Positions 1-64,000 of a stretch of DNA of 64,000 bases are shown here, in pieces. Below the pieces are notes generated by a model. It was not told the origin of the DNA. It ran no database searches and worked only from the letters and a program-made list of their open reading frames with translations. The stretch is from positions 1-64,000 of the forward strand of contig CALMPF010000057.1 of the NCBI GenBank assembly GCA_937871505.1, given 5' to 3'. A program made the translations under genes and the position numbers. Numbering within the stretch: the first letter of the stretch is position 1; each line of letters opens with the position of its first letter. This DNA comes from an uncultured Planctomycetia bacterium. GTDB lineage: Bacteria; Planctomycetota; Phycisphaerae; Phycisphaerales; SM1A02.

Positions 1-51
1 CCGCCTCGCCGGCATGAGGCGTTGTCAACGGGAGTAAGGGGCGCTGTAGTG

Positions 52-267
52 CTAACCGCCGGGCCGTGAAGCCACACTGAGGGGCAAGTCGCCCGGAAGT
101 TCAAGGCATGTCGGGCCGCAATTTGCGAGTTCGCCGCTGACCCGCGATGTGCGAGCTCGGTTGGCGACGACGCTGCGAACGAGGCCGCGCGCAAGGATGC
201 TGACGACCTCGTCGCGGCGCTCGGCCTCAGTCATGCTCTCGGGATCGCGGGCACTGTCGATCGGCAT
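52..267 (-). CDS. small protein, possibly of the recombinase-associated type
   Basis: 71 residues beginning MPIDSARDPESMTEAERRD. The layout (an acidic helix containing ERRDEVVSILARGLVR, then a variable linker, then a short end containing LELPGDLPLSV) is like short proteins I recall beside site-specific recombinases in Planctomycetota and other mobile regions. That family link is memory of a pattern, not a search result. No catalytic motif, signal peptide or membrane segment is visible. It lies on the same strand as the DUF3644 gene, 111 bp downstream of it. If the link is right, a recombinase would be expected just beyond the left edge of the window. Confidence 0.45.
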   Translation of the reverse strand: MPIDSARDPESMTEAERRDEVVSILARGLVRSVVANRARTSRVSGELANCGPTCLELPGDLPLSVASRPGG

Positions 268-378
268 GGGGTTCCCTGCGGTCCGGCCAGAGCCGGGATG
301 CCGCTATGGGGGACCTATGCCGTCGGAAGCACCTGTGCGCGCTTCGGATTGCGCGTCGCGCCGTCGCGACCAACTCGC

Positions 379-1443
379 CTACCGGCGTTTGGGGCCATGC
401 TCGCGCCAGACCTGATCAAGATCGAGTCCAGGCAGTGCCGCCTTGATCTTGGTGATCGCGTGCTGCGAGTAACGCTTGTGCTCTTGACGTCCAAGCGAGA
501 GCGCCTTGAAGCAGTCTGAGTCGCTTTGCAGACCAAGGTGTCGAACAACAGCGAGTGCTCGCGGCTCGGTCAGGCTCACGTGCTTCGCCAGCTGCTTCAG
601 ACCAAGACTGTAGAAGTCGAGCTCGTTCACTCGCTTGATCGCCACCACTGCCGCACCGGGGGTGCCCTCGGGCACGAGTTGAACCGGCGCGCCCTCCTTC
701 TTGACCAGCCGGAGGTCGAGCGATGGTCCAGTTCCGGTCGCGGTCATCTGGATTGACGAGACGCCCGGAAACACTGCCTTCCAATCTCGGTCCTTCAGCA
801 GTCGTTCCTTGGCCCGCTTGAGATCAGCGGGACCGATCTGGCCCTTCTCGCCGCGTATTGCGGAGTCGAGAATCGCAAGGGGGCGAAGCCGCGCGATCGC
901 GTCAGATTGCCTACGACTGCCCGGCTTCAGGAGCTTCCTGATCTCGTCGACCTCAGCGGTGAAGAGAGCCTCGAGGTCGGTTGGCGGACGCGTTGCCAAG
1001 GGCAGTACTCGTTCGGGCAGCGCGACCTGCAGCTTCTTGCCGAAGACCGTCTGAAGGAGATCTCGGAAGAGCGTGAGTCCCGCTTGCGCCTGCATGTAGA
1101 GTTGCCCCTCAGAGAGCTCGAGGATGTAGTGCTGGGCGGCGTCCCGCAGACTGTTGATCGACTGGAGCAGGAGCGCCTGGTCCTCTGAAAGGAACTTGAT
1201 CTGGCCGTTGCTCAGCGCAACGCGTACGCATGCGTCGAAACCTATGGTGTTCTCGGCTCGCGGCTCATGGATTCGCCCGCCCTTGTGGCGGATCGCAGAC
1301 TTGAGGAGCATTTCGAACGCGTGGTCCAGCAGGATCAGCGTGGTCGTTACCCGTCCTCGGTCATGAGGCCGGTTGAAGACCTCGACGCTGAGGACCAGCG
1401 AGTCGATTGCCTTTCGAAGTAGCTGTTTGGTCTCTCGTTTCAT
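379..1443 (-). CDS. DUF3644 domain protein
   Basis: 354 residues. The N-terminus has the arrangement I associate with DUF3644: a helical start (KAIDSLVLSVEVFNRPHDRG), then LLDHAFEMLLKSAI, then a segment with SINSLRDAAQHYI containing conserved-looking His and Arg residues. The family is of unknown activity and is often found in accessory and defence-rich regions; that is general knowledge and not shown here. The middle is charged and helical and the C-terminus is basic. Base use is visibly less GC-saturated at third positions than in the housekeeping genes further right, which fits horizontal transfer. Start ATG at 1443 has a weak GAGG about nine bases upstream. Confidence 0.75.
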   Translation of the reverse strand: MKRETKQLLRKAIDSLVLSVEVFNRPHDRGRVTTTLILLDHAFEMLLKSAIRHKGGRIHEPRAENTIGFDACVRVALSNGQIKFLSEDQALLLQSINSLRDAAQHYILELSEGQLYMQAQAGLTLFRDLLQTVFGKKLQVALPERVLPLATRPPTDLEALFTAEVDEIRKLLKPGSRRQSDAIARLRPLAILDSAIRGEKGQIGPADLKRAKERLLKDRDWKAVFPGVSSIQMTATGTGPSLDLRLVKKEGAPVQLVPEGTPGAAVVAIKRVNELDFYSLGLKQLAKHVSLTEPRALAVVRHLGLQSDSDCFKALSLGRQEHKRYSQHAITKIKAALPGLDLDQVWREHGPKRR

Positions 1444-1714
1444 ACTGGTCGCCTCGGGGAGAATCGGCGAGCGCGTCGCCCAGACAGTAACGAGGGTTGG
1501 GAGCGCTCATGGTCGCCCAACCTCCCCGGTTGTTCGACCTACAGGGAGACCAACCCTGTCATAACCCGTGCACGGGTCTCGGGGAGAGACAGAGAGACTT
1601 CGGCGCGATTCGGGCGATCCGGGCGCTCCGTCGCCGCCCGGCTGGTGATGACCACTTGGCGACCAGAGACTCGGGCAGACACCGCCACCCCCGCGAAACG
1701 CCCGCCAGAAAGCG

Positions 1715-1742
1715 AAAACGCCGCCGAGGTCTCTCGGCGGCG
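1715..1742 (-). terminator. rho-independent terminator of the initiator tRNA transcript
   Basis: On the minus strand a perfect 10-bp stem, CGCCGCCGAG with CTCGGCGGCG, encloses a 4-base loop and is followed directly by TTTTCGCTTT. It lies 48 bases after the 3' end of the tRNA gene on the same strand, the right place to end that transcript. It also separates the tRNA from the accessory genes at 52-1443. Confidence 0.85.
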
Positions 1743-1789
1743 CTTCGTCTGAACCGGTGGGCCGGTCCACTTTGGAACCGGCTCGGCAA

Positions 1790-1863
<74 letters not shown>

Positions 1864-2086
1864 ATCGAGGAGAGGGAATGTAGCCACCTCGCGGAGCGCG
1901 GTCAAGGGATGGATGCGAGTGAGAGGCGCGGGCCGAGGCGCGGGGGGGCGGGTGCGGTACGGAGGCGCGGGCGACGCGGAGTGGCCGACGCGCAGCACGC
2001 TCCGGGCGGCGATCGACGCGCGGTAAGCGATGCGCTGCCTGACGTTCGGGAACAGGGGGCGGACGGTCCAGAGAGGGCGGTCCGGA

Positions 2087-2660
2087 GCGGGGCGGTCCTG
2101 ATGGTGGCCCTCGCCGCGATGCTTCGCGCGCTCGATCCCCGGAGGGTGGTCTGAGGTGGGGCGGTCCGGGGTGGGGTGGTCTGAGGTCGGGCGGTCCGGA
2201 CGGTGGCCCTCGCCGCGGTCCTTCACGCGCTCGATCCCCGGCGGGGGGCGGTCTGAGGTGGGGCGGTCCGCCGTGGGGCGGTCCGGATGGTGGCCCTCGC
2301 CGCGGCCCTTCACGCGCTCGATCCCCGGCGGGGGGCGGTCTGAGGTGGGGCGGTCCGGATGGTGGCCCTCGCCGCGGTGCGTCGCGCGCTCGATCCCCGG
2401 GGGGCGGTCTGAGGTAGGGCGGTCCGCCGTGGGGCGGTCCGGATGGTGGCCCTCGCCGCGGCCCTTCACGCGCTCGATCCCCGGCGGGGGGCGGTCTGAG
2501 GTGGGGCGGTCTGGGGTGGGGCGGTCGGAGGTAGGGCGGTCTGACGTGGGGCGGTCCGGATGGTGGCCCTCGCCGCGGCCCTTCACGCGCTCGATTCCCG
2601 GCGGGGGCCGGTCCGACGCGGGGGCGGTCCGGCGTGGGGCGGTCCGGGGTGGGGCGGGAC
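2087..2660. repeat. nested tandem repeat between tRNA-fMet and the SRPBCC gene
   Basis: Six copies of a long unit share the core GGTGGCCCTCGCCGCG followed by CTTCACGCGCTCGATCCCCGG or a close variant, with cores starting at 2103, 2202, 2289, 2361, 2445 and 2562. Between the cores lie variable numbers of a 15-bp unit, GTGGGGCGGTCCG plus two bases. Core spacings are 99, 87, 72, 84 and 117 bp, all multiples of three. Both strands stay open across it, reading VGRS-x repeats on plus and DRPTS-type repeats on minus. The long minus frame ends inside the tRNA gene, so I do not call it a protein. Confidence 0.9.
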
Positions 2661-2868
2661 GGTGCGGCTTTGGGACGAGGCGGCTTAGGGACGGTGCGGC
2701 TTGGGGATCGGGCGGCCCGCGGGTGAGGCGGTTCGCCGTCCGACGCCGGTCGAGAGGTTGGGCGCCGAACGGTGGGAAGCCGAGGGAGGGCCTGTCAGGC
2801 GAGGGTGATCGCGCGATCGTCGGGTTCGTCGAGCTGCCACTGAGCTGTCCATACCGAACCCGTCGGGC

Positions 2869-3024
2869 CTGGCTGCGTGATCGCGGAGTTTGCCGCCGCG
2901 CGAGGACGGGGGCACGTTCTCCCAGCTGTCGGGACTGGCTGCGTGATCGCGGAGTTTGCCGCAGGAAGGTCGTCGCGCCGCGCCGCGAGATCACGGGGTG
3001 ATCCCGTGATCTCGGAGTTTGTCG
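2869..3024. repeat. triplicated 66-bp-spaced motif
   Basis: The 28-bp sequence beginning CTGGCTGCGTGATCGCGG and ending AGTTTGCCGC occurs at 2869-2896 and again exactly at 2935-2962, 66 bp apart. A diverged third copy, CGTGATCTCGGAGTTTGTCG, sits at 3005-3024, close to the same period. All three have the same orientation. The third copy overlaps the right arm of the hairpin at 2986-3014. No coding role is apparent. Confidence 0.85.
2986..3014. other. perfect 12-bp inverted repeat (hairpin)
   Basis: CGAGATCACGGG and its exact reverse complement CCCGTGATCTCG are separated by a 5-base loop GTGAT. It has no run of T on either side, so it is not a classic intrinsic terminator. It lies 290 bp beyond the stop codon of the minus-strand SRPBCC gene and could act on that transcript, or be a protein-binding palindrome; neither is shown. 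Confidence 0.8.
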
Positions 3025-3166
3025 AGGAGTGGAGCAATCGCACAGGTGGTGGGCCGCCGAGGCTTCGCCATCCAGGCTCGCGCGCGACCGCGGGCTTCTT
3101 CGCCGGGATTCCGGTCACGGGGTGAGGCTCCCTCCAGCGCCGATCGGCCGGACCACCGGGCGGCGG

Positions 3167-3242
3167 CTTCGTCGCTGGACCTCGGCTTCGTCGCTGGACC
3201 TCGACATCGTCGCTGGACCTCGCCATCATCGCTGGCGATCGG
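3167..3242. repeat. 19-bp tandem repeat, four copies
   Basis: Units of the form CTTCGTCGCTGGACCTCGG follow one another at 3167, 3186, 3205 and 3124+81 (3205+19=3224), with the fourth diverged. The 19-bp unit does not keep a reading frame. It lies in the 3' flank of the minus-strand gene ending at 3305. Confidence 0.75.
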
Positions 3243-3304
3243 CATCGCTGCCGGGCCTTGACCTTGGAGACGTTGTCGATTGTGCCGACCTGCTCGGACG
3301 TCCT

Positions 3305-4831
3305 TCATGGAGCATGTCCCGCGTGGTCGGTGGACGAACCGGCGGGTGGATGGGATGGATGGGACGGGTGGGACGGATGGGACGGATGGGACGGATGGGA
3401 CGGCGGCTGCGGTGCCGTCCAGTGTGGCCTCTGCGCGTCGGACGGCGAGTCGGGCAGGTCGGCGAGGGATCGCGTCCAGTGGGCGTCGATCAGCTCCGTC
3501 CACTCGTGAGACGTGGAGCCGCGGTCGGTGCGTTGAGACCAGAGCGTCCAGCGATAGCGCTCGGGACCGAGCAGCTCGATCCGCTGGCGCGTCTCGATCG
3601 GCGTGCCGGGTTCGAGCACCGGGTCGGATTCGAAGACGTTCCGCGCGACTTGGCGGAGTGATGAGGTCGTCACGGCGCCGTCGCTTGAGAAGCTGAAGAG
3701 CGTGAAGGTCGCGATCGAGCTCTGGAGTTCCGGATCGCCGTCGAGCGGCGGCGAGTGCTCGCGCGCGGGGGCGAGGATGGCCTCGTGACGGCGGATCGGC
3801 TGGCGCTCCTGATCAAACTCAACGGTGGTCACTCGGATGAAGCGACCGTCGAGGATGAGCTCGTAGGTCTGACTTGCGCGGAGCGGGGCGCCCCCGCGCC
3901 ACTCGGCGTCAATCGTCCAAGCGCCTCCGGTGAGACCCGCGAAGGGTCGAAGGGCCGGGTCGGGCCGCAACGCCGGCGGTCCGGGTCGGGCGATCTCGGG
4001 GCGGCTTCGGCCAGCCGTCGGCGATCCGGCCGTGGACGATTCGACCGTGGGCGTTGCGGCCGTGGGCGATTCGGACGCGGGTGACGCTGTCGCGGGCGAT
4101 CCGGTCTCAGTTGGCGCGGGCTCCCGGCCGCGCGCGGGTTCGACGGCGAAGCGAAGCAGCTCGAGCATGCCGGAATTCGCTTCCGCGAAGAAGGCGCGGG
4201 CGGCCGCGGGAAGATCGGGGGCGTAGCCGAAGCCGGCGGCGGTGACCCGCGTCTGATCGGCGGCCAGCTCGTCAAGCAGGAAGACGCCCCAGGTGCCGCG
4301 GAGCGCCTCCGCGAAGGGGATTCCCTGCTCGACCGCTTCGGTCTCGAGGGTGAGCATCCGGGGCGGGAGGAAGGCGACGACTGTCGCGCGCGTGATCTCA
4401 CGCTCCGGGCGTCCGTCGAGCGATCTGCCGGGGTGCATCGAGCTGCGGAGCGCGCCGCCCGTGCGGAGGTCGATCTCGACCTGCGGGGCCATCCACCGGG
4501 AGAGCCCCTCCGAGGTGCTCAGGGCGTTCCACACGGAGGCGATCGGTGCCCCGATGACGACCTCGCTCGAGAAGGACGGAACCGTCGAGGGATCTGGCGT
4601 TGGGGGTGCGGAGGAGGTCGCGGGTGGGGTGGGAGCGGTGCGGGTGGCCGAGGAGTCGGTGGTCGGGGGAGCCTCGGTCGCTCGCGAAGCGCCGGTGATC
4701 GCGGGAGCATCGGCGGCTGAGGATGCCTCGAGCGGAAGTCGCTCCGACGATGGAGAGCGGGCCGAGATCCCGCCTGCCCTCGCATGCGGCGCGACGCCTC
4801 CAAGGACGATCAGGACGGCGACGAAGAGCAT
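3305..4831 (-). CDS. exported SRPBCC-domain protein with a second barrel-like domain
   Basis: 508 residues from the ATG at 4831, which opens a good signal peptide (MLFVAVLIVLGGVAPHARA). A Pro/Ala/Thr-rich linker follows, then a SRPBCC (AHSA1-like) domain at about 85-230, recognised by SEVVIGAPIASVWNALSTSE and GLSRWMAP. A second Pro/Ser/Thr linker leads to a beta-rich domain at about 294-475 (FAGLTGGAWTIDAEW, LDGRFIRVTTVEFDQE) that resembles DUF1579-type barrels. The tail is a run of PSH triplets made by a 9-bp tandem repeat (3352-3402). The frame stays open upstream to 5245, but that stretch is Arg/Pro-rich and lies before the signal peptide. SRPBCC domains bind hydrophobic ligands; no ligand can be inferred. 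No strong ribosome site is seen. Confidence 0.75.
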   Translation of the reverse strand: MLFVAVLIVLGGVAPHARAGGISARSPSSERLPLEASSAADAPAITGASRATEAPPTTDSSATRTAPTPPATSSAPPTPDPSTVPSFSSEVVIGAPIASVWNALSTSEGLSRWMAPQVEIDLRTGGALRSSMHPGRSLDGRPEREITRATVVAFLPPRMLTLETEAVEQGIPFAEALRGTWGVFLLDELAADQTRVTAAGFGYAPDLPAAARAFFAEANSGMLELLRFAVEPARGREPAPTETGSPATASPASESPTAATPTVESSTAGSPTAGRSRPEIARPGPPALRPDPALRPFAGLTGGAWTIDAEWRGGAPLRASQTYELILDGRFIRVTTVEFDQERQPIRRHEAILAPAREHSPPLDGDPELQSSIATFTLFSFSSDGAVTTSSLRQVARNVFESDPVLEPGTPIETRQRIELLGPERYRWTLWSQRTDRGSTSHEWTELIDAHWTRSLADLPDSPSDAQRPHWTAPQPPSHPSHPSHPSHPSHPSHPPAGSSTDHAGHAP

Positions 4832-5250
4832 CGGGACGCGTGCGAGCGGCGCGCGGAGCGACGGGGCTGGCGGACCCGGATGGGCCGGCCCCTCCAACTG
4901 GTCCAACTGGTCCGACTGGGCCAAACGGTCGAGATGGCCCGATGGGTTCGCCTCGTCGAACCGGTCGCACAGGTCCAATCGGCGCTCTTTGGCCGAACCG
5001 CCTGACCGGATCGGCGGAGCCATCCTCGGGAGGGCGCGGGAGGACTCCGCCATCCCGACGTGGGAAGCGCTGCGGGCGATCGGTTCGGGGAACGTGGCCC
5101 CGCTTCGGGCTGGCGAGTTCACGACCATGGCGTAGTAAAGGACGGCGGATCGGTCACGGGATCGCGGCGTCCGTCGGCGGCTCGTCCCGCGCGGTCCGCA
5201 GAGGCGAGGCTGGCTCACGGAATCTCGGCGTCGGTGCCGATACACCCCGC
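4832..5250. other. divergent intergenic region, no gene
   Basis: 419 bp between the starts of two divergent genes. It contains a short low-complexity stretch around 4886-4920 built on TCCAACTGG-like 9-mers. No convincing -35/-10 pair or operator stands out. If either neighbouring gene really starts further upstream, part of this region would be coding. Confidence 0.5.
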
Positions 5251-7029
5251 GTGAAGGTCGTTTCGCGGCCGCTCTTTCGCGTGGACCCAGGTTGGCCCTT
5301 CGTGGTCGCCGGGCTTGCGATGCTTGTGGCGGTTGTCATCCTCCCCGGGAAGCGCACGCTCCACGAGATGCAGGAGCAGCTCGCGATCCTGAAGGACCAG
5401 GAATCGCGCGTGCTCGCCCGGGCGGTCGCATACTCGGAGTTTCTCGAGCACTACCGCGAAGGGGACCATCAGCTCGTCCGCAGGCTCGCTGCGTCGCAGC
5501 TCAATCTCGTACCCGACGGCGAGACGCCGGTGCTCGTCTCGGCGTCGCTCGACCAGCCGGTGACGGCGTGGATCGACGAGGCGAGCGAGCTGCTCCCGCG
5601 CGAGCCTTCGGTCTACGTCGACACGCTGCTCACGCGCCTTGCCGAGGGGCGGTGGAGGCTCTGGCTGCTCGGTGGCAGCGTCTTCGCGATCTTCGTGGGG
5701 CTCGTGCTCGGGCCCGATGGAGCCCGGACTCGCCGCGCGAGCGCGCCGAAGGAGCGAGGCCGCGAAGCTCAGGTCATCCCGACCGATTCGGGTGCACCGG
5801 CGGAGCAGGCCGCCGAGAGCCAATCCGATGAGGTCGAGGTTGCCGCGGCCCGGGCTGCCGGGCTCCGTCTCGAGGGCGGGAGCCCGCTCGTGCCCGCCTT
5901 CGCGCCGTTGATGTTGAATGGGCCGACGGCGAAGCGCGAGATCGCGGTCGGCGAACTCCCTGGCGCGCCCGACGACTTCGAGAGCGCGGCGGACGCGGCG
6001 TCGCCGGCGCTCCGCGAGCGCCAGACGGGGAGCGCGCTGACGATCGCGGAGGACGCGCTCGCTGGACCAGGGACAAGCGATGCGTCGGACGCGCTCGAGG
6101 GCGAGGGATGTACGGCGCTGGTCGTCGAGTGCGCGGAGAGTCAGCGGTGCGGGGCGAGCGAGACATTCGATCCGACGGAGGAGGATGTCCTTGCAACGCT
6201 CGACGATGGCCGCGAAGAGCCGGTGGGTGCGGGGGCTGACGATCCGCCGATGGTCGACGCGGTCAACGCCTCAGGCGATGCGCAGGGGTCGACCGTTCAT
6301 GCTGCGGCCTTGGTCACGGAGAGCGACAGCGCGATGTCGATCGCGGTGGCGGAACCCGGCGCGGCCTTCGCGATCCTGTCCGACGCTGGGTCGCAGGCTT
6401 GGGCCGAGGATGAGATCGGGGATGAGTGCGAGGACGACATCAAGGATGAGATCGAGGACGAGATTGAGGACGAGATTGAGAGTGAGGTCGAGGACGAGAT
6501 CGAGGACGAGATCGAGGACGAGATCGAGGACGAGATCGGGGGCGAGTACGCGGACGAGGGTGAGGTCGAGGATGGGTCCGAAGGTGGGACCGGGGGTGGC
6601 TTCGCGGTCGAGGGACTGCTCGACGAACTCGCCGAGGACGGCTCGCTGGATCGTCGGCTTGTCGCGGCCCTCCTCCGACTCGACGCGCACGATGAGGAGG
6701 ACGATCTCGATGACACGGGTGCGATGGTCGAGACCGAGGAGGAATCCGGTGAACTCATCGAGATCGCCGAGATCGTCGAAGAGATCGAACCGGAGATCGC
6801 CACCGTCGAGGTCGATGACGCGACCGGAGATCCGGACGAGCTGATCACGCTCGATCGAGAGGAGCTCGACTCCCTCGAGTGGGAAACCGATCTCGACTCC
6901 GAAGCGCCTGAGGGCGACGCGTCCGAATACCTGCTCGAGGCCGGGGACGACGGCGACTCGGGCACTCCGCCACACAGCCGATTTCGCGATGGCCGCCGCC
7001 CTCGCTTCGATTCCGGCGGACTGAACTGA
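5251..7029 (+). CDS. membrane protein with two transmembrane helices and an acidic repeat tail
   Basis: 592 residues from the GTG at 5251; the frame is open further upstream but that part overlaps the divergent promoter region and is low-complexity. A transmembrane helix at about 13-33 (WPFVVAGLAMLVAVVILPG) is followed by a helical, probably coiled-coil segment (about 35-80, LHEMQEQLAILKDQESRVLA), a short folded region and a second membrane helix at about 134-154. The remaining 430 residues are soluble and very acidic, including about 386-450 where GAC GAG ATC GAG codons repeat in 12-bp units to give DEIEDEIE. The topology puts both ends on one side, with the coiled coil on the other. I do not recognise the family. 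Confidence 0.7.
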   Translation: MKVVSRPLFRVDPGWPFVVAGLAMLVAVVILPGKRTLHEMQEQLAILKDQESRVLARAVAYSEFLEHYREGDHQLVRRLAASQLNLVPDGETPVLVSASLDQPVTAWIDEASELLPREPSVYVDTLLTRLAEGRWRLWLLGGSVFAIFVGLVLGPDGARTRRASAPKERGREAQVIPTDSGAPAEQAAESQSDEVEVAAARAAGLRLEGGSPLVPAFAPLMLNGPTAKREIAVGELPGAPDDFESAADAASPALRERQTGSALTIAEDALAGPGTSDASDALEGEGCTALVVECAESQRCGASETFDPTEEDVLATLDDGREEPVGAGADDPPMVDAVNASGDAQGSTVHAAALVTESDSAMSIAVAEPGAAFAILSDAGSQAWAEDEIGDECEDDIKDEIEDEIEDEIESEVEDEIEDEIEDEIEDEIGGEYADEGEVEDGSEGGTGGGFAVEGLLDELAEDGSLDRRLVAALLRLDAHDEEDDLDDTGAMVETEEESGELIEIAEIVEEIEPEIATVEVDDATGDPDELITLDREELDSLEWETDLDSEAPEGDASEYLLEAGDDGDSGTPPHSRFRDGRRPRFDSGGLN

Positions 7030-7099
7030 GCCGCGTGCGCGGCGCGATGGGCAGCGCGCGGCGGCCGCTCGGCAGACCCGGCGGGCGGGGACCGATGCG

Positions 7100-7282
7100 A
7101 GCACTCCAGCGCCCCTTGTCTCCTGCTGCGGCGTCCGGAAGCGGCGTTCTGCTGCGTCGAAGCTCGCATCTGGTGCTTGATGGCCCGCAGCGGGGCCACC
7201 GGCGCCCCATCTGCTTCGCTTCTCCTTGCAGAACATCCGCTTCCGACCACCTCGCGACGGAGCCAAGGGGAGCTGGAGTGCT
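7100..7282 (-). mobile_element. MITE-like element, copy 1 (inverted relative to copy 2)
   Basis: 183 bp bounded by terminal inverted repeats: AGCACTCCAGCGCCCCTTG at the left and CAAGGGGAGCTGGAGTGCT at the right. The imperfect complementarity continues inward for about 55 bp (CGGAAGCGG and GTTCTGC on both sides), so the whole could fold into a long hairpin. Its reverse complement matches 23354-23562 almost base for base apart from an 18-bp stretch and a 13-bp duplication present only there. No transposase is inside. It ends 26 bp before the start codon of the dockerin-tailed gene at 7309 and so lies in that gene's leader or promoter. I see no clear target-site duplication. Confidence 0.8.
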
Positions 7283-7308
7283 GGTCGCGGGGTTACACTC
7301 CGCTCGTC

Positions 7309-8370
7309 ATGAACTCCTCGCGCACTTTGCTCGGCGCCGCGCTCCGAAGTGGGTCGGCTTCACTCTCGCTCGCTGCGTGTCTGCTCGGCGGATCGATCTC
7401 CTCAACCGATGCTCACGCCGGCGGCGCATCCGACTTCGTCTGGGGTGTCAAGTCGATTGCTCCCGGCTCGAGCCAGCCCTCCGCGCCGCCGGCGCGGCTC
7501 TTCTTCTTCGACACGCAGGGAACGACGTTCATCGACGCCGGACCGATCACGATCGGCGGGGTCCTGGTCGACATCGACGGGCTCGCGGTCCTGCCTTCGG
7601 GAGCGCTCATGGCCTTCGAGATCGCCGCTGCGGGCTCTCGGCTCGTCTCCATCGCACCTGGACCGCCCTCGCTCGCGACCCCGCTCGGCGCCTTCCTGAC
7701 GGGGCGCAGCATCAGGGGGGCGGTCGCCCTGAGCGAAGCCGAACTTCTCGCCCTCGATGCGATCGCGAACGAGCTGCTGCGGATCGAGACCGGCACCGGC
7801 ACGATCGTCGGGGCGCCGATTCCGCTCTCGCTCGGCTGCGGGTCGTTTGACCTGAGCACCGCCTGTGATCTGGCGATGCGGAGCGACGGTCGGCTCTTCG
7901 TCGTCGACGGGAACACGATCTTCGCGCTCAGTCCCTCGACCGGTCGGCTCTTTCCGCTCTTCTCCGACACCGTGCCGATTCCCGGCTCGGCGACGATCTC
8001 GCTCGCAGGGTGCGCCTTCGGCGAGGGGCCCAGCGCCGCGCAGCTCTTCGCGTACGAGATCAACGGCCCCGACGACATCGTCGCGTACGACACCGCGGCG
8101 GCTTACGCGCGCTCGATCCTCTTTACCAACATCATCCCGCAGTTCAACGCCGGTCGCGGGGATCTCGCCACCTGGGTCGCGGCGACCCCGGTCGAGCCCG
8201 ATCCCGTCCTGATCGCGGACCTCGACGGCAACGGCGTCGTGAACGGGGCCGATCTCGGCGTCCTGCTCGGCGCCTGGGGGCCCTGCTCGGGTTGCGCGGC
8301 GGACCTCAATTGCGACGGAGTCGTCGATGGCGCGGACCTGGGGACTCTCCTGAGTGCCTGGGGACCGTGA
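7309..8370 (+). CDS. secreted protein with paired dockerin-like C-terminal repeats
   Basis: 353 residues. The start ATG at 7309 opens a signal peptide (SASLSLAACLLGG, cleavage near AHAGGASD). The body has a beta-propeller-like rhythm of short phrases such as DIDGLAVLPSGALMAFE and CDLAMRSDGRLFVVDG. The last 55 residues contain two calcium-loop repeats, DLDGNGVVNGADLGVLLGAW and DLNCDGVVDGADLGTLLSAW, the standard ending of many secreted Phycisphaerae proteins. In cellulosomes dockerins bind cohesins; here the role of the repeat is unknown. The gene stands alone, with the inverted-repeat element directly upstream. Confidence 0.85.
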   Translation: MNSSRTLLGAALRSGSASLSLAACLLGGSISSTDAHAGGASDFVWGVKSIAPGSSQPSAPPARLFFFDTQGTTFIDAGPITIGGVLVDIDGLAVLPSGALMAFEIAAAGSRLVSIAPGPPSLATPLGAFLTGRSIRGAVALSEAELLALDAIANELLRIETGTGTIVGAPIPLSLGCGSFDLSTACDLAMRSDGRLFVVDGNTIFALSPSTGRLFPLFSDTVPIPGSATISLAGCAFGEGPSAAQLFAYEINGPDDIVAYDTAAAYARSILFTNIIPQFNAGRGDLATWVAATPVEPDPVLIADLDGNGVVNGADLGVLLGAWGPCSGCAADLNCDGVVDGADLGTLLSAWGP

Positions 8371-8449
8371 GATCGGCGGCCCGCGATCGGCGATCAGAGG
8401 GCGGCACGAGATCCGGGCGTCGGCGTGCGCGCCCGCGGACGCTGCGGCG

Positions 8450-9034
8450 TCACTCCGACGCCTCGGGAGGGGCAGGGCGACTCTTGAGGTTTCTCGTCCC
8501 GCGATACTCGCGAGGCCTCGAGAACGAGAACATCGTCCGCGTCTTCTTGATGCCCTCGACTTTCTCGACGGTGTGCGCCATGAACTCGAGATAGGCGTCC
8601 GGCGCGAGCCCGGCGTTCACCAGCGCGATGACGTCGTGATCGCCGAGGAGCATGTCCGCGACGTGTACGGCGTCAGCCTCTCTGAGACTGTCCCGGACGG
8701 CCCGTTCCGATCCGAGGACGGTGTCGATCGCCAAGAGGGTCGCCCTGTCGGGCCACTTCGTGATCGGCGCTGGATCTGCGGCGATGAAGGTGCAGCTATC
8801 GGAGATGTATGACCCGAGTGTCTCGGTCGCTTCGCGCCGAAGGTCGATGACCGCGTCATGGATGGCCCCCTCGCCGTCTCCTTCGACGATCGCCAGCACG
8901 TCGAACTTGCCCCAGATCGAGTAGTGGGCCACGAACCGCGCGGGTGCGCGCTTGCGACAGCGTTCGATCGTCGCGTCGAGGTACCAGAAGTCAGCGCCCC
9001 GCTCTCGCTCCAGAAACACGTAACCTCGAGACAT
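8450..9034 (-). CDS. protein with two Lrp/AsnC-type ligand-binding (RAM) domains and no DNA-binding domain
   Basis: 194 residues. Two similar halves each show the RAM pattern of a strand, G-x-(F/H)-D-(V)-(L/I), a helix and a closing strand: ARFVAHYSIWGKFDVLAIVE at about 32-51 and ADMLLGDHDVIALVNAG at about 125-141, the second ending in VEGIKKTRTMFSF. The usual N-terminal helix-turn-helix of Lrp/AsnC regulators is absent. Stand-alone RAM proteins usually assemble through this domain and sense small molecules such as amino acids; the ligand here is unknown. A good ribosome site, GGAGGG, lies seven bases before the ATG at 9034. Confidence 0.7.
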   Translation of the reverse strand: MSRGYVFLERERGADFWYLDATIERCRKRAPARFVAHYSIWGKFDVLAIVEGDGEGAIHDAVIDLRREATETLGSYISDSCTFIAADPAPITKWPDRATLLAIDTVLGSERAVRDSLREADAVHVADMLLGDHDVIALVNAGLAPDAYLEFMAHTVEKVEGIKKTRTMFSFSRPREYRGTRNLKSRPAPPEASE

Positions 9035-10180
9035 CCGATAACCCTCCAGAAGCCCGTCTTGATGACGGGGTACAGGCGAATGGCCCGGCCCTCCGTTCGG
9101 CCGCAGCCGACATGAGCGTAGCGGCTGTCCCAGGACTCTGCCTCGGTTTGAACTTCCCCGTTACCGATTGACCGCGACCCTCGGGGCCATCGCAGAGGTG
9201 CTCGGTCCTCGTTCGCGCTCCGGCACCGAATGCCGATGAAGGGGGATCCGGCTGCCTGCTCCCGTGGACGGGAGGTCGCCGAATGCCGGTTCGTTCCAAG
9301 GTCTCCTCGTTCTGCTCGCGCAGCGTCTCTCGATCGGTGCCTCGCCTCGAGCATCTCAATCGCGTTGCGGCTGTTGGTCCGCGCGGTCGTGAGCAGTGAG
9401 CCCGTGAAGGCGCTCGGGCCTCGGGCTGGAAGCTGTCGAGCGCCAGCACCACGTTTCCCCGGTCTGCCCCGGCCGTCGACCTCGGCCCACATCTGCTGGA
9501 TGACGCTGTCGACGGAGCTCAGCGACTGCCAGCGCCGGGGGCTCTCGCGCGCGGACGTCCCCACGTCCGGTGGACACGGATTGTTGCAAAAACGCATTTG
9601 CATGACGATCGTCGAGTCTTCCGCATTGACTCACGAGGTCGCTGTAGATTGCTTGGCGACGCACGTTTCGAGCACGGTGCTCGAGAGGTCGCGCTGCGGC
9701 CGCGTGTGCTCCCGGCGCACGCGGCGATGGCTCGACGGCGAAACGGAGTGACTGAGCGGTCGTGTGCGATGGCGCTCCAGCGGAGAGTCACCGGGCGCGC
9801 CGCGGGATCGACGGCGTCGCTGGGCCGACGCGGAAGCGGTCACCGAAGCCGACATCGAAGCCGAGATGGAAGCAGACCTGGAAGCAGACATGGAAGCAGA
9901 CCTGGAAGCAGACATGGAAGCAGACCTGGACGCAGACATGGAGGCCGACACGGAGGGAGGCTGGGGCGCAGGCGGAGGAATCAGGAGCCCGACGACCGAC
10001 GGGCCTGCTGGACGGGCCTGCTGAAGGAAGGGAGGGGCCCCTCCGCGCGGACTCGGCTGGGCTGAGTGACCTGCGAAGCCGCTGACTTGGTGCCGGACGT
10101 CGAGGCGGGCGAAGTGCCGGACAGAACGACTGAACGCCGCACGACTTCCGGCCCAGCGCAGGGCCGACTGTCGACGACAG
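9035..10180. other. 1.1-kb stretch with no convincing gene
   Basis: The open frames here on both strands are Arg/Ser/Pro-rich with no recognisable domain and no consistent codon bias. A small stem (CCCGTC, TTGAT, GACGGG) lies near 9050-9067 upstream of the RAM-protein start. A 12-bp tandem repeat covers 9846-9952. The part around 9100-9600 could be a decayed gene, but I cannot name one. Confidence 0.5.
9846..9952. repeat. 12-bp tandem repeat
   Basis: About nine units of GAAGCAGACCTG alternating with GAAGCAGACATG, so the higher-order unit is 24 bp. Read on the plus strand in one frame it would give alternating EADM and EADL, but the surrounding frame (9764-10024) has no domain and no ribosome site, so I do not call a gene. 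Confidence 0.85.
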
Positions 10181-12334
10181 GTGCCGCTCATGGATCGACC
10201 CCCGCTGCGTGTTGCACCGTGGACCATTCGGGCGCGCCGCCGCTCCGAAGTGAAGGGACTCTCGGCGATCATGCGCAACCAGGAGGACAAGGGACTCCAA
10301 TCGCGTGCGGCCGCGCCGGGAGGGGTCCGGCTGGACGGCAACGGGGATGCCGGACGAGCGGCTCTCCAGCCACAGGGGCCACGATCGGCAGACGGCGCGG
10401 CGATCGAGGTCGTTGGACTTTGGGAGGTCGCGGAGCGTGCAGAGGGTGCGGGGCTCACGCCGATCACGGAGCGCGGGGGACGGACGGAGGACGCGGAAGA
10501 CACGGAGGACACGGAGACCCCGGAGAGCACAGCGACCCCGGAGAGCACGGCGACCACGGAGAACGCGGAGGGCACGGAGACCCCGGAGACCCCGGAGACC
10601 CCGGAGACCGCGGAGACCGCGGAGAACACCGAGGACACTGCGACCACGGAAGACACCGAAGAGACGGAATCCACGGAGGGCACGAAAGACACGGCGGACG
10701 CGGAGGACCGTGAACACACGGACAACGTCGAGCCGGCGGAACACACAGCGGAAGCCACGGTCGCTGATGCACGCGGCGTCATCGGCGTGGGTCGGCCGAA
10801 GTGCCCGGACGCAGCGCCACGCCTTCGCACGGCGCGCTCTCCGACGACGCGCGACGCCGAGCGCGCACCGCTGCACGAAGCTGATGCCCTCGATCAGCCA
10901 GGGACGGCGATCGATCCGGGCACCGGCAGCATCGTGGGCGTCCGAGAGCGAGGGCGCGACGGCGGCAGCGACGGCGTCAGCGGCAGCGGCGGCGACGGCG
11001 GCAGCGACGGCGTCAGCGGCAGCGGCGGCGACGGCGGCAGCGACGGCGTCAGCGGCAGCGGCGGCGACGGCGGCAGCGACGACGACGGCAGCGGCGCGGC
11101 GCCGCCACCGACGGCAGCGGCGCTCTCCGATGCGGAGCTGCGGATGCTCGTCGCATCGGGCGTGGGTCCGGTCTGGCACCGGAAGCTGATGGAGACATTT
11201 GGCTGCGCGGAAGCGGTTGTCGATGCGACGATGCAGGAGCTGGCGCTCGTCGAGGGGATCGGCGCCGCCCGAGCCGAGCGCATCTGGCGATCGCTCCGCG
11301 CAGCCGACCCGCTTCGCGAGCGTGCGGCGATGGATCGCACGAGAACGCGCGTCGTGAGAATCGCGGACGCGGAGTATCCGGCGATGCTGGCGACCATTCC
11401 CGATCCGCCGCCGGGACTCTGGCTTCGCGGTTCGTTCGGTCCGTCGGATGGCTGCGCGGTGGCGATTGTCGGTTCGCGGCGGTGCAGCAGCTACGGGCGC
11501 GAGCAGGCCGCTCGGCTCGCCTTCGCGCTGGCCGAGTGTGGCTTCACCGTCGTCTCCGGCGGCGCTCGGGGGGTGGACGCCGCGGCCCACCGGGCCGCGT
11601 TGCGGGCGGGCGGCCGCACGATCGTCGTCAGCGGCTGCGGCCTCGGGCACTGCTATCCGCCGGAGCATGCGGAGCTCTACCACGCGATCGCCGAACACGG
11701 CGCCGTCGTGAGCGAGCTGCCGCTGGACTCGCCTCCGCGCCCCGAGTGCTTCCCGCGACGCAACCGGATCATCTCGGGGCTGAGTCTGGGCGTCATCGTC
11801 GTCGAGGCGGCGCTGCGGAGCGGCGCCTTGATCACCGCGCGCGAGGCGGCCGAATCGCACGGCCGGGAGGTGATGGCCCTCCCGGGACCTGTCGACTCGC
11901 CGCATTCGGCCGGGTGCCACCGGGCGCTCCGGGAGGGCTGGGCCGGGTTGGTCACGGGAATCGAGGACGTTCTGGCGCAGCTCGAGTCGAGCCTCTCGCT
12001 CGTCGAAGCCGTCGGGGGAGAGCGCTCCCGTCGGGTGGCGATGCACCGGAGGGTCAATGGGCTCAGCCGGGGCACCGAGCCGCATCCGGGTGATGCCCCG
12101 GATCGCCGACTCGATGCCGGACCGCCCACGGCCGCGACCGCCGAGCGGATGATCGCGCTGCTCCGCGATCGCGGCCCGCTTCCTGCGGAGGCCATCGCTC
12201 CGGTTCTCGGCGTGGCGGCCGGAGAGGTCCTCGCGGCGGCGACCGTGCTCCAGCTCGGACGGCGGCTGATCCGCACACCGCGAGGGTTTGCGATCCCGCC
12301 TGCGCGCGCTGCCGGTCGGAGAGGCAGGGAGTGA
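10181..12334 (+). CDS. dprA: DNA processing protein DprA with a long repeat-rich N-terminal extension
   Basis: DprA loads RecA onto incoming single-stranded DNA during natural transformation. The family core begins near residue 315 (LSDAELRMLVASGVGP, a SAM-like helical domain) and continues with a Rossmann domain: AIVGSRRCSSYG (428-439), SGGARGVDAAAH (459-470), CGLGHCYPPEH, FPRRNRIISGLS (524-535) and ALRSGALITAREAAESHGRE. A winged-helix domain ends the protein (about 650-705). The first 310 residues are unusual: a Thr/Glu/Pro tract at about 100-195 and three copies of a 12-residue GGSDGVSGSGGD repeat at 261-296. The true start is uncertain; a GTG at 10934 or another internal start would give a shorter protein. 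Confidence 0.85.
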   Translation: MPLMDRPPLRVAPWTIRARRRSEVKGLSAIMRNQEDKGLQSRAAAPGGVRLDGNGDAGRAALQPQGPRSADGAAIEVVGLWEVAERAEGAGLTPITERGGRTEDAEDTEDTETPESTATPESTATTENAEGTETPETPETPETAETAENTEDTATTEDTEETESTEGTKDTADAEDREHTDNVEPAEHTAEATVADARGVIGVGRPKCPDAAPRLRTARSPTTRDAERAPLHEADALDQPGTAIDPGTGSIVGVRERGRDGGSDGVSGSGGDGGSDGVSGSGGDGGSDGVSGSGGDGGSDDDGSGAAPPPTAAALSDAELRMLVASGVGPVWHRKLMETFGCAEAVVDATMQELALVEGIGAARAERIWRSLRAADPLRERAAMDRTRTRVVRIADAEYPAMLATIPDPPPGLWLRGSFGPSDGCAVAIVGSRRCSSYGREQAARLAFALAECGFTVVSGGARGVDAAAHRAALRAGGRTIVVSGCGLGHCYPPEHAELYHAIAEHGAVVSELPLDSPPRPECFPRRNRIISGLSLGVIVVEAALRSGALITAREAAESHGREVMALPGPVDSPHSAGCHRALREGWAGLVTGIEDVLAQLESSLSLVEAVGGERSRRVAMHRRVNGLSRGTEPHPGDAPDRRLDAGPPTAATAERMIALLRDRGPLPAEAIAPVLGVAAGEVLAAATVLQLGRRLIRTPRGFAIPPARAAGRRGRE
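10484..10700 (+). repeat. Thr/Glu/Pro codon repeat inside the DprA N-terminus
   Basis: Reiterated ACGGAGACCCCGGAG-like sequence in units of 9 and 12 bp, reading in the DprA frame as ETPE, TETPE and ESTATPE. It is degenerate enough to be old, yet no stop or frame break has entered in this frame. Confidence 0.75.
10961..11080 (+). repeat. 36-bp tandem repeat inside the DprA N-terminus
   Basis: Three identical or nearly identical 36-bp units, each starting GGCGGCAGCGACGGCGTCAG, and a partial fourth. Each encodes 12 residues, a flexible Gly/Ser/Asp linker immediately before the conserved DprA core. Confidence 0.9.
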
Positions 12335-13027
12335 AGGGCGGACCCGTCGGCAACGCCGCTGAACCCGAGGAGGGTCCGCGCAATGCGGCCGACCGCAGGG
12401 ACGCGAGATCGCTCGTCACCGACGGCGCCACGCGCGGCGACGACGGGCCGTGAGCGCGCGCCTGCCGAGCGCTCGGCCGGTCCCGCGCCCGCCGGGTGAG
12501 TCCGCGTCTGCCCCGGCGGCCGGCTCCTGCCTCCTGCCGCGACGCCGAGCCGGGTTGCGAGGCGGGATCCGCCGGCGCCCTCCCTCCGCACGACGCTCCT
12601 CCTCGCGCGACCTCCGCGAGGCGCTCGGGCCGACGGGCCCTCGAAGCCCCACCGACCTTCCCACATCAAAGCCCGCGCGACCGTCGAGCCGATGAAATTC
12701 CGGCCGCGCCGCACCGTTGAAGGGGCGTCGCCCTGATCGTGGCGACCGGTGGCGGACGGTCGCTGGTCCTTGGCGCATCCAAGCGCTGCCCCCTCGTCGC
12801 CGAGGGGGTGCGAGGCGACACTTGCAGCGGAGTCCCTCGACGCGGGGGCTGGCGCCCGTGTCGGTCCTCAGACCGGACCAGCGCGGGAAGCGCCGGACGC
12901 GGAGGGTTGGCGGAGCGGCTGGATCGAGCGGGCGGTTCGACGCGAGGTCGAAGCGAGGCTGCCACGATGCGGTCGGGTGGCCCGCGAACCAAAGGTCGTC
13001 TCGCGGATCGAACCGACAGGAGAGCTC
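12335..13027. other. no gene recognised between dprA and the phosphoesterase gene
   Basis: About 690 bp of very GC-rich sequence. Long frames are open on both strands because stop codons are rare at this composition, but the translations are Arg/Pro/Gly-rich and carry no domain. No tRNA, terminator or tandem repeat is seen. Confidence 0.5.
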
Positions 13028-13792
13028 ATGGGGCGAGTCGCGGTCATCTCGGACATCCACGGCAACCTCGCCGCGCTCAACGCGGTCCTCGAGTGCATTG
13101 ACGAGTGCGGCATCGCCGAGATCGTCTGCCTTGGCGACATCGTGGGCTACGGCCCCAACCCGCGCGAATGCGTCGAGGTGACGCTTGCGCGCTGCCAGAC
13201 CGTCGTGCGCGGCAACCACGACGACGGCGTACTCGACCGGGCCCAGCTCGGCGACTTCAACGGGATGGCCAGGACGGCCCTGCTCTGGACGCGCGCCGCT
13301 CTGCTGCGGTCGCATCTTGAGCGGATCGCAGCGCTGCCGCTCCGTGCGCACCTCTTCGGCGCGGTGATGTGCGTCCACGACTCGCCACAGCCGGGAACGG
13401 CGGCGTACGTCCATGATGTGCGCGCCGCCGCGTTCGCGTTCAGGGGGCTCGACTCGGGGATCTGCCTGCTTGGTCACACACACGTTCCGATGGTCTTCAG
13501 CACCCAGTCGCTCTTCCCCGACGACCCGCTGACCCCCGGGGACGTCGACGCGCGGCTGCTCCGCGACGGGGATGTCGTCGAGCTCGATCCCGGCTCGCGC
13601 TACATCCTCAATCCCGGGTCGGTCGGGCAACCGCGCGACAGCGACCCTCGAGCCAGCTTCGGGATCCTCGATCTCGACGACGCGACGTTCAGGCTCCGCC
13701 GCGCGCCCTACGACATCGCCGCGACGCAGCAAGCGGCACTGGCCGCCGGACTCCCGGCCCCGCTCTCGCAGCGGCTCGCGATCGGGGCGTGA
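13028..13792 (+). CDS. metallophosphoesterase (YfcE/DevT-like)
   Basis: 254 residues. The calcineurin-like metal-binding motifs are all present in order: DIHGN near the N-terminus, GDIVGYGPNP at about 39-48, GNHDD at about 61-65, a conserved His in VHDSPQPG, and GHTHVP at about 152-157, followed by NPGSVGQPRD. Such enzymes use two metal ions to cleave phosphomono- or diesters; the cellular substrate cannot be told. The ATG at 13028 has a strong ribosome site, AGGAGAG, a few bases upstream, which decides the start although the frame is open further left. No operon partner lies within 690 bp on either side. Confidence 0.88.
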   Translation: MGRVAVISDIHGNLAALNAVLECIDECGIAEIVCLGDIVGYGPNPRECVEVTLARCQTVVRGNHDDGVLDRAQLGDFNGMARTALLWTRAALLRSHLERIAALPLRAHLFGAVMCVHDSPQPGTAAYVHDVRAAAFAFRGLDSGICLLGHTHVPMVFSTQSLFPDDPLTPGDVDARLLRDGDVVELDPGSRYILNPGSVGQPRDSDPRASFGILDLDDATFRLRRAPYDIAATQQAALAAGLPAPLSQRLAIGA

Positions 13793-14593
13793 GCACGCGA
13801 ACGGGCGCGACCGCGGGCGCTCCGCCTCGCGACGGCCAATCCGCTCCGCGACGGCCAGTCCGCCTCGCGACGCCCGAAGCGGCGCGGGCAGCAGTCTTCG
13901 GCCGCAGTTGCCGCAACCTCGACGCTGAGGCGAGGCGCCCTTGTCGGGTGGCGAGTCCTCTCTCAGTCGTCGCCCCTCGCTCCCGCTGGGCTGAAGCGAT
14001 CCGGGGAGCGATGAGGGTGCAGGTGCGAGCCGAGGTGCGCACCGCTGCGCCCGAGCGCGCGGTCCTTTCGCAGCGGACAGCGTGCGGCAGCGCCGTCCGC
14101 CGAACCGTCGGCGGCGACGGCGGGACGGCCCTCCGGCCGTCCACCCTGCGCCGGACGCCGGGGTCGTTGGAGTGCTAACCTCGCTGACCGCTCCTTGGCG
14201 GTGGTGTGGTCGGTTCCCGCGAACCGCGAGGGACCCAGGAGGCAGCGCCTCCGGAACGGACTTCCGCCGCCAGCCAGGCCCGGAGAGCTCGGGAGCGGTC
14301 GGGAGGAGCGCTGCACCCCGCTTCGGGCGCTCCCTGCACGGCGCGGTGGAGGCCGAGGCGGAGCGGCGTTCCCGAGCGGTCTGCGTGCGGGCTGTTCGCG
14401 GGCGCTCCGCGGCAGCGGGAGGCGAGTCGCCGGGGAGGAGGCTCGCCCGAGGCCGGTCGCGCGCCGGTCGAAAGGGGTGGGGAGAGTCAGTCGAAGCCGC
14501 CGAGGCCCTTCGTCCGAAGAGGCACCGGCAGCGCCAGGAGCTCCGTCCCCCCCGACCCTCAGCCGAATCCCGTCCTTGACCGGAAGTCGAACC
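13793..14593. other. 800-bp stretch with no gene recognised
   Basis: GC-rich, Arg-rich translations in all open frames, no domain, no RNA gene and no terminator seen. The last part must hold the promoter and leader of the small membrane protein at 14594. Confidence 0.5.
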
Positions 14594-14959
14594 ATGCTCT
14601 ATCGCTTCGTGCGAGCGACCCGTCGAAGCTTCGGCCTCACCGTGATGTGGGTCTACATCGGTGCGTTCGCCGTCGCCTTCTGCTTCACGTTCGCGCTGCC
14701 GATCGTCACCCTCGCGCTGGTCTTCATCGCGATCTTCGGACTCGTCGGCGTCTACCTGACGGAACTCTGCCTGGCCGCCTCGGAGCGGCTTCTGGCGAGG
14801 GGCTTCCTGAGGTCTTCGACGTGTCCGCGCTGTCAGCATGGAGTGCCGGTCGTCGCTGCCGAGGGAGGGATCGTCGCCTGCATGACCTGCGGGACCAGGT
14901 TCGATCGAAGCGGCGACGAACTCGATCCCGAGGCGAACGCACCGCCGTCGGCGGCGTAA
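14594..14959 (+). CDS. small membrane protein with a zinc ribbon
   Basis: 121 residues. Two membrane helices occupy about 15-60 (VMWVYIGAFAVAFCFTFALP and IVTLALVFIAIFGLVGVYL). The C-terminal part has a CxxC-x14-CxxC zinc ribbon (CPRC and CMTC) and an acidic tail. A GGAAG lies eight bases before the ATG. It lies 51 bp upstream of resB on the same strand, so it may be co-transcribed with the cytochrome c assembly genes; that is inference from position alone. I do not recognise a named family. Confidence 0.75.
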   Translation: MLYRFVRATRRSFGLTVMWVYIGAFAVAFCFTFALPIVTLALVFIAIFGLVGVYLTELCLAASERLLARGFLRSSTCPRCQHGVPVVAAEGGIVACMTCGTRFDRSGDELDPEANAPPSAA

Positions 14960-15010
14960 CGGACCTTCCCCGCGCGGCCGAAGCCGAACCGAACCGTCAT
15001 CCCATCGACC

Positions 15011-17593
15011 GTGGCCAATCGAACCCCCGAATCATCCCCGAGTTCAGTTCCTGTCCGCGATCCGCTGCCCCGCGCCGCGCGGCGCGGGCCGCTCCGGCTG
15101 CTCCTGGACCTGTTCAGCAGCGTGAAGCTCGGCATCGCGCTGCTGGCGATCCTCTTCGTCTACTCGTCGGTCGGCTCGGCGGGGATCGTCTATCCGATCC
15201 ATCCGAACATCTTCTCGGGCGACGCGTGGGTGCACGCTCAGATCAGGACGTGGCGCCCCTTCGAGATGACCGAGTTCGAGTGGTTCCACTGGTGGCCGTT
15301 CAACCTGCTGATTGCGCTGATCTGCGTGAACCTCTCGGTGACGACGGTGCGCCGCATCCGGTTCAACGTGGTGAACCTCGGCGTCTGGATGATCCACACC
15401 GGGATCATCGTGCTCGCCATCGGGAGCGTGATCTACTTCTGGAAGAAGGTCGAGGGCGACGTGCCGATCGTGCGGCGGCAGATCGTCGCCGAGGTCGACA
15501 CGCCCGACGGCCCGGTGCGGACGGCGCTGCTCGCGATGCCCGGCGCCCGCACGAGCCTCGTCGCCGGGGGCGGTCGCTGGGAGTTCGAGGTCACCGAGAT
15601 CGACCCGCGCTGGGAGATCCGCAGCGGCGACGATGCAGGAGCTCTCGCCTACAGCGTCAACGTCCTCGTCACCGCCCCGGGCGGACGCTACATCAGGCAG
15701 CTCCTCGCGGGATACCCCGAGTACACCGAGGACATCCTCTTCACCGACGATCCGCACCAGCCGCTCCAGCGCGCCGTGCGGGCGCTGGGACGCCCGACGG
15801 TCGACGAGACGCTGCGGCTCTCGCTCGCCTTCGATCCGGCAGACCACTTCTACCTCAAGAACGACGCGATGAAGAGCTGGGCGCTCTATGTCCGTCGCCC
15901 GGGCGACCACGCGTGGGTCGAGCGTCCGATCCACGGTCTGCCGCTCTACAACGACTACGTCGCGTCGCGCGACGACGTGATCACGGCGCCCTTCGAGCCG
16001 GAGCCGCCCGCAGCGCCGCTGGGCATCCGCGTCGGCGCGGCGAACCCGGAGGATCCATTCCCCGAGACGACCTTCGTCGTCGATGGATTCCTGCGCTACG
16101 CGATGACGCGGACGCAGCTTCGGCGCGGGACGCCCGCGGACCCGATCAACCCCGCGGTCTTCCTGACCATCGGGCTCCGCGACGGCACCGATCGAGGACG
16201 CCAGGCGGAGTTCCGGCTCCTCGCCGACGACCCGGAACAGAGCCGAGCCAACGAGGGGCTGCTCGTCTTCCGTCGCATCGGCAGCGTCGAGGAGCGCGAG
16301 CGCCTGCTGCTTCCGCCGACGCTTGAGATCGACGTGCCGGATCCTGCCGGCGGGCGCGGCGTCTCGCTCTCCGTCCCGATCACGCGCCTCTCGATCGCCG
16401 ACGGCGAGATGCCCTTCGAACCCATCGAGGGGACGCCGTACCGGTACCGCCCGCGGCTGGTCGAGGACGACATTCCGCTCGCGGCGACGAGGGCTTCGCT
16501 GGCGATCGTCGAGATCGAGGGGCCGGGAGGCCCGTTCCGCCGCTGGGTCTTCGACGATCCGAAGCTCACCCGCGACGTGACCGAGGAGACTGCCGCCGAC
16601 GCCCACGGCGCAGGCCGCATCGTGGATGCGGGGATCGTCATGCGCTACCGCCCGGGCGCCGGGCGCGCGGTGCTCACCGTCCTCGCCGGTCCCGGCGAGG
16701 ATGAGCTGGGGCTGATCGTCGCGTCAAGCACCCGACCGGCGCGCTACCTCCCCCTGACCGTCGGCGTTCCCGAGCCCATCGGCAATGACCTCGCGGTGGT
16801 CGCGACGGACTACATGCCGCGCGCCGTGGTCGTCACCCGCCCGTTCGTCGTGCCGCGCCGCGAGCGCATCCGGGACGCGGGGGAGTTCTTCAGCCAGATC
16901 CGGCTCGGCGTCGAAGGGGGCGAGCTCGGCTTCGCCGACGGTGTCCCGTGGATCGCGTTCCATCGCTATCCGTTCACGGGCCCGGAGTGGGCGCTCCGCC
17001 GGTTCCCATACAGCCCGACCACCGTCACGCTTCCCGGCGGCGAGCGGGCCGAGGTGCTCTTCTCGCGGCAGCGCCGCCCGCTCCCGGCGCCGATCGTGCT
17101 CGAGGACTTCCGTCTTGCGACGCATGTCGGCGGGTTCACGGGGGAGACCGGGAGCATCCGCAACTACACGAGTCTCGTGCGCTTCGACGACGTCGAGCGC
17201 GACGGCGTCCGGACCCTGAGCGATCCGATCGAGGTCAGCGTCAACGACCCGATCGAACGCGACGGCTGGTGGTTCTTCCAGGCGCAGTGGGATCCGCCCG
17301 ACGAGGCCCGCGCCGCCGGCCAGCGGGCCTCCGCGGGACTCAACTACACAGTCCTCGGCGTCGGCAACCGCGAGGGCGTGTACATCCAGCTTCTCGGCTG
17401 CGCCATCGCGGTCGTCGGGATGATCTACGCCTTCTACATCAAGCCGATCATCAAGCGGCGGCGCCAGGAGGCGGTGCTGGCAGCGCTCGCGGCTTCGACG
17501 GCCGGTGCCGGGCGCGGGCGCGGCCGCGGAGCGAGCGCGGAGGGTGTCCGCAGCGAGGATGAACTGGTGAGCAGCGGAGGAGAACGACGATGA
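15011..17593 (+). CDS. resB: cytochrome c biogenesis protein ResB
   Basis: 860 residues. ResB and CcsA together carry haem across the membrane and attach it to apocytochromes (system II). The N-terminal membrane part has three helices: about 35-58 (LGIALLAILFVYSSVGSAGI), 95-114 (WPFNLLIALICVNLSV) and 124-146 (IHTGIIVLAIGSVIYFW). A soluble region of roughly 640 residues follows, and a last helix at about 795-812 (IQLLGCAIAVVGMIYAFYI) precedes a basic tail. GWWFFQAQWDPP just before that helix is typical of the family. The GTG at 15011 is the best start. The stop overlaps the start of ccsA (ATGA), so the two are translationally coupled. Confidence 0.9.
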   Translation: MANRTPESSPSSVPVRDPLPRAARRGPLRLLLDLFSSVKLGIALLAILFVYSSVGSAGIVYPIHPNIFSGDAWVHAQIRTWRPFEMTEFEWFHWWPFNLLIALICVNLSVTTVRRIRFNVVNLGVWMIHTGIIVLAIGSVIYFWKKVEGDVPIVRRQIVAEVDTPDGPVRTALLAMPGARTSLVAGGGRWEFEVTEIDPRWEIRSGDDAGALAYSVNVLVTAPGGRYIRQLLAGYPEYTEDILFTDDPHQPLQRAVRALGRPTVDETLRLSLAFDPADHFYLKNDAMKSWALYVRRPGDHAWVERPIHGLPLYNDYVASRDDVITAPFEPEPPAAPLGIRVGAANPEDPFPETTFVVDGFLRYAMTRTQLRRGTPADPINPAVFLTIGLRDGTDRGRQAEFRLLADDPEQSRANEGLLVFRRIGSVEERERLLLPPTLEIDVPDPAGGRGVSLSVPITRLSIADGEMPFEPIEGTPYRYRPRLVEDDIPLAATRASLAIVEIEGPGGPFRRWVFDDPKLTRDVTEETAADAHGAGRIVDAGIVMRYRPGAGRAVLTVLAGPGEDELGLIVASSTRPARYLPLTVGVPEPIGNDLAVVATDYMPRAVVVTRPFVVPRRERIRDAGEFFSQIRLGVEGGELGFADGVPWIAFHRYPFTGPEWALRRFPYSPTTVTLPGGERAEVLFSRQRRPLPAPIVLEDFRLATHVGGFTGETGSIRNYTSLVRFDDVERDGVRTLSDPIEVSVNDPIERDGWWFFQAQWDPPDEARAAGQRASAGLNYTVLGVGNREGVYIQLLGCAIAVVGMIYAFYIKPIIKRRRQEAVLAALAASTAGAGRGRGRGASAEGVRSEDELVSSGGERR

Positions 17594-19557
17594 ACGAGCG
17601 CAGTCAGATCGAGGTCGGCACGTCCGACGGAACCGGCATCGGAGGCAGTGCGCGAGCGACCGGCGACGGCACACCGTCCCTGCTGCGGCGCTGGTGGCTG
17701 CCGGCGCTCGCTGCGCTGGTCGCCATCGGGCTCTCGGCGTGGTTCGGCGCCACCCGCGGCCTTCGCGGCGGCGCCGGCGGTGCCGAGGGCTTCGCGGCGC
17801 AGCTTGACATGCGACCGCTGGGCAACATCGCCGTCCATGGCGATGGGCGGCTGAGGAGCTACGACTCCTTCGCGAACACGCTCATGGCCTTCGTGAGCGG
17901 ACACCGCAGGATCGCGGGGCAGTCGCCGGGGTTCACCTACCTCGACATGATGCTGCGTCCGGAGGCCTACGAGGATGCCGACGTCATCTATGTGAAGAAC
18001 CGCCAGGTGCGGGCGCAGATCGCCGACGCCCTGCGCGCCGCGGCAGCGAGAGATCCCGCCGAGATGGCCGAGATCGACGTCCGGATGGACGCGTTCATGA
18101 ACTCCGGGCTGATCTCCGAGCGGCTCGTCCGCAGTCCGGTGCTGGTCCCGCTGATGGACACGCTCTCCGCGGACCTGATCAGGACGCAGAAGTCGGTCGA
18201 GGCGATCAACACCGCCATGGCGGTCAAGCGGCCGCAGCTCCTGCTCTCGCGGCTGCGGATCATTCCGCCGCCCGACGGCGATCCCGAGCGCCGCTGGCAT
18301 GGCATCGAGGAGGCGATTCCCGTCCGCGGGGCCGACGGGGCGCTTCAGATGCTCCCGATCGCCGGGATGGATGCGGCGACGCAGCGGACGATCGCGAGCC
18401 ACTGGACGGACCTCGTCAACGGCTGGCTGCGGCAGGACGCGCGCTCGGTCAACTCCGCGATGGCCGGTCTCGCCGCGCAGCTTCCGGCGGTGAACCCGGA
18501 GGTCTATCCGTCTCAGGGCCGGCTGGCCCTCGAGAGCTGGTACTTCGCCGTCGACAACATGAGCTGGGTCTGGCTGGTCTACATGGCCTGCGTGATCCCG
18601 CTGCTCATGTACGCCGCGTACCGCTGGCCGACGGCGCTGCGGCTCGGCCTCGCGCTCTTCGTCGCCGCGTTCATCCTTCAGACATCCGCCACGGGGATCC
18701 GCTGGTACATCTCCGGGCGCTGGCCGAACTCGAACATGTTCGAGGCGGTGACGACGGCCTCGTGGTTCGGGGCCTGCGCGGGCGTGCTGCTCGAGATCAT
18801 GCTGCGCAACAGCGCCATGCGCGGGCTCTTCGCGCTCGCGGCCGCGGTCTCATCGATGGTCGCGCTGATGGCGGCGCACTTCCTGCCCGCCTACCTGAAT
18901 CCGAACATCGCGAACATGATGCCGGTGCTGCACGACGTGTGGCTCTACATCCACACGAACGTCATCATCTTCGCGTATGTCCTGATCTTCATGGCCGCGG
19001 TTTCGGCGGCCCTCTACCTCGGGTGGCGGGTGCTCGGGGGTCCGCCCGACTACGCGCGGGTGGGCGGCGCGGGCTCGCTGATCGTGCCCGGGCGCTCGGC
19101 GCTCGCGCTGGATCGAGGGGTGGTCGCGATGTCCGGCGGGGCGGCCGTGCTCGGCGGTCCGCCGGGGATGGCGGGTCTGCCGGCGGACCCGTCGCCGGCT
19201 GCGGGTGTCTCGGCGGGGACCGCGGCGCTTCGCGCCGACCGTCGCGCCTCGCCGGGAGAGGTCTTCGACGGCGTGACCATGGTGCTCATGGAGTTCTCCT
19301 TCATCCTGCTCTGGGCGGGGATCGTGATGGGCGCCATCTGGGCCGATCACTCGTGGGGCCGCCCGTGGGGCTGGGACCCGAAGGAGGTCTTCGCGCTGAA
19401 CACCTTCCTCGTCTTCGCCCTGCTGATTCACGTCCGGCTGAAGGCGAAGGACAAGGGTCTCTGGACGGCGCTGCTCGCGATCCTCGGAGCGGGCGTGATG
19501 CTCTTCAACTGGATCGTGATCAACTTCGTCATCGCGGGGCTGCACTCCTACGCGTGA
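17590..19557 (+). CDS. ccsA: cytochrome c biogenesis protein CcsA/ResC
   Basis: 655 residues. The C-terminal half is a multi-helix membrane protein with the haem-handling WWD motif, WADHSWGRPWGWDPKEV, at about 584-600. An N-terminal membrane anchor (about 34-52) and a soluble domain of some 260 residues precede it, as in other planctomycete CcsA proteins. Between two of the helices (about 485-555) is a Gly/Ala/Pro-rich loop with no predicted fold. Conserved His residues near HDVWLYIHTNVIIF and LLIHVRLK fit axial haem ligands in this family. A strong GGAGGAG lies before the ATG, which overlaps the resB stop as ATGA. Confidence 0.92.
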   Translation: MNERSQIEVGTSDGTGIGGSARATGDGTPSLLRRWWLPALAALVAIGLSAWFGATRGLRGGAGGAEGFAAQLDMRPLGNIAVHGDGRLRSYDSFANTLMAFVSGHRRIAGQSPGFTYLDMMLRPEAYEDADVIYVKNRQVRAQIADALRAAAARDPAEMAEIDVRMDAFMNSGLISERLVRSPVLVPLMDTLSADLIRTQKSVEAINTAMAVKRPQLLLSRLRIIPPPDGDPERRWHGIEEAIPVRGADGALQMLPIAGMDAATQRTIASHWTDLVNGWLRQDARSVNSAMAGLAAQLPAVNPEVYPSQGRLALESWYFAVDNMSWVWLVYMACVIPLLMYAAYRWPTALRLGLALFVAAFILQTSATGIRWYISGRWPNSNMFEAVTTASWFGACAGVLLEIMLRNSAMRGLFALAAAVSSMVALMAAHFLPAYLNPNIANMMPVLHDVWLYIHTNVIIFAYVLIFMAAVSAALYLGWRVLGGPPDYARVGGAGSLIVPGRSALALDRGVVAMSGGAAVLGGPPGMAGLPADPSPAAGVSAGTAALRADRRASPGEVFDGVTMVLMEFSFILLWAGIVMGAIWADHSWGRPWGWDPKEVFALNTFLVFALLIHVRLKAKDKGLWTALLAILGAGVMLFNWIVINFVIAGLHSYA

Positions 19558-19848
19558 GCGGGCTTCGGGCGCCGACCGGGTGAATCCGGCGTCCGATCCG
19601 GAGCGGCGCGCAGGGGGAACGGACGGGCGGCCTCCGCTTCGCCGCGCCGAGGGCGGCGGTGGCGTGCGCGGCGGCGCCGGAGTTGCCCGACGCTTGGCCC
19701 GCGGCGGAAACCCGGTGCCTTGGGCGGTCGAGTCGGCGCGGGCGACCGGCGCCGAGCCCGGGGCGTCGGTGTCGCTGGCAGTGGGAACCCCTCCGCAGCC
19801 CGAGCGACTTTCGCCACAGGCTGCCAGGGCTGTACCCTCGCACTCGCC

Positions 19849-22800
19849 ATGACCGCGTCGCTTCCGAAGTCGATCGTCGACGCATTCAGCCAGTCAGTCC
19901 GCGACGACGCGCGCGACCGGGCCGTCGGCTCCGGACACAGGCTCTACGAGCTCGGAGGCCGGTCGCTGGCGATGCGCTGGAACGGAGAAGAGGGGGTCGC
20001 CACGCGACTGGACTTCGCCGCCGACGGGCGGACGATCCGCTGCTTCTGCACCTGCGGCGATGCATCGGGCCTCCGCCATCGCTGCGGCCATGTCTACATG
20101 CTGCTCCAGACGCTCCAGATCGCGCGCCCGAAGCTCCGCGGTGACGGGTATCGCATCGCCTCGAACGCGCATGCCCCGGTCGCGCTCTGCCGGCCTGCGG
20201 ACGATCAAGCCGTCGCCGAAGCGATTCTCGAGCTCACTCGGATCGTCCCGCACGCACTTGAGCTTCGGCTCGAGCTCCTCGAGCCGGGCGCGGCACCGAG
20301 CCCGACGCAGGACTTCATGGTCCTCCGGCGCGACGGCGGGCCGGGGGCGCGCGGCGCCGGCCCGGCGGCCCCGCGGCAGCCGACATACCTCGACCGGCTC
20401 GACGCGGAGTGGCAGACCGCGCTGCGGCACGTCGAGTCGGTGCCGTCGCGGAAGCGATCGCAGACGCGCCAGAGGGAGCTGGTCTATCGCCTTCATGGCG
20501 CGGGCGACGACGACGTCTTCGACCGCGACCTGCTGGTCGAGCTCGTCGTTGCCTCCGAGGCGGCGACGACGGACGACGCGGGAAGGCGGATCCTGTCGCC
20601 GGGACCGGTGCGCGCCAGTCTCTCGGGGAGCGCCCGCACCGGCCTCGGCGCCGAGGACCGCGAGATCGTCATGATGATCGTCGGCGCGACGGAGCGTGGA
20701 TGGGACGATCGAGGCGTCTGCTCCATTCCGCGCGAGGATGCGAGGTTCGTGGCGACGCGGCTCGTGAAGACCGGACGAGCCGTGGTCGCGGATTCGACGC
20801 TGTGGCGGGGCGGCAGGCACTGGCTGCTCCCGGCGATTCGGGAGATTCCCGGCGCCACCAGCCCGGTCGTCGCCGCGTCGTTCGACGACGGCGGCCCATG
20901 GCGCTTCGTGCTCGAGCTCGCCGTCGATCCGAACCGCCCGAAGGAGCTCCTGCGACTGGCGCCGCGGCTCGCCCGAGCGGGAGTCGTCCGTTCGCTCTCG
21001 GGGGCGGAGCTGGTGCTCGACGACCTCGTGCTCTGGCGCTGCGGGATGGTGGAGGTCGATGCCGGATCGGGCTCCGCCTGGCGCGATCTCGGCGACCAGG
21101 GCGTTCCCATTCCGCGCCGATCGACGGCGCGGTTCGTCGAGGCGCTCGCGCGTCGGACGGACCTGCCCGAGATCCTCGTGGCGGATGAGGTCGCGGGCTC
21201 CGTCGGACTGGTCGCCGCCGCCGCGGAACGACGGCATCTCCACGTCGCTCCCCACCCGACGAAGCCGCGCGTGGTCCGGGCGACGGCGTCGCTGCGATCG
21301 ACGGGGGCGGGCGCCCCGACGCTGCCTGTCGGAGGCTCGGCGAGGGTCGCCATCGGCGTGCTGCCACCGACGCTTCTCCGCCGCGATGACGCCCTCGATG
21401 CCCAGGCGCTGGGCGAGCTTGCCGAGGCCGGGTTCACGCGCACCGCGGCCTTGCCGGAGGGCGAGCATCGCCTCGCGAAGCGCGACTTCACCCGCGCCCT
21501 CGCGGCGCTCGCGGCCCGCGGGTGGACGATCGAAGGCGAGGCCGGCCTGCTGCGCGTGCCCGGCGCGCTGCGCTCCTCCGTGCGGAGCGGGATCGACTGG
21601 TTCGATCTCGAGGGCGAGGTCGACTTCGGCGGCGCCGCCGTCTCGCTGGCCACGGTGCTGGAGTCGATCCGGGAGCGGCGTTCCGTCGTTCCCATCGGCG
21701 ACGGCACGTTCGGCATCCTCCCGGACGAGTGGCTCTCGCGCTTCGGGCTGCTCGCCCGCGGGGGCGTCACCGACGGCGCCGCAACGCGCTTTCGACCGGC
21801 GGCGCTGCTTCTCGTCGAGGCCGCGCTCGGTGCCGAGGCCGTCGACCGCGACGAGGCGACCGCGAGGATCCGCGCCGGACTGCGGAGCTTCGAGGGCGTC
21901 GAGCCGCGCGATCCTCAGGAGTCCTTCGTCGGCGAGCTGAGGCCATACCAGCGGGAAGGCCTGGGCTGGCTCACGGCGCTGCGCGGCTTCGGCCTCGGCG
22001 GCTGCCTCGCCGACGACATGGGACTCGGCAAGACGATCCAGGTCCTCGCGCTGCTCGATGCGCGGCGCGCCGAGCGGGAGCAGGCTGGAGCCGGCGCCGA
22101 AGGCCCGCGCGCTTCCGTGGTGGTCGCGCCGCGATCGCTGGTGCACAACTGGCTCCGCGAGGCGGAGCGGTTCGTTCCCCAGCTCCGCGTGGTCGACGCA
22201 TCAGGCACCGAGCGCTCGTTCGAGCGCGAGCGGCTCGACGAGTGCGATGTCGTCGTGACCACCTACGGCGTGATGCGCAGCGAGATCGCGGCCATGCGCG
22301 AGGCGGAGTTCGACTACGTCGTCCTCGATGAGGCGCAGGCGATCAAGAACGCGGCCTCCCAGACCGCGCGGGCGGCGAAGCTGCTGCGCAGCCGGCATCG
22401 GCTGGCGCTCTCGGGAACGCCGGTGGAGAACCACCTCGGCGAACTCTGGTCGCTGGTGGAGTTTCTCAACCCTGCCCTCTTCGCGGCGGGAGGGCCGACC
22501 GGGAGAGGCGACGGTGAACCCGGCGCCATCAGAACGGGCGATCTCGCCGATCCAGCGCTCGCGGCCGCCGCGGCGAGGGTCGTTCGTCCGTTCCTGCTCC
22601 GACGGACCAAGGCCCAGGTCGCGCCGCAGCTTCCGGATCGCATCGAGAAGACGCTCCTCTGCCGTCTCGAGGGGGCCCAGCGCACGCTCTACGCGCGCCT
22701 CCGCGACGAGGTGCGCGGGAGCGTCCTCGGGACCATCGACCGCGTCGGCGTTCGCCGCTCGGGGATCGCGGTGCTCGAGGGACTGCTCCGGCTGCGGCAG

Positions 22801-23355
22801 GCCGCGTGTCACCCGGGGCTGATCGATCCATCCAAGTCGGAGGAGCCGGCGGCCAAGCTCGAGTCGCTCCTGCCCACCCTCGAGGAGCTCGCCCAGGAAG
22901 GGCACAAGACGCTCGTCTTCTCGCAGTTCACGTCCCTGCTCGACCTCGTGGAACCGCGCCTCGAGCGTGCAGGACTGCGTTTCGAGCGCCTCGATGGATC
23001 GACGCGCGACCGCGAGGCGCGCGTGAACCGGTTCATCGCCGACCCGGAGTGCCCGGTCTTCCTCATCAGTCTCAAGGCAGGCGGGCTCGGCCTCAACCTG
23101 ACGGCGGCCGATCACGTCGTCCTGCTCGACCCCTGGTGGAACCCTGCGGTCGAGGCGCAGGCGATCGACCGGGCGCACCGCATCGGACAGCATCGGACCG
23201 TCGTGGCGACGCGGCTCATCGCCGAAGAGACGGTGGAGCAGAGGATCCTCGAGCTTCAGGCGCGCAAGCGCGAGATCGCCGACGCGATCGTCGGCGAGGC
23301 GCGCGGCCCGCTCGCCTCGATGACGCGCGAGGACATCGAGGAGCTGCTCCGCTAG
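19849..23355 (+). CDS. SWIM zinc-finger SNF2-family helicase
   Basis: 1168 residues from the ATG at 19849. A SWIM zinc finger at about 65-82 (CFCTCGDASGLRHRCGH, pattern CxC...HxCxH) is followed by a long uncharacterised middle and a full SNF2 ATPase. Motifs: GGCLADDMGLGKTIQ (Walker A, about 718-732), LDEAQAIKN (about 825), LSGTPVENHLGELWS (about 854), then helicase-C motifs RLDGSTRDREARV (about 1046), SLKAGGLGLNLTAADHVVLL (about 1073) and DRAHRIGQ (about 1107). Such ATPases move along or remodel protein-DNA complexes; many bacterial ones act in repair or defence, but this one has no partner gene. Its TAG stop is made by the first bases of the inverted-repeat element at 23354. Confidence 0.92.
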   Translation: MTASLPKSIVDAFSQSVRDDARDRAVGSGHRLYELGGRSLAMRWNGEEGVATRLDFAADGRTIRCFCTCGDASGLRHRCGHVYMLLQTLQIARPKLRGDGYRIASNAHAPVALCRPADDQAVAEAILELTRIVPHALELRLELLEPGAAPSPTQDFMVLRRDGGPGARGAGPAAPRQPTYLDRLDAEWQTALRHVESVPSRKRSQTRQRELVYRLHGAGDDDVFDRDLLVELVVASEAATTDDAGRRILSPGPVRASLSGSARTGLGAEDREIVMMIVGATERGWDDRGVCSIPREDARFVATRLVKTGRAVVADSTLWRGGRHWLLPAIREIPGATSPVVAASFDDGGPWRFVLELAVDPNRPKELLRLAPRLARAGVVRSLSGAELVLDDLVLWRCGMVEVDAGSGSAWRDLGDQGVPIPRRSTARFVEALARRTDLPEILVADEVAGSVGLVAAAAERRHLHVAPHPTKPRVVRATASLRSTGAGAPTLPVGGSARVAIGVLPPTLLRRDDALDAQALGELAEAGFTRTAALPEGEHRLAKRDFTRALAALAARGWTIEGEAGLLRVPGALRSSVRSGIDWFDLEGEVDFGGAAVSLATVLESIRERRSVVPIGDGTFGILPDEWLSRFGLLARGGVTDGAATRFRPAALLLVEAALGAEAVDRDEATARIRAGLRSFEGVEPRDPQESFVGELRPYQREGLGWLTALRGFGLGGCLADDMGLGKTIQVLALLDARRAEREQAGAGAEGPRASVVVAPRSLVHNWLREAERFVPQLRVVDASGTERSFERERLDECDVVVTTYGVMRSEIAAMREAEFDYVVLDEAQAIKNAASQTARAAKLLRSRHRLALSGTPVENHLGELWSLVEFLNPALFAAGGPTGRGDGEPGAIRTGDLADPALAAAAARVVRPFLLRRTKAQVAPQLPDRIEKTLLCRLEGAQRTLYARLRDEVRGSVLGTIDRVGVRRSGIAVLEGLLRLRQAACHPGLIDPSKSEEPAAKLESLLPTLEELAQEGHKTLVFSQFTSLLDLVEPRLERAGLRFERLDGSTRDREARVNRFIADPECPVFLISLKAGGLGLNLTAADHVVLLDPWWNPAVEAQAIDRAHRIGQHRTVVATRLIAEETVEQRILELQARKREIADAIVGEARGPLASMTREDIEELLR

Positions 23356-23562
23356 CACTCCAGCGCCCCTTGGGTCCGTCGCGAGGCGGTCGGAAGCGGA
23401 TGTTCTGCAAGGAGAAGCGAAGCAGATGGGGCGCCGGTGGCCCCGCTGCGGGCCATCAAGCACCCATCGATGCAACGAGCTGCGAGCTTCAACGCAGCAG
23501 AACGCCGCTTCCGGACGCCGCAGCAGGACGCCGCAGCAGGAGACAGGGGGCGCTGGAGTGCT
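23354..23562 (+). mobile_element. MITE-like element, copy 2
   Basis: 209 bp with terminal inverted repeats AGCACTCCAGCGCCCCTTG and the near-complement ending GCGCTGGAGTGCT. It is the inverted counterpart of 7100-7282. Relative to that copy it carries an extra stretch CATCGATGCAACGAGCTG and a tandem duplication of ACGCCGCAGCAGG. The match to copy 1 continues four bases past the right end (CGCA). The left end begins inside the stop codon of the SNF2 gene, and the right end abuts a decayed transposase, so the element either landed in that transposase or formed its edge. Confidence 0.8.
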
Positions 23563-23926
23563 CGCAGATTGTGGCGGATGCGAAGGCGCTGGTCCGCAGC
23601 GTGAAGGAGGCGACCGCCAGCACGGGCGTCGCACCCCGCGCCGTGCTGGCCGACGCCGGATTCGCGTCGGAGGCGAACTTCGTGGCGATGGAGCAGGTGG
23701 GCGTGCGGGCGCATGGCTCGCTGCGCCGCGAGGGCAAGCCGGCAAAGAGTGCAGCGCCGAAGCGAATGCGGCGTCGCTTGACGGCCCGAGCGGGCCGAAA
23801 GTAGCATGCCCGCCGCGCGCATCTGGTCGAGCCTGCGATCGGGTGGCTGAAGATGGTGGTGGGATTCAGGCAGTTCAGCCTGCGGGGTGCAGCGAAGGTC
23901 GCAGGGGAGTTCACACCGGCGTGCAT
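23563..23926 (+). pseudogene. C-terminal remnant of an IS1182-like DDE transposase
   Basis: Only the last third of a transposase remains. It reads QIVADAKALVRSVKEATAS, then RAVLADAGFASEANFVAM, which holds a catalytic-type Asp, then KSAAPKRMRRRL and ARAGRK. An in-frame TAG at 23802-23804 follows. The same frame then continues HLVEPAIGWLKMVVGF and RQFSLRGAAKVAGEF, which includes the catalytic-type Glu. The TAG is probably a point mutation of a Tyr codon. The N-terminal part, including the first Asp, is missing; the inverted-repeat element stands in its place. The family name is from memory of the EPAIGWLK...FSLRG signature. Confidence 0.8.
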
Positions 23927-24029
23927 GCCGGACGCCCACTCTGACGTCGGGGGGCTCGGTGACGCAGCCTCCTGGCGCGCCCCGATCGACGGTCGCCGGA
24001 GCCCGTTCGAGGTTCTTCGGAGAGAGTCC

Positions 24030-24953
24030 ATGCATCCCCCACGAAGCGAGTCAACCCAGACGCTCGCGGTCCCGGACGCGCGCGACCCCGGACGGCAGCT
24101 TGCCTATCTCGAGGTCGGCGACCCGAACGGCGCGTTGGTCATCCACAACCACGGCGGGCCGAGCAGCAGGCTCGAGGCGCGCCTCTTTGCCGAGACGGCA
24201 TCGCGACACCGCCTGCGGTTCGTCTGCGTCGATCGTCCGGGCATCGGGCAGTCGAGCCCGCAGAGTGCGCGCAGCTACTCCGGCTGGGCCGAGGACCTCA
24301 CGGCGATCGCCGACGCGCTGGGCCATCGCGAGTTCGGCGTGACGGGCTGGTCGGAGGGGGGCCCGTGGGCGCTCGCGGCCGCGGCGTTCATCGATCCGGC
24401 TCGACTGCGCCATGTCTCGAGCATCGCGGGCGGGAGCTACGGGGCGTTCGGCGACGACTGGGCGAAGGAGCACCTCTCGGCGGCGGACGCGCTGGGCGGG
24501 CTTCTCGCCCTGCACTTCGAGCCGGGGTTCCGGCTCATGTACGGCGCCCTCGGCGTGGCCGCCGAGCACTTCGGACCGAGCTACATCAGGCAGATCGCGA
24601 AGGCCGTCAACGGCTACGACCGCCAGATCATCGCGCGGCCGGAGTTCGAGGCCGCCTTCCTCGCCGCGAGCGCGGAGTGCTTCGCGCGCGGGAGCGAAGG
24701 GCTCGTCCGCGACAGCGAACTGCTCTATCGAAGCTGGGCGTTCGACGTGAGGAAGATCGAGCGGCGCGTTCACTTCTGGCAGGGACTTGACGACCGCCTC
24801 GTGCCGGACGCCATCAACCGGAAGGTCGCCGACGCGACGCCCGGCGCGGTCTGGCACCCGGTGCCGGAAGCGGGTCACTTCGTGGCCATCGGCGCGGCCG
24901 ACGAGATCCTCGCCATCGCGGCGGAGGAGCTGGGATCGAGCCGAGCGGCGTGA
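24030..24953 (+). CDS. alpha/beta hydrolase
   Basis: 307 residues. The fold is shown by HNHGGPSSR (oxyanion region), CVDRPGIGQSS and the nucleophile elbow GWSEGGPWALAA with Ser at about 108. The acid is probably an Asp in FWQGLDDRLVP (about 253-254) and the base is His in PEAGHFVA (about 281), so the catalytic triad is complete. The N-terminus LAYLEVGDPNG is typical of the proline-iminopeptidase/lipase-like branch. Substrate unknown. GGAGAG lies just before the ATG, which fixes the start; the frame is open upstream through the transposase remnant, but that part is not part of this protein. Confidence 0.88.
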   Translation: MHPPRSESTQTLAVPDARDPGRQLAYLEVGDPNGALVIHNHGGPSSRLEARLFAETASRHRLRFVCVDRPGIGQSSPQSARSYSGWAEDLTAIADALGHREFGVTGWSEGGPWALAAAAFIDPARLRHVSSIAGGSYGAFGDDWAKEHLSAADALGGLLALHFEPGFRLMYGALGVAAEHFGPSYIRQIAKAVNGYDRQIIARPEFEAAFLAASAECFARGSEGLVRDSELLYRSWAFDVRKIERRVHFWQGLDDRLVPDAINRKVADATPGAVWHPVPEAGHFVAIGAADEILAIAAEELGSSRAA

Positions 24954-25178
24954 CGACGATTCGCTCGGGACCGGGCCCGGACCGGATCAGCCGCAGGCCA
25001 GACGCAGGCCAAACGCAGGCCAGATGGGGCTCAGAATCGATCGGATCGACGTGCGCCCGCCGGCGGATCGACGCCCCTCCCGCGCTGCGCTTCCCGCGCG
25101 GCGCTTCCCGTGCTGGTTGTCCAGCGCGGCTCGTCGAGGACGGCGATCGGCGCGCCGCGCGAGCGCGCGGGCGACCGC

Positions 25179-27684
<2,506 letters not shown>

Positions 27685-28058
27685 CGCGTGCGCGGAGGGT
27701 AGGTGACGCGGCCTCTTCCGCCACGGGACAGGGAACACGCGGGAACGCCCGGGGACGCCCGGGGGAGCCTGCGGCGCGGGCATCTGAGGGACGGCGCGGG
27801 AGCACCCGGGGAGGCCCCGGGGGCCCGGGAGCGCCCGGGGGAGCCCGCCGCGCGCCGCCAGATCAGGCCACCACGCTGCACAGCGGCATCGAACCGTCAC
27901 GGAAGGCCAGTTTCGCGCCCCGCGCAGCGGCGGGTGCGCTGCGCGGGAGCGCGACGTCGACCCATCCGGTCCTTCGCCTCGCCGGGCGGGCGGCGGCCGA
28001 TCGGCGCACACGCCGGACCGTCCGTCGCTCAGTTCGGCGGGCGCGCGGCCGGATCGGG
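27685..28058. other. GC-rich non-coding stretch with short repeats
   Basis: 374 bp between two minus-strand genes. Around 27745-27845 there are several variants of CGCCCGGGGGAGCC and GAGGCCCCGGGGGCCCGGG, which could form stable but irregular stems. No T-run follows them. No gene is seen. Confidence 0.5.
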
Positions 28059-28607
28059 TCACCAGAGCGTCTGAAGCCTGAGGAACGCGGGGACGGCGAG
28101 GAGCGTTCCGCCGCCGAGACCGCCCGCCAGCAGTCCGTACGCGATGCCGGTCGTGTCGGCCCTCTCGGCGGCCAGCGCCACACCGAAGCCGATCGCCAGG
28201 ATCGCGGCGATGCTGAACAGGATCCCGACCAGGATGGTGATGCCTCCCGAGTCTCCTGGAATGGCGCCGTCTGCCCCGCCCTCATCGGCGACACGACCGC
28301 GGGCGATCGTGCGGGCCCGGCCCATCGGAATGAAGGAGAGCCCGAAGGCGAGCGTCGCAGCCGCCGCGGCCACGCTGGCCAGCAGCACCGTCGAGGTCGT
28401 CGCGTCCGAGCGCCACATCACCGCGACCAACGGCGTTGCGATCAGGCTGGGAGCGATGCAGGGTGCCCATCGGGCTCCCCGAAGGAGGCGCTGCGCTTCG
28501 GCGGCCGCAGCTCCTGCAACGCTGCCTTGGCGGTTGCCTGGGGCAACCGCGGCCTCGCTGAGCGTGCGGTCGGCAGTGAACTCGTCTTCACGAGCGTGTT
28601 GTTGCAC
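28059..28607 (-). CDS. small multi-pass membrane protein of unknown function
   Basis: 182 residues starting at a GTG (28607) with AAGGGAG about ten bases upstream. After a soluble N-terminus come four hydrophobic segments: CIAPSLIATPLVAVMW, STVLLASVAAAAATLAFGLS, ITILVGILFSIAAILAIGFG and GIAYGLLAGGLGGGTLLA. Short charged loops separate the pairs (RARTIARGR). No family is recognised. Confidence 0.7.
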   Translation of the reverse strand: MQQHAREDEFTADRTLSEAAVAPGNRQGSVAGAAAAEAQRLLRGARWAPCIAPSLIATPLVAVMWRSDATTSTVLLASVAAAAATLAFGLSFIPMGRARTIARGRVADEGGADGAIPGDSGGITILVGILFSIAAILAIGFGVALAAERADTTGIAYGLLAGGLGGGTLLAVPAFLRLQTLW

Positions 28608-28691
28608 CGGTCTGGCTCCCTTGCGCTGCGGTGTTGAGAGAATGACGCGTCGCTCCGTCGACGGGGACGGTGCACGCCACTGGCTGTCGTG

Positions 28692-30011
28692 TTAGCTGCA
28701 TGGGCAGGCCTCGAGCGCAGGCCAGTCGACGCCGAGCTCCTGCTCCGGGACCGGACCGAGCAGGATCTCGCACTGACCCGCGAACATGGCGGCGACAAGG
28801 TCGAGACACTGGTGGAGCTGGTTGACCAGCGACTGGAACGCGGTGGAGGTCGCGCAGAGGAGCATGCACATCGCCGTCTCGTACGCATGTCGCGCTGACT
28901 CACGACAGAGCGCTCTCGCGTCCTCGGCGGCGTCCAATGCCGCGGTGTACGCCTGGTCTGCCGCGGCGAGGGCGGCTGTCCGCGTCTCGTCGGCCGTCGC
29001 GTATCGGGAGATCAATTCGGCGTGACAAGCGACGCTCGAACCGAGATAGACGGCGGCGCACCCCAACGCGACGACCGGCGACAGGCCTCCGCTCCAGGAT
29101 GCCACTCCGATGCACGTGAAGAAGGCGGTCTTCGCGATCGCGAGGCAACCGAGGAATTCTCTGGTCGCCGCGTCGCGTGCGGCTCTCCAGGCGCGATGCG
29201 CCGCACCGGCGGCCGCAGAGTGCGTCCTCGTGGCGAGTTCGTGGTCGCGCTGGAAAGCCCGTTCGCAGGCCTCCTCCGCCTGGCGGCGTTGTTCGGCGAG
29301 GAGCTCGGCCTGACGCCGCGCGGACTCCTCGAGCCCTTCCGTCGCCGCCTCGAACCGCTCGTGGCACCGCGCGATTGCCGCATACGCAAGTTGACACGGA
29401 CTCGGATCGCCCGGTGGGATGATCACGTCCGTCGTCGAGCCGACTTCTGCGGGATCCGGCGGCTCGTTCGAGCCGGGAGCCGAGGCGCTGCGCACGTCAG
29501 CCTCCAGGTCGGAGGACTCGATCCACTCGAGGAGCGCCGGCGACACCAATCCGAGGATGAAGAGCTCCGATCCCTTTGCCGAGGAGAGGATCAATCCGTC
29601 GATGGGCCAATCGCCGGTCGGCGTCATCATCCAGCCGACGGCGGACCATGCGCTGGCAGGCTCCGCCCCGGACGCTGCGATGATCGCTCCTTCGAGGAAC
29701 TCGGCGAGATCGATCGCGGCGAGGAACCGCACCTCGTGCTCGGTCCCGCTGGAGTCGGTCGCGCGGAAGGGCACCGCAGCCGGTCCGTCAGCGTCAAACG
29801 GCCTGTCGAGCAGCAGTCCCCACGGGCCTGTCGGGGTCATCTGGAGCACCCGATCGAGCATCGAGAGGAACGCGACTCCGTGATCGGCGCCGGCCGGGTG
29901 CTTTGGCGGAGCGTCAGCGCCCTGCGCACGGGATTCCTGCGGAGTTGACAGAAGCGCGACCATCGCGAGAACGAGCAGGAACAGGCATGTCAAGACGCGC
30001 GCGGGCGCCAT
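28692..30011 (-). CDS. exported Ala-rich helical protein of unknown function
   Basis: 439 residues from the ATG at 30011, which opens a signal peptide (VLTCLFLLVLAMVALLSTP, cleavage near SRAQG). Residues about 30-190 are a mixed domain with repeated MTPTG phrases (LQMTPTGPWG and WMMTPTGDWP). About 245-400 is almost wholly helical, rich in Ala, Arg, Glu and Gln (SARRQAELLAEQRRQAEEAC), with many scattered Cys residues; one hydrophobic stretch (FFTCIGVASWSGGLSPVVAL) may be a membrane or buried helix. It ends in ALEACPCS. I do not recognise a family. The frame is open upstream to 30173, but the signal peptide supports 30011. Confidence 0.65.
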   Translation of the reverse strand: MAPARVLTCLFLLVLAMVALLSTPQESRAQGADAPPKHPAGADHGVAFLSMLDRVLQMTPTGPWGLLLDRPFDADGPAAVPFRATDSSGTEHEVRFLAAIDLAEFLEGAIIAASGAEPASAWSAVGWMMTPTGDWPIDGLILSSAKGSELFILGLVSPALLEWIESSDLEADVRSASAPGSNEPPDPAEVGSTTDVIIPPGDPSPCQLAYAAIARCHERFEAATEGLEESARRQAELLAEQRRQAEEACERAFQRDHELATRTHSAAAGAAHRAWRAARDAATREFLGCLAIAKTAFFTCIGVASWSGGLSPVVALGCAAVYLGSSVACHAELISRYATADETRTAALAAADQAYTAALDAAEDARALCRESARHAYETAMCMLLCATSTAFQSLVNQLHQCLDLVAAMFAGQCEILLGPVPEQELGVDWPALEACPCS

Positions 30012-30899
30012 CGGTGGCGTGCCGGCCCCCCGCGATCGCGCACGAGCGCAGCCGACAGGGGTGTCAACCTGGTCGGCGCGCGGCCGCGCTCGCTCGCGCG
30101 GCCCAGCCGCGAGGCCGGAGAGCGAAAGCGCGTGTCCATGAGAAAGCGTGAACCACCGATGCGAGCATTTCATCTGATACCCCCGAAGAAAGTCAGGAAA
30201 GCGCGGTGACTCCCTTCGATCCCCTCTCAGCCCAGCCCGTGGCGAAAGTCATTCGGGCTGCGGACGACCGGACAGGCGAATCTCATCTTCGCCTCCCCGC
30301 TCGCCCTCGCCTGCGAAGCACTTTCGCCACAGGCTGCTCGCGATGCGACTAGGAAGTGCGTCGCATTTGTCCGATGGATCCCGATGGATCGCGACGGCAG
30401 GCGAGGGGGGCAAGGTACCCAGATCCCGCGAGCAGCGATTCAGGATGCGCCCTTTTTTGGGGGGGTCGTGCGGCAGCGGCCGACCTCCGGGCAGGGCGGA
30501 GACCGTCCTGGCTCATGCCTCGGCTCGCGGTTCAGTTTGAGTCCTCGAACCCGCCGTCCGAGTCCCTCGCGGAGGCCGTCCTGCGCGACCGACGGTCAGC
30601 CGGGCGGTCGCAGGCGCCGGCCGTCAGAGGCAGGACGCGTCGGCCACTCTGCGTCGGCCACCTGCGGTCGGGAGTTGCCCGGGGCCCGGGGTTGGTGGCC
30701 GCCGAGCGATTGACGGGAGGCCGGGGGCCTCTCTACAGTCGTCCCGTCGGGGGTTACAGCACGACCGCCTCGATCCCCCGACGGGCGGAGGCACTCGGTC
30801 GGTCTCCGAGCTGGCCGATGGCCCGTCGTTCCCCCGTTCCCGAACCGCCTGCCCGGCTGAGATGGCGCCGGGCTCAACCCCTTGCTGGAGGATTCCCGG
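30012..30899. other. 888-bp stretch without a gene
   Basis: Contains an 18-bp sequence (30320-30337) identical to one 25 bp before the SNF2 gene start, and a short run of T followed by G at about 30453-30467. Open frames here are Arg/Pro-rich and domainless. The right end carries the promoter and leader of the HU gene, with GGAGG ahead of its ATG. Confidence 0.5.
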
Positions 30900-31169
30900 A
30901 TGAACAAAGCCGACTTGATCGAGGCCGTGGCCGCCGAGCTCAGCGAACCGAAGGCGCAGGCGGCACGGGCGGTCGAAGCCGTGCTTGCCAACATCACCAA
31001 GGGCCTTCAGCGCGACGGGGCGGTCAACGTCGCCGGGTTCGGCAACTTCGTGAAGAAGCACCGGGCCGCGCGGATGGGCCGGAACCCCATCACCAAGGAG
31101 CCGATGGAGATCAAGCCCTCGACGACCGTCAACTTCCGTCCTGCGACGCAGCTCAAGTCCCAAATGTGA
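30900..31169 (+). CDS. hup: HU-family DNA-binding protein
   Basis: 89 residues, the normal HU length. It bends and compacts DNA as a dimer. The family core is clear: MNKADLIEAVAAEL, the flexible arm region GFGNFVKKHRAARMGRNP, and the ending ITKEPMEIKPSTTVNFRP. GGAGG lies about nine bases before the ATG at 30900. Single gene with no operon partner; a tandem repeat starts right after its stop. Confidence 0.96.
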   Translation: MNKADLIEAVAAELSEPKAQAARAVEAVLANITKGLQRDGAVNVAGFGNFVKKHRAARMGRNPITKEPMEIKPSTTVNFRPATQLKSQM

Positions 31170-31831
31170 CCCGATCTGACCCACTCTGACCCACTCTGAC
31201 TCACTCTGACTCGGCCGGTCCCACTCTGGTCGGGGGGGGAACCCGGGGCCAGCCGGGGAGACCCGGTCGCGCCGCGAGCATCCGTCGGACCGGCTCGGTC
31301 TGGCTCGACCCGCCGTGATCGGAATCGGGCTGGCGCGAGATTGAGCGGGCGCGAGACTGGCACGACACACGCATGGAGCTGGCATGGGTCTGGCGCAGGC
31401 TCGGCCGCACTCCGGACGGCGCGCCGGTTCGACGCCGGCTCGAGGAGGGCCTCGATGCGGGGAACGTCCGAAAGCACCGATGGGCACGGGGGATCGGAGG
31501 GATTCTCCCGGCGCCCTCGGTGTTCTCGTTGCACTTTGGGAAGGGGGGGTTACCTTGGCGATCTGCTGGCGACCCCATCGGCGCACTCCCGCGCGGGGTG
31601 CGCGGGTCACCGCTGACCGGTCTCGCGACCCGCGTGCGACGTTCCCCGTGCCCGCCCGCGGCGTCAGGTGAGTGCGATCACCGCCTGCCGTTCTCACCCT
31701 CGTGCGACCCCTTCGCCGACGCGGCCGCTCCAGAAGCCGGACCCCCAGCCGGAACCCAAGCCGGAACCCAAGCCGGAACTGGACCCGACGATGAACTGGC
31801 AGCAAACCCGGCGCTGATCTCAGGAGCTGAA
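31170..31831. other. intergenic region with two tandem repeats
   Basis: Directly after the HU stop, 31175-31213 has about four units of CTGACCCACT or CTGACTCACT. Near the right end, 31729-31786 has repeated 12-mers of the form AAGCCGGAACCC. The middle is GC-rich with no gene that I can support. The frame of the subtilase-like protein is open through much of this region, but its signal peptide starts at 31832. Confidence 0.6.
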
Positions 31832-33418
31832 ATGTCCTTCCTGCATCGAACCCGCAGCCTTCCAACCCTCGTTCGCACCGCAGTCTGCGCCCTGCCGCTC
31901 ATCGTCGCCCTCCCCGCGAGCGCTCAGGTCCTCGTCGAGATCGGGCTTCCCGACCTGATCGCTCGACTCGGCGCGGCGAACACGCCCACCGGCTTCGGGA
32001 TCGGCGGAGGGCAGATCGAAGCGCCCGCAGGGACCGGCTATGGTCCCTCGCAGGCAGACTCGCAGTTCATCGGCGTGATGTTCACGCCGATGAGCGGGCC
32101 TCCCGGGTTCAGCGGCCACGCGACGACCGTCGGGCACAATTTCTACGGCAGCGTCTCCTCGCCCGCGAAGGACATGGACGACATCTGGCTCTGGGCCGCT
32201 GCGGACTTTCTTCAGGGCGGCTATCTCAACGCCCAGGGCCCATCGACGCTCCAGCCCGCGTCGCCGCCGGGAAACCTGCGCGTCTTCAACCACTCGTGGA
32301 TCGGTTCGACCGGCAGCGCAGCGTCCGACAACTCCTGCTTGCGCCGGGGCGACTTCGTGATCAACCGCGATCAGACCCTCTTCTTCTCGGGGATGAACAA
32401 CGCGGGGGGCAGCTACCAGCCCTTGATGGTCGGCGGCTACAACGGCCTTGCGGTCGGCCGCAGCGACGGCCAGCACGTCAGCGGCCCGACGCCCGGCGGC
32501 ATCGACGGACCGGGCCGGATGAAGCCCGAGATCGTCGCTCCGGGCACCGCGACGAGCTGGTCGACGCCCGTCGTGGCCGCCGTGGCCGCCGTGCTTCTCG
32601 AGACCGCCGCGACCGATCCGGCGATCTCCCTCAACCCCAACGCCGACCACTCGCTCGTGATCAAATCGGTGCTGCTCGCCGGCGCGAAGCACCGCCCCGC
32701 GTGGACGAACAACCCCGTCACCAGCGGCCCGAATCGCGGCGTCACCGCGACGCCGCTGGACTCCAAATACGGCGTCGACGTGGTCAACGTCGACCGCAGC
32801 CATCTCATCCTGACCGCCGGGGAGTTCGACGGCGGCGGGGTGCCCGCGCTGGCCACGCCGATCGGCGAGGTCGGGTGGGATTTGGTCTCGGTCCCGGCGA
32901 GCCAGTCCCGCTGGTGGACGTTCACCACCTTCGGAACCACCGAGTCGCTCTCCGTCGCGGCGACGTGGCACCGTCTCGTCGCCTCGAACTTCAGCAGCTC
33001 GACCAACGCGAACTTCGACCTGCGGCTCTGGCGCGTCGACGGGATGGGCGACCTCCAGACGCTCGTCGGCGATCCCGGGATTCCGTTCTTCGACGGTGGC
33101 AACGTCGTCAGCCAGAGCGCCATCGACAACGTCGAGCACCTCTACGTCACCGGGCTGGCGGCGGGGACGTACGTCCTCGAGCTGGCCCGCATCGACGGCA
33201 ACATCGTGCCCTTCAGCGTCGGCATCTCGTGGATCCGCTCGCCCGACCCGGGCTCGCCCGGCGTCCCCGGCGACCTCAACGGCGACGGCGTCGTCGATGG
33301 TGCGGACCTGGGGATCCTGCTGAGCCTCTTCGGCACCGCCGGTCCGCTGGGCGACCTCAACGGCGACGGCGTGGTGGACGGCGCCGATCTGGGAGCGCTG
33401 CTGGGACTGTGGGGGTGA
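31832..33418 (+). CDS. secreted subtilase-like (S8) protein with dockerin-like tail
   Basis: 528 residues. Signal peptide TLVRTAVCALPLIVALPASA. A peptidase-S8-like domain follows: SGHATTVGHNFYGS at about 94-107 (candidate catalytic His), NHSWIGSTG (candidate oxyanion Asn), and PGTATSWSTPVVAAVAAVLL with the catalytic-type Ser near 244. The catalytic Asp motif is not obvious, so activity is uncertain. About 340-470 is a beta-rich domain ending TYVLELARIDGNIVPFSVGI, like bacterial pre-peptidase C-terminal domains. Two repeats, DLNGDGVVDGADLGILLSLF and DLNGDGVVDGADLGALLGLW, end the protein. CAGGAGCTGAA before the ATG decides the start. Confidence 0.85.
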   Translation: MSFLHRTRSLPTLVRTAVCALPLIVALPASAQVLVEIGLPDLIARLGAANTPTGFGIGGGQIEAPAGTGYGPSQADSQFIGVMFTPMSGPPGFSGHATTVGHNFYGSVSSPAKDMDDIWLWAAADFLQGGYLNAQGPSTLQPASPPGNLRVFNHSWIGSTGSAASDNSCLRRGDFVINRDQTLFFSGMNNAGGSYQPLMVGGYNGLAVGRSDGQHVSGPTPGGIDGPGRMKPEIVAPGTATSWSTPVVAAVAAVLLETAATDPAISLNPNADHSLVIKSVLLAGAKHRPAWTNNPVTSGPNRGVTATPLDSKYGVDVVNVDRSHLILTAGEFDGGGVPALATPIGEVGWDLVSVPASQSRWWTFTTFGTTESLSVAATWHRLVASNFSSSTNANFDLRLWRVDGMGDLQTLVGDPGIPFFDGGNVVSQSAIDNVEHLYVTGLAAGTYVLELARIDGNIVPFSVGISWIRSPDPGSPGVPGDLNGDGVVDGADLGILLSLFGTAGPLGDLNGDGVVDGADLGALLGLWG

Positions 33419-33542
33419 CCCGCCGCGCAGACTCCGTCCGCCGATCGCCCCGCGCGGAGAGTCCGCGCGCGGATGAGCGGCGACGCGCCGTGCGCCGCCA
33501 ACGGAGTCCGGGCTCACCGCCGGGACCGAGCCTGCACAGCCC

Positions 33543-35342
33543 ATGACGGCACGCAGCTCGAGATCGGCGCAGGCGCTCCTCGTCGCCATCGTGGCGCTCC
33601 TGGCCGTCGTCCTCCTCTATCCGATCTGGCTCACGCTCGAAGGCGCGTTCCGCACGCGCGACGGAGAGGGCTGGACGCTCCGCCACATCCTGACCGTCTT
33701 CACCGACCCGCTGCTGCGCGAGGGGCTGCTGAACGCCCTGATGATCGCGACGCTGACGACGGCGCTCTCGCTCCTCCTCGCGCTGCCGCTGGCCTTCGTC
33801 GGCGCGCGGACGTCCTTCCGGGGGCAGGCGCTGCTCTCGTCGCTCGTCCTGCTGCCGCTGATCCTGCCGCCCTTCGTCGGCGCCATCGGGATGCGCCAGA
33901 TGCTGGGGCGCCGCGGAGCGCTCAACGGCCTGCTGGAATCGATGGGAGTGATCGACGCGCCGATCGACTTCCTCGGCGGCGGGGGGCTCTTCGGCGTCGT
34001 CGTGGTCGAGGCGCTGCACCTCTATCCGATCCTCTACCTCAACCTCGTCGCGGCGCTGGCCAACCTCGATCCGGCGCTGGAGGAGGCTGCGGAGAACCTG
34101 GGAGCGGGGCGCTGGCGGCGCTTCCGCCGGATCGTGCTGCCGCTGATCCGGCCGGGGCTCTTCGCGGGCGGAACGATCGTCTTCATCTGGTCGTTCACCG
34201 AGCTGGGCACGCCCCTGATGTTCGAGTTTCACCGGGTGACGCCGGTCCAGATCTTCAACGGCATCAAGGAGATCGCGGACAGCCGTGAGCCCTACGCCCT
34301 GACGGCGGTGATGCTGCTCTCGGCCGCCGCGCTCTACGCGCTCGGCCGCCTCGCATTCGGCGGGCGGGCGTACGCGATGTACGCCAAGGCGTCGATCCAG
34401 GCGCGGCCGCGCCGGCTTGCCGGCCTGCGGGCGGCGGGAGCGATGGCGCTCTTCGGCGGGGTGACGCTGCTCGCGGCGCTCCCGCACATCTTCGTCGTGC
34501 TGGTCGCGCTCGCGGTGCCGGGCACCTGGTACGCGACCGTGCTTCCGCAGGCCTGGACGATCGAGTTCCTCGAAGCCGCGGTGAGCCATCCGGTCGCGGC
34601 TGACGCGATCCGCAACAGCCTCCTCTACTCGTCGCTCGCGGTGGCGATCACCGTGGTCATCGGCCTCGCGGTCGCGCGGCTCCTGGTGCGCACGCGGGTG
34701 CGCGGCAGGGGGCTGCTCGACGCGCTGGTCATGCTCCCGCTGGCGGTGCCGGGCCTCGTGATCGCCTTCGGATACGTCGCCGTCACCTTCCGATGGCCGT
34801 TCGGGGGGACGATCCCCCCGTGGCTCGCGTGGCTCCGCCATCTGCTTCCCGATCGCGTCTTCGCGGCGATCTCCGACGCGCCGCTCGCGGGCTGGGCGGA
34901 TGTCGTCGGCGCCGATCCCAACCCGGTCGGGCTGCTGGTCGTCGCCTACGCGGTCCGGCGGCTGCCGTACGTGGTCCGCGCCGCGGTCGCGGGACTTGAG
35001 CAGACCTCCAGCGAGCTCGAGGAGGCAGCCTTCATGCTCGGCGCAAGCCGATTCACGGTGCTGCGCCGCATCGTGGTGCCGCTGATCGCGGCGAACCTGA
35101 TCGCCGGCGCCCTGCTCGCCTTCAGCTTCGCGATGCTCGAGGTCAGCGACTCGCTCATCCTCGCCCAGCGCCAGGTCCATTACCCGATCACCAAGGCGAT
35201 CTTCGTCCTCAACGAGCGCCTCGGCGACGGCCAGGCGCTCGCAAGCGCCATGGGGGTCTGGGGCATGGCGCTGCTCGCGACCACGCTGATCGCGGCGAGC
35301 GTCTTCATGGGGCGCAGGCTCGGGGCGGTTTTCAGGCTGTAG
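33543..35342 (+). CDS. iron(III)-type ABC transporter permease
   Basis: 599 residues with two fused binding-protein-dependent permease domains. Each holds an EAA loop that contacts the ATPase: EEAAENLGAGRWRRFRRIVLP in the first half and EEAAFMLGASRFTVLRRIVVP in the second. About twelve hydrophobic segments are visible. The duplicated layout is that of FbpB-type permeases for ferric iron (also seen for thiamine and phosphonates). No ATPase or solute-binding protein gene is in the window, so the substrate is not supported by context. It starts 124 bp after the subtilase-like gene. Confidence 0.87.
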   Translation: MTARSSRSAQALLVAIVALLAVVLLYPIWLTLEGAFRTRDGEGWTLRHILTVFTDPLLREGLLNALMIATLTTALSLLLALPLAFVGARTSFRGQALLSSLVLLPLILPPFVGAIGMRQMLGRRGALNGLLESMGVIDAPIDFLGGGGLFGVVVVEALHLYPILYLNLVAALANLDPALEEAAENLGAGRWRRFRRIVLPLIRPGLFAGGTIVFIWSFTELGTPLMFEFHRVTPVQIFNGIKEIADSREPYALTAVMLLSAAALYALGRLAFGGRAYAMYAKASIQARPRRLAGLRAAGAMALFGGVTLLAALPHIFVVLVALAVPGTWYATVLPQAWTIEFLEAAVSHPVAADAIRNSLLYSSLAVAITVVIGLAVARLLVRTRVRGRGLLDALVMLPLAVPGLVIAFGYVAVTFRWPFGGTIPPWLAWLRHLLPDRVFAAISDAPLAGWADVVGADPNPVGLLVVAYAVRRLPYVVRAAVAGLEQTSSELEEAAFMLGASRFTVLRRIVVPLIAANLIAGALLAFSFAMLEVSDSLILAQRQVHYPITKAIFVLNERLGDGQALASAMGVWGMALLATTLIAASVFMGRRLGAVFRL

Positions 35343-35344
35343 CG

Positions 35345-35607
35345 AGAGTCGAAGCGCCACGCGAGCGTCGTGGTCGCATCGAGAACCCTGGGGACGCGCT
35401 CAGGCTCGCCGCGCGTCGATCTCGGCGCGGTGCTCCGCGCAGCTCGTCGGTCGGAGCGACTTCCGCATGCGTTCGATCTCCTCGAACGCGGCGCGCGGCG
35501 ACGGCTCCTTGGGAACCTGTCGACGGCTGCGGTCACCACCCTCTCCTCGCCGCGGTCGGCGACGATCACCCGACATCCGGCCGCCTTGACGAGCCGGACG
35601 AGCTCCT
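35345..35607 (-). pseudogene. remnant of a VapBC-type toxin-antitoxin pair
   Basis: On the minus strand two frames together look like a Phd/VapB-type antitoxin. One reads ELVRLVKAAGCRVIVADRGE; after a frame change comes KEPSPRAAFEEIERMRKSLR, ending EIDARRA and TGA (35400-35402). Directly after the stop the sequence reads RVLDATTTLAWRFDS, which matches the start of a PIN-domain toxin (VLDAS-TLAW-F) with its first catalytic Asp. It is cut off after about 15 codons at the end of the permease gene. The antitoxin start is also missing. Both parts are therefore non-functional relics; the assignment rests on pattern only. Confidence 0.5.
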
Positions 35608-35683
35608 AGCACTACCGCGGCTCTGCATCGACGATGCCGGCAGACGCCCCGCCTCGATCGCGTGCTCCGCCGGAGCGGCCTTC

Positions 35684-36205
35684 GTGACCTACACGAACCT
35701 CGACGACTGGACCGACGCGACCTCCGGCGTGACGACGATCAACTTCGACGAGCTGCCGGGCTTTACCCACGTCACGACGCAGCACAGCCACCTCGGGGTG
35801 GCGTTCATCGGGAACTCGTACATCTTTCAGAATTCGCTGCTCTTCCCGAGCGACGGGGTCGGACTGAACGGAGGCATCAGCGTCCAGCCGATCACGATGG
35901 ACTTCTCGACGCCGATGACGGCGATCGGGGTGCACTTCCCCACGGTCTTCCGGTACGAGCTCGACTCGAATGGCGAGCTCATCGCCCTGAGCTTCCACCT
36001 CGCGTCGATGGGCCCTGGGAGCTTTGCGGGGATCATCTCCGAGATCCCCTTCGATCGGGCGATCATTCGCAGCACTGGCGGCGCTTCCACCGTCATCGAC
36101 ACGCGCTTCTCCGGCGGCGCGATCCCCGGTCCCGGCGGCGTGGCGGTCCTTCTCGGCGGTTGCGGGCTCCTCGGACGCGGCCGCCGCCGCGGGGCTCGCG
36201 GGTAA
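35684..36205 (+). CDS. PEP-CTERM-like surface protein, probably lacking its signal peptide
   Basis: 173 residues from a GTG at 35684. The body is beta-rich (FVTYTNLDDW just upstream, then TTINFDELPGFTHVT, LGVAFIGNSYIF, MTAIGVHFPTVF). The end, GAIPGPGGVAVLLGGCGLL followed by GRGRRRGARG, is a sorting signal of the PEP-CTERM type common in Phycisphaerae. Such proteins normally start with a signal peptide. Here the in-frame sequence upstream (SIACSAGAAFVTYTN) looks like the end of one, but it has no ATG and runs into the toxin-antitoxin remnant. The gene may be 5'-truncated or may use an unseen start. Confidence 0.65.
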   Translation: MTYTNLDDWTDATSGVTTINFDELPGFTHVTTQHSHLGVAFIGNSYIFQNSLLFPSDGVGLNGGISVQPITMDFSTPMTAIGVHFPTVFRYELDSNGELIALSFHLASMGPGSFAGIISEIPFDRAIIRSTGGASTVIDTRFSGGAIPGPGGVAVLLGGCGLLGRGRRRGARG

Positions 36206-36228
36206 GCGGCAGGCGGGCAGGCGCCTCG

Positions 36229-36861
36229 TCAGGGAACCTCGAAGAAATCCACCTCGCCTGTCTCCAGCGAGTACTCGGCGCCGACGACGAGGAGTCCGTC
36301 GTGGGCGATGAAGTGCTCGAGCACGGCTGAACCGTGCCGAAGCTGGTTGACCGACTGCCGCACGTTCGCGCGGATCGCACGGCGGATCAGCGCCGCCCCG
36401 CCGTCGGCGAGGGGCGTCTCGATGAGGCCCTCCACCGATGGCCGGATGCGATCGACGATCGAGCGGAGGTTCGGCGAGCGCAGCTCGCTTGGCTGACGGA
36501 GCTCGTCGAGCGTCGCGAGCACCGCGCCGCATTCGGTGTGTCCGAGGACGACGACGAGCCGGGTGCCGAATCGGGCGACCGCGAACTCGACGCTTCCGAC
36601 CTGAGAGGGGGCGACGATGTTGCCCGCGACGCGGATCACGAAGAGGTCCCCGAGCCCCTGGTCGAAGACGATCTCGGCGGGCACGCGCGAGTCCGAGCAG
36701 CCGAGGATGACCGCGATGGGGTCCTGCCCCTTGGCGACCTCGGCCCGCCGCGAGTCGTCGAGTCGAGCGCTGGCGGCGGCCCGCCTGCCGCCAGCGCGAT
36801 AGCGCTGGTTGCCTTCCTGGAGCCGGATCAAGGCCTGTCGGGGCGTGGTGGACTGGGGCAC
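36229..36861 (-). CDS. beta-class carbonic anhydrase
   Basis: Interconverts carbon dioxide and bicarbonate. 210 residues from the GTG at 36861, which has GGAAG six bases upstream; an ATG at 36933 would add 24 Arg-rich residues and leave almost no promoter before the divergent gene. Zinc ligands and the catalytic pair are present: ILGCSDSRVPAEIVFDQ (Cys and the Asp-Arg dyad) and VLGHTECGAV (His and Cys). The C-terminus SLETGEVDF is typical. It is convergent with the PEP-CTERM-like gene, 23 bp away, and divergent from the DUF2752 gene. Confidence 0.95.
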   Translation of the reverse strand: MPQSTTPRQALIRLQEGNQRYRAGGRRAAASARLDDSRRAEVAKGQDPIAVILGCSDSRVPAEIVFDQGLGDLFVIRVAGNIVAPSQVGSVEFAVARFGTRLVVVLGHTECGAVLATLDELRQPSELRSPNLRSIVDRIRPSVEGLIETPLADGGAALIRRAIRANVRQSVNQLRHGSAVLEHFIAHDGLLVVGAEYSLETGEVDFFEVP

Positions 36862-36939
36862 AGGTCGCTTCCGTTGCGGGAAGCGAAGGCTACGCCCGAG
36901 CCGACCGACTACCGTTGCTCCTCTTGAGAGCATGAAAGC

Positions 36940-37473
36940 ATGAGCGCAATGAACGTGCCGAACCTGCCGAGCGGCGTGCCCCGGGGCGCCGCGATCGCGC
37001 CGCCGCATCCGCCGACGGCGCGGGAGGGGCGCTGTGGGAGCCTCCACCGCCGCTCCGTCGCCGCGGTGGTCGCGGCGGCCTCGGGAGCGCTTCTGGGGAT
37101 CGCCGCGTGGCTGACCCCGAGCCCCGAGGGCATCGGGACCCATCGACAGCTCGGCGTGCCCGAGTGCGGCTGGATCACGGGCATGGGCCTGCCCTGCCCG
37201 ACCTGCGGCATGACGACGGCCTTCGCCCACGCTGCCGATGGGGACCTCCTCGAGAGCTTCCGCTGCCAGCCTGCGGGAGCGGTCCTCGCGGTGGTCACCG
37301 CGATGGTGCTGCTCTCCAGTCTGCTCGTCGCGGTCACGGGGCGCTCGATCGCCCCGCTGCTTCGCCTCGGCGGCCGCCCCCTCACGACGACCCCGGCCTT
37401 CTGGACGAGCGTCGGGAGCTTGATCCTGTTCGCGTGGGGATGGAAGATCGCTATGGTTCGCGGCTGGTTGTGA
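36940..37473 (+). CDS. DUF2752 membrane protein
   Basis: 177 residues. A membrane helix near 38-58 (VAAVVAAASGALLGIAAWL) is followed by the DUF2752 signature CGWITGMGLPCPTCGMTTAF at about 77-96, whose paired Cys residues may bind metal or form disulfides. Two more helices follow (AVLAVVTAMVLLSSLLVAV and FWTSVGSLILFAWGWKI). The role of the family is unknown. It is transcribed divergently from carbonic anhydrase with a gap of 78 bp. Confidence 0.82.
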   Translation: MSAMNVPNLPSGVPRGAAIAPPHPPTAREGRCGSLHRRSVAAVVAAASGALLGIAAWLTPSPEGIGTHRQLGVPECGWITGMGLPCPTCGMTTAFAHAADGDLLESFRCQPAGAVLAVVTAMVLLSSLLVAVTGRSIAPLLRLGGRPLTTTPAFWTSVGSLILFAWGWKIAMVRGWL

Positions 37474-37661
37474 TCGGCCCGGAGCCGCTTGCGACGGGTT
37501 GCGGCCGGCGCCGACCGGTGCTCGGCGGTTCTGGCCGGCTCCCGTGCGAGCCGCGTCGGACGAGGGCCGCGTGCATCCGACGCCTTCGTCGCTCGCCTGA
37601 CCGTTCATCCGCGTCGCACGCACTTCGCGTTCACTCCGCACCCACTCCGCAGCGAGTCCCG

Positions 37662-38456
37662 ATGACACACCTCGATCGACCATCGCCACCCCATCCGCGC
37701 CGAGCGCGGTCGATCGCTGCGGAGCCGGGAGTTCCGGGTCGCGGATCCCCGCGCCGCGATGCAGTTCGCGGTGCGACGGCCCGGTGCGGCGGGCTTGCCG
37801 CGGCGTGCCTGCTCGCGCTTGCGTCCGGCCTGCTCCTCATGGGGGGCGGGTGCAAGGCGCTCGGAGCCGCCGCCTATCTCATCGAGCGGGACAAGAAGAT
37901 CGAGATCCCCGCGCAGTACACGGGGCTCGAGAACAAGACCATCGCCGTGGTGGTTCACGCCGACATGGCGACGCTCTACGAGCACCCGACGATCGCGAAC
38001 AACATCGCGACCAACGTCGCGGGCCGGATCCAGACCAACGTCGCCGGCGCCCGCGTGCGCAATCCGCGCGACATCTTCGCGTGGCAGTACCACACGCCGG
38101 GCTGGATCACCGTGCCGTACGGCGACATCGCCCGCGAGCTCGACGTCGATCGCGTCGTCTACATCGACATCTACGAGTACCGCCTGCATCCGATCGGAAA
38201 CCGCTGGCTCTGGGAGGGCGTCTGCGCCGCCTCCGTGGGGATCATCGAGCGCGACGGCCTCGATCCGGACGTTTTCGCGAACAGCTTCAACGTCGTGGCG
38301 AAGTTCCCCACGGTCACCGCGGTCGGAGTCGACACTGCGACCCGTTCGCAGATCGAGACCGGCCTGACCTACCGCTTCATCGAGGAGACGTCTTGGCTCT
38401 TCTACGACCACATCGTGCCCAAGTACGGCAACAACCGCGGGGACTCGGTGCGATGA
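37662..38456 (+). CDS. lipoprotein, first of a related coupled pair
   Basis: 264 residues. A long basic N-terminus leads to a lipobox (ALASGLLLMGGGC), so the mature protein is lipid-anchored. The mature part begins LGAAAYLIERDKKIEIPAQY and has an alpha/beta pattern: KTIAVVVHADM, IANNIATNVAGRIQTNV, ELDVDRVVYIDIYEYRL. This recalls the nucleotide-free alpha/beta domains of TolB-N or CsgG-like periplasmic proteins, an inference from pattern only. Its stop overlaps the next start as ATGA. The next gene product begins in a similar way (GPVLYVIEGPPKTPAAY), suggesting duplication. Confidence 0.75.
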   Translation: MTHLDRPSPPHPRRARSIAAEPGVPGRGSPRRDAVRGATARCGGLAAACLLALASGLLLMGGGCKALGAAAYLIERDKKIEIPAQYTGLENKTIAVVVHADMATLYEHPTIANNIATNVAGRIQTNVAGARVRNPRDIFAWQYHTPGWITVPYGDIARELDVDRVVYIDIYEYRLHPIGNRWLWEGVCAASVGIIERDGLDPDVFANSFNVVAKFPTVTAVGVDTATRSQIETGLTYRFIEETSWLFYDHIVPKYGNNRGDSVR

Positions 38457-39124
38457 GCCGCGGCGGAGGCAAGTTCGCTCGGGGCGCGCTCGTCCTGACC
38501 GCGTCGCTGGCCGGGCTGCTCCCGGCGGGCTGCAACATCGTCGGGCCCGTGCTCTACGTGATCGAGGGTCCGCCCAAGACCCCGGCGGCGTACCGCCTGC
38601 AAAACGTCCCGACCGTCGTCTTCGTCGACGACCGGGCGAACATCATGCCGCGGTTCGACCTTCGGGCCTCGATCGGCGACGAGGCATCAGCCGTGATCAT
38701 GAAGCACGGAGGCGTGACCACCGTGCTGAGCAACCGCGACATCCTCGCGCTCGCGCGACGGCAGGACACGGACAAGGAGCTGATGCCGATGGATGCCCTC
38801 GGCCGGGCGGCAGGCGCCGACCAGCTCATCTACGTCAGGATCGTCGGCTTCGCCCTCACGCCCGACGGCCAGACGCCGCGGCCGGTCGCCGGGGCGGAGG
38901 TCCGCGTGATCGACTGCGTCGCGCGGACGAAGGCCTTCCCCAGCGAGCAGAACGAGAAGGGCCGGTACGTCGAGGCGACGCTGAAGCACGCCACGCCGGA
39001 TGCCTACGGGTCTTCCGGCTCGCGGCGGCAGCTCGAGGACGCCCTCGCCCGCAAGCTCGGCGACGCCGTCGCCAAGCTCTTCTACGAGTACGAGACCCGC
39101 GAGCTCGGCGGCAACCTCCGCTGA
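38453..39124 (+). CDS. lipoprotein, second of a related coupled pair
   Basis: 223 residues. Signal and lipobox LVLTASLAGLLPAGCN. The mature start VGPVLYVIEGPPKTPAAYRL matches the layout of the preceding lipoprotein, followed by VPTVVFVDDRANIMPRF, a helical part (SNRDILALARRQDTD) and GADQLIYVRIVGFAL, parallel to VDRVVYIDIYEY in the neighbour. The C-terminus has a helix LEDALARKLGDAVAKLFYEY. It is translated by coupling to the upstream gene and is followed by a glycosyltransferase gene after only 3 bp, so the three form one operon. Function unknown. Confidence 0.75.
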   Translation: MSRGGGKFARGALVLTASLAGLLPAGCNIVGPVLYVIEGPPKTPAAYRLQNVPTVVFVDDRANIMPRFDLRASIGDEASAVIMKHGGVTTVLSNRDILALARRQDTDKELMPMDALGRAAGADQLIYVRIVGFALTPDGQTPRPVAGAEVRVIDCVARTKAFPSEQNEKGRYVEATLKHATPDAYGSSGSRRQLEDALARKLGDAVAKLFYEYETRELGGNLR

Positions 39125-39127
39125 GCG

Positions 39128-40423
39128 ATGGCGTCCCAGCGCCGCGCGAGCGTTCTCCACATTGTCGACCCCACCTGGCCCGGGGGGGGGCCCGCGACGC
39201 TGCGCCTCGCGGCACTGGTCGCGGAGAGGCTCGTGTCCTTCCGGCATGCTGTCGTCGTGCTTGGCGGCCGGCGCGAACTCGAGCTCGCGCGCCGCTGCGG
39301 ACTCGCGCCGGTCGGTGCGGTGGCGCTGCCGGCGGGGATCGCTGCGCTCGGGTTCGGTCCGCTGCGCCGCGCCGCGCGGGCGATCGGGATAGACGGCACG
39401 TCACCCTCGCTCCTCCACGCGTGGAGCGGCCGAGCCGCGATCGCGGGGGCAGCGGTCGCGGCGGAGCGGCGACTCGTCACGCTCGACCGCGGCCCCGCCG
39501 ATGGGCTTCAGCACGAGATGCTCGGCGCTCTGCTCGCAGCCGAGGATCACCTCGTTCTCGCCATCGGCAACGCCGCCGCTTCGGAGCTCGAAGCGGCGGG
39601 CATCCTGCGCTCGGGGGTGCGAACGCTGCCCCCGGGGATCGGCGGGTCCGACGACCCCCCCGCGCGGGCGGCGCTGCGGAAGCGCTGGGGCGTCGGCGAA
39701 TCGCGTTTCGTGCTCGGTCTGCTCGGCGGTCCGCCAGACGCCTCCGACGTGCGCGACGCCTTCTTCGTGACCGCCCTCGCTGCCGTTGCCGGACGGGATG
39801 TCCATCTCGTCGTCCACCCCGCCGCGCCGGGCCTTGATCGGATGCTCGACTGGGCAGGGGCCCCCGGTCTCCGCAGAGCGCTTGCGGGCCGCATCAGCCT
39901 TGATGCGCGGATCGCGGAGCCGTGGGCGGTCGCGTACGGGCTCGACGCCGGCCTCGCGTTGGGCGAGCCGAGCCTGCTCGTCGATGCGCCGCCTTTGGGA
40001 ACGGCGATGGCGCCGTGGCTCGGCTCCGGCCGGCCGGTCCGGCGACCGCCGGCGGCGTGGGGGGCGCTCTGGTTCGCGGCGGCGGGCCGCCCCACGATCG
40101 CCGACGCCACGGCGCAGGCGGCAGAGTTCGTCGTCGAGGGGGTCACCGGCCTTCTCGTCGGACCCGGCGACTATCCCGCCGCAGCCCATCGCGTGCTCCG
40201 GCTCTGCGACGACCGCACCCGCGCCGCGCGGCTCGGGGCCGCCGCGCGCGAAGCGGTTCGGGAGCGCTTCGACGCGGCCGCGTTCACCGTCCGCATGCGC
40301 GCGGTCTACGAGGCGGTGCTCCGCGGTCGGCGCGTGCCCGACCCGCTCCCCGGACTCGAGCGCAGCGGCCTCGCGAGCCTCGATCCGACCGCGATCGCGC
40401 TCGCCGAGCGCGACGCGTCGTAG
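39128..40423 (+). CDS. glycosyltransferase family 4-like protein
   Basis: 431 residues. N-terminal Rossmann half with the Gly-rich entry VLHIVDPTWPGGGPATLRL and LLHAWSGRAAIAGA; C-terminal half with FVLGLLGGPPDASD and the tail segment AAEFVVEGVTGLLVGPGDYP, where GT4 enzymes read E-G-x-x-G-x-L-V-x-x-x-D. The usual Lys/Arg in the GT4 active site is not clearly conserved, so activity may be altered. It would transfer a sugar from a nucleotide-sugar in the cytoplasm. The start is 3 bp after the lipoprotein stop, so it shares their transcript. Confidence 0.75.
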   Translation: MASQRRASVLHIVDPTWPGGGPATLRLAALVAERLVSFRHAVVVLGGRRELELARRCGLAPVGAVALPAGIAALGFGPLRRAARAIGIDGTSPSLLHAWSGRAAIAGAAVAAERRLVTLDRGPADGLQHEMLGALLAAEDHLVLAIGNAAASELEAAGILRSGVRTLPPGIGGSDDPPARAALRKRWGVGESRFVLGLLGGPPDASDVRDAFFVTALAAVAGRDVHLVVHPAAPGLDRMLDWAGAPGLRRALAGRISLDARIAEPWAVAYGLDAGLALGEPSLLVDAPPLGTAMAPWLGSGRPVRRPPAAWGALWFAAAGRPTIADATAQAAEFVVEGVTGLLVGPGDYPAAAHRVLRLCDDRTRAARLGAAAREAVRERFDAAAFTVRMRAVYEAVLRGRRVPDPLPGLERSGLASLDPTAIALAERDAS

Positions 40424-40557
40424 CCGCCTGCGACACGAGTCGTCGCGCCGGCTTCTCCGCGCGCTCAGTCGCTCTCGCCGCACCCTGGACGTCGTGCTCG
40501 GGGTTGATGGTCCGTCGTTCTCGGCGGCTCCTCCGCCGCAGACGGCTACGCTCGGTG

Positions 40558-41670
40558 ATGCCCTCCGAGGCCCCGTCAGCGGACGCGAAGGCGCGGCCGC
40601 GCAACGCATCGAACCTCCACGGGATCGACTACGCGGCGGCCGCAGCGACGCTGCCGCGGCTGGGCCATCCGATCATCGATGTCCACGCCCACATTCACGG
40701 GAGCGAGGCGGCGCGGCTCTATCGCGAAGTCGCCGGGCTTTACGGGATCGGCTCCACCTGGACGATGACGGCGCTCGAGCAGATCGACTCCGTCACCGAG
40801 GCGCTCCAAGGCCGGCTGCGGCTGATCGCGGTTCCCGACTTCATGGACCCCGACCGGAGGGAGGCGCATGGACGGGGCTTTCTCCGGCGGATCGAGGCGT
40901 ACCGCGCCCGCGGCTGCCGCCTCGTCAAGCTCTGGTCGGCACCGCGCGGACTCGATCTCGGCCGCGACTCCGGCGACCCCGACCTGCTGCGCCTCGACGG
41001 ACCCGCGCGCGTCGAGGCCGCGGCGCTGGCGACCTCGCTCGGAATGGGCCTGATGGTGCATGTCGCCGACCCCGACACCTGGTTCGCGACGCGCTACGCA
41101 GACATCGGACGGTACGGCACCAAGCGGTCGCACCTGGAGGCCCTCGAAAGGATGCTGGAGCGCTTCCCCGGTCCGTGGCTTGCGGCGCACATGGCGGGGT
41201 GGCCGGAGGACCTCGAGTTCCTCGACGGGCTCCTTGAACGTCACCCCGCACTGCGCCTGGATTGCAGCGCCGCGAAGTGGATGATCAGGGAGCTCTCGCG
41301 GCATGAACCCGGCGCCGTGGCGGCGTTTCTCTGGCGCCATCGAGGCCGGATCCTCTTCGGATCGGACACCGTCACCAGCGACGAGCACTTCGCCGTCGGC
41401 GCGAGCAGCGAGATGGCCGCCAAGAGCGCTTCGCGCGGCGAAGCGTTCGATCTCTACGCCAGCCGCTACTGGGCCTACCGGACGCTCTTCGAAAGCGACG
41501 TCGAGCTTCCGTCGCCGATCGCCGACCCCGACCTGGCGATGATCGACCCGGCGCGCTTCGGCCCGATGGACGCGCCGATGCTGCGCGGGTGCAGGCTTTC
41601 CGAGGAAGTCCTTCGGAGCCTCTACCACGACGCCGCGGTCGCGCTGGCGGCGGAGCTGGACGCTCTGTGA
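40558..41670 (+). CDS. amidohydrolase (amidohydrolase-2 type)
   Basis: 370 residues. TIM-barrel metal motif HPIIDVHAHIHG near the N-terminus, GCRLVKLWSAP in a later strand, MVHVADPD, WLAAHMAGWPEDLEF with a probable metal His, and RILFGSDTV with the catalytic-type Asp. These are the landmarks of the amidohydrolase-2 group, which includes decarboxylases and lactonases. A Tyr-rich C-terminus (LYASRYWAYRTLF) follows. Substrate unknown. The gene is 134 bp downstream of the glycosyltransferase. Confidence 0.85.
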   Translation: MPSEAPSADAKARPRNASNLHGIDYAAAAATLPRLGHPIIDVHAHIHGSEAARLYREVAGLYGIGSTWTMTALEQIDSVTEALQGRLRLIAVPDFMDPDRREAHGRGFLRRIEAYRARGCRLVKLWSAPRGLDLGRDSGDPDLLRLDGPARVEAAALATSLGMGLMVHVADPDTWFATRYADIGRYGTKRSHLEALERMLERFPGPWLAAHMAGWPEDLEFLDGLLERHPALRLDCSAAKWMIRELSRHEPGAVAAFLWRHRGRILFGSDTVTSDEHFAVGASSEMAAKSASRGEAFDLYASRYWAYRTLFESDVELPSPIADPDLAMIDPARFGPMDAPMLRGCRLSEEVLRSLYHDAAVALAAELDAL

Positions 41671-41728
41671 TGCCGACGATCGCCGCTCGAGCGGCGCCCG
41701 CAGCGCGGTGGACCGGTGCCACCGGCCG

Positions 41729-42241
41729 CTACGCCGGGCGGCGCAGCGCGGCGGCGGCGACCACCCGGCCGGCCGGTTCGTCGGCGCCGCGCAGGATCTC
41801 CGCGGTGCGGACGATCCCGACGTAGAGCTCGTAGTCGCACTCGATGTCGAGGTGCCGCAGCAGCTCGCACTCGATGTAGGAGTGCGCCCGGGAGAGGACG
41901 GGCGAACCGCCCGGAGCGCAGCGGGCGGGCACGGAGATGAACGGATCGTCGCCGTGGCAGCGCTCGGTCTCGAACGTCCGGCGAAGGAGCAGGTCGCGGT
42001 CGTCGAGTCGACAGAGGGCGAACGTCCGACTGTCCCTGATGAGCGGCTCGACAGGATGGCCCTTGCGATGCGCGACCATCACCATCGGCGGGAGGTCGGA
42101 GCAGCGCTGCACCCATCGCACCAGCGAGCCCGATCGGCAGCCGTCGTGGGCCGACGTCAGGACGTAGCTGGCGCTGGGAACGGCGCCGAGGGCGTCGACG
42201 ACGGCTTGGCTGGGGGCCGGCTGATCGGTGCTTCGTGGCAT
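41729..42241 (-). CDS. flavin reductase-like FMN-binding protein
   Basis: 170 residues from the ATG at 42241. The split-barrel FMN fold is suggested by ALGAVPSASYVLTSAHDG near the N-terminus, SGSLVRWVQRCSDLPPMVMV and HPVEPLIRDSRTFALCRLDD. Members reduce flavin with NAD(P)H or bind FMN as oxidoreductases. The gene is convergent with the amidohydrolase gene (58 bp apart). The N-terminus could be longer, since the frame is open to 42352, but the extra residues are Arg/Ala/Pro-rich. Confidence 0.78.
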   Translation of the reverse strand: MPRSTDQPAPSQAVVDALGAVPSASYVLTSAHDGCRSGSLVRWVQRCSDLPPMVMVAHRKGHPVEPLIRDSRTFALCRLDDRDLLLRRTFETERCHGDDPFISVPARCAPGGSPVLSRAHSYIECELLRHLDIECDYELYVGIVRTAEILRGADEPAGRVVAAAALRRPA

Positions 42242-42657
42242 GCTCGTGAGGCTCCGAGGGGGGAGGGCCGCCGCGACCTGGCGCGCGACGCCGGCCGCTG
42301 GATGGCGCCGGACGCGGCAAGGAAGCGCCGCCGCCGGATCGCACCGTGCCATCCGAGCGACGCGCGGGCGCGGTTCGGACGGAGTTGCATCCGGTTGCTC
42401 GAATCACGCTCGGAGGCCGGGGCGATCGCGAGCCGCCGACTGCCGTGCGGCTGCGGTGGAAGGGCGCCGAAGTGCCGGGCGCGGCCCGTCGCGGAGCGCG
42501 ACGGGTTGTCGATCGCGCGGGTGCTTCCGGCGCGGGGAAAGCGCGAGAGAGGCGGCGTTGGAGAGGTCAGAAGCCGAGCAAGTTAGGTATACGTTCGGAT
42601 CAAATTGGACAATCTTCCCGAAATTTGCAGGAATCTGAGCGTTGATGTGTTGCAGAG
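42242..42657. other. mraZ upstream region, no gene
   Basis: About 416 bp. The first part is GC-rich and domainless. From about 42580 the sequence becomes unusually AT-rich for this genome (TTAGGTATACG, CAAATTGGACAATC, GAAATTTGC), which marks the likely promoter of mraZ. I could not settle on a convincing -35/-10 pair. Confidence 0.55.
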
Positions 42658-42672
42658 TGGGGCATGGTGGGG
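42658..42672 (+). promoter_or_regulatory. MraZ operator boxes upstream of mraZ
   Basis: Two TGGGG boxes at 42658-42662 and 42668-42672 are separated by five bases (CATGG), giving the 10-bp period known for MraZ binding sites (TGGG-N repeats). They lie 57-71 bp before the GTG start of mraZ, just after the AT-rich promoter region, so autoregulation is expected. A third box at the next 10-bp step is not conserved. Confidence 0.75.
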
Positions 42673-42728
42673 TACTTTCCCATGGTCAGCAGTGCCCATC
42701 GTTCGCGATGGTCGACCCGAGGCGCCCC

Positions 42729-43238
42729 GTGCACTTTCTCAACGTCCACGAGCACTCGATCGACGCGAAGAACCGACTGGCCATCCCTGCGGAGGTGCGC
42801 AGCGCCATCGACCCCAAGGTTCACGGGGAGGGATGGGTCGCCGGTCCCGGACTTCACGGGCTCCTGACGCTCTGGCCGAGCCGGACGTTCGACGGCATGC
42901 TCGCGCCCTTCTCCCGCGATCCGCTGGTCGATCCGGCCATCGATCGCTGGCGGACGATGCTCTTTCGAAACTCGGCGCGGCTCGATGTCGACTCTGCGGG
43001 ACGGGTCCGCCTCCCTGATCGGCTGCTGCGAGCCTTCGGGCTCTCGGGCAACGTGGTCGTCCTCGGTGCGGGCGACGCGCTCGAACTGATGGATGCCGAG
43101 GCGTGGAAGGCCTCGCAGGAGCTCGACGTGGCCGGTGTGACCGAGGTGTGGAGCCAGGCGGCCGCCGCCCAGAAGGGGCATGGACCCGCACCGGGGCATG
43201 GCAACGGACAGCACGCCCCTCGAACCTCGACCGGCTGA
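42729..43238 (+). CDS. mraZ: transcriptional regulator MraZ
   Basis: 169 residues from the GTG at 42729, which has GAGG six bases upstream; an ATG at 42708 would add seven residues with no ribosome site. The two AbrB/SpoVT-like halves are clear: VHEHSIDAKNRLAIPAEVRS and RLDVDSAGRVRLPDRLLRAF, each with the D-x-(K/A)-(N/G)-R-x-x-(I/L)-P core. MraZ forms a ring and binds TGGG repeats to control the division and cell-wall cluster. Here no rsmH, ftsL or ftsI follows; the next gene on this strand is more than 10 kb away. A terminator lies at 43613-43644. Confidence 0.92.
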   Translation: MHFLNVHEHSIDAKNRLAIPAEVRSAIDPKVHGEGWVAGPGLHGLLTLWPSRTFDGMLAPFSRDPLVDPAIDRWRTMLFRNSARLDVDSAGRVRLPDRLLRAFGLSGNVVVLGAGDALELMDAEAWKASQELDVAGVTEVWSQAAAAQKGHGPAPGHGNGQHAPRTSTG

Positions 43239-43471
43239 CCGAGCTTGCGAGTGCGCTCGGAAGCGGCCGAGGCCGCGATGCTCGCCGAAGCCCGACCGAA
43301 GCGACTTCTGATCCACTGGAATGGAGCGACCAGCAGAGCACCGCACTCTCGTCTCCTTGATCGATCGCTGCCGGAGCCAGGATGGCGCGATCGCCGACAC
43401 GCTCGGCGATCGACGGCGGCAGCGGGCGGCCTGTTCGCGAAGCGCGAGCGGGCGATCGTCCGAAGAACCTC

Positions 43472-43504
43472 GACTCGCCTGACCATGGATCGGTCAGGCG
43501 AGTC
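43472..43504. other. perfect 13-bp hairpin between mraZ and csrA
   Basis: GACTCGCCTGACC and its exact reverse complement GGTCAGGCGAGTC enclose a 7-base loop ATGGATC. No T-run follows on either strand. A smaller related stem (GACC, ATGGAT, GGTC) occurs about 30 bases downstream. It lies within the likely 3' region of the mraZ transcript, ahead of the terminator, and could protect RNA or form part of a small RNA. Confidence 0.85.
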
Positions 43505-43612
43505 CGAACGACTCGCGTGGACCATGGATGGTCTGACGCGTCACGTGGGCCTCGACCTCGGCCCATGGATCTCGGCAGCGCCGTGCAGGGACGCGCGGTC
43601 GCCCCGAACAAC

Positions 43613-43644
43613 GCCCCCGGGCGCCTCGGCGCTCGGGGGCTTTT
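43613..43644 (+). terminator. rho-independent terminator between convergent mraZ and csrA
   Basis: GCCCCCG at 43613-43619 pairs with CGGGGGC at 43634-43640, and an inner GCGCC/GGCGC extends the stem; TTTTCGTT follows on the plus strand. On the minus strand the stem is followed by GTTGTTCG, a weaker U-rich tail, so it may also end the csrA transcript coming from the other side. Confidence 0.85.
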
Positions 43645-43827
43645 CGTTGCTGAAGGCTGCGGAAGAGCCCGCGCTGCGCTCTGCGGCGGGCGAGCCCGAT
43701 GGATCGGGCCCTGTGCATCGGGCCGCCTGGATCTGCGACTGCGCCTCCCGGCGCTGCTCGGTCACCACGACTCGATCATCGGCCCGGCTGCGCGGTCACT
43801 CCGGGGTGACCGTCGCGGCATCGCCGC

Positions 43828-44058
43828 TCACGTACCGTCGCCGACAGCCGGGCGGATCGTTCCGGCGATCGGCGGCTGCTGCTCCTTGGCGACGATCTGC
43901 TCGGCGACCTCGCGTCGATGCACGTCCACCTCGCGGGGAAACTCGAAGGCGATCCGGACGCGATCGCCCCTGATCTGCGCGATGCGGACGATCCCCAGAG
44001 GGGCCGCCGGGTTGCCGATGACGACCTCCTCACCTTCGCGTCGTGTAATGACCAGCAT
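43828..44058 (-). CDS. csrA: carbon storage regulator CsrA
   Basis: 76 residues. Small RNA-binding dimer that blocks or exposes ribosome sites at GGA motifs. The N-terminal strand MLVITRREGEEVVIG and the RNA-contacting end EFPREVDVHRREVAEQI are conserved. A strong AGGAGG lies about ten bases before the ATG at 44058. It stands alone on the minus strand; the structured GC-rich stretch at 44334-44415 lies upstream of it. Confidence 0.95.
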   Translation of the reverse strand: MLVITRREGEEVVIGNPAAPLGIVRIAQIRGDRVRIAFEFPREVDVHRREVAEQIVAKEQQPPIAGTIRPAVGDGT

Positions 44059-44333
44059 GTTCCGTGGCCTCCTGCCTTTGGTCGGTCGTGCGTCGTCCGC
44101 CGTCGAGCCGACGGCCGCTCGCCAGGCTTGACTGAGCGCTCTTCAGGGTAACCCGCCGGCGGCGGGGGCCCAAGGATCTTCCGTCGTTCACTTCTGCCGT
44201 CGGCGGCCTGCTCCGAGGCCACTCACCATCGGCAGAATCCCCCTCCGATGAATAAAGAGATCAGGCAGGGGCGATCACCTGAAGTGGACAACGCTTGGCA
44301 GGCAATGGAGTTGGGGGATCCGTGGCCGGCGGC

Positions 44334-44415
44334 GGGAGACCCCGGGGGTAAGGCCCCGGGGTGATGGGGCCCTCCTGGGGGGTAAGGCCACCGCGAGCCC
44401 CGCCGGGGGTCTCTC
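44334..44415. other. GC-rich structured element upstream of csrA
   Basis: An outer stem forms between GGGAGACCCC (44334-44343) and GGGGTCTCTC (44406-44415), 10 bp with one G-U. Inside is a 6-bp stem (GGCCCC with GGGGCC around 44352-44371) and two copies of GGGGGTAAGGCC (44344-44355 and 44378-44389). It sits in a 456-bp gene-free stretch (44059-44514) between NifU-like and csrA, both on the minus strand. It resembles no RNA family I know. At this GC content some stem formation is expected by chance. Confidence 0.5.
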
Positions 44416-44514
44416 TCGACTGCTCGGAGGAGGCGCGAGCGGAGGCGGTTCTCGCGGCCCGAGGACGAGAGGGAGCATGGCACGGGGGGAAAGCACGCCA
44501 AACCGGCGCTCCGC

Positions 44515-44778
44515 CTACTCGATCGCCTCGACGCGAGTGACCCGGGAGACCCGGTCGCGCAGGCTCCGTTCGATTCCCGCCTGAAGCGTCAAGGTGCTGG
44601 ATGGGCAGCCGACGCAGGCGCCGTGGAATCGGACCCGCACGATGCCCTCCGGCGAGACATCGACGAGCTCGAGATCGCCGCCATCCGACTGCACGGCGGG
44701 GCGGATCAGATCGATGATCCGGCGCACCTCGTCGTGGAGGCTGGCGGGTGCTGTCCCTGCGTCACCGGTCGAGGTCAT
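44515..44778 (-). CDS. NifU-like iron-sulfur scaffold protein (C-terminal domain type)
   Basis: 87 residues. Single NifU C-terminal domain: EVRRIIDLIRPAVQSDGGDL, then VRVRFHGACVGCPSSTLTL with the CxxC pair that holds an iron-sulfur cluster between subunits, then GIERSLRDRV. Such small proteins deliver clusters to target enzymes. GGAGA lies seven bases before the ATG. No other cluster-assembly gene is adjacent, though a rhodanese gene follows upstream on the same strand. Confidence 0.93.
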   Translation of the reverse strand: MTSTGDAGTAPASLHDEVRRIIDLIRPAVQSDGGDLELVDVSPEGIVRVRFHGACVGCPSSTLTLQAGIERSLRDRVSRVTRVEAIE

Positions 44779-45034
44779 CGAGGTCTCCGTGCGGCGTCCT
44801 GCTCATCGGCAGCCGAGCGTCTCTCACCGTGGGCTGCGAAGGCCGCCGAGCCCGCCAAGCCCGCCAAGGCTGATGCTAGGGGCGGTCGCAGCTCCGGCAG
44901 TGGCAGCGAGAACAGGCCTGAACAGCGATCGCTTTGCTCGACCACCGATCGGCGGCGGCCGTCGCCCGCTCGCAGGCCGGTCGTTGGACCGACGCGCCGT
45001 CCATGACCAGCCGCCGGCGACTCGGCCTGAGCCG

Positions 45035-45451
45035 TCACGTCGCGCGATCGGGCGAGCTCCCCGTCGAGTCACCCGACGACGCCGCCCTGAGACGGCAGAC
45101 CTTCTCCCACGCGTCGATGCCTCCGGCGAGTGAACGGACGTCGGTGAACCCCTGCTCTCTCAGGAAGAGCGTCGCGAAGAGCGAGCGCTGGCCCAGATGG
45201 CAGTAGACCACGATCGGGTCGTCGAGCTCGCCGATCTCGTCAAGCCGGGCGGCGAGCTGGTCCATCGGAATGTGCATCGACGGAGCGATCTGCGCGACGT
45301 GTCGCTCCGCAAGGGTCCGAACATCGACCAAGACCGGGGCCGCCGGCCGGGCGAGCAGCGTGATGAGGTCATCCGCGCCGATCTCCAGCGGCGGGTGGAA
45401 AGCCGCGGGGGCCGGCTCGCCGGAAGCTCTCGATCGCGGGTCATCCGCCAT
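45035..45451 (-). CDS. rhodanese-domain protein
   Basis: 138 residues with one rhodanese domain: LITLLARPAAPVLVDVRTLA, HVAQIAPSMHIPMDQL and the active-site loop VVYCHLGQRSLFA with the sulfur-carrying Cys, ending SLAGGIDAWEKVC. It would move sulfane sulfur to an acceptor such as thiol or cyanide. Its start overlaps the end of the upstream lipoprotein gene by 11 bp, so the two are co-translated. The NifU-like gene lies 256 bp downstream, a possible link to iron-sulfur chemistry. Confidence 0.92.
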   Translation of the reverse strand: MADDPRSRASGEPAPAAFHPPLEIGADDLITLLARPAAPVLVDVRTLAERHVAQIAPSMHIPMDQLAARLDEIGELDDPIVVYCHLGQRSLFATLFLREQGFTDVRSLAGGIDAWEKVCRLRAASSGDSTGSSPDRAT

Positions 45452-46088
45452 CGGAACCCGGAAGCGGGAGTCCCAGCGCCGGTGCGAGCGTCGGCTCCGA
45501 CTCGCGCTGCGGCGCCCGTGGACGCCCGTCGGAGCCGACGAGGGTGACCCACGCCCAGTCGTCGCGCACGGTCTTGGCTGGGACTCGCTGGTAGTCGGGA
45601 TGGTTGCGCAGCGTCGTCCAAGGCCAGCGGTTCTCCGCGATCATCTCGATCGGCGCCCAGCCGATGAAGAGCGGCGTGCTCGCGAGGTTGGCCCCGGCCT
45701 CCAGCGCAACAGCGGCGCCTTCGCCATCGCCATCAAGCGCCGTCGCCGCCGTGGGGAAGTCGCCCCGGGATCGGGGATTCGAACGATCGGGCATGAGCTG
45801 GACCCAGTAGACGGGCTGATGCTCGACCTGCCCGCGCGGCACGCTCACGACCTCAAGCGGCCACTCCCGGCGATCGAGCGACGTCAGCCGCGGGCCGGCC
45901 GCCAGCTCCGCTCGGGCGGCGCTGATCTGCTCCTCGCTGAGGGGGCCTGCGAGCGCCGGGGTCGGCGGCGCGTCGAGCAGATCGTCGCTGGTGTTGAGGC
46001 TCCCGGTGCACCCCATCGGCAGGAGCGAACAGAGCATCGCCGCGGTGCAGGTCGGGCGGGATCGGGTGAAGCGGCGGAGCGCGGTCAT
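45441..46088 (-). CDS. lipoprotein of unknown function
   Basis: 215 residues. Signal with lipobox TAAMLCSLLPMGCTG. The mature part has a helical stretch (LSEEQISAARAELAAG) and a mixed region with EVVSVPRGQVEHQPVYWVQL and DDWAWVTLVGSDGRPR. Trp/Pro-rich stretches (AENRWPWTTLRNHP) suggest a small beta domain. No family recognised. Its last 11 bases overlap the start of the rhodanese gene. The 110 bp upstream of it hold short repeats of GGCGATCGGCTGATGGCGA. Confidence 0.7.
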   Translation of the reverse strand: MTALRRFTRSRPTCTAAMLCSLLPMGCTGSLNTSDDLLDAPPTPALAGPLSEEQISAARAELAAGPRLTSLDRREWPLEVVSVPRGQVEHQPVYWVQLMPDRSNPRSRGDFPTAATALDGDGEGAAVALEAGANLASTPLFIGWAPIEMIAENRWPWTTLRNHPDYQRVPAKTVRDDWAWVTLVGSDGRPRAPQRESEPTLAPALGLPLPGSDGG

Positions 46089-46199
46089 GGCGACTGGCGG
46101 ATGGCGATCGGCTGATGGCGATGGGGTGATCGCGACTGGCTGATGGCGACTGGATTCAGCGAGGACGAGCCGCGGGCGCCGAGACGTCCAAGACGAGCG

Positions 46200-46946
46200 T
46201 CATGGCTCATCGCTCGAGGACCGCAGCACCGCCGCGATGATATCGGGATCGAATCCGCGGCGTGCGAGGGCGGACGCGACCCGCCGCGCGGCGTGGCGGG
46301 CATCGCCGGCAGCGCTGGCTCCACGTCGGACGAGCTTCTCCGCAGCCCGGCGGCAGCTCTCGAGCTCGTGGCCCCGGGTCTCCCCGCCGCCGGCTCCGCC
46401 CGCAGCATCCCTGATCGCTTCCGATGCGACGCGCTCTGCGAGTTCCTCGTCGATCTCCCGGCGGCGGAGTCGGGCGACCAGCGCGGCGCGGGAGATCGAG
46501 CCCCGCCGGATCGCCTCAGCCGCGATCGTCCGCGCGTAGACCGCGTCGTTCAGCCAGCCGTGGGCGACGAGCTCCGAGATCGCCCCCTGCGCGATCTCGT
46601 CGGGATGACCGCGGCGAAGCAGGCGAGCGCGGAGCCGGCCCGAGGACATCGCCGAGCGACCGAGGATCGCCATCGCGTCTCGGCGGGCGGCGAGGGCGGT
46701 GGCGAACGCTTCGACGCGCCGGGCCAGCGCCGGCGTCCATCGCCGTCCGACGCGCAGGTCGAGCTCGGCGGCGTGGCTTGCGAGGAGCTCCGCGACGACC
46801 GCGTCGCCGACATGGATGACGCGCGCTGCCGGGTCCCTCGGCCGCGCCTCGATCGCGGTGATGCTCCCGGAGGCCGCCGCGGGCGCCGCGCTGCCTCTCG
46901 CGCCGCGGCGCGCGGAGCGTGCCGGGGCGGCCGGTTCGATCGTCAT
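46200..46946 (-). CDS. recX: regulatory protein RecX
   Basis: 248 residues. RecX binds RecA filaments and limits recombination. The helical repeats of the family are visible: AILGRSAMSSGRLRARLLRR and AISELVAHGWLNDAVYARTI, then RRGSISRAALVARLRRREID and VASALARRGFDPDIIAAVL. The first 50 residues are an Ala/Arg-rich extension. The start overlaps the stop of the upstream TPR gene (ATGA), so the two are coupled. recA itself is not in the window. Confidence 0.88.
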   Translation of the reverse strand: MTIEPAAPARSARRGARGSAAPAAASGSITAIEARPRDPAARVIHVGDAVVAELLASHAAELDLRVGRRWTPALARRVEAFATALAARRDAMAILGRSAMSSGRLRARLLRRGHPDEIAQGAISELVAHGWLNDAVYARTIAAEAIRRGSISRAALVARLRRREIDEELAERVASEAIRDAAGGAGGGETRGHELESCRRAAEKLVRRGASAAGDARHAARRVASALARRGFDPDIIAAVLRSSSDEP

Positions 46947-47287
46947 GCCGGAGAGCCTCCCAGCGAGTCGAGAAGCGCCGCGATCTCGCCCGCGGCCTTG
47001 GCGTCTCCTCGACTGACGGCGCCGCCCGTCCGCAGCGCCGCGATCGCCTCCTCGACACGGCCGAGCGACGCGAGCGTCCGAGCCTTGTGGAAGTAGCCGT
47101 AGGCGTGGCCGGGATCGATCTCGAGGAGCCGGTCGAACCAGCGCACCGCCTCCTCGGGCGCGCCGCGCCCGACGTGCTCCATTGCGATCCCGTAGAGACA
47201 GAACGAGTCGCCGGGATCCGCATCGAGCAGGCGCATGAGCTTCGCCAGACGGTCGCCGGGGGGTGGTGAGGGTGGAGAGGTCGTCAT
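46943..47287 (-). CDS. small TPR protein
   Basis: 114 residues. Two to three tetratricopeptide repeats: DSFCLYGIAMEHVGRGAPEE, AVRWFDRLLEIDPGHAYGYF and HKARTLASLGRVEEAIAAL. No signal or membrane segment. The N-terminus is Pro/Ser-rich. It ends in an ATGA overlap with recX. TPRs bind partner proteins; the partner is unknown. Confidence 0.85.
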   Translation of the reverse strand: MTTSPPSPPPGDRLAKLMRLLDADPGDSFCLYGIAMEHVGRGAPEEAVRWFDRLLEIDPGHAYGYFHKARTLASLGRVEEAIAALRTGGAVSRGDAKAAGEIAALLDSLGGSPA

Positions 47288-47373
47288 GTCGGTCGTCTGC
47301 GCGTCTCCGCGCCGGAGGCCCCGACTCCGTCCGCGTGAGGCGAGCGTTCTCTGGACGCCGCGTCGATCGCGCG

Positions 47374-48897
47374 TCAATCGCGCGGCGATCGGCCGCGGTC
47401 GGCGGACGCGGGAGGGGTCTCCGCCGGCCGCAGCCGGGCCACGCCGAAGCCCCCGAGTTCGGCGACGTACGCGATGCCGTCGTCCCACTTCGGGAAGATG
47501 TACCGCACCGGTCCGTCGATCAGCAGCGACCCGAGCTTCGCCACCGACCCCTGGGCATCGAGGCCGAAGACGTCGATTCCGAACTCGTGCCCGAGCCAGA
47601 TCGCGTCGTCCGCGGAAGCGAGGCAGTAGAGGATCGGGCTTCCCTCGGGGACGTAGGTGCGATCCGTCCCGCCGATGGTGGCCTGCACCGATCGCCCGTC
47701 ATCGGCAATGACCGCACTGCCCCAGGTTCCTGCGGCGCGGATCGTCGGCTGCTGGAAGATCTCCAGCGAACGCGTCGTGATCTGGGCATCCGCACCGATC
47801 AGATAGACCCAGTTGCCCTCGTCGCTTCCGGCGAGGATGCGCCGGTTGTCGGTGATCGCCTTCATCAGGCGACTCGCCTCGCGCCGCGCCCCGATGAAGG
47901 TGTCGCCGGGCTTCTCGAGGCCTTCGCTGCGCTCGCGGTAGATCGCCCGTCCGAATGAGCCGGCGACCGCGAGGTGGTTCCCGTCGAGGCGGTCGACGTC
48001 GCGGGCGCCCTTGACGGGGAATCGGTGCCGGTCGACGAAAGCGGTGCCGTCGTAGCGGGCGCTGAGGATCTCCAGGTCGGTCACGACCCAGAGGCGGTCA
48101 TCGAACCAGCGCAGGCGCCGCATCGTCCCCGGGACGACGACGGACGCGAGCTCGCGGAGATCCGCCCCCATGAAGCCGACCGTGAACGCCTCCGCGCCCT
48201 GAAGCGCGAACGCCAGCGGCGCGGGCGCACTCGGCGGGAGCGCCAGCAGCTCGCTCGCGGCGCCGACGAATCCCTTGCCCTCCAGCGAGTGGATCCTGCG
48301 CCCGCAGCAGATCACGGCCCCCTCGGGGGTCGCCACGGCGCTCCCCGCGGTGGCGGTCACGCCATCGAGCTGGGCGCGGGTCATCGTCGACCAGCGGACC
48401 GCCCCGCCCTCGCCCGCCACGACGAAATCCGAACCCACGGCGCTCACGCGCCGCGGGCGGATTCCGAGGACGCCATGTTCGACGGTGCGCGCGATCGTCG
48501 GCTTCGGCAGCGTCGACAGATCGACCTCGGCGACCGCGTGCCTGTCGAGCACGACCAGAAGACGGTCGTCGATGACCGCCATGTCCACCGCGGCGCCGAC
48601 GATGCCGACGGGCCCGAAGTCGAGCCGCGCCTCGATCGACCCAGTGCGCTGGCTCAGGACGTAGAGCGCCGTCGAGAAGGTCTGGAGCCAGTACCCCTTG
48701 GTCACGATCGTCCGGTGATGGGCGCCCCCTGTGTTCGAAACCATCTCGAGTCTGCGCGAGCCGGGGCCGGCGCCGGAGCTCGTCGAGATGCGCCGCGCCG
48801 CCTCCGGGTCGATCTCGACCGGCGCGGCCTGCCGCCCCTGGCAGCCAGCGAGCAGGCAGAGCAGCAGCACTGACGTGATGCCCATTGCCCAGCTCAT
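47374..48897 (-). CDS. beta-propeller lipoprotein
   Basis: 507 residues. The ATG at 48897 (or 48885) opens a lipoprotein signal, MGITSVLLLCLLAGC. The mature protein is a chain of four-stranded blade phrases: VDMAVIDDRLLVVLDRHAVA, RVSAVGSDFVVAGEGGAVRW, RRLRWFDDRLWVVTDLEILS, DRLDGNHLAVAGSFGRAIY and ADDAIWLGHEFGIDVFGL. This repeat suggests a seven- or eight-bladed propeller anchored outside the inner membrane. No enzyme motif is visible. It lies 86 bp upstream of the TPR gene on the same strand. Confidence 0.75.
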   Translation of the reverse strand: MSWAMGITSVLLLCLLAGCQGRQAAPVEIDPEAARRISTSSGAGPGSRRLEMVSNTGGAHHRTIVTKGYWLQTFSTALYVLSQRTGSIEARLDFGPVGIVGAAVDMAVIDDRLLVVLDRHAVAEVDLSTLPKPTIARTVEHGVLGIRPRRVSAVGSDFVVAGEGGAVRWSTMTRAQLDGVTATAGSAVATPEGAVICCGRRIHSLEGKGFVGAASELLALPPSAPAPLAFALQGAEAFTVGFMGADLRELASVVVPGTMRRLRWFDDRLWVVTDLEILSARYDGTAFVDRHRFPVKGARDVDRLDGNHLAVAGSFGRAIYRERSEGLEKPGDTFIGARREASRLMKAITDNRRILAGSDEGNWVYLIGADAQITTRSLEIFQQPTIRAAGTWGSAVIADDGRSVQATIGGTDRTYVPEGSPILYCLASADDAIWLGHEFGIDVFGLDAQGSVAKLGSLLIDGPVRYIFPKWDDGIAYVAELGGFGVARLRPAETPPASADRGRSPRD

Positions 48898-49098
48898 CGG
48901 GCGGCACGTCGTCGCCCCGCGGGCGCAGCATCCGGCCCGTCGGAATCCGCCTTCGGACGTCGGAGCGCGGAGCCCGCAGGCAGACCTGTGGAGCGGCGCA
49001 TCGGGGCTGCGGATCGGCATTGAGGAGAGCCTACGCATCGGTCGCCTGCGCGGAGCTTCGCGGGCGCAGGCCCGCAGCGCTCCCCCAGGCGGTGCCGC

Positions 49099-50196
49099 TC
49101 AGGATCTCGTCGCTTCAGACCTTCGGGATCGGCGCGTCGCGGCGCGCACCCCCGGGGCCCGCGAGGCTGCCGGTGCCTTCGGGACCCCTGAAGCCCCTGA
49201 AGCACCTGAAGCACCTGAAGCCCCTGAAGTCCTTGAAGTCCCTGAGTCCCTTGCGGCCTTCGAGACCGCTGCTGGCTTCGGGGTCGGGGTCTCGGCGCGA
49301 GCCGAGCGCGGCTGGCCCGCGCCCGAGTCGCCGCGCCGCGAGCCGGAAGCGCGTCGCGAGCGGGCGTCGGTCGACGGCGAGTCGGCGGGCCGGAGTCCCG
49401 GCGCTTCCGGGGGGACATGGCGCCCGCGGCTCGACGCACGCGCGGGCTGCGCGTGGAACCGGCGGCAGATGGCGTCCTCGGCGCACCCGTGGCCGCGCGC
49501 GGAACAGACCTGGCGCCCGTGCTGGATCAGGAGATGGCTGAAGAGCGTCCACGACTCGCGCGGCACGAGCGCCATGAGGTCGCGCTCGACGGCCTCAGGA
49601 TCCTCGTGCCGCGAGAGGCCGAAGCGCCGCGCCAGCCGGCCGACATGGGTGTCGACGGCGATCCCCTCCTGAATGCCCCAGACGTTCCCGAGCACGACGT
49701 TGGCGGTCTTGCGGGCCACGCCGCGCAGGGTGAGAAGCTGCTCCATCGATCGTGGCACCTCGCCGCCGAAGACCGAGACGATCCGCGCCATCGCTTCATG
49801 GAGGGCGCGGGCCTTCATCCGGAAGAACCCGAGCGTCCGGATGAACGGCTCGATCTGCTCGGGCGTCGCCGTCGCGAACGCGCCGGGAGCGGGAAACGCG
49901 CGGAAGAGCGCCGGGGTGGCGCGGTTGACCGCGGCATCGGTGGTCTGCGCCGAGAGAATCGTGGCGGCGAGGAGTTCATGCGGCTTGGTCCACTCCAGAG
50001 CGCAGCGCGCGTCGGGGTAGCGCTCGGCCAGGACCGACAGCAGCTCCGCCGTCCGTTCGATCTGCCGCGCCGAGGGTCGTGGCCCGTCAGCCCCGCCGCG
50101 GCGGCGCGGTGCGAAGGGAGCGCTCTGCGACGACTCCGCAGGAGCCTTGGCTCGCGTCCGCTTCGCCGCAGGCGACCGGGGCGCTCGAGCGCTCAT
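49099..50196 (-). CDS. nth: endonuclease III with incomplete cluster motif and long tail
   Basis: 365 residues; typical Nth is about 210. It removes oxidised pyrimidines and nicks the strand. The core is clear: ATILSAQTTDAAVNRATPAL, the helix-hairpin-helix LRGVARKTANVVLG with the catalytic Lys, and VDTHVGRLARRFGL with the catalytic Asp. The C-terminal cluster loop reads CSARGHGCAEDAIC, only three Cys instead of the usual four (C-x6-C-x2-C-x5-C), so the 4Fe-4S cluster may be absent or bound differently. A tail of about 125 residues (SRTSGASGASGASGASG and basic runs) is built partly from a 9-bp tandem repeat at 49177-49253. The start overlaps the upstream stop (ATGA). Confidence 0.9.
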   Translation of the reverse strand: MSARAPRSPAAKRTRAKAPAESSQSAPFAPRRRGGADGPRPSARQIERTAELLSVLAERYPDARCALEWTKPHELLAATILSAQTTDAAVNRATPALFRAFPAPGAFATATPEQIEPFIRTLGFFRMKARALHEAMARIVSVFGGEVPRSMEQLLTLRGVARKTANVVLGNVWGIQEGIAVDTHVGRLARRFGLSRHEDPEAVERDLMALVPRESWTLFSHLLIQHGRQVCSARGHGCAEDAICRRFHAQPARASSRGRHVPPEAPGLRPADSPSTDARSRRASGSRRGDSGAGQPRSARAETPTPKPAAVSKAARDSGTSRTSGASGASGASGASGVPKAPAASRAPGVRAATRRSRRSEATRS

Positions 50197-50837
50197 CGCT
50201 GCGGCTCCCAATGGTCGCCGCGATCGTCGGCTTGGCCGCGCCCGTCGCGCGGTCGCACCGATGCCGTCGCGAAGAAGGCGATCGCCGCGAGCACCAGCAC
50301 GCCGCGGGCGCGGAAGAGCGCATCGGCGCGAAGATGGTCGTGGTCGAAGGCGGTGCGGGCGATCGCGGCGCGCTCCACATCTCCGCTGCGGGCGCCCTCC
50401 CACCATCCGCGGAGCGACTCGTCCATCCGCGGCGCGATCATCCCGGCATGGAACGCGAGCAGCAGTGCTGCGGCCGCGAGCGTGGCGGTCCGGAGGATGT
50501 TGCTCCGCCGACGGAGCGGCCAGGCCGCGGGGAAGAGCGCGAGCTGAAGCACGAGCGTCACGATCGCCGCGGCCGCGAGGATGATCTGCGCCCGGTCGGT
50601 CGCCGCGAAGATCGGAGCCATCACCATTCCGCCAGCGAGCCGCCCATGCTCGCGCGGCAGTTCCTCGTCGGGAACTCCCCCGGCGCGCTCGAAGTACGAG
50701 CGGTACGCGGGGACCTCGAGCCCGACTTCCGGAAGCGTCGAGAAGACTCCCATCGCCGCGATGCCCGCCCCGGCGATCGCGCAAAGCCAGAGGGCGAGGC
50801 TGAGCAGGTGAATCGCGTCGATGAGGCGTCGCAGCAT
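50193..50837 (-). CDS. membrane protein, DUF4149-like
   Basis: 214 residues with four hydrophobic segments: AIHLLSLALWLCAIAGAGIA, AQIILAAAAIVTLVLQLALF, TATLAAAALLLAFHAGMIAP and VLVLAAIAFFATASV. The first loop (GLEVPAYRSYFERAGGVPDE) is about 45 residues. The layout recalls DUF4149/TMEM205-type proteins of unknown role; I am not certain. It overlaps nth by 4 bp (ATGA) and follows moaE by 209 bp, all on the minus strand. Confidence 0.7.
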   Translation of the reverse strand: MLRRLIDAIHLLSLALWLCAIAGAGIAAMGVFSTLPEVGLEVPAYRSYFERAGGVPDEELPREHGRLAGGMVMAPIFAATDRAQIILAAAAIVTLVLQLALFPAAWPLRRRSNILRTATLAAAALLLAFHAGMIAPRMDESLRGWWEGARSGDVERAAIARTAFDHDHLRADALFRARGVLVLAAIAFFATASVRPRDGRGQADDRGDHWEPQR

Positions 50838-51046
50838 CGACGATCCTTGGCTGCTTCTCGACCGCGATTCAAGGGGGCGTCCGATCGGGTGAATGACCGA
50901 TTTCGGGGTCGGCTCTCCCCGGACGTGCGCGAGGCGGCACCGGCTTCGCAGGGCCGACGTCGGTCGCGCGCCGGGCGCGCGGGCATGCGCGGCCTGCGGC
51001 GTCTGCGCTCGCCTCGCCGCCCGAGCGCGCAGGTCGCTCCGAGCGG

Positions 51047-51688
51047 TCACGCCGGCCGCGACGGCGGCGACCATGTGGACGACCGCGTCCAGACTTCCCG
51101 CTTCCAGATCGGGACCTCCAGCTTCAATCGGTCGATCAACGTGCGGCAGGCCGCGAACGCCGCGTCGCGGTGTCCGGCCGCAACCTGGATCAGGACGCTT
51201 GCGGCGCCGATGGGGACCGCGCCGAGGGCGTGGTGGACCCGGACGAGCCCGAGGTCGTGGCGCTCCGCGACCTGCTCGGCAAGATCGCTCATGAGCCTGA
51301 GCGCCATCGGCTCGTACGCCTCGTACTCAAGCCTGAGCAGCTCGCCGTGTTCGCGGTGGCAATCACCGCGCGATCGCCCGAGGAAGATGCACTCGGCACC
51401 GCAGCGCTGCGGCCACGGAGGCGCGGACGTGGCGACCCCGGCGATTCGGGCGACCGCTGTCGTCGGTCCGACCGTGCCGATGGCCTCCGTTGCGCCTGGC
51501 GGGTTCCCCGCACCGACCGCGCCGTTCGCGCCCGTCGGGCCGGGATGCAAGTCGGGGATCGGCCCCCGCACGAGGGCGACATCGAGCAGCGCATCCCCGC
51601 GATGCGTCGCCGACGGCCGAGAGATCGGCGCGGCCTCCGTCGCGCTCTCCTCGATGGTTGGATCGCTCGCCGTCCTTCTCGCCTGCAT
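51047..51688 (-). CDS. moaE: molybdopterin synthase catalytic subunit MoaE
   Basis: 213 residues; most MoaE are about 150. It transfers sulfur from MoaD to precursor Z to make molybdopterin. The core is intact: GAECIFLGRSRGDCHREHG, LEYEAYEPMALRLM, VRVHHALGAVPIGAASVLIQ and LKLEVPIWKREVW with the active-site Lys. The first strand (DVALVRGPIPDLHP) is separated from the core by about 45 Gly/Ala/Pro/Thr-rich residues (GPTGANGAVGAGNPPGATEA) where other MoaE have a short turn. No moaD is next to it. The ATG at 51688 is chosen; upstream residues are Arg/Ser-rich. Confidence 0.9.
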   Translation of the reverse strand: MQARRTASDPTIEESATEAAPISRPSATHRGDALLDVALVRGPIPDLHPGPTGANGAVGAGNPPGATEAIGTVGPTTAVARIAGVATSAPPWPQRCGAECIFLGRSRGDCHREHGELLRLEYEAYEPMALRLMSDLAEQVAERHDLGLVRVHHALGAVPIGAASVLIQVAAGHRDAAFAACRTLIDRLKLEVPIWKREVWTRSSTWSPPSRPA

Positions 51689-51893
51689 GGAACCGGCGAT
51701 GCTATCCCGGCTCGGTCGCGCCGTCGGAGCGACTTCGACGGCAAAGAACGGCTCCGAACCGCACCCTGCGCCGAACGCCCGGTCGCGGATTCCGCGCCCT
51801 CTGGGCGCCTCGACGGCTCGCCGCTGCCGGGAGCCCGACCAGGCGTCGGGGCAGGCGGCGAGCGCCGTCAGCAGGCGGCACGGACCGATCGCC

Positions 51894-52841
51894 TCACTCC
51901 GGCTGCGCCCGCCTCCAGACCTCGATCGTCCGCTCGATTCCGCGCCACGGCTCAGCCCACTGCCGCGCGTCGATGATCGGCCAGAGCGACTCCGAGCCCG
52001 CCACCATCGCCGAGAGCTCGAGCGCGCGGGCATAGGTCGTCGGATCGAGCCGCGCCTCATGAGCCGCCGCGCCGCTGCGCTCATCCGCAATCGCGGCGCG
52101 CATGCCCGAGCGCGTCAGATCGCAGAGCCGCGCTGCGGCGAGGCGAGCGCCCCCGGTCGCGGTGGCGACGTGAGCGATCGCTTCGGCGGGATCGATGTCG
52201 CGGGCCAGCCACGCGACCGGGTCGATCCCCACGCCGTGCGCCGCGCTCGCCTCGGCGGAGACCGCCCCGGCGAGGCTGGTGAGCGCCACGCCGCCGGTCG
52301 ACCGGGTCGCGCCGATGGCGTGATCCGCGATGCGGACGCCGAAGCGATCGGCCTTGCGCAGGATCGCCTCCAAGACCCGATCGCGCTCGCCGGCGGAAGG
52401 CGCCGCAGCGTCTCCGCCGACGCCCGCTCCGGCCGCGGTCGGTTCGTCCGGGGCAGCGGGCAGCGTGATGTTGATCGTGGCGCGCCCGAGATCCGCGGCG
52501 AGCTCGATCGCCGCGAGCGTCGCGTCGACGGCGCGATCGGCGCGGAGCGGGTCGAGGAAGTGGCCTGGCGGAATCCAGAGATCGATCCCGGTGATCTCGA
52601 GCCCCATCCGGCGCGTCGCCGAGCGAATGGAACGGCGCGCGACCGCGTCGAGGTCGCGCGGACGCACGCCCTCGCGGGCGGCGTCGAGGACAACGCCGCG
52701 CGCGCCGAGCCCGGCGAGACGCTCCATCGCGCTTCGGGGAGGATCGTCCAGCCCTGCCAGGGATGCCGCGAGCGGGGCATCGTCTCCTTCGGCGAACGCT
52801 GCGGCGGGACCGAGCCTTCCGCGCGCGGCTGGCTCACCCAT
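51894..52841 (-). CDS. xylose-isomerase-like TIM-barrel protein
   Basis: 315 residues. Strands and helices of an AP-endonuclease-2/sugar-phosphate-isomerase barrel: ERLAGLGARGVVLDAAREGV, GLEITGIDLWIPPGHFLD, AADLGRATINITLP, ADRFGVRIADHAIG, GIDPVAWLARDIDP and AIAHVATATGGARLAAARL. The metal-binding Glu and His residues expected of true isomerases are not all evident, so the activity is open. It starts inside the end of moaB (8-bp overlap) and precedes moaE by 205 bp, a position that ties it to the molybdenum cofactor genes by context only. Confidence 0.7.
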   Translation of the reverse strand: MGEPAARGRLGPAAAFAEGDDAPLAASLAGLDDPPRSAMERLAGLGARGVVLDAAREGVRPRDLDAVARRSIRSATRRMGLEITGIDLWIPPGHFLDPLRADRAVDATLAAIELAADLGRATINITLPAAPDEPTAAGAGVGGDAAAPSAGERDRVLEAILRKADRFGVRIADHAIGATRSTGGVALTSLAGAVSAEASAAHGVGIDPVAWLARDIDPAEAIAHVATATGGARLAAARLCDLTRSGMRAAIADERSGAAAHEARLDPTTYARALELSAMVAGSESLWPIIDARQWAEPWRGIERTIEVWRRAQPE

Positions 52842-53580
52842 GGCGCGGGGCCTCCGAAGGCCGCAGCGCGGGTCGCCTCGCGTGTTCGGCCGCCGCGCTC
52901 GCTGCCGCCTCAGCGGCTCCGACCGACCTCGGGTGCCGTGTCGATCCCGGCGGCGGCGCACCGCGGCGCAGCCAGAGCATGTGACGGAGCTGCGGCGCCA
53001 CCAGCCTCTCCATCGCCAGCGTCGCGGCGTTGACCGACCCCGGGAGCGCGAAGAGGAGCAGATCCCCGGGAGGATCGGGGCGGAGGACCACGCCGCCGAC
53101 CGCCCTGCTCAGCATCGCGGCGGCGCCGACGGCCTCATGGGAGAGCATCCGGAAGAGCTCGCCGAAGCCCTCCAGCTCGATGTCGAGCAGAGGCCTGACC
53201 ACCTCGATCGTGGCATCGCGCCGACCGATCCCGGTGCCGCCGGTGGCGATGATGGCGTCGATGGCGGGTTCGTCGATGAGGGTGCGCAGGGCCGCTGCGA
53301 TCGCCGCAGGATCATCGCGGACGAGCGCGCGCCGCGCGACGTCATGGCCGTGTGCGCGCGCGCTCCGCGCGATGGTGTCGCCGGAGCGGTCCTCCTCAAG
53401 GGTCCGCGTGTCGGAGATGGTGAGGATCGCCAGCGTCACCTCGGTCGAGGCGCGGGCCTCGGCTTCGTGTGCGGAAGCCGGGTGCGAGTCGGTCTCGCGG
53501 TCGGCCCGCTCGGCAGGAGCGCGGTGCGGAGCCGGGCGATTCGGGGCCGCCGATGCGTCGGGGTCGGATTCGATCGTCAT
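52834..53580 (-). CDS. moaB: molybdenum cofactor biosynthesis protein MoaB/Mog
   Basis: 248 residues. Adenylates molybdopterin or helps insert molybdenum. Core motifs: EVTLAILTISDTRTLEEDRS, AIDAIIATGGTGIGRRDATI, LLDIELEGFGELFRMLSHEA and DLLLFALPGSVNAATLAM. It has a 45-residue Ala/Pro/Glu-rich N-terminal extension and a 45-residue basic tail beyond the normal 165-residue fold. It is the first gene of the minus-strand series, with the TIM-barrel gene overlapping its end. Confidence 0.92.
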   Translation of the reverse strand: MTIESDPDASAAPNRPAPHRAPAERADRETDSHPASAHEAEARASTEVTLAILTISDTRTLEEDRSGDTIARSARAHGHDVARRALVRDDPAAIAAALRTLIDEPAIDAIIATGGTGIGRRDATIEVVRPLLDIELEGFGELFRMLSHEAVGAAAMLSRAVGGVVLRPDPPGDLLLFALPGSVNAATLAMERLVAPQLRHMLWLRRGAPPPGSTRHPRSVGAAEAAASAAAEHARRPALRPSEAPRHG

Positions 53581-53945
53581 TCGGGCTCCTGCGCATCCTC
53601 TCTCTCAACCGCGCCAAGCGTGCGGGCCGCTCCAGTGCTTCCTCCGTCCGGCGAGAGGTGCTCCGGCGACCGGGTGTCCCGCGAACGAGGGCTGCCGAAC
53701 GACGGATGGCGAGGACCTGGGTCTTGCCGTCTTGCCGCGAGGATCCCCGGTGAGGGCGACGCTCGGGCGCAGCGCCGGTAGGCTACCGCGTCGGGCGCCT
53801 CGAATCCCGGGCCGGATCCATGAGCCAGAGACCCGGACTGGAAACCCGGACTGGACACAGGGACTGGGTGCGTGAGAGGCGTCACTCCTCCCGCGTCCAT
53901 TGCGTCGACCTTCGCACCACTTCGCGTTTGTCAAGGAGACTCGCC
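53581..53945. other. divergent intergenic region, no gene
   Basis: 365 bp between divergent moaB and the DUF1579 gene. Around 53826-53868 there are repeated CCCGGACTGGA/CAGGGACTGGG phrases similar to the 14-bp repeat at 57390. AAGGAGA precedes the DUF1579 start. No operator identified. Confidence 0.5.
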
Positions 53946-54695
53946 ATGAAGTCGCTTCAGCACGCTGCCTGCGCCGTCGATCTCGCCCGCCTCGGAACCG
54001 CCGCCTCCGGCCGTCGCCAGCTCCGGCGCGCCCGGATGACGCTCGCCGCCGCGGCGATCCTTGTGGGAGGCGCGGCCTTCGCCTCGCTCCGCGACGACGG
54101 CGCGCCGCAGCGGCCCCCTGCGGGAGAGCTCCCGCCGGGCGTCGACGCCGCCATGATGGAGAAGATGATCGCGGCCGGTTCGCCGGGTCCGCATCACGAG
54201 TGGATGGCGAAGTTCGTCGGCTCGTGGGACGTCGATGTCACGCACTGGATGGCTCCGGGAGCGCCGCCGAGCAGCTCGAAGGCGATCGCGGTCGCCGAGA
54301 TGCGCTTCGGCGGGCGCTTCCTCGTCGAGCGCGTCCGGGGCGACTTCGGCGGCGCGCCCTTCGAGGGCGAGGGGGTGCTCGGCTACGACAACGTCCTCGG
54401 GCACTTCGTCATGACCTGGCTGGACAACTTCAGCACCGGGATCGGAATCGGCGAGGGGAAGCTCTCCGACGATCGCAAGACCTTCACCTCGACGCTGAAG
54501 ATGTCCGATCCGATCACCGGAGGCGTGCAGGTCTCGCGGAGCGTGGAGACCTTCCCGACTCCGGACACCCGCCACATCGAGGCATTCGCCAAGGGCCCGG
54601 ATGGCGAGGAGTACAAGACGATGGTGCTGAGCTACGCTCGACGCGGTCGGGCGCCGGCCGCCGGGGCGGGCGGAGGAGCGAACTCAGGGGGCTGA
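53946..54695 (+). CDS. DUF1579 protein with N-terminal membrane anchor
   Basis: 249 residues. One hydrophobic segment near 34-50 (TLAAAAILVGGAAFASL) serves as signal or anchor. The DUF1579 domain covers about 80-230: HEWMAKFVGSWDVDVTHWM, AEMRFGGRFLVERVRGDFGG, LGYDNVLGHFVMTWLDNFST and FTSTLKMSDPITGGVQVS. The family is a lipocalin-like barrel of unknown ligand. A Gly/Ala-rich tail ends the protein. CAAGGAGA lies before the ATG. The same barrel type appears in the C-terminal half of the protein at 3305-4831. Confidence 0.87.
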   Translation: MKSLQHAACAVDLARLGTAASGRRQLRRARMTLAAAAILVGGAAFASLRDDGAPQRPPAGELPPGVDAAMMEKMIAAGSPGPHHEWMAKFVGSWDVDVTHWMAPGAPPSSSKAIAVAEMRFGGRFLVERVRGDFGGAPFEGEGVLGYDNVLGHFVMTWLDNFSTGIGIGEGKLSDDRKTFTSTLKMSDPITGGVQVSRSVETFPTPDTRHIEAFAKGPDGEEYKTMVLSYARRGRAPAAGAGGGANSGG

Positions 54696-54786
54696 ACATG
54701 CAGGCGCGCCGGTCCCGCCGCGCGCGAGCCGATCGGGCGCCTGGCGCGGCACGCGTCTCCGCGTGCCCGCCACGGCGCGCTCGCCG

Positions 54787-56292
54787 CTACTTCAGGCTCT
54801 CCTGAAGCGCGAGGACGGCGTAGATCGTGGTGAGCGGGGCGGAGCCCTCCATCCAGCGCTCGGCCGCGTTGATCCAGCTCCCGTCCTCGCGCTGATCGCG
54901 CACCAGCGCATCGACAAGGGCGGCGCGCCAGTTGATCGCGCGCGGGGGCGTCGGTCCGGCGTTGCCGGGTTCGGCGCCATCCGAAGCGCCGGTTCTCTCC
55001 GAGGAGATCGGTTCGATGGTCGGCTGCTGTGCGGCGTGCAGCGCCCGGGCCATCGCGTGGCGGTAGTAGTACAGCCCCTGGAGTCCCAGCCCCGGGTTCT
55101 CGTCGAAGGTCAGGTGACGCCGAATCCAGTCGTACGCGGCGCGGACGCGCACGTCATCGCGCGGAAGGCCCGCGTAGAGGAGGCTCTTGAAGCCCGCGTA
55201 GGTCATCGATCCGTAGCTGCGCAGGCTTCGGGCCGCTCCTTCGGGAATCAGCTCGCCAGAGCGCCCCTCGCCCGCCGCCTCGCTCGCGAAGCTCTCGCCT
55301 CCGTTCGCAGGGGTGTAGATGAAGCCGCCGTCGTCGGGGCCTGCCTGCGCCCATGCGGCCGCGTTGGTTGCGCGGAGATTCTGCGTCCGCGAGATGAACG
55401 TGACCGCGCGCTGGACGGCGGGGTCGTCCGGCGAGATCCCCGCGTCGTGAAGCGCGTCGAGCATCATCTGCGTGTTCGAGAGGTCCGGGCGGCCGTGGCG
55501 GCCGTAGCCCGCGCCGCCGTACCAGTCCTGCCGCGGCGAGAAACCTTCGCCGTCGTCCCACTGCGTCGAGCGCAGGAAGGCGACCGCGTCGCGGACCGCC
55601 TCGGCCGCCTCGATCCCGTCCACCGCGGCGAGCCCCATCACGATGCAGGAGTGGACGTAGGTCGCGATCGCCCCGCCTCCGTACTCTCCCTCCGGCCCGC
55701 GCGCTGCCAGCAGGAGGCGCACGCCTCGTCTCAGAGCCGGGTGCATCTCATCGCCGTCGCGCTGCGCCTGGGCGAAGGCCTTCACCGCGAGCGCGGTGAT
55801 CGCGACCGTCACCGGTTCGGGACGCTCGGGCTCGTCGGTCGGCGTGGCCGTGGCGTTCGCCATCCACGCCCCCGACGGCGCCTGCACGGACGCGAGGAAC
55901 GCGAGCCCGCGCTGCATCGCGGCCAGCGCCTTCTCGTGACGCTCGGCGTCGAGATGCACCAGCGGCGAGTGTTCGGCGGCGATGCGGTGGATCGCCGGAA
56001 TCGGCTGGACGATCTCGCGCGGCGGCGGGGGAGGATCGCTCTCCGTCACCCGTTCAAGCCGGATGCGCGGATCGACTGCGGGCGGCTCCGACTCCGCAGC
56101 GGCGGTGGGCCGCTCCGATGCAGCCGGCCTCTGCGAGGCCTCCAGCGCGCGGATCGGGACGAGGAGCAGCGCCGCCCCGACGAGCAGGCCGACCAGTCCC
56201 GTGCGGCCGCAGGCCCAGCGCGTCGACGCGCCGCGACGGAGAGGCGAGCCGCGCTGCGGCCGGGTCCACATCGGCTGGGTGCTGGTCCTCAT
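54787..56292 (-). CDS. prenyltransferase/squalene-cyclase repeat protein, exported
   Basis: 501 residues. An N-terminal hydrophobic segment (GLVGLLVGAALLLVPIRAL) is followed by a Pro-rich linker and an alpha/alpha barrel made of repeats with the QW-like phrase: RGLAFLASVQAPSGAWMA, RLLLAARGPEGEYGG, AVAFLRSTQWDDGEGF, AVTFISRTQNLRAT and ALVRDQREDGSWINAAERWM. Proteins like this are common in Planctomycetota; they lack the cyclase DCTAE or DXDD motif here, so enzymic activity is not supported. The start at 56292 lies only 5 bp from the start of the divergent glycosyltransferase gene; an internal ATG at 56271 is an alternative. Confidence 0.85.
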   Translation of the reverse strand: MRTSTQPMWTRPQRGSPLRRGASTRWACGRTGLVGLLVGAALLLVPIRALEASQRPAASERPTAAAESEPPAVDPRIRLERVTESDPPPPPREIVQPIPAIHRIAAEHSPLVHLDAERHEKALAAMQRGLAFLASVQAPSGAWMANATATPTDEPERPEPVTVAITALAVKAFAQAQRDGDEMHPALRRGVRLLLAARGPEGEYGGGAIATYVHSCIVMGLAAVDGIEAAEAVRDAVAFLRSTQWDDGEGFSPRQDWYGGAGYGRHGRPDLSNTQMMLDALHDAGISPDDPAVQRAVTFISRTQNLRATNAAAWAQAGPDDGGFIYTPANGGESFASEAAGEGRSGELIPEGAARSLRSYGSMTYAGFKSLLYAGLPRDDVRVRAAYDWIRRHLTFDENPGLGLQGLYYYRHAMARALHAAQQPTIEPISSERTGASDGAEPGNAGPTPPRAINWRAALVDALVRDQREDGSWINAAERWMEGSAPLTTIYAVLALQESLK

Positions 56293-56297
56293 GGACG

Positions 56298-57344
56298 ATG
56301 GTACGATCGCCGCGCGTGCGGATCGGCTTCATCCTCCCTGCGAACTACTGCGTTTCCGGGCCCGGGAATGGCGTGCGCGTGCAGGCGCTCTGCCAGGCCG
56401 CGGCGCTGCGCCGACTCGGCCATGATGTCCGCACGCTCGATCCGTGGACGCCGTACCAGCGCGGCTCGCTCGATGTCGTCCAGTTCTTCCTCGGCGGCGG
56501 CGCCAACCACGGCATCGAGCTGATGCGCAGCGCCGGGCTCGGCACGCTGGTCTTCGCCCCCATCATCGACTCGAACGAGCCCAACAGCCGCTATCGCTGG
56601 GCGGCGCGCCTCGGATCGGTGGTTCCCAAGGTCTTCACGGTCCCTTCGATCTTCCGCAGCCAGGCGACGGGATCGGATCTGGTGATCTGCCGTTCGCGCC
56701 ACGAGGAGCGCCGGCTCGTCGAGGGGCTCGGCGTGCCGAAGGAGCGGATCCGCATCGTCCTCAATGGCGTCGATCCACCTGCGCCCGGCGACCCGGGAGA
56801 GGCGATCCGCCTGCACCGCCTCCCGCCGGAGGGGTGGTTGCTCCACGTCGGCAAGTATGGCGACCCGCGAAAGAACGCGCTCGGCCTCATCGAGGCGGTC
56901 GGCCCGACGGGCCTTCCGCTCGTCATCGCCGGCAACGCCGAGGAGACGCCGTACAAGGCTCGGGTGATCGAGGCGGCGCGACGACATCCCAACGTGACGT
57001 TGCTCGGGGTCCAGCCCCCCGAACTGCTTCAGGCGCTCTACGCAGGGTGCCGCGTCTTCTGCCTTCCGAGCGTTCACGAAGGAACCGGTCTGGTGGCGCT
57101 CGAGGCCGCCGTCCACGGCGCCGCGGTGGTGATCACCCGGCATGGAGGTCCGCCGGACTACTTCGGCGATCTCGCGGAGTACGTCGATCCCGACGACGTT
57201 GCGGGCATCCGCCAGGCGATCCTCCGGTCGTGGGAGCGTCCGCGCGACGGGAAGCTCAGGGCGCATGTGCTCGAGAACCTCACCTGGGATCGTTCCGCGT
57301 CGGCGCTGCTCGATGCCTACGCGTCAGTTCGGCGCGCGGTGTGA
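56298..57344 (+). CDS. GT4-family glycosyltransferase
   Basis: 348 residues. RIGFILPANYCVSGPGNGVR opens the acceptor domain and LDVVQFFLGGGANHG follows. The donor domain shows WLLHVGKYGDPRKNALGLIE, LPLVIAGNAEETPY, VTLLGVQPPELLQALYAGC and the signature CLPSVHEGTGLVALEAAVHG with E-x7-E. GT4 enzymes retain anomeric configuration and build polysaccharides or glycolipids. The start may be ATG 56298 or GTG 56316. It is divergent from the prenyltransferase-repeat gene and has no other sugar genes beside it. Confidence 0.87.
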   Translation: MVRSPRVRIGFILPANYCVSGPGNGVRVQALCQAAALRRLGHDVRTLDPWTPYQRGSLDVVQFFLGGGANHGIELMRSAGLGTLVFAPIIDSNEPNSRYRWAARLGSVVPKVFTVPSIFRSQATGSDLVICRSRHEERRLVEGLGVPKERIRIVLNGVDPPAPGDPGEAIRLHRLPPEGWLLHVGKYGDPRKNALGLIEAVGPTGLPLVIAGNAEETPYKARVIEAARRHPNVTLLGVQPPELLQALYAGCRVFCLPSVHEGTGLVALEAAVHGAAVVITRHGGPPDYFGDLAEYVDPDDVAGIRQAILRSWERPRDGKLRAHVLENLTWDRSASALLDAYASVRRAV

Positions 57345-57389
57345 TCGGGGAGCGGGAGCGACGCTCTCGGTGGAATGTCTGGATTGGCG

Positions 57390-57510
57390 GACGGGGATCG
57401 CGGAACTGGGATCGCGGAACTGGGATCGCGGGACTGGGATCGCGGGACTGGGATCGCGGGACTGGGATCGTTGGACTGGGATCGCGGGACTGGGATCGTC
57501 GGACTGGGAG
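57390..57510. repeat. 14-bp tandem repeat, about eight copies
   Basis: Units of TGGGATCGCGGGAC with small variants (CGCGGAAC, CGTTGGAC, CGTCGGAC) follow one another with no spacer. The 14-bp length does not keep a reading frame. It starts about 50 bp after the glycosyltransferase stop, within the 464-bp gap to the RRM gene (57345-57808), in which I see no gene. It is not a CRISPR array because there are no unique spacers. Confidence 0.9.
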
Positions 57511-57808
57511 CGGCAGGACGGGTCCGCGCGTCGATGAGCCCCGCGCGAAGCGCCGGGCCCGCGTCCATCGGCCTCGATCGCCCGACCTCGCGCAGGGGGG
57601 TATTGGCGCCGGAGGCCGGGAGGTATACTCGTTTCCGGTCGCTCCCGGTGCTCGTTCATGCGTCGTGCGCGTGCTTCCCGGGAGCGATGGCCGCTCGCCG
57701 AACTCTCGGCGCGGCGGCTGACTCGAGGCCTCGCGCGGTCGCCGATGCAAGCGCTCCGTCAAGGGACGTTCGGCGCCGGGCGAGCAGACCCGTGAACGGG
57801 ATCTCCCC

Positions 57809-58381
57809 ATGAATCGGCTCTATGTCGGAAACATCCGCTACACGGCGGACGAGGCGTCGTTGCGCGCGCTCTTCGAGGCGTACGGGCCGGTTCAGGAGGT
57901 CTTCATCGGCATCGACCGCGAGACCGGCCGGTCGCGCGGCTTCGCGTTCGTCACGATGAGAGATGCGGAGGGAGCGCAGGCGGCGATCGCGGCGCTGGAC
58001 GGCAAGGAGGTTGACGGCCGCAACATCGTCGTCAACGCGGCCCAGCCCCGCGGGAGCGGAGGAGGCAGCGGCGGTCCGCCGGGCGAACGGCGAGGCGGGC
58101 CAGGCGGCGAGCGGCCTTCCGGCCCGCGCGGATCCGGCGGGGCTCCTCGTGGCCGCGTCGGCGAAGGCCGTGACGGACCGGTCTTTCGTCAGCCGCCATA
58201 CACCGGGCCGCCGCCGGAGAGCGGAGCCGGGCGCTCGTCGCGCGGCGGAAAGCCCGGGCGCGATCGCGAGTGGGAACGACCGCGCGAACAAGACCGCGAA
58301 CGGGCGCGGGAGAAGGAGCGCGAACAGGCGCGGGAGTGGGATCGCGGGCGCAATCGCCCCGATCGCGACGAAGAGTGGTAG
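57809..58381 (+). CDS. RRM-type RNA-binding protein
   Basis: 190 residues. One RNA recognition motif at 1-80 with both RNP motifs: LYVGNI (RNP2) and RSRGFAFVTM (RNP1), plus the usual ETGRSRGF and EVDGRNIVVNAAQPR. The rest is disordered: Gly/Pro/Arg runs then a highly charged Arg/Glu/Asp repeat tail (DREWERPREQDRERAREKE). Such proteins in bacteria bind single-stranded RNA, often in cold response, and the tail may promote condensation. The gene is convergent with dps, with 2 bp between stops. Confidence 0.93.
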   Translation: MNRLYVGNIRYTADEASLRALFEAYGPVQEVFIGIDRETGRSRGFAFVTMRDAEGAQAAIAALDGKEVDGRNIVVNAAQPRGSGGGSGGPPGERRGGPGGERPSGPRGSGGAPRGRVGEGRDGPVFRQPPYTGPPPESGAGRSSRGGKPGRDREWERPREQDRERAREKEREQAREWDRGRNRPDRDEEW

Positions 58382-58383
58382 CG

Positions 58384-59067
58384 CTAGATCCCGTTCGCGT
58401 GCTCCGCGACGAACCACGCCTGCTTCTCGTTGGTTCTGATCACCTGTCCGACGACGAGGTCGTTGGTGCCGTCGTCGCCGCGGTCCGCAGCGCTTCCGGC
58501 GACGCGGCGAGCGCCGCGGATGACGATCTCATGGGCATCGAGCAGGCGCTGGAGCTGTGCCGGAGCGGACTCGCGCCCCAGCGGCGGGCGCGGGATCGAC
58601 GTCGCCTCGGCGACGTCGTGCGGCATCGCGACGCTGACGCCGCCGAGCATGGCGATCCGTTCGGCGACGAGATCGACGATCTCGTCCTGCTGGCCGTAGT
58701 GCCTGTCGAAGAGCTCGTGAAGCTCCGTGAAGCTCATGCCCGAGACCTGCCAGTGGCACTTCCGGTAGAGATCGCGCAGCGCCATCGTGTCCGCGAGGAC
58801 CGAGTTGAGATCGGCGATCGATCCGGCGCACGTCGACGCGGGAAGCGCGATGGCGCGGGGGACGACGGCGCCGAAGGGCTGGATCTCGCCGGCGGAGCCG
58901 CCGCGCCGAAGCGCGAGGCCGCCAGAGCCCTGCGCTCGGCGCCCGGTCGCGGAGCCCTTGCCGGTCCGCGCGCCCGCGCCGGTGCCCGCTGCGCCGTTTC
59001 GTGAGGTGCCCTTCCGCGGCGGCGCCTTCCGCGCAGTCGATGAGCGTGTCGTGTTGCGTCGTGCCAT
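58384..59067 (-). CDS. dps: Dps-family ferritin-like DNA-protection protein
   Basis: 227 residues from the ATG at 59067. The ferritin-like four-helix domain starts near 80 with LADTMALRDLYRKCHWQVSG and FTELHELFDRHYGQQDEI, then VDLVAERIAMLGGVSVAMP; the His, Asp and Glu of the inter-subunit ferroxidase site are in place. About 55 Arg/Lys/Ser/Gly residues precede it, a likely DNA-binding tail. Dps stores iron oxidised by hydrogen peroxide and coats DNA in stress. It is convergent with the RRM gene and divergent from the gene at 59142. Confidence 0.93.
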   Translation of the reverse strand: MARRNTTRSSTARKAPPRKGTSRNGAAGTGAGARTGKGSATGRRAQGSGGLALRRGGSAGEIQPFGAVVPRAIALPASTCAGSIADLNSVLADTMALRDLYRKCHWQVSGMSFTELHELFDRHYGQQDEIVDLVAERIAMLGGVSVAMPHDVAEATSIPRPPLGRESAPAQLQRLLDAHEIVIRGARRVAGSAADRGDDGTNDLVVGQVIRTNEKQAWFVAEHANGI

Positions 59068-59141
59068 GAGGGCGGACTTTACGCGTCGCACCGTCACCGG
59101 GGCGCCGCAGCGCCGGAGCGCCGCGACTACGATGCGCTCCG

Positions 59142-59876
59142 ATGGCCCCCCAGAGCACCTCCCAGAGCGCCTCATCGACTCCGGGCGCCGCTGCGCCGCA
59201 TCTGTACGACGACGACGGTGACCGTCTGCTTCAGGCGGACGATCGAGCAGATCGCATCATCCTCCTGCCTGCGGGCGACCCGCGCAAGGCGACCTTCGAT
59301 CGCGATCGGATCAGGATCCAGTGGGGGCAGCATCTCCTCGCCGACCTGCTCGCGCGCCGCTACCGCACGCTCGTCTGCGGCGTGAACGCCGCCGACAACG
59401 CGCGGGGAGTGATCGCCCAGCTCGCGGAGCTGCTTCCGACCAGCCAGTGGAACGCGAAGTCGGTCACCGCGCACGCGGAGACCTTCGCTCGCTCGCTCGC
59501 CGGCGACGACCTCCTCGTGCTCAAGTACGACTTCGACGCGCTCGAGGTCCTCGCGCTGCTTCGGCCGCCGGGCCGCGACCACTTCACGCTCGAGGATCTC
59601 GCCCGCGGCTTCCGCAAGGTCGCCCAGATGGTCGAAGGTCGCCGCGATCGGCTGCCGGTCGCCTCGGTGAGCTTCCTTGGCGCGAAGTCGAACCGTCTCG
59701 TCGGCCACGCCGGCGGCGAGCCGACCTTGGAGAGCGTCGCCCGGACGATGCACGAGGCGGGCTTCCGAGGCGATCTCTACCCGCCGCTCTCGATGTGGCA
59801 GGTGGCGCCCACGGGCGTCTTCGCCAGCTACCCCTTCCCGCGCGGCCTCGAGGAGATGCGCCAGGGCGGCTTCTGA
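59142..59876 (+). CDS. conserved-looking protein of unknown function
   Basis: 244 residues with a normal folded composition: RIILLPAGDPRKATFDRDRI, LLARRYRTLVCGVNAADNAR, AKSVTAHAETFARSLAGDDL, LVLKYDFDALEVLALLRPPG and LPVASVSFLGAKSNRLVGHA. No signal, no membrane helix. It alternates strands and helices and could be a Rossmann-like domain. I do not recognise the family. It is divergent from dps with 74 bp between, so it might respond to the same stress signals; that is only positional. Confidence 0.75.
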   Translation: MAPQSTSQSASSTPGAAAPHLYDDDGDRLLQADDRADRIILLPAGDPRKATFDRDRIRIQWGQHLLADLLARRYRTLVCGVNAADNARGVIAQLAELLPTSQWNAKSVTAHAETFARSLAGDDLLVLKYDFDALEVLALLRPPGRDHFTLEDLARGFRKVAQMVEGRRDRLPVASVSFLGAKSNRLVGHAGGEPTLESVARTMHEAGFRGDLYPPLSMWQVAPTGVFASYPFPRGLEEMRQGGF

Positions 59877-60168
59877 CGGAGGCCGGGGCGATCGGCGACC
59901 GCGATCGGTCGCGCGCCCGCCGCGATCGACGGCGGCGGAGATCCGACCGCGCGCGCTCACTCGGGTTCGGCGGCCGGTGGACTTCGAGGAACTCCCGCGG
60001 CGTATCCTCCCGGCCGTCGCGCGTGTTCCGGCTGGGGGCCTCGGGTGACCCTTCGGATCGCGGGCGCTGACGTTCATCCGCGGGCACTCCCGCCGGGCCG
60101 CGAGGGTCCGGTGGCGGGCGGAGGGCCGGCGGTCCGTGTCAGTTCCTCGAAGAGTCGCCTCCTCCACG

Positions 60169-61884
60169 ATGCCCTTCCTCGAAGTCAAGACGCCCCAGGG
60201 TCTCAAGCGATTCGATCTCTCGGAGTCCGCCGTCACCGTCGGTCGGCATCCCGAGAACACGCTTCACCCGGACGACGACCTGCTGTCTCGCCGCCACTGC
60301 GTCGTCGAGGCGTACGGCGACGGCTTCCGGGTGCGCGATCTCGGCTCGCGGAACGGAACGAAGGTCAACAGCCTCCGCGTGACGGAGGAACTGCTCTTCA
60401 ACGGCGACGTGATCGTCGCCGGCCAGACGGAGATGAACTTCGTCGATCCGGAGCAGCGCACGGTCGGTCGGCGGCGGGACACCCCCGACTACGCCGAGGC
60501 GGCGCTCGTCCAGTCCCGGGCGGCGGTGCAGTCTCCGACGATCGATGTCGATACGTTCGAGCCGCTCGAGAACGTGCAGACGAGCTACGAGAAGCGTCTC
60601 CGCGACGTCATCGACTCCTCGCCCGACCGCACCTTCGAGGAAGCGGACATCGCGCTGGTCGACAACCGCGGGGTCACCGTCCACCAGGCGACGGCCCAGG
60701 GGCTCTCCGACGGCAGCGGCGATGACGTGGGAGAGTCGATCCGGGCCTTCCGGCTGCTGCTGCTCGCGGCGTTCCGCGCGCGGGCGACCGACCTGCACCT
60801 CGAGCCGCGGACGGACCGCGCCGTGATCCGGATGCGCGTCGACGGCTTCATGATCAGCGCCGTCGAGCTTTCGACGCCGATCTTCAAGAGGATCGTCGGG
60901 ATGGTGAAGATCCTCTGCCAGATCGACACCACGCAGAAGAACGCCGTCCAGGACGGGCATTTCTCCGTCTCGGTGAAGGGGCGCCGCGTCGACTACCGCG
61001 TCAGCCTCACCCCGGCGGTGCACGGCCAGAAGATGGTCGTGCGCGTGCTTGATTCGTCCAACGCGCCCAGCCGCCTCCACGAACTCGGTCTGCTGCCGTG
61101 GATGTACGACAAGCTCCGCTCGATCGCGACCAAGGATGCGGGCATGCTGCTCGCCTGCGGGCCGACCGGCAGCGGCAAGACCACCACGCTCTACTCCTGC
61201 CTGCGCGAGATCGATGTCGAGCAGCGCAACGCGATCACCATCGAGGATCCGGTCGAGTACTTCCTCGAGGGCTGCACCCAGATTCCCATCGACCACAAGA
61301 TCGGCAACACATTCGGGACGATCCTCCGCTCGGTGCTCCGGCAGGATCCCGACGTGATCTTCGTCGGCGAGATCCGGGACATCGAGACCGCGACGGTCGC
61401 GATGCAGGCGGCGATGACCGGTCATCTCGTCTACTCGACGGTGCACGCGAAGGACTCCATCGGCGCGATCTTCAGGCTGCTCGATCTGGGCGTCGAGGCG
61501 TATCTGGTCGCCAACGCGCTGAATCTCATCCTCGCGCAGCGCCTCGTGCGGCTGATCTGCGAGACGTGCCGCAAGCCGGTCCGCCCGACCCCGGCGCAGA
61601 ACATGCGGATGGGGAAGGTCCTCGACGGAGTGCCGCGGATCTTCGTTCCGGTCGGGTGCAAGCACTGCCTCGGCACCGGTTTCCACGGCCGCCGGGCGCT
61701 CTTCGAGATGCTCGAGTTCAGCGACGCGATGCGCGACATCGTGCTCAAGACGCCGACGATCGCTGCGATCCGCGAGGTGTGCCACTCGGGGCTCTTCACC
61801 TCGCTGGCGACCTACGGCTACACCCTGGTGGCCCAGGGAATCACCAGCATCGAGGAAGTCGACCGGGTGGCGACGTCGGAGTGA
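60169..61884 (+). CDS. FHA domain fused to a GspE/PilB-type secretion ATPase
   Basis: 571 residues. Residues 1-90 form an FHA domain, which binds phosphothreonine: VTVGRHPEN, DLLSRRHCVVE and DLGSRNGTKVN hold the conserved Gly-Arg, Ser-His and Asn residues. The rest is a type II secretion/type IV pilus ATPase: ARATDLHLEPRTDRAVIRM, Walker A ACGPTGSGKTTTL near 330, ITIEDPVEYF (Asp box), DPDVIFVGEIRDIETA (Walker B, about 393-408), MTGHLVYSTVHAKD (His box) and a tetra-Cys zinc site (CETC near 464, CKHC near 497). The usual GspE N-terminal domains are replaced by the FHA. No other secretion or pilus gene is nearby. Confidence 0.93.
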   Translation: MPFLEVKTPQGLKRFDLSESAVTVGRHPENTLHPDDDLLSRRHCVVEAYGDGFRVRDLGSRNGTKVNSLRVTEELLFNGDVIVAGQTEMNFVDPEQRTVGRRRDTPDYAEAALVQSRAAVQSPTIDVDTFEPLENVQTSYEKRLRDVIDSSPDRTFEEADIALVDNRGVTVHQATAQGLSDGSGDDVGESIRAFRLLLLAAFRARATDLHLEPRTDRAVIRMRVDGFMISAVELSTPIFKRIVGMVKILCQIDTTQKNAVQDGHFSVSVKGRRVDYRVSLTPAVHGQKMVVRVLDSSNAPSRLHELGLLPWMYDKLRSIATKDAGMLLACGPTGSGKTTTLYSCLREIDVEQRNAITIEDPVEYFLEGCTQIPIDHKIGNTFGTILRSVLRQDPDVIFVGEIRDIETATVAMQAAMTGHLVYSTVHAKDSIGAIFRLLDLGVEAYLVANALNLILAQRLVRLICETCRKPVRPTPAQNMRMGKVLDGVPRIFVPVGCKHCLGTGFHGRRALFEMLEFSDAMRDIVLKTPTIAAIREVCHSGLFTSLATYGYTLVAQGITSIEEVDRVATSE

Positions 61885-62265
61885 GTTGCGTGCGCACGGG
61901 GTGCGCTGCGCAGCTCGATGCGGCGGTGCGACCGGCCGGCCGCGCAGGCGCCGCGGGCGACGAAGCCCCTGGCTCACGATCTCTCAGAGGCTCACGGCGC
62001 GCTCCGGCGCAGCCTCCGCGCCGAGCGGGCACGCTTGCCGCGCCGCCGGCACTGGCCGAGCTGGAACGGTCCGAGCTGGAACTGGCCGAACCGGATCAGG
62101 CCGAGCGGGATCTGGCTCCGCCGGGCTGGCAGCGCCGACGCGTGGCTCCCACCCGGCGCGCGGGACCGCAGCGTTCCAAGGCTCCGTCGCCGTCGGCGCC
62201 GGCGTGCGTCCGCCGCGCGGACGATCTCCCTGCACTCGCCGATCCGCCGCCGCCTCGACCGTCGC
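61885..62265. other. convergent intergenic region, no gene
   Basis: 381 bp between the ATPase and superoxide dismutase genes, which converge. Around 62055-62115 there are loose repeats of GGCCGAGCTGGAAC and GTCCGAGCTGGAAC. No terminator with a T-run is visible. Confidence 0.5.
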
Positions 62266-62922
62266 TCAGCGCGCGCTCAGCGCCGCGTGATGGCGCTTTT
62301 CGACGGCAGGCCAGTTGACGACGTTCCACCACGCCGCGACGTAGTCGGGCCTCCGGTTCTGATAGTGGAGGTAGTAGGCGTGCTCCCAGACATCCAGGCC
62401 GAGGATCGGGGTCCCCGGGCAGTCGACGACGCCCTTCATCAGCGGGTTGTCCTGGTTGGGAGTCGAGCAGACGCAGAGCGTCGCGTCGGGCTTGACGCAG
62501 AGCCACGCCCAGCCCGAGCCGAAGCGCGACGCGGCCGCCGCGGCGAAGGTCTCCTTGAACTTCTCGATCCCCCCGAGGTCGCGCTCGATCGCCGCGGCGA
62601 GCTCGCCGCCCGGTGCGCCGCCGCCGCCGCCGTTGGCGGAGGAGTGGTTCGGCGCCATGATCTCCCAGAAGAGCGTGTGGTTGTAGTGACCGCCGCCGTT
62701 GTTCCGCACCGCGGTGCGGACGGCCTCGGGAACCGAGGCGATCCCGACGCAGATCGCCTCGATCGACTTGTCGGCCCACTCCGGATGCGCTTCGAGCGCC
62801 TTGTTCAGGTTGTTGACGTATGCCGCGTGGTGCTTCGTCCGGTGGATGTTCATCGTCCTGGCATCGATGAAGGGCTCCAGGGCGTTCTCGGGATACGGCA
62901 GCTCGGGAAGCGTGAAGGGCAT
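62266..62922 (-). CDS. sodA: iron/manganese superoxide dismutase
   Basis: 218 residues. Converts superoxide to oxygen and peroxide. The four metal ligands are present: His in [19 protein letters not shown], His in [13 protein letters not shown], and Asp and His in [29 protein letters not shown] and WWNVVNW are conserved. Metal choice (Fe or Mn) cannot be fixed by eye. A Gly-rich loop ([17 protein letters not shown]) is somewhat longer than usual. AGGAA lies nine bases before the ATG. No signal peptide, so cytoplasmic. Confidence 0.96.
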
Positions 62923-62943
62923 GGTGGCTGTTCCTGTCGGGGC

Positions 62944-62988
62944 GAGGCCCGGGGGAGAGACCCGGGGGAGAGACCCGGGGGAGAGAGA
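62944..62988. repeat. 14-bp tandem repeat upstream of sod
   Basis: Three units of GGGGGAGAGACCC just before the sod ribosome site on its 5' side. It lies in the 383-bp gene-free stretch between sod and thiE (62923-63305) and would be in or near the sod promoter, where copy-number change could affect spacing. No other element is seen in that stretch. Confidence 0.7.
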
Positions 62989-63305
62989 GGTCCACTCGGA
63001 TCTCAGGCCGCCCCGCTCGCGGGCTCGTGCAGCGCGGGCCGGTCACCGACGGCTGGGATCGGGTGCCTTCTGAGTGGGGGAGTGGAGAGAGAACCCCAGT
63101 GTAAGGGGCGCGCGCCGTCGAGGCGGCGTCGCCCTTCGCCGGGGAGTTGCGACCGCGGTGAAGCCTCCGTCGCGGTCGTGCTCCGCCCTCCCTCGGAGCG
63201 CGGGGCGTGGAGGGGACCGCCTGCGCACCGGGCCGATCCGGAGCGCTCCGTCGGCCCGCCGGTCGCGGACCGGAGGATCGCCCCCTGTCGTCGCCCGAGC
63301 CCTGC

Positions 63306-64000
63306 TCAAGTCCCTCGTTCCGCGGCGCGAAGTCGTTCGACGAACGCGCGGGCGGTCGCTCCCGGCTCCTCCGACTGCGCGATCGCGTCGCCGACGGCGA
63401 CGCCGCGGCAGCCCGCGGCGATGAGCCCGTCGAGCCGATCGAGATCGATGCCGCCGATCGCCAGGTGCGGCACGCCGGGAAAGGCCGCGACGAAGGCGCG
63501 CAGGAAGGCCGCCCCTGAGAGGGTGAGATCGGGCCGCGTGCGACTGGGGAACATCGTGCCCACGCCGCACCCATCAGCGCCGGCGCCGACGGCCTCGACC
63601 GCCTCGTCCATCGAGTGCGTGCTCGCGCCGATCAGGAGGCGACCCCCGGCAAGGCGCCGCGCCTCGCTGATGGGGAGGTCGCCGCGGCCGATGTGGACGC
63701 CCGAGGCCCCCGCGGCGAGTGCGATGTCGAGGCGGTCGTTGACGATCGACGCCGCCCGTCCAGCCGCGATGGCGACGAGGCGCCGAGCGGCGTCGAGCAG
63801 GTCGCGGTCGCCGAGGGCCTTGTCGCGGAGCTGGATCGCGTCCGCGCCGCCATCGATGACCGCCTCCACGAGCGACTCCCACGGCCGAGGAGCGAGGGAG
63901 GGTGCCACGAGCACGCAGAGCCGCCATTGCGGCGCGGCCGCAGGTCGGGCGGGCGGACCTCCGCCGAAGGGCCCGCGCGCCCCATCGCAAGCCCCACCGG
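63306..64000 (-). CDS. thiE: thiamine-phosphate synthase ThiE, 5' end probably beyond the window
   Basis: Joins the pyrimidine and thiazole halves to make thiamine phosphate. TIM-barrel motifs: GADAIQLRDKALGDRDLLDA, SIVNDRLDIALAAGASGVHI with the catalytic-type Asp, LLIGASTHSMDEA, GVGTMFPSRTRPDLTLSG and LAIGGIDLDRLDGLIAAGCR. A GTG at 63914 could start a 202-residue protein, but it would cut the first barrel strand (WRLCVLVAPSL); upstream of it the frame is open to the window edge with no ATG, GTG or TTG. I therefore mark it as running off the edge. Confidence 0.85.
   Translation of the reverse strand, partial: GGACDGARGPFGGGPPARPAAAPQWRLCVLVAPSLAPRPWESLVEAVIDGGADAIQLRDKALGDRDLLDAARRLVAIAAGRAASIVNDRLDIALAAGASGVHIGRGDLPISEARRLAGGRLLIGASTHSMDEAVEAVGAGADGCGVGTMFPSRTRPDLTLSGAAFLRAFVAAFPGVPHLAIGGIDLDRLDGLIAAGCRGVAVGDAIAQSEEPGATARAFVERLRAAERGT

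Follow-up and report, generated by a model that had tools for sequence, protein, structure and literature searches.

Organization of the FHA-GspE locus

The window is the whole stretch of DNA analyzed here, 64,000 nucleotides of a contig from an uncultured bacterium of the class Phycisphaerae (Planctomycetota). The initial annotation had read the open reading frame at 60169-61884 as an FHA domain joined to a GspE-type ATPase, and Pfam matches confirm both parts: FHA (PF00498) at residues 22-83 with E 3.5e-15, and T2SSE (PF00437) at residues 192-566 with E 6e-102. Yop-YscD_cpl also matches the protein, and no Pfam match to MshEN or T2SSE_N was found at E <= 0.1. The bounds of the reading frame were checked and are as first given, with ATG at 60169 and the stop at 61884; an alternative upstream start, GTG at 60136, is less likely because M1 is aligned across 33 of 33 orthologs. 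The parts of the gene are as follows.

60169-61884, + strand: FHA-GspE fusion coding sequence, 571 amino acids plus stop; full-length orthologs are 59-76% identical
60169-60453, + strand: FHA domain, residues 1-95, with pocket residues R26, S40, R41, and N62, and also G25, H43, and G63
60454-60579, + strand: predicted disordered linker, residues ~96-137, AF2 pLDDT 41-55 across most of its length
60538-60552, + strand: T-I-D-V-D island, T124-D128, candidate phosphothreonine ligand of the FHA domain, T in 39 of 42 sequences
60580-60738, + strand: small conserved lead-in to N2, residues 138-190, a helix plus a "D-x-R-G...H-x-A" hairpin
60736-61872, + strand: GspE/PilB motor core, N2 plus C-terminal ATPase domain, residues 190-568 (PF00437)
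61159-61182, + strand: Walker A, GPTGSGKT, residues 331-338; G331-G334, G336, and K337 invariant in 33 orthologs
61558-61668, + strand: tetracysteine (GspE/PilB zinc) motif, C464, C467, C497, and C500, invariant in 33 orthologs

The AlphaFold model has a mean pLDDT of 86 and consists of an FHA sandwich (residues 1-95, AF2 pLDDT about 90), a disordered linker, an ordered lead-in (residues 138-172), and a complete motor. The flanks of the gene in the window encode a glycosyltransferase, an RRM protein, a ferritin-like/Dps protein, SodA, and ThiE, and no pilus or secretion genes were found there. A tandem array with the 14-bp unit GGATCGCGGGACTG lies at 57367-57526 between the glycosyltransferase and RRM genes. 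An RRM RNA-binding protein is encoded upstream of the fusion (57809-58381), and seven other loci of the family also have an RRM gene nearby. The ferritin-like (Dps-type) protein at 58384-59175 and the Fe/Mn superoxide dismutase at 62266-62922 flank the region and possibly mark an oxidative-stress neighborhood.

Motor class and FHA domain

The motor belongs to the GspE/PilB/PilT superfamily, with Walker A, acidic box, Walker B, and His box invariant in 33 sequences, and within it to the GspE/PilB subfamily, with a tetracysteine domain in the C-terminal half whose four cysteines are all invariant. Scores against the NCBIfam models are 414.9 bits for GspE (TIGR02533, cut-off 630.25) and 381.3 bits for PilB (TIGR02538, cut-off 675.65), below the equivalog level for type II secretion and for type IVa pili, respectively; because both are far under the cut-offs, the protein is placed as a relative of GspE and PilB and a canonical member of neither. 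The TadA family model (TIGR03819) gives only 45.6 bits against a cut-off of 373.15, compared with about 400 bits for the GspE and PilB models, so the motor is not of the TadA/CpaF type and does not belong with class III CpaF. In sequence, the motor is nearest to the solved structures of GspE, PilB, and PilF, and the FHA part to those of GarA, OdhI, and DgcB. The best Foldseek match of the model is PilF (5oiu), with a TM-score of 0.94 by target length. For the FHA domain alone, VIA-align ranks GarA first (Z 17.3, rmsd 1.5 over 93 residues), GarA/OdhI being the closest FHA structures with DgcB just behind (Z 15.9).

The FHA domain was said initially to stand in place of the N-terminal docking domains of GspE and PilB. 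This holds for N1/MshEN: the EpsE/GspE chains in VIA-align begin only at model residue 138, corresponding to chain residue ~100, so the GspL-binding N1 has no counterpart in those alignments. A helix at about residues 138-150 can still be superposed on the beginning of GspE N2. The protein is described, from its sequence and predicted structure, as a ring-forming GspE/PilB-type ATPase with an FHA domain in place of the N1/MshEN docking domain.

The key residues of the FHA domain, claimed to be intact, are all present (R26, S40, R41, H43, N62, and G63). Loss of these residues in orthologs had been named as grounds for giving up the idea of a phosphothreonine reader; G25, R26, S40, R41, H43, N62, and G63 are instead invariant in an alignment of 33 diverse members, and the pocket residues are also invariant across 42 sequences from the window's family and its near kin. 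The pocket arginine, serine, arginine/lysine, and asparagine that characterize phosphothreonine readers correspond to R26, S40, R41, and N62, and their spacing of 14, 15, and 36 residues is that of R61, S75, R76, and N97 in DgcB. By these positions the pocket is canonical.

Distribution and ancestry

A match at E <= 1e-105 is held by 112 of the 397 genomes of the class, and full-length orthologs are present in most genomes of the window's family that were searched. Elsewhere in the phylum a few genomes have a match, and the named records with the fusion are from Phycisphaerales/Phycisphaerae and other Planctomycetota. Confinement of the fusion to this contig, which would have cast doubt on it, is therefore refuted by its spread over the class and by rare members outside. 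Among the 80 best matches listed, those outside the phylum have the FHA domain alone or the motor alone, which only suggests that the fusion is absent outside Planctomycetota. Besides PilT/TadA-like ATPases, the window's genome encodes five more of GspE/PilB type, all of them at most about 43% identical to the fusion protein.

A maximum-likelihood tree was built on 43 motor domains. All FHA-bearing motors share a common ancestry, forming one clade with support 99/97 that includes those of two genomes outside the class (G498 and G657). The motor of genome G705 is nested in the clade and bears GYF_2 instead of FHA, which counts against the explanation favored below. Taken together, the single clade and the GYF_2 domain in G705 make one origin of the fusion, with at least one later exchange of the N-terminal domain, most likely. 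Membrane-anchored GspE-like ATPases from other Planctomycetota (L225, L228-L230, L232, and L233) form another clade in the tree.

Gene neighbors and platform genes

The initial annotation had called for a survey of the fusions and their gene neighbors. The fusion is wide in Phycisphaerae, and no universal neighbor was found across 40 class loci, each sampled over up to 20 kb; nor was a conserved partner gene found in these and 51 named loci. GspF/PilC was not found within about 10 kb in the same 40 class and 51 named loci, sets that overlap and include some short contigs. In three near-complete genomes (G004, G005, and G017), a different ATPase is encoded within 1.1 kb of every GspF match, no unpaired GspF was found, and GspF is either absent from the contig of the fusion gene or 268 kb distant. 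As GspF is always paired with other ATPases in these genomes, the motor has no dedicated platform and its gene is an orphan. The statement that no motor partner is nearby stands for the window and nearly the whole clade and fails in family f8 (L119-L121), where a PilT gene is immediately 5' of the fusion gene on the same strand. In the membrane-anchored group named above, the GspE-like ATPase gene directly follows PilT, and this is not a standard type IV pilus cluster.

Several candidate partners were rejected. A 107-amino acid gene beside FHA-GspE in 10 genomes is near-universal in the order, also where the fusion is missing, and is not a specific partner. The protein (L091:11273-11593, with homologs in L085-L099 and a copy in the window's genome at G000:C45:60558-60857) is basic, has no Pfam match, and occurs once in almost every genome of the order and in 164 of the 397 genomes of the class, often next to FHA-GspE; it is probably a core gene. 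One subclade has a PilM/PilN-O-like cluster some 5-8 kb upstream of the fusion gene, with 23S and 5S rRNA genes in between; this cluster is probably incidental. Also considered as platform was an orphan GspF of about 400 amino acids, which occurs in genomes without FHA-GspE and is missing from some that have it.

Kinase genes

Planctomycetota have many Hanks-type kinases, few of whose substrates are known. The window's genome has 38 kinase-domain matches. In L167, from a Phycisphaeraceae MAG, a Ser/Thr kinase gene (Pkinase E 1.6e-54) on the same strand begins 6 bp past the stop of FHA-GspE, and the two form an operon-like pair. Outside the class, FHA-GspE of G657 is directly followed by a kinase gene in the same orientation and has an FHA protein on its other side, and G498 has three kinase genes, one encoding an FHA-kinase, and an FHA protein within 16 kb. 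Related motors without FHA in G559 and G639 have a kinase ORF alongside. The genomes of the kinase-linked loci have from 85 to at least 138 kinase matches each, so each single case of a kinase neighbor is weak. Across the 40 class loci there are two kinase ORFs in 780 kb, fewer than the approximately seven expected from the density in the window's genome (38 per 4.2 Mb), and a general claim of linkage was dropped. Kinase linkage to the fusion gene is thus suggestive, and not general in the class.

In one member of the FHA-GspE clade, at L224:9256-11430, GYF_2 takes the place of FHA, and the motor gene is near an FHA-kinase, two double-FHA proteins, and a GAP1 protein, with a weak DO-GTPase2 match, under its Pfam cut-off, in the surroundings. 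At L226:9470-14541 (f89), a short FHA-less GspE-like ATPase is divergent from a Ser/Thr kinase-TPR gene, and an FHA protein is nearby.

A conserved threonine in the linker

In an initial scan, 24 of 63 FHA-GspE linkers contained T-[LIVM]-[DE]-x-[DE], compared with 2.1 in shuffled linkers (maximum 7 of 500), and nearly all carriers were from the window's family. A second set comprised 42 sequences from this family and its near kin. At column 124, 39 of the 42 have T and one has S; D fills column 126 in 38 of 39 and column 128 in 37 of 40, and most have I, V, L, or M at column 127. Of the 42 linkers, 37 contain the pattern T-hydrophobic-[DE]-hydrophobic, compared with 1.4 after shuffling (maximum 6 of 1000), a control that leaves shared ancestry in place; the longer pattern with serine for threonine occurs once. 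In the seven columns ahead of the motif the top residue reaches only 12-38%, so the island, with the consensus T-[LIV]-D-hydrophobic-D, lies inside an otherwise unalignable stretch. Because the flanks have diverged while the island has been kept, selection on the island is argued for despite shared ancestry.

In the window the island threonine is T124, about 29 residues past the FHA domain, with a hydrophobic residue at +3. This fits pT-x-x-V/I/L, the type of ligand bound by GarA, OdhI, and DgcB: GarA and OdhI read phosphothreonine in their own tails, and in DgcB the bound threonine is its own T14, followed by V17 at +3 (PMC6733907). A conserved threonine, a suitable +3 residue, and a flexible linker occur together only in the window's family; the motif was not found in other families of the FHA clade, and the linker in L056 has no threonine at all. 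A self-ligand mechanism is therefore possible in only part of the clade. The motif is disordered in phosphate-free AlphaFold models, including a run with a family-specific alignment, which is uninformative because the model carries no phosphate.

Proposed mechanism and alternatives

Both c-di-GMP and docking proteins are known regulators of type IV filament motors. The reading favored here, with a probability of about 0.5, is a kinase-gated accessory pilus or secretion motor whose FHA domain would read a kinase-phosphorylated threonine, T124 being the likely ligand in the window's family. We infer that a Hanks-type Ser/Thr kinase phosphorylates a threonine and that the FHA domain binds it. The likeliest ligand in the window's family would be the linker residue T124 of the protein itself. 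Either the FHA domain of the same subunit or that of an adjoining one in the hexamer would bind it, and phosphorylation of T124 would switch or arrange the motor, as in GarA, OdhI, and DgcB. The ATPase would probably be an accessory motor on GspF/PilC platforms owned by the cell's other pilus or type II systems, a role proposed for lack of a platform gene dedicated to it; no tie to one particular pilus was found. Control by Ser/Thr kinases, proposed in the initial annotation, is, at the level of sequence, well motivated by the kinase matches, the L167 pair, the G498 and G657 loci, and the linker motif. The assignment of T124 as self-ligand in the window's family is tentative. It is rather unlikely that the protein is a fully self-contained phosphothreonine switch, in which each subunit's FHA domain would read its own or a neighboring linker and kinases would gate a shared motor on the platforms of other systems.

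It is possible, if somewhat doubtful, that the motor is recruited in trans, through its FHA domain, to a phosphorylated partner such as a kinase, PilM, a platform protein, or another membrane protein, the linker motif then being a docking motif or a kinase recognition site. The FHA domain is kept where the linker motif is missing, kinases and FHA proteins adjoin the gene in G498, G657, and L167, and the GYF_2 domain in G705 and the membrane segments of related motors point to the N-terminus as an exchangeable anchoring module; however, the T-x-D-x-D island fits the FHA ligand pattern close to the domain, and no conserved partner gene was found at the loci surveyed. Some FHA-like domains of secretion systems have been proposed as phospho-independent scaffolds, and the Yop-YscD_cpl match would agree with an FHA domain that only aids assembly or stability; invariance of all phosphothreonine-contacting positions over a large divergence is unexpected for a mere scaffold and makes this improbable. 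That the ATPase works off pilus and secretion platforms and powers an unrelated process would suit the lack of a linked GspF at the loci examined and of an unpaired one in the three near-complete genomes, but is very improbable given that no motor motif varies, the tetracysteine domain included, and that f8 members adjoin PilT.

Relation to known systems

An FHA domain on a filament motor is already known for Tad pili, where class III CpaF/TadA is an FHA-IDR-motor ATPase (PMC12019362). Class III CpaF likewise has an N-terminal FHA domain, then a disordered region and a motor of the secretion superfamily, while the fusion described here has a GspE/PilB-type motor with a tetracysteine domain, is encoded by an orphan gene, and is found in Phycisphaerae, class III CpaF being mostly betaproteobacterial. 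No description of an FHA-GspE/PilB fusion was found in the open-licence literature searched. GspE of type II secretion and PilB/PilF of the type IV pilus share N2 plus the ATPase core, Walker A, the acidic box, the His box, and the tetracysteine motif, but the fusion lacks N1/MshEN, scores under the NCBIfam cut-offs, and has no platform gene alongside. The GarA/OdhI and DgcB switches have the nearest FHA structures, and the known ones read phosphothreonine in their own tails with a hydrophobic +3 residue (PMC6733907); the candidate ligand here would differ in being C-terminal to the FHA domain, in a linker to a motor ATPase. The membrane-anchored GspE-like ATPases have a related motor and share the PilT pairing with f8, but have N-terminal membrane segments in place of FHA and form a separate clade.

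The FHA domain has been joined to motors of this superfamily at least twice, in class III CpaF and in the Phycisphaerae clade, and the motor N-terminus is an exchangeable module that can be FHA, GYF_2, or membrane helices. If the favored reading is true, a built-in phosphothreonine reader would link the Hanks-type kinases of Planctomycetota to a concrete mechanical output.
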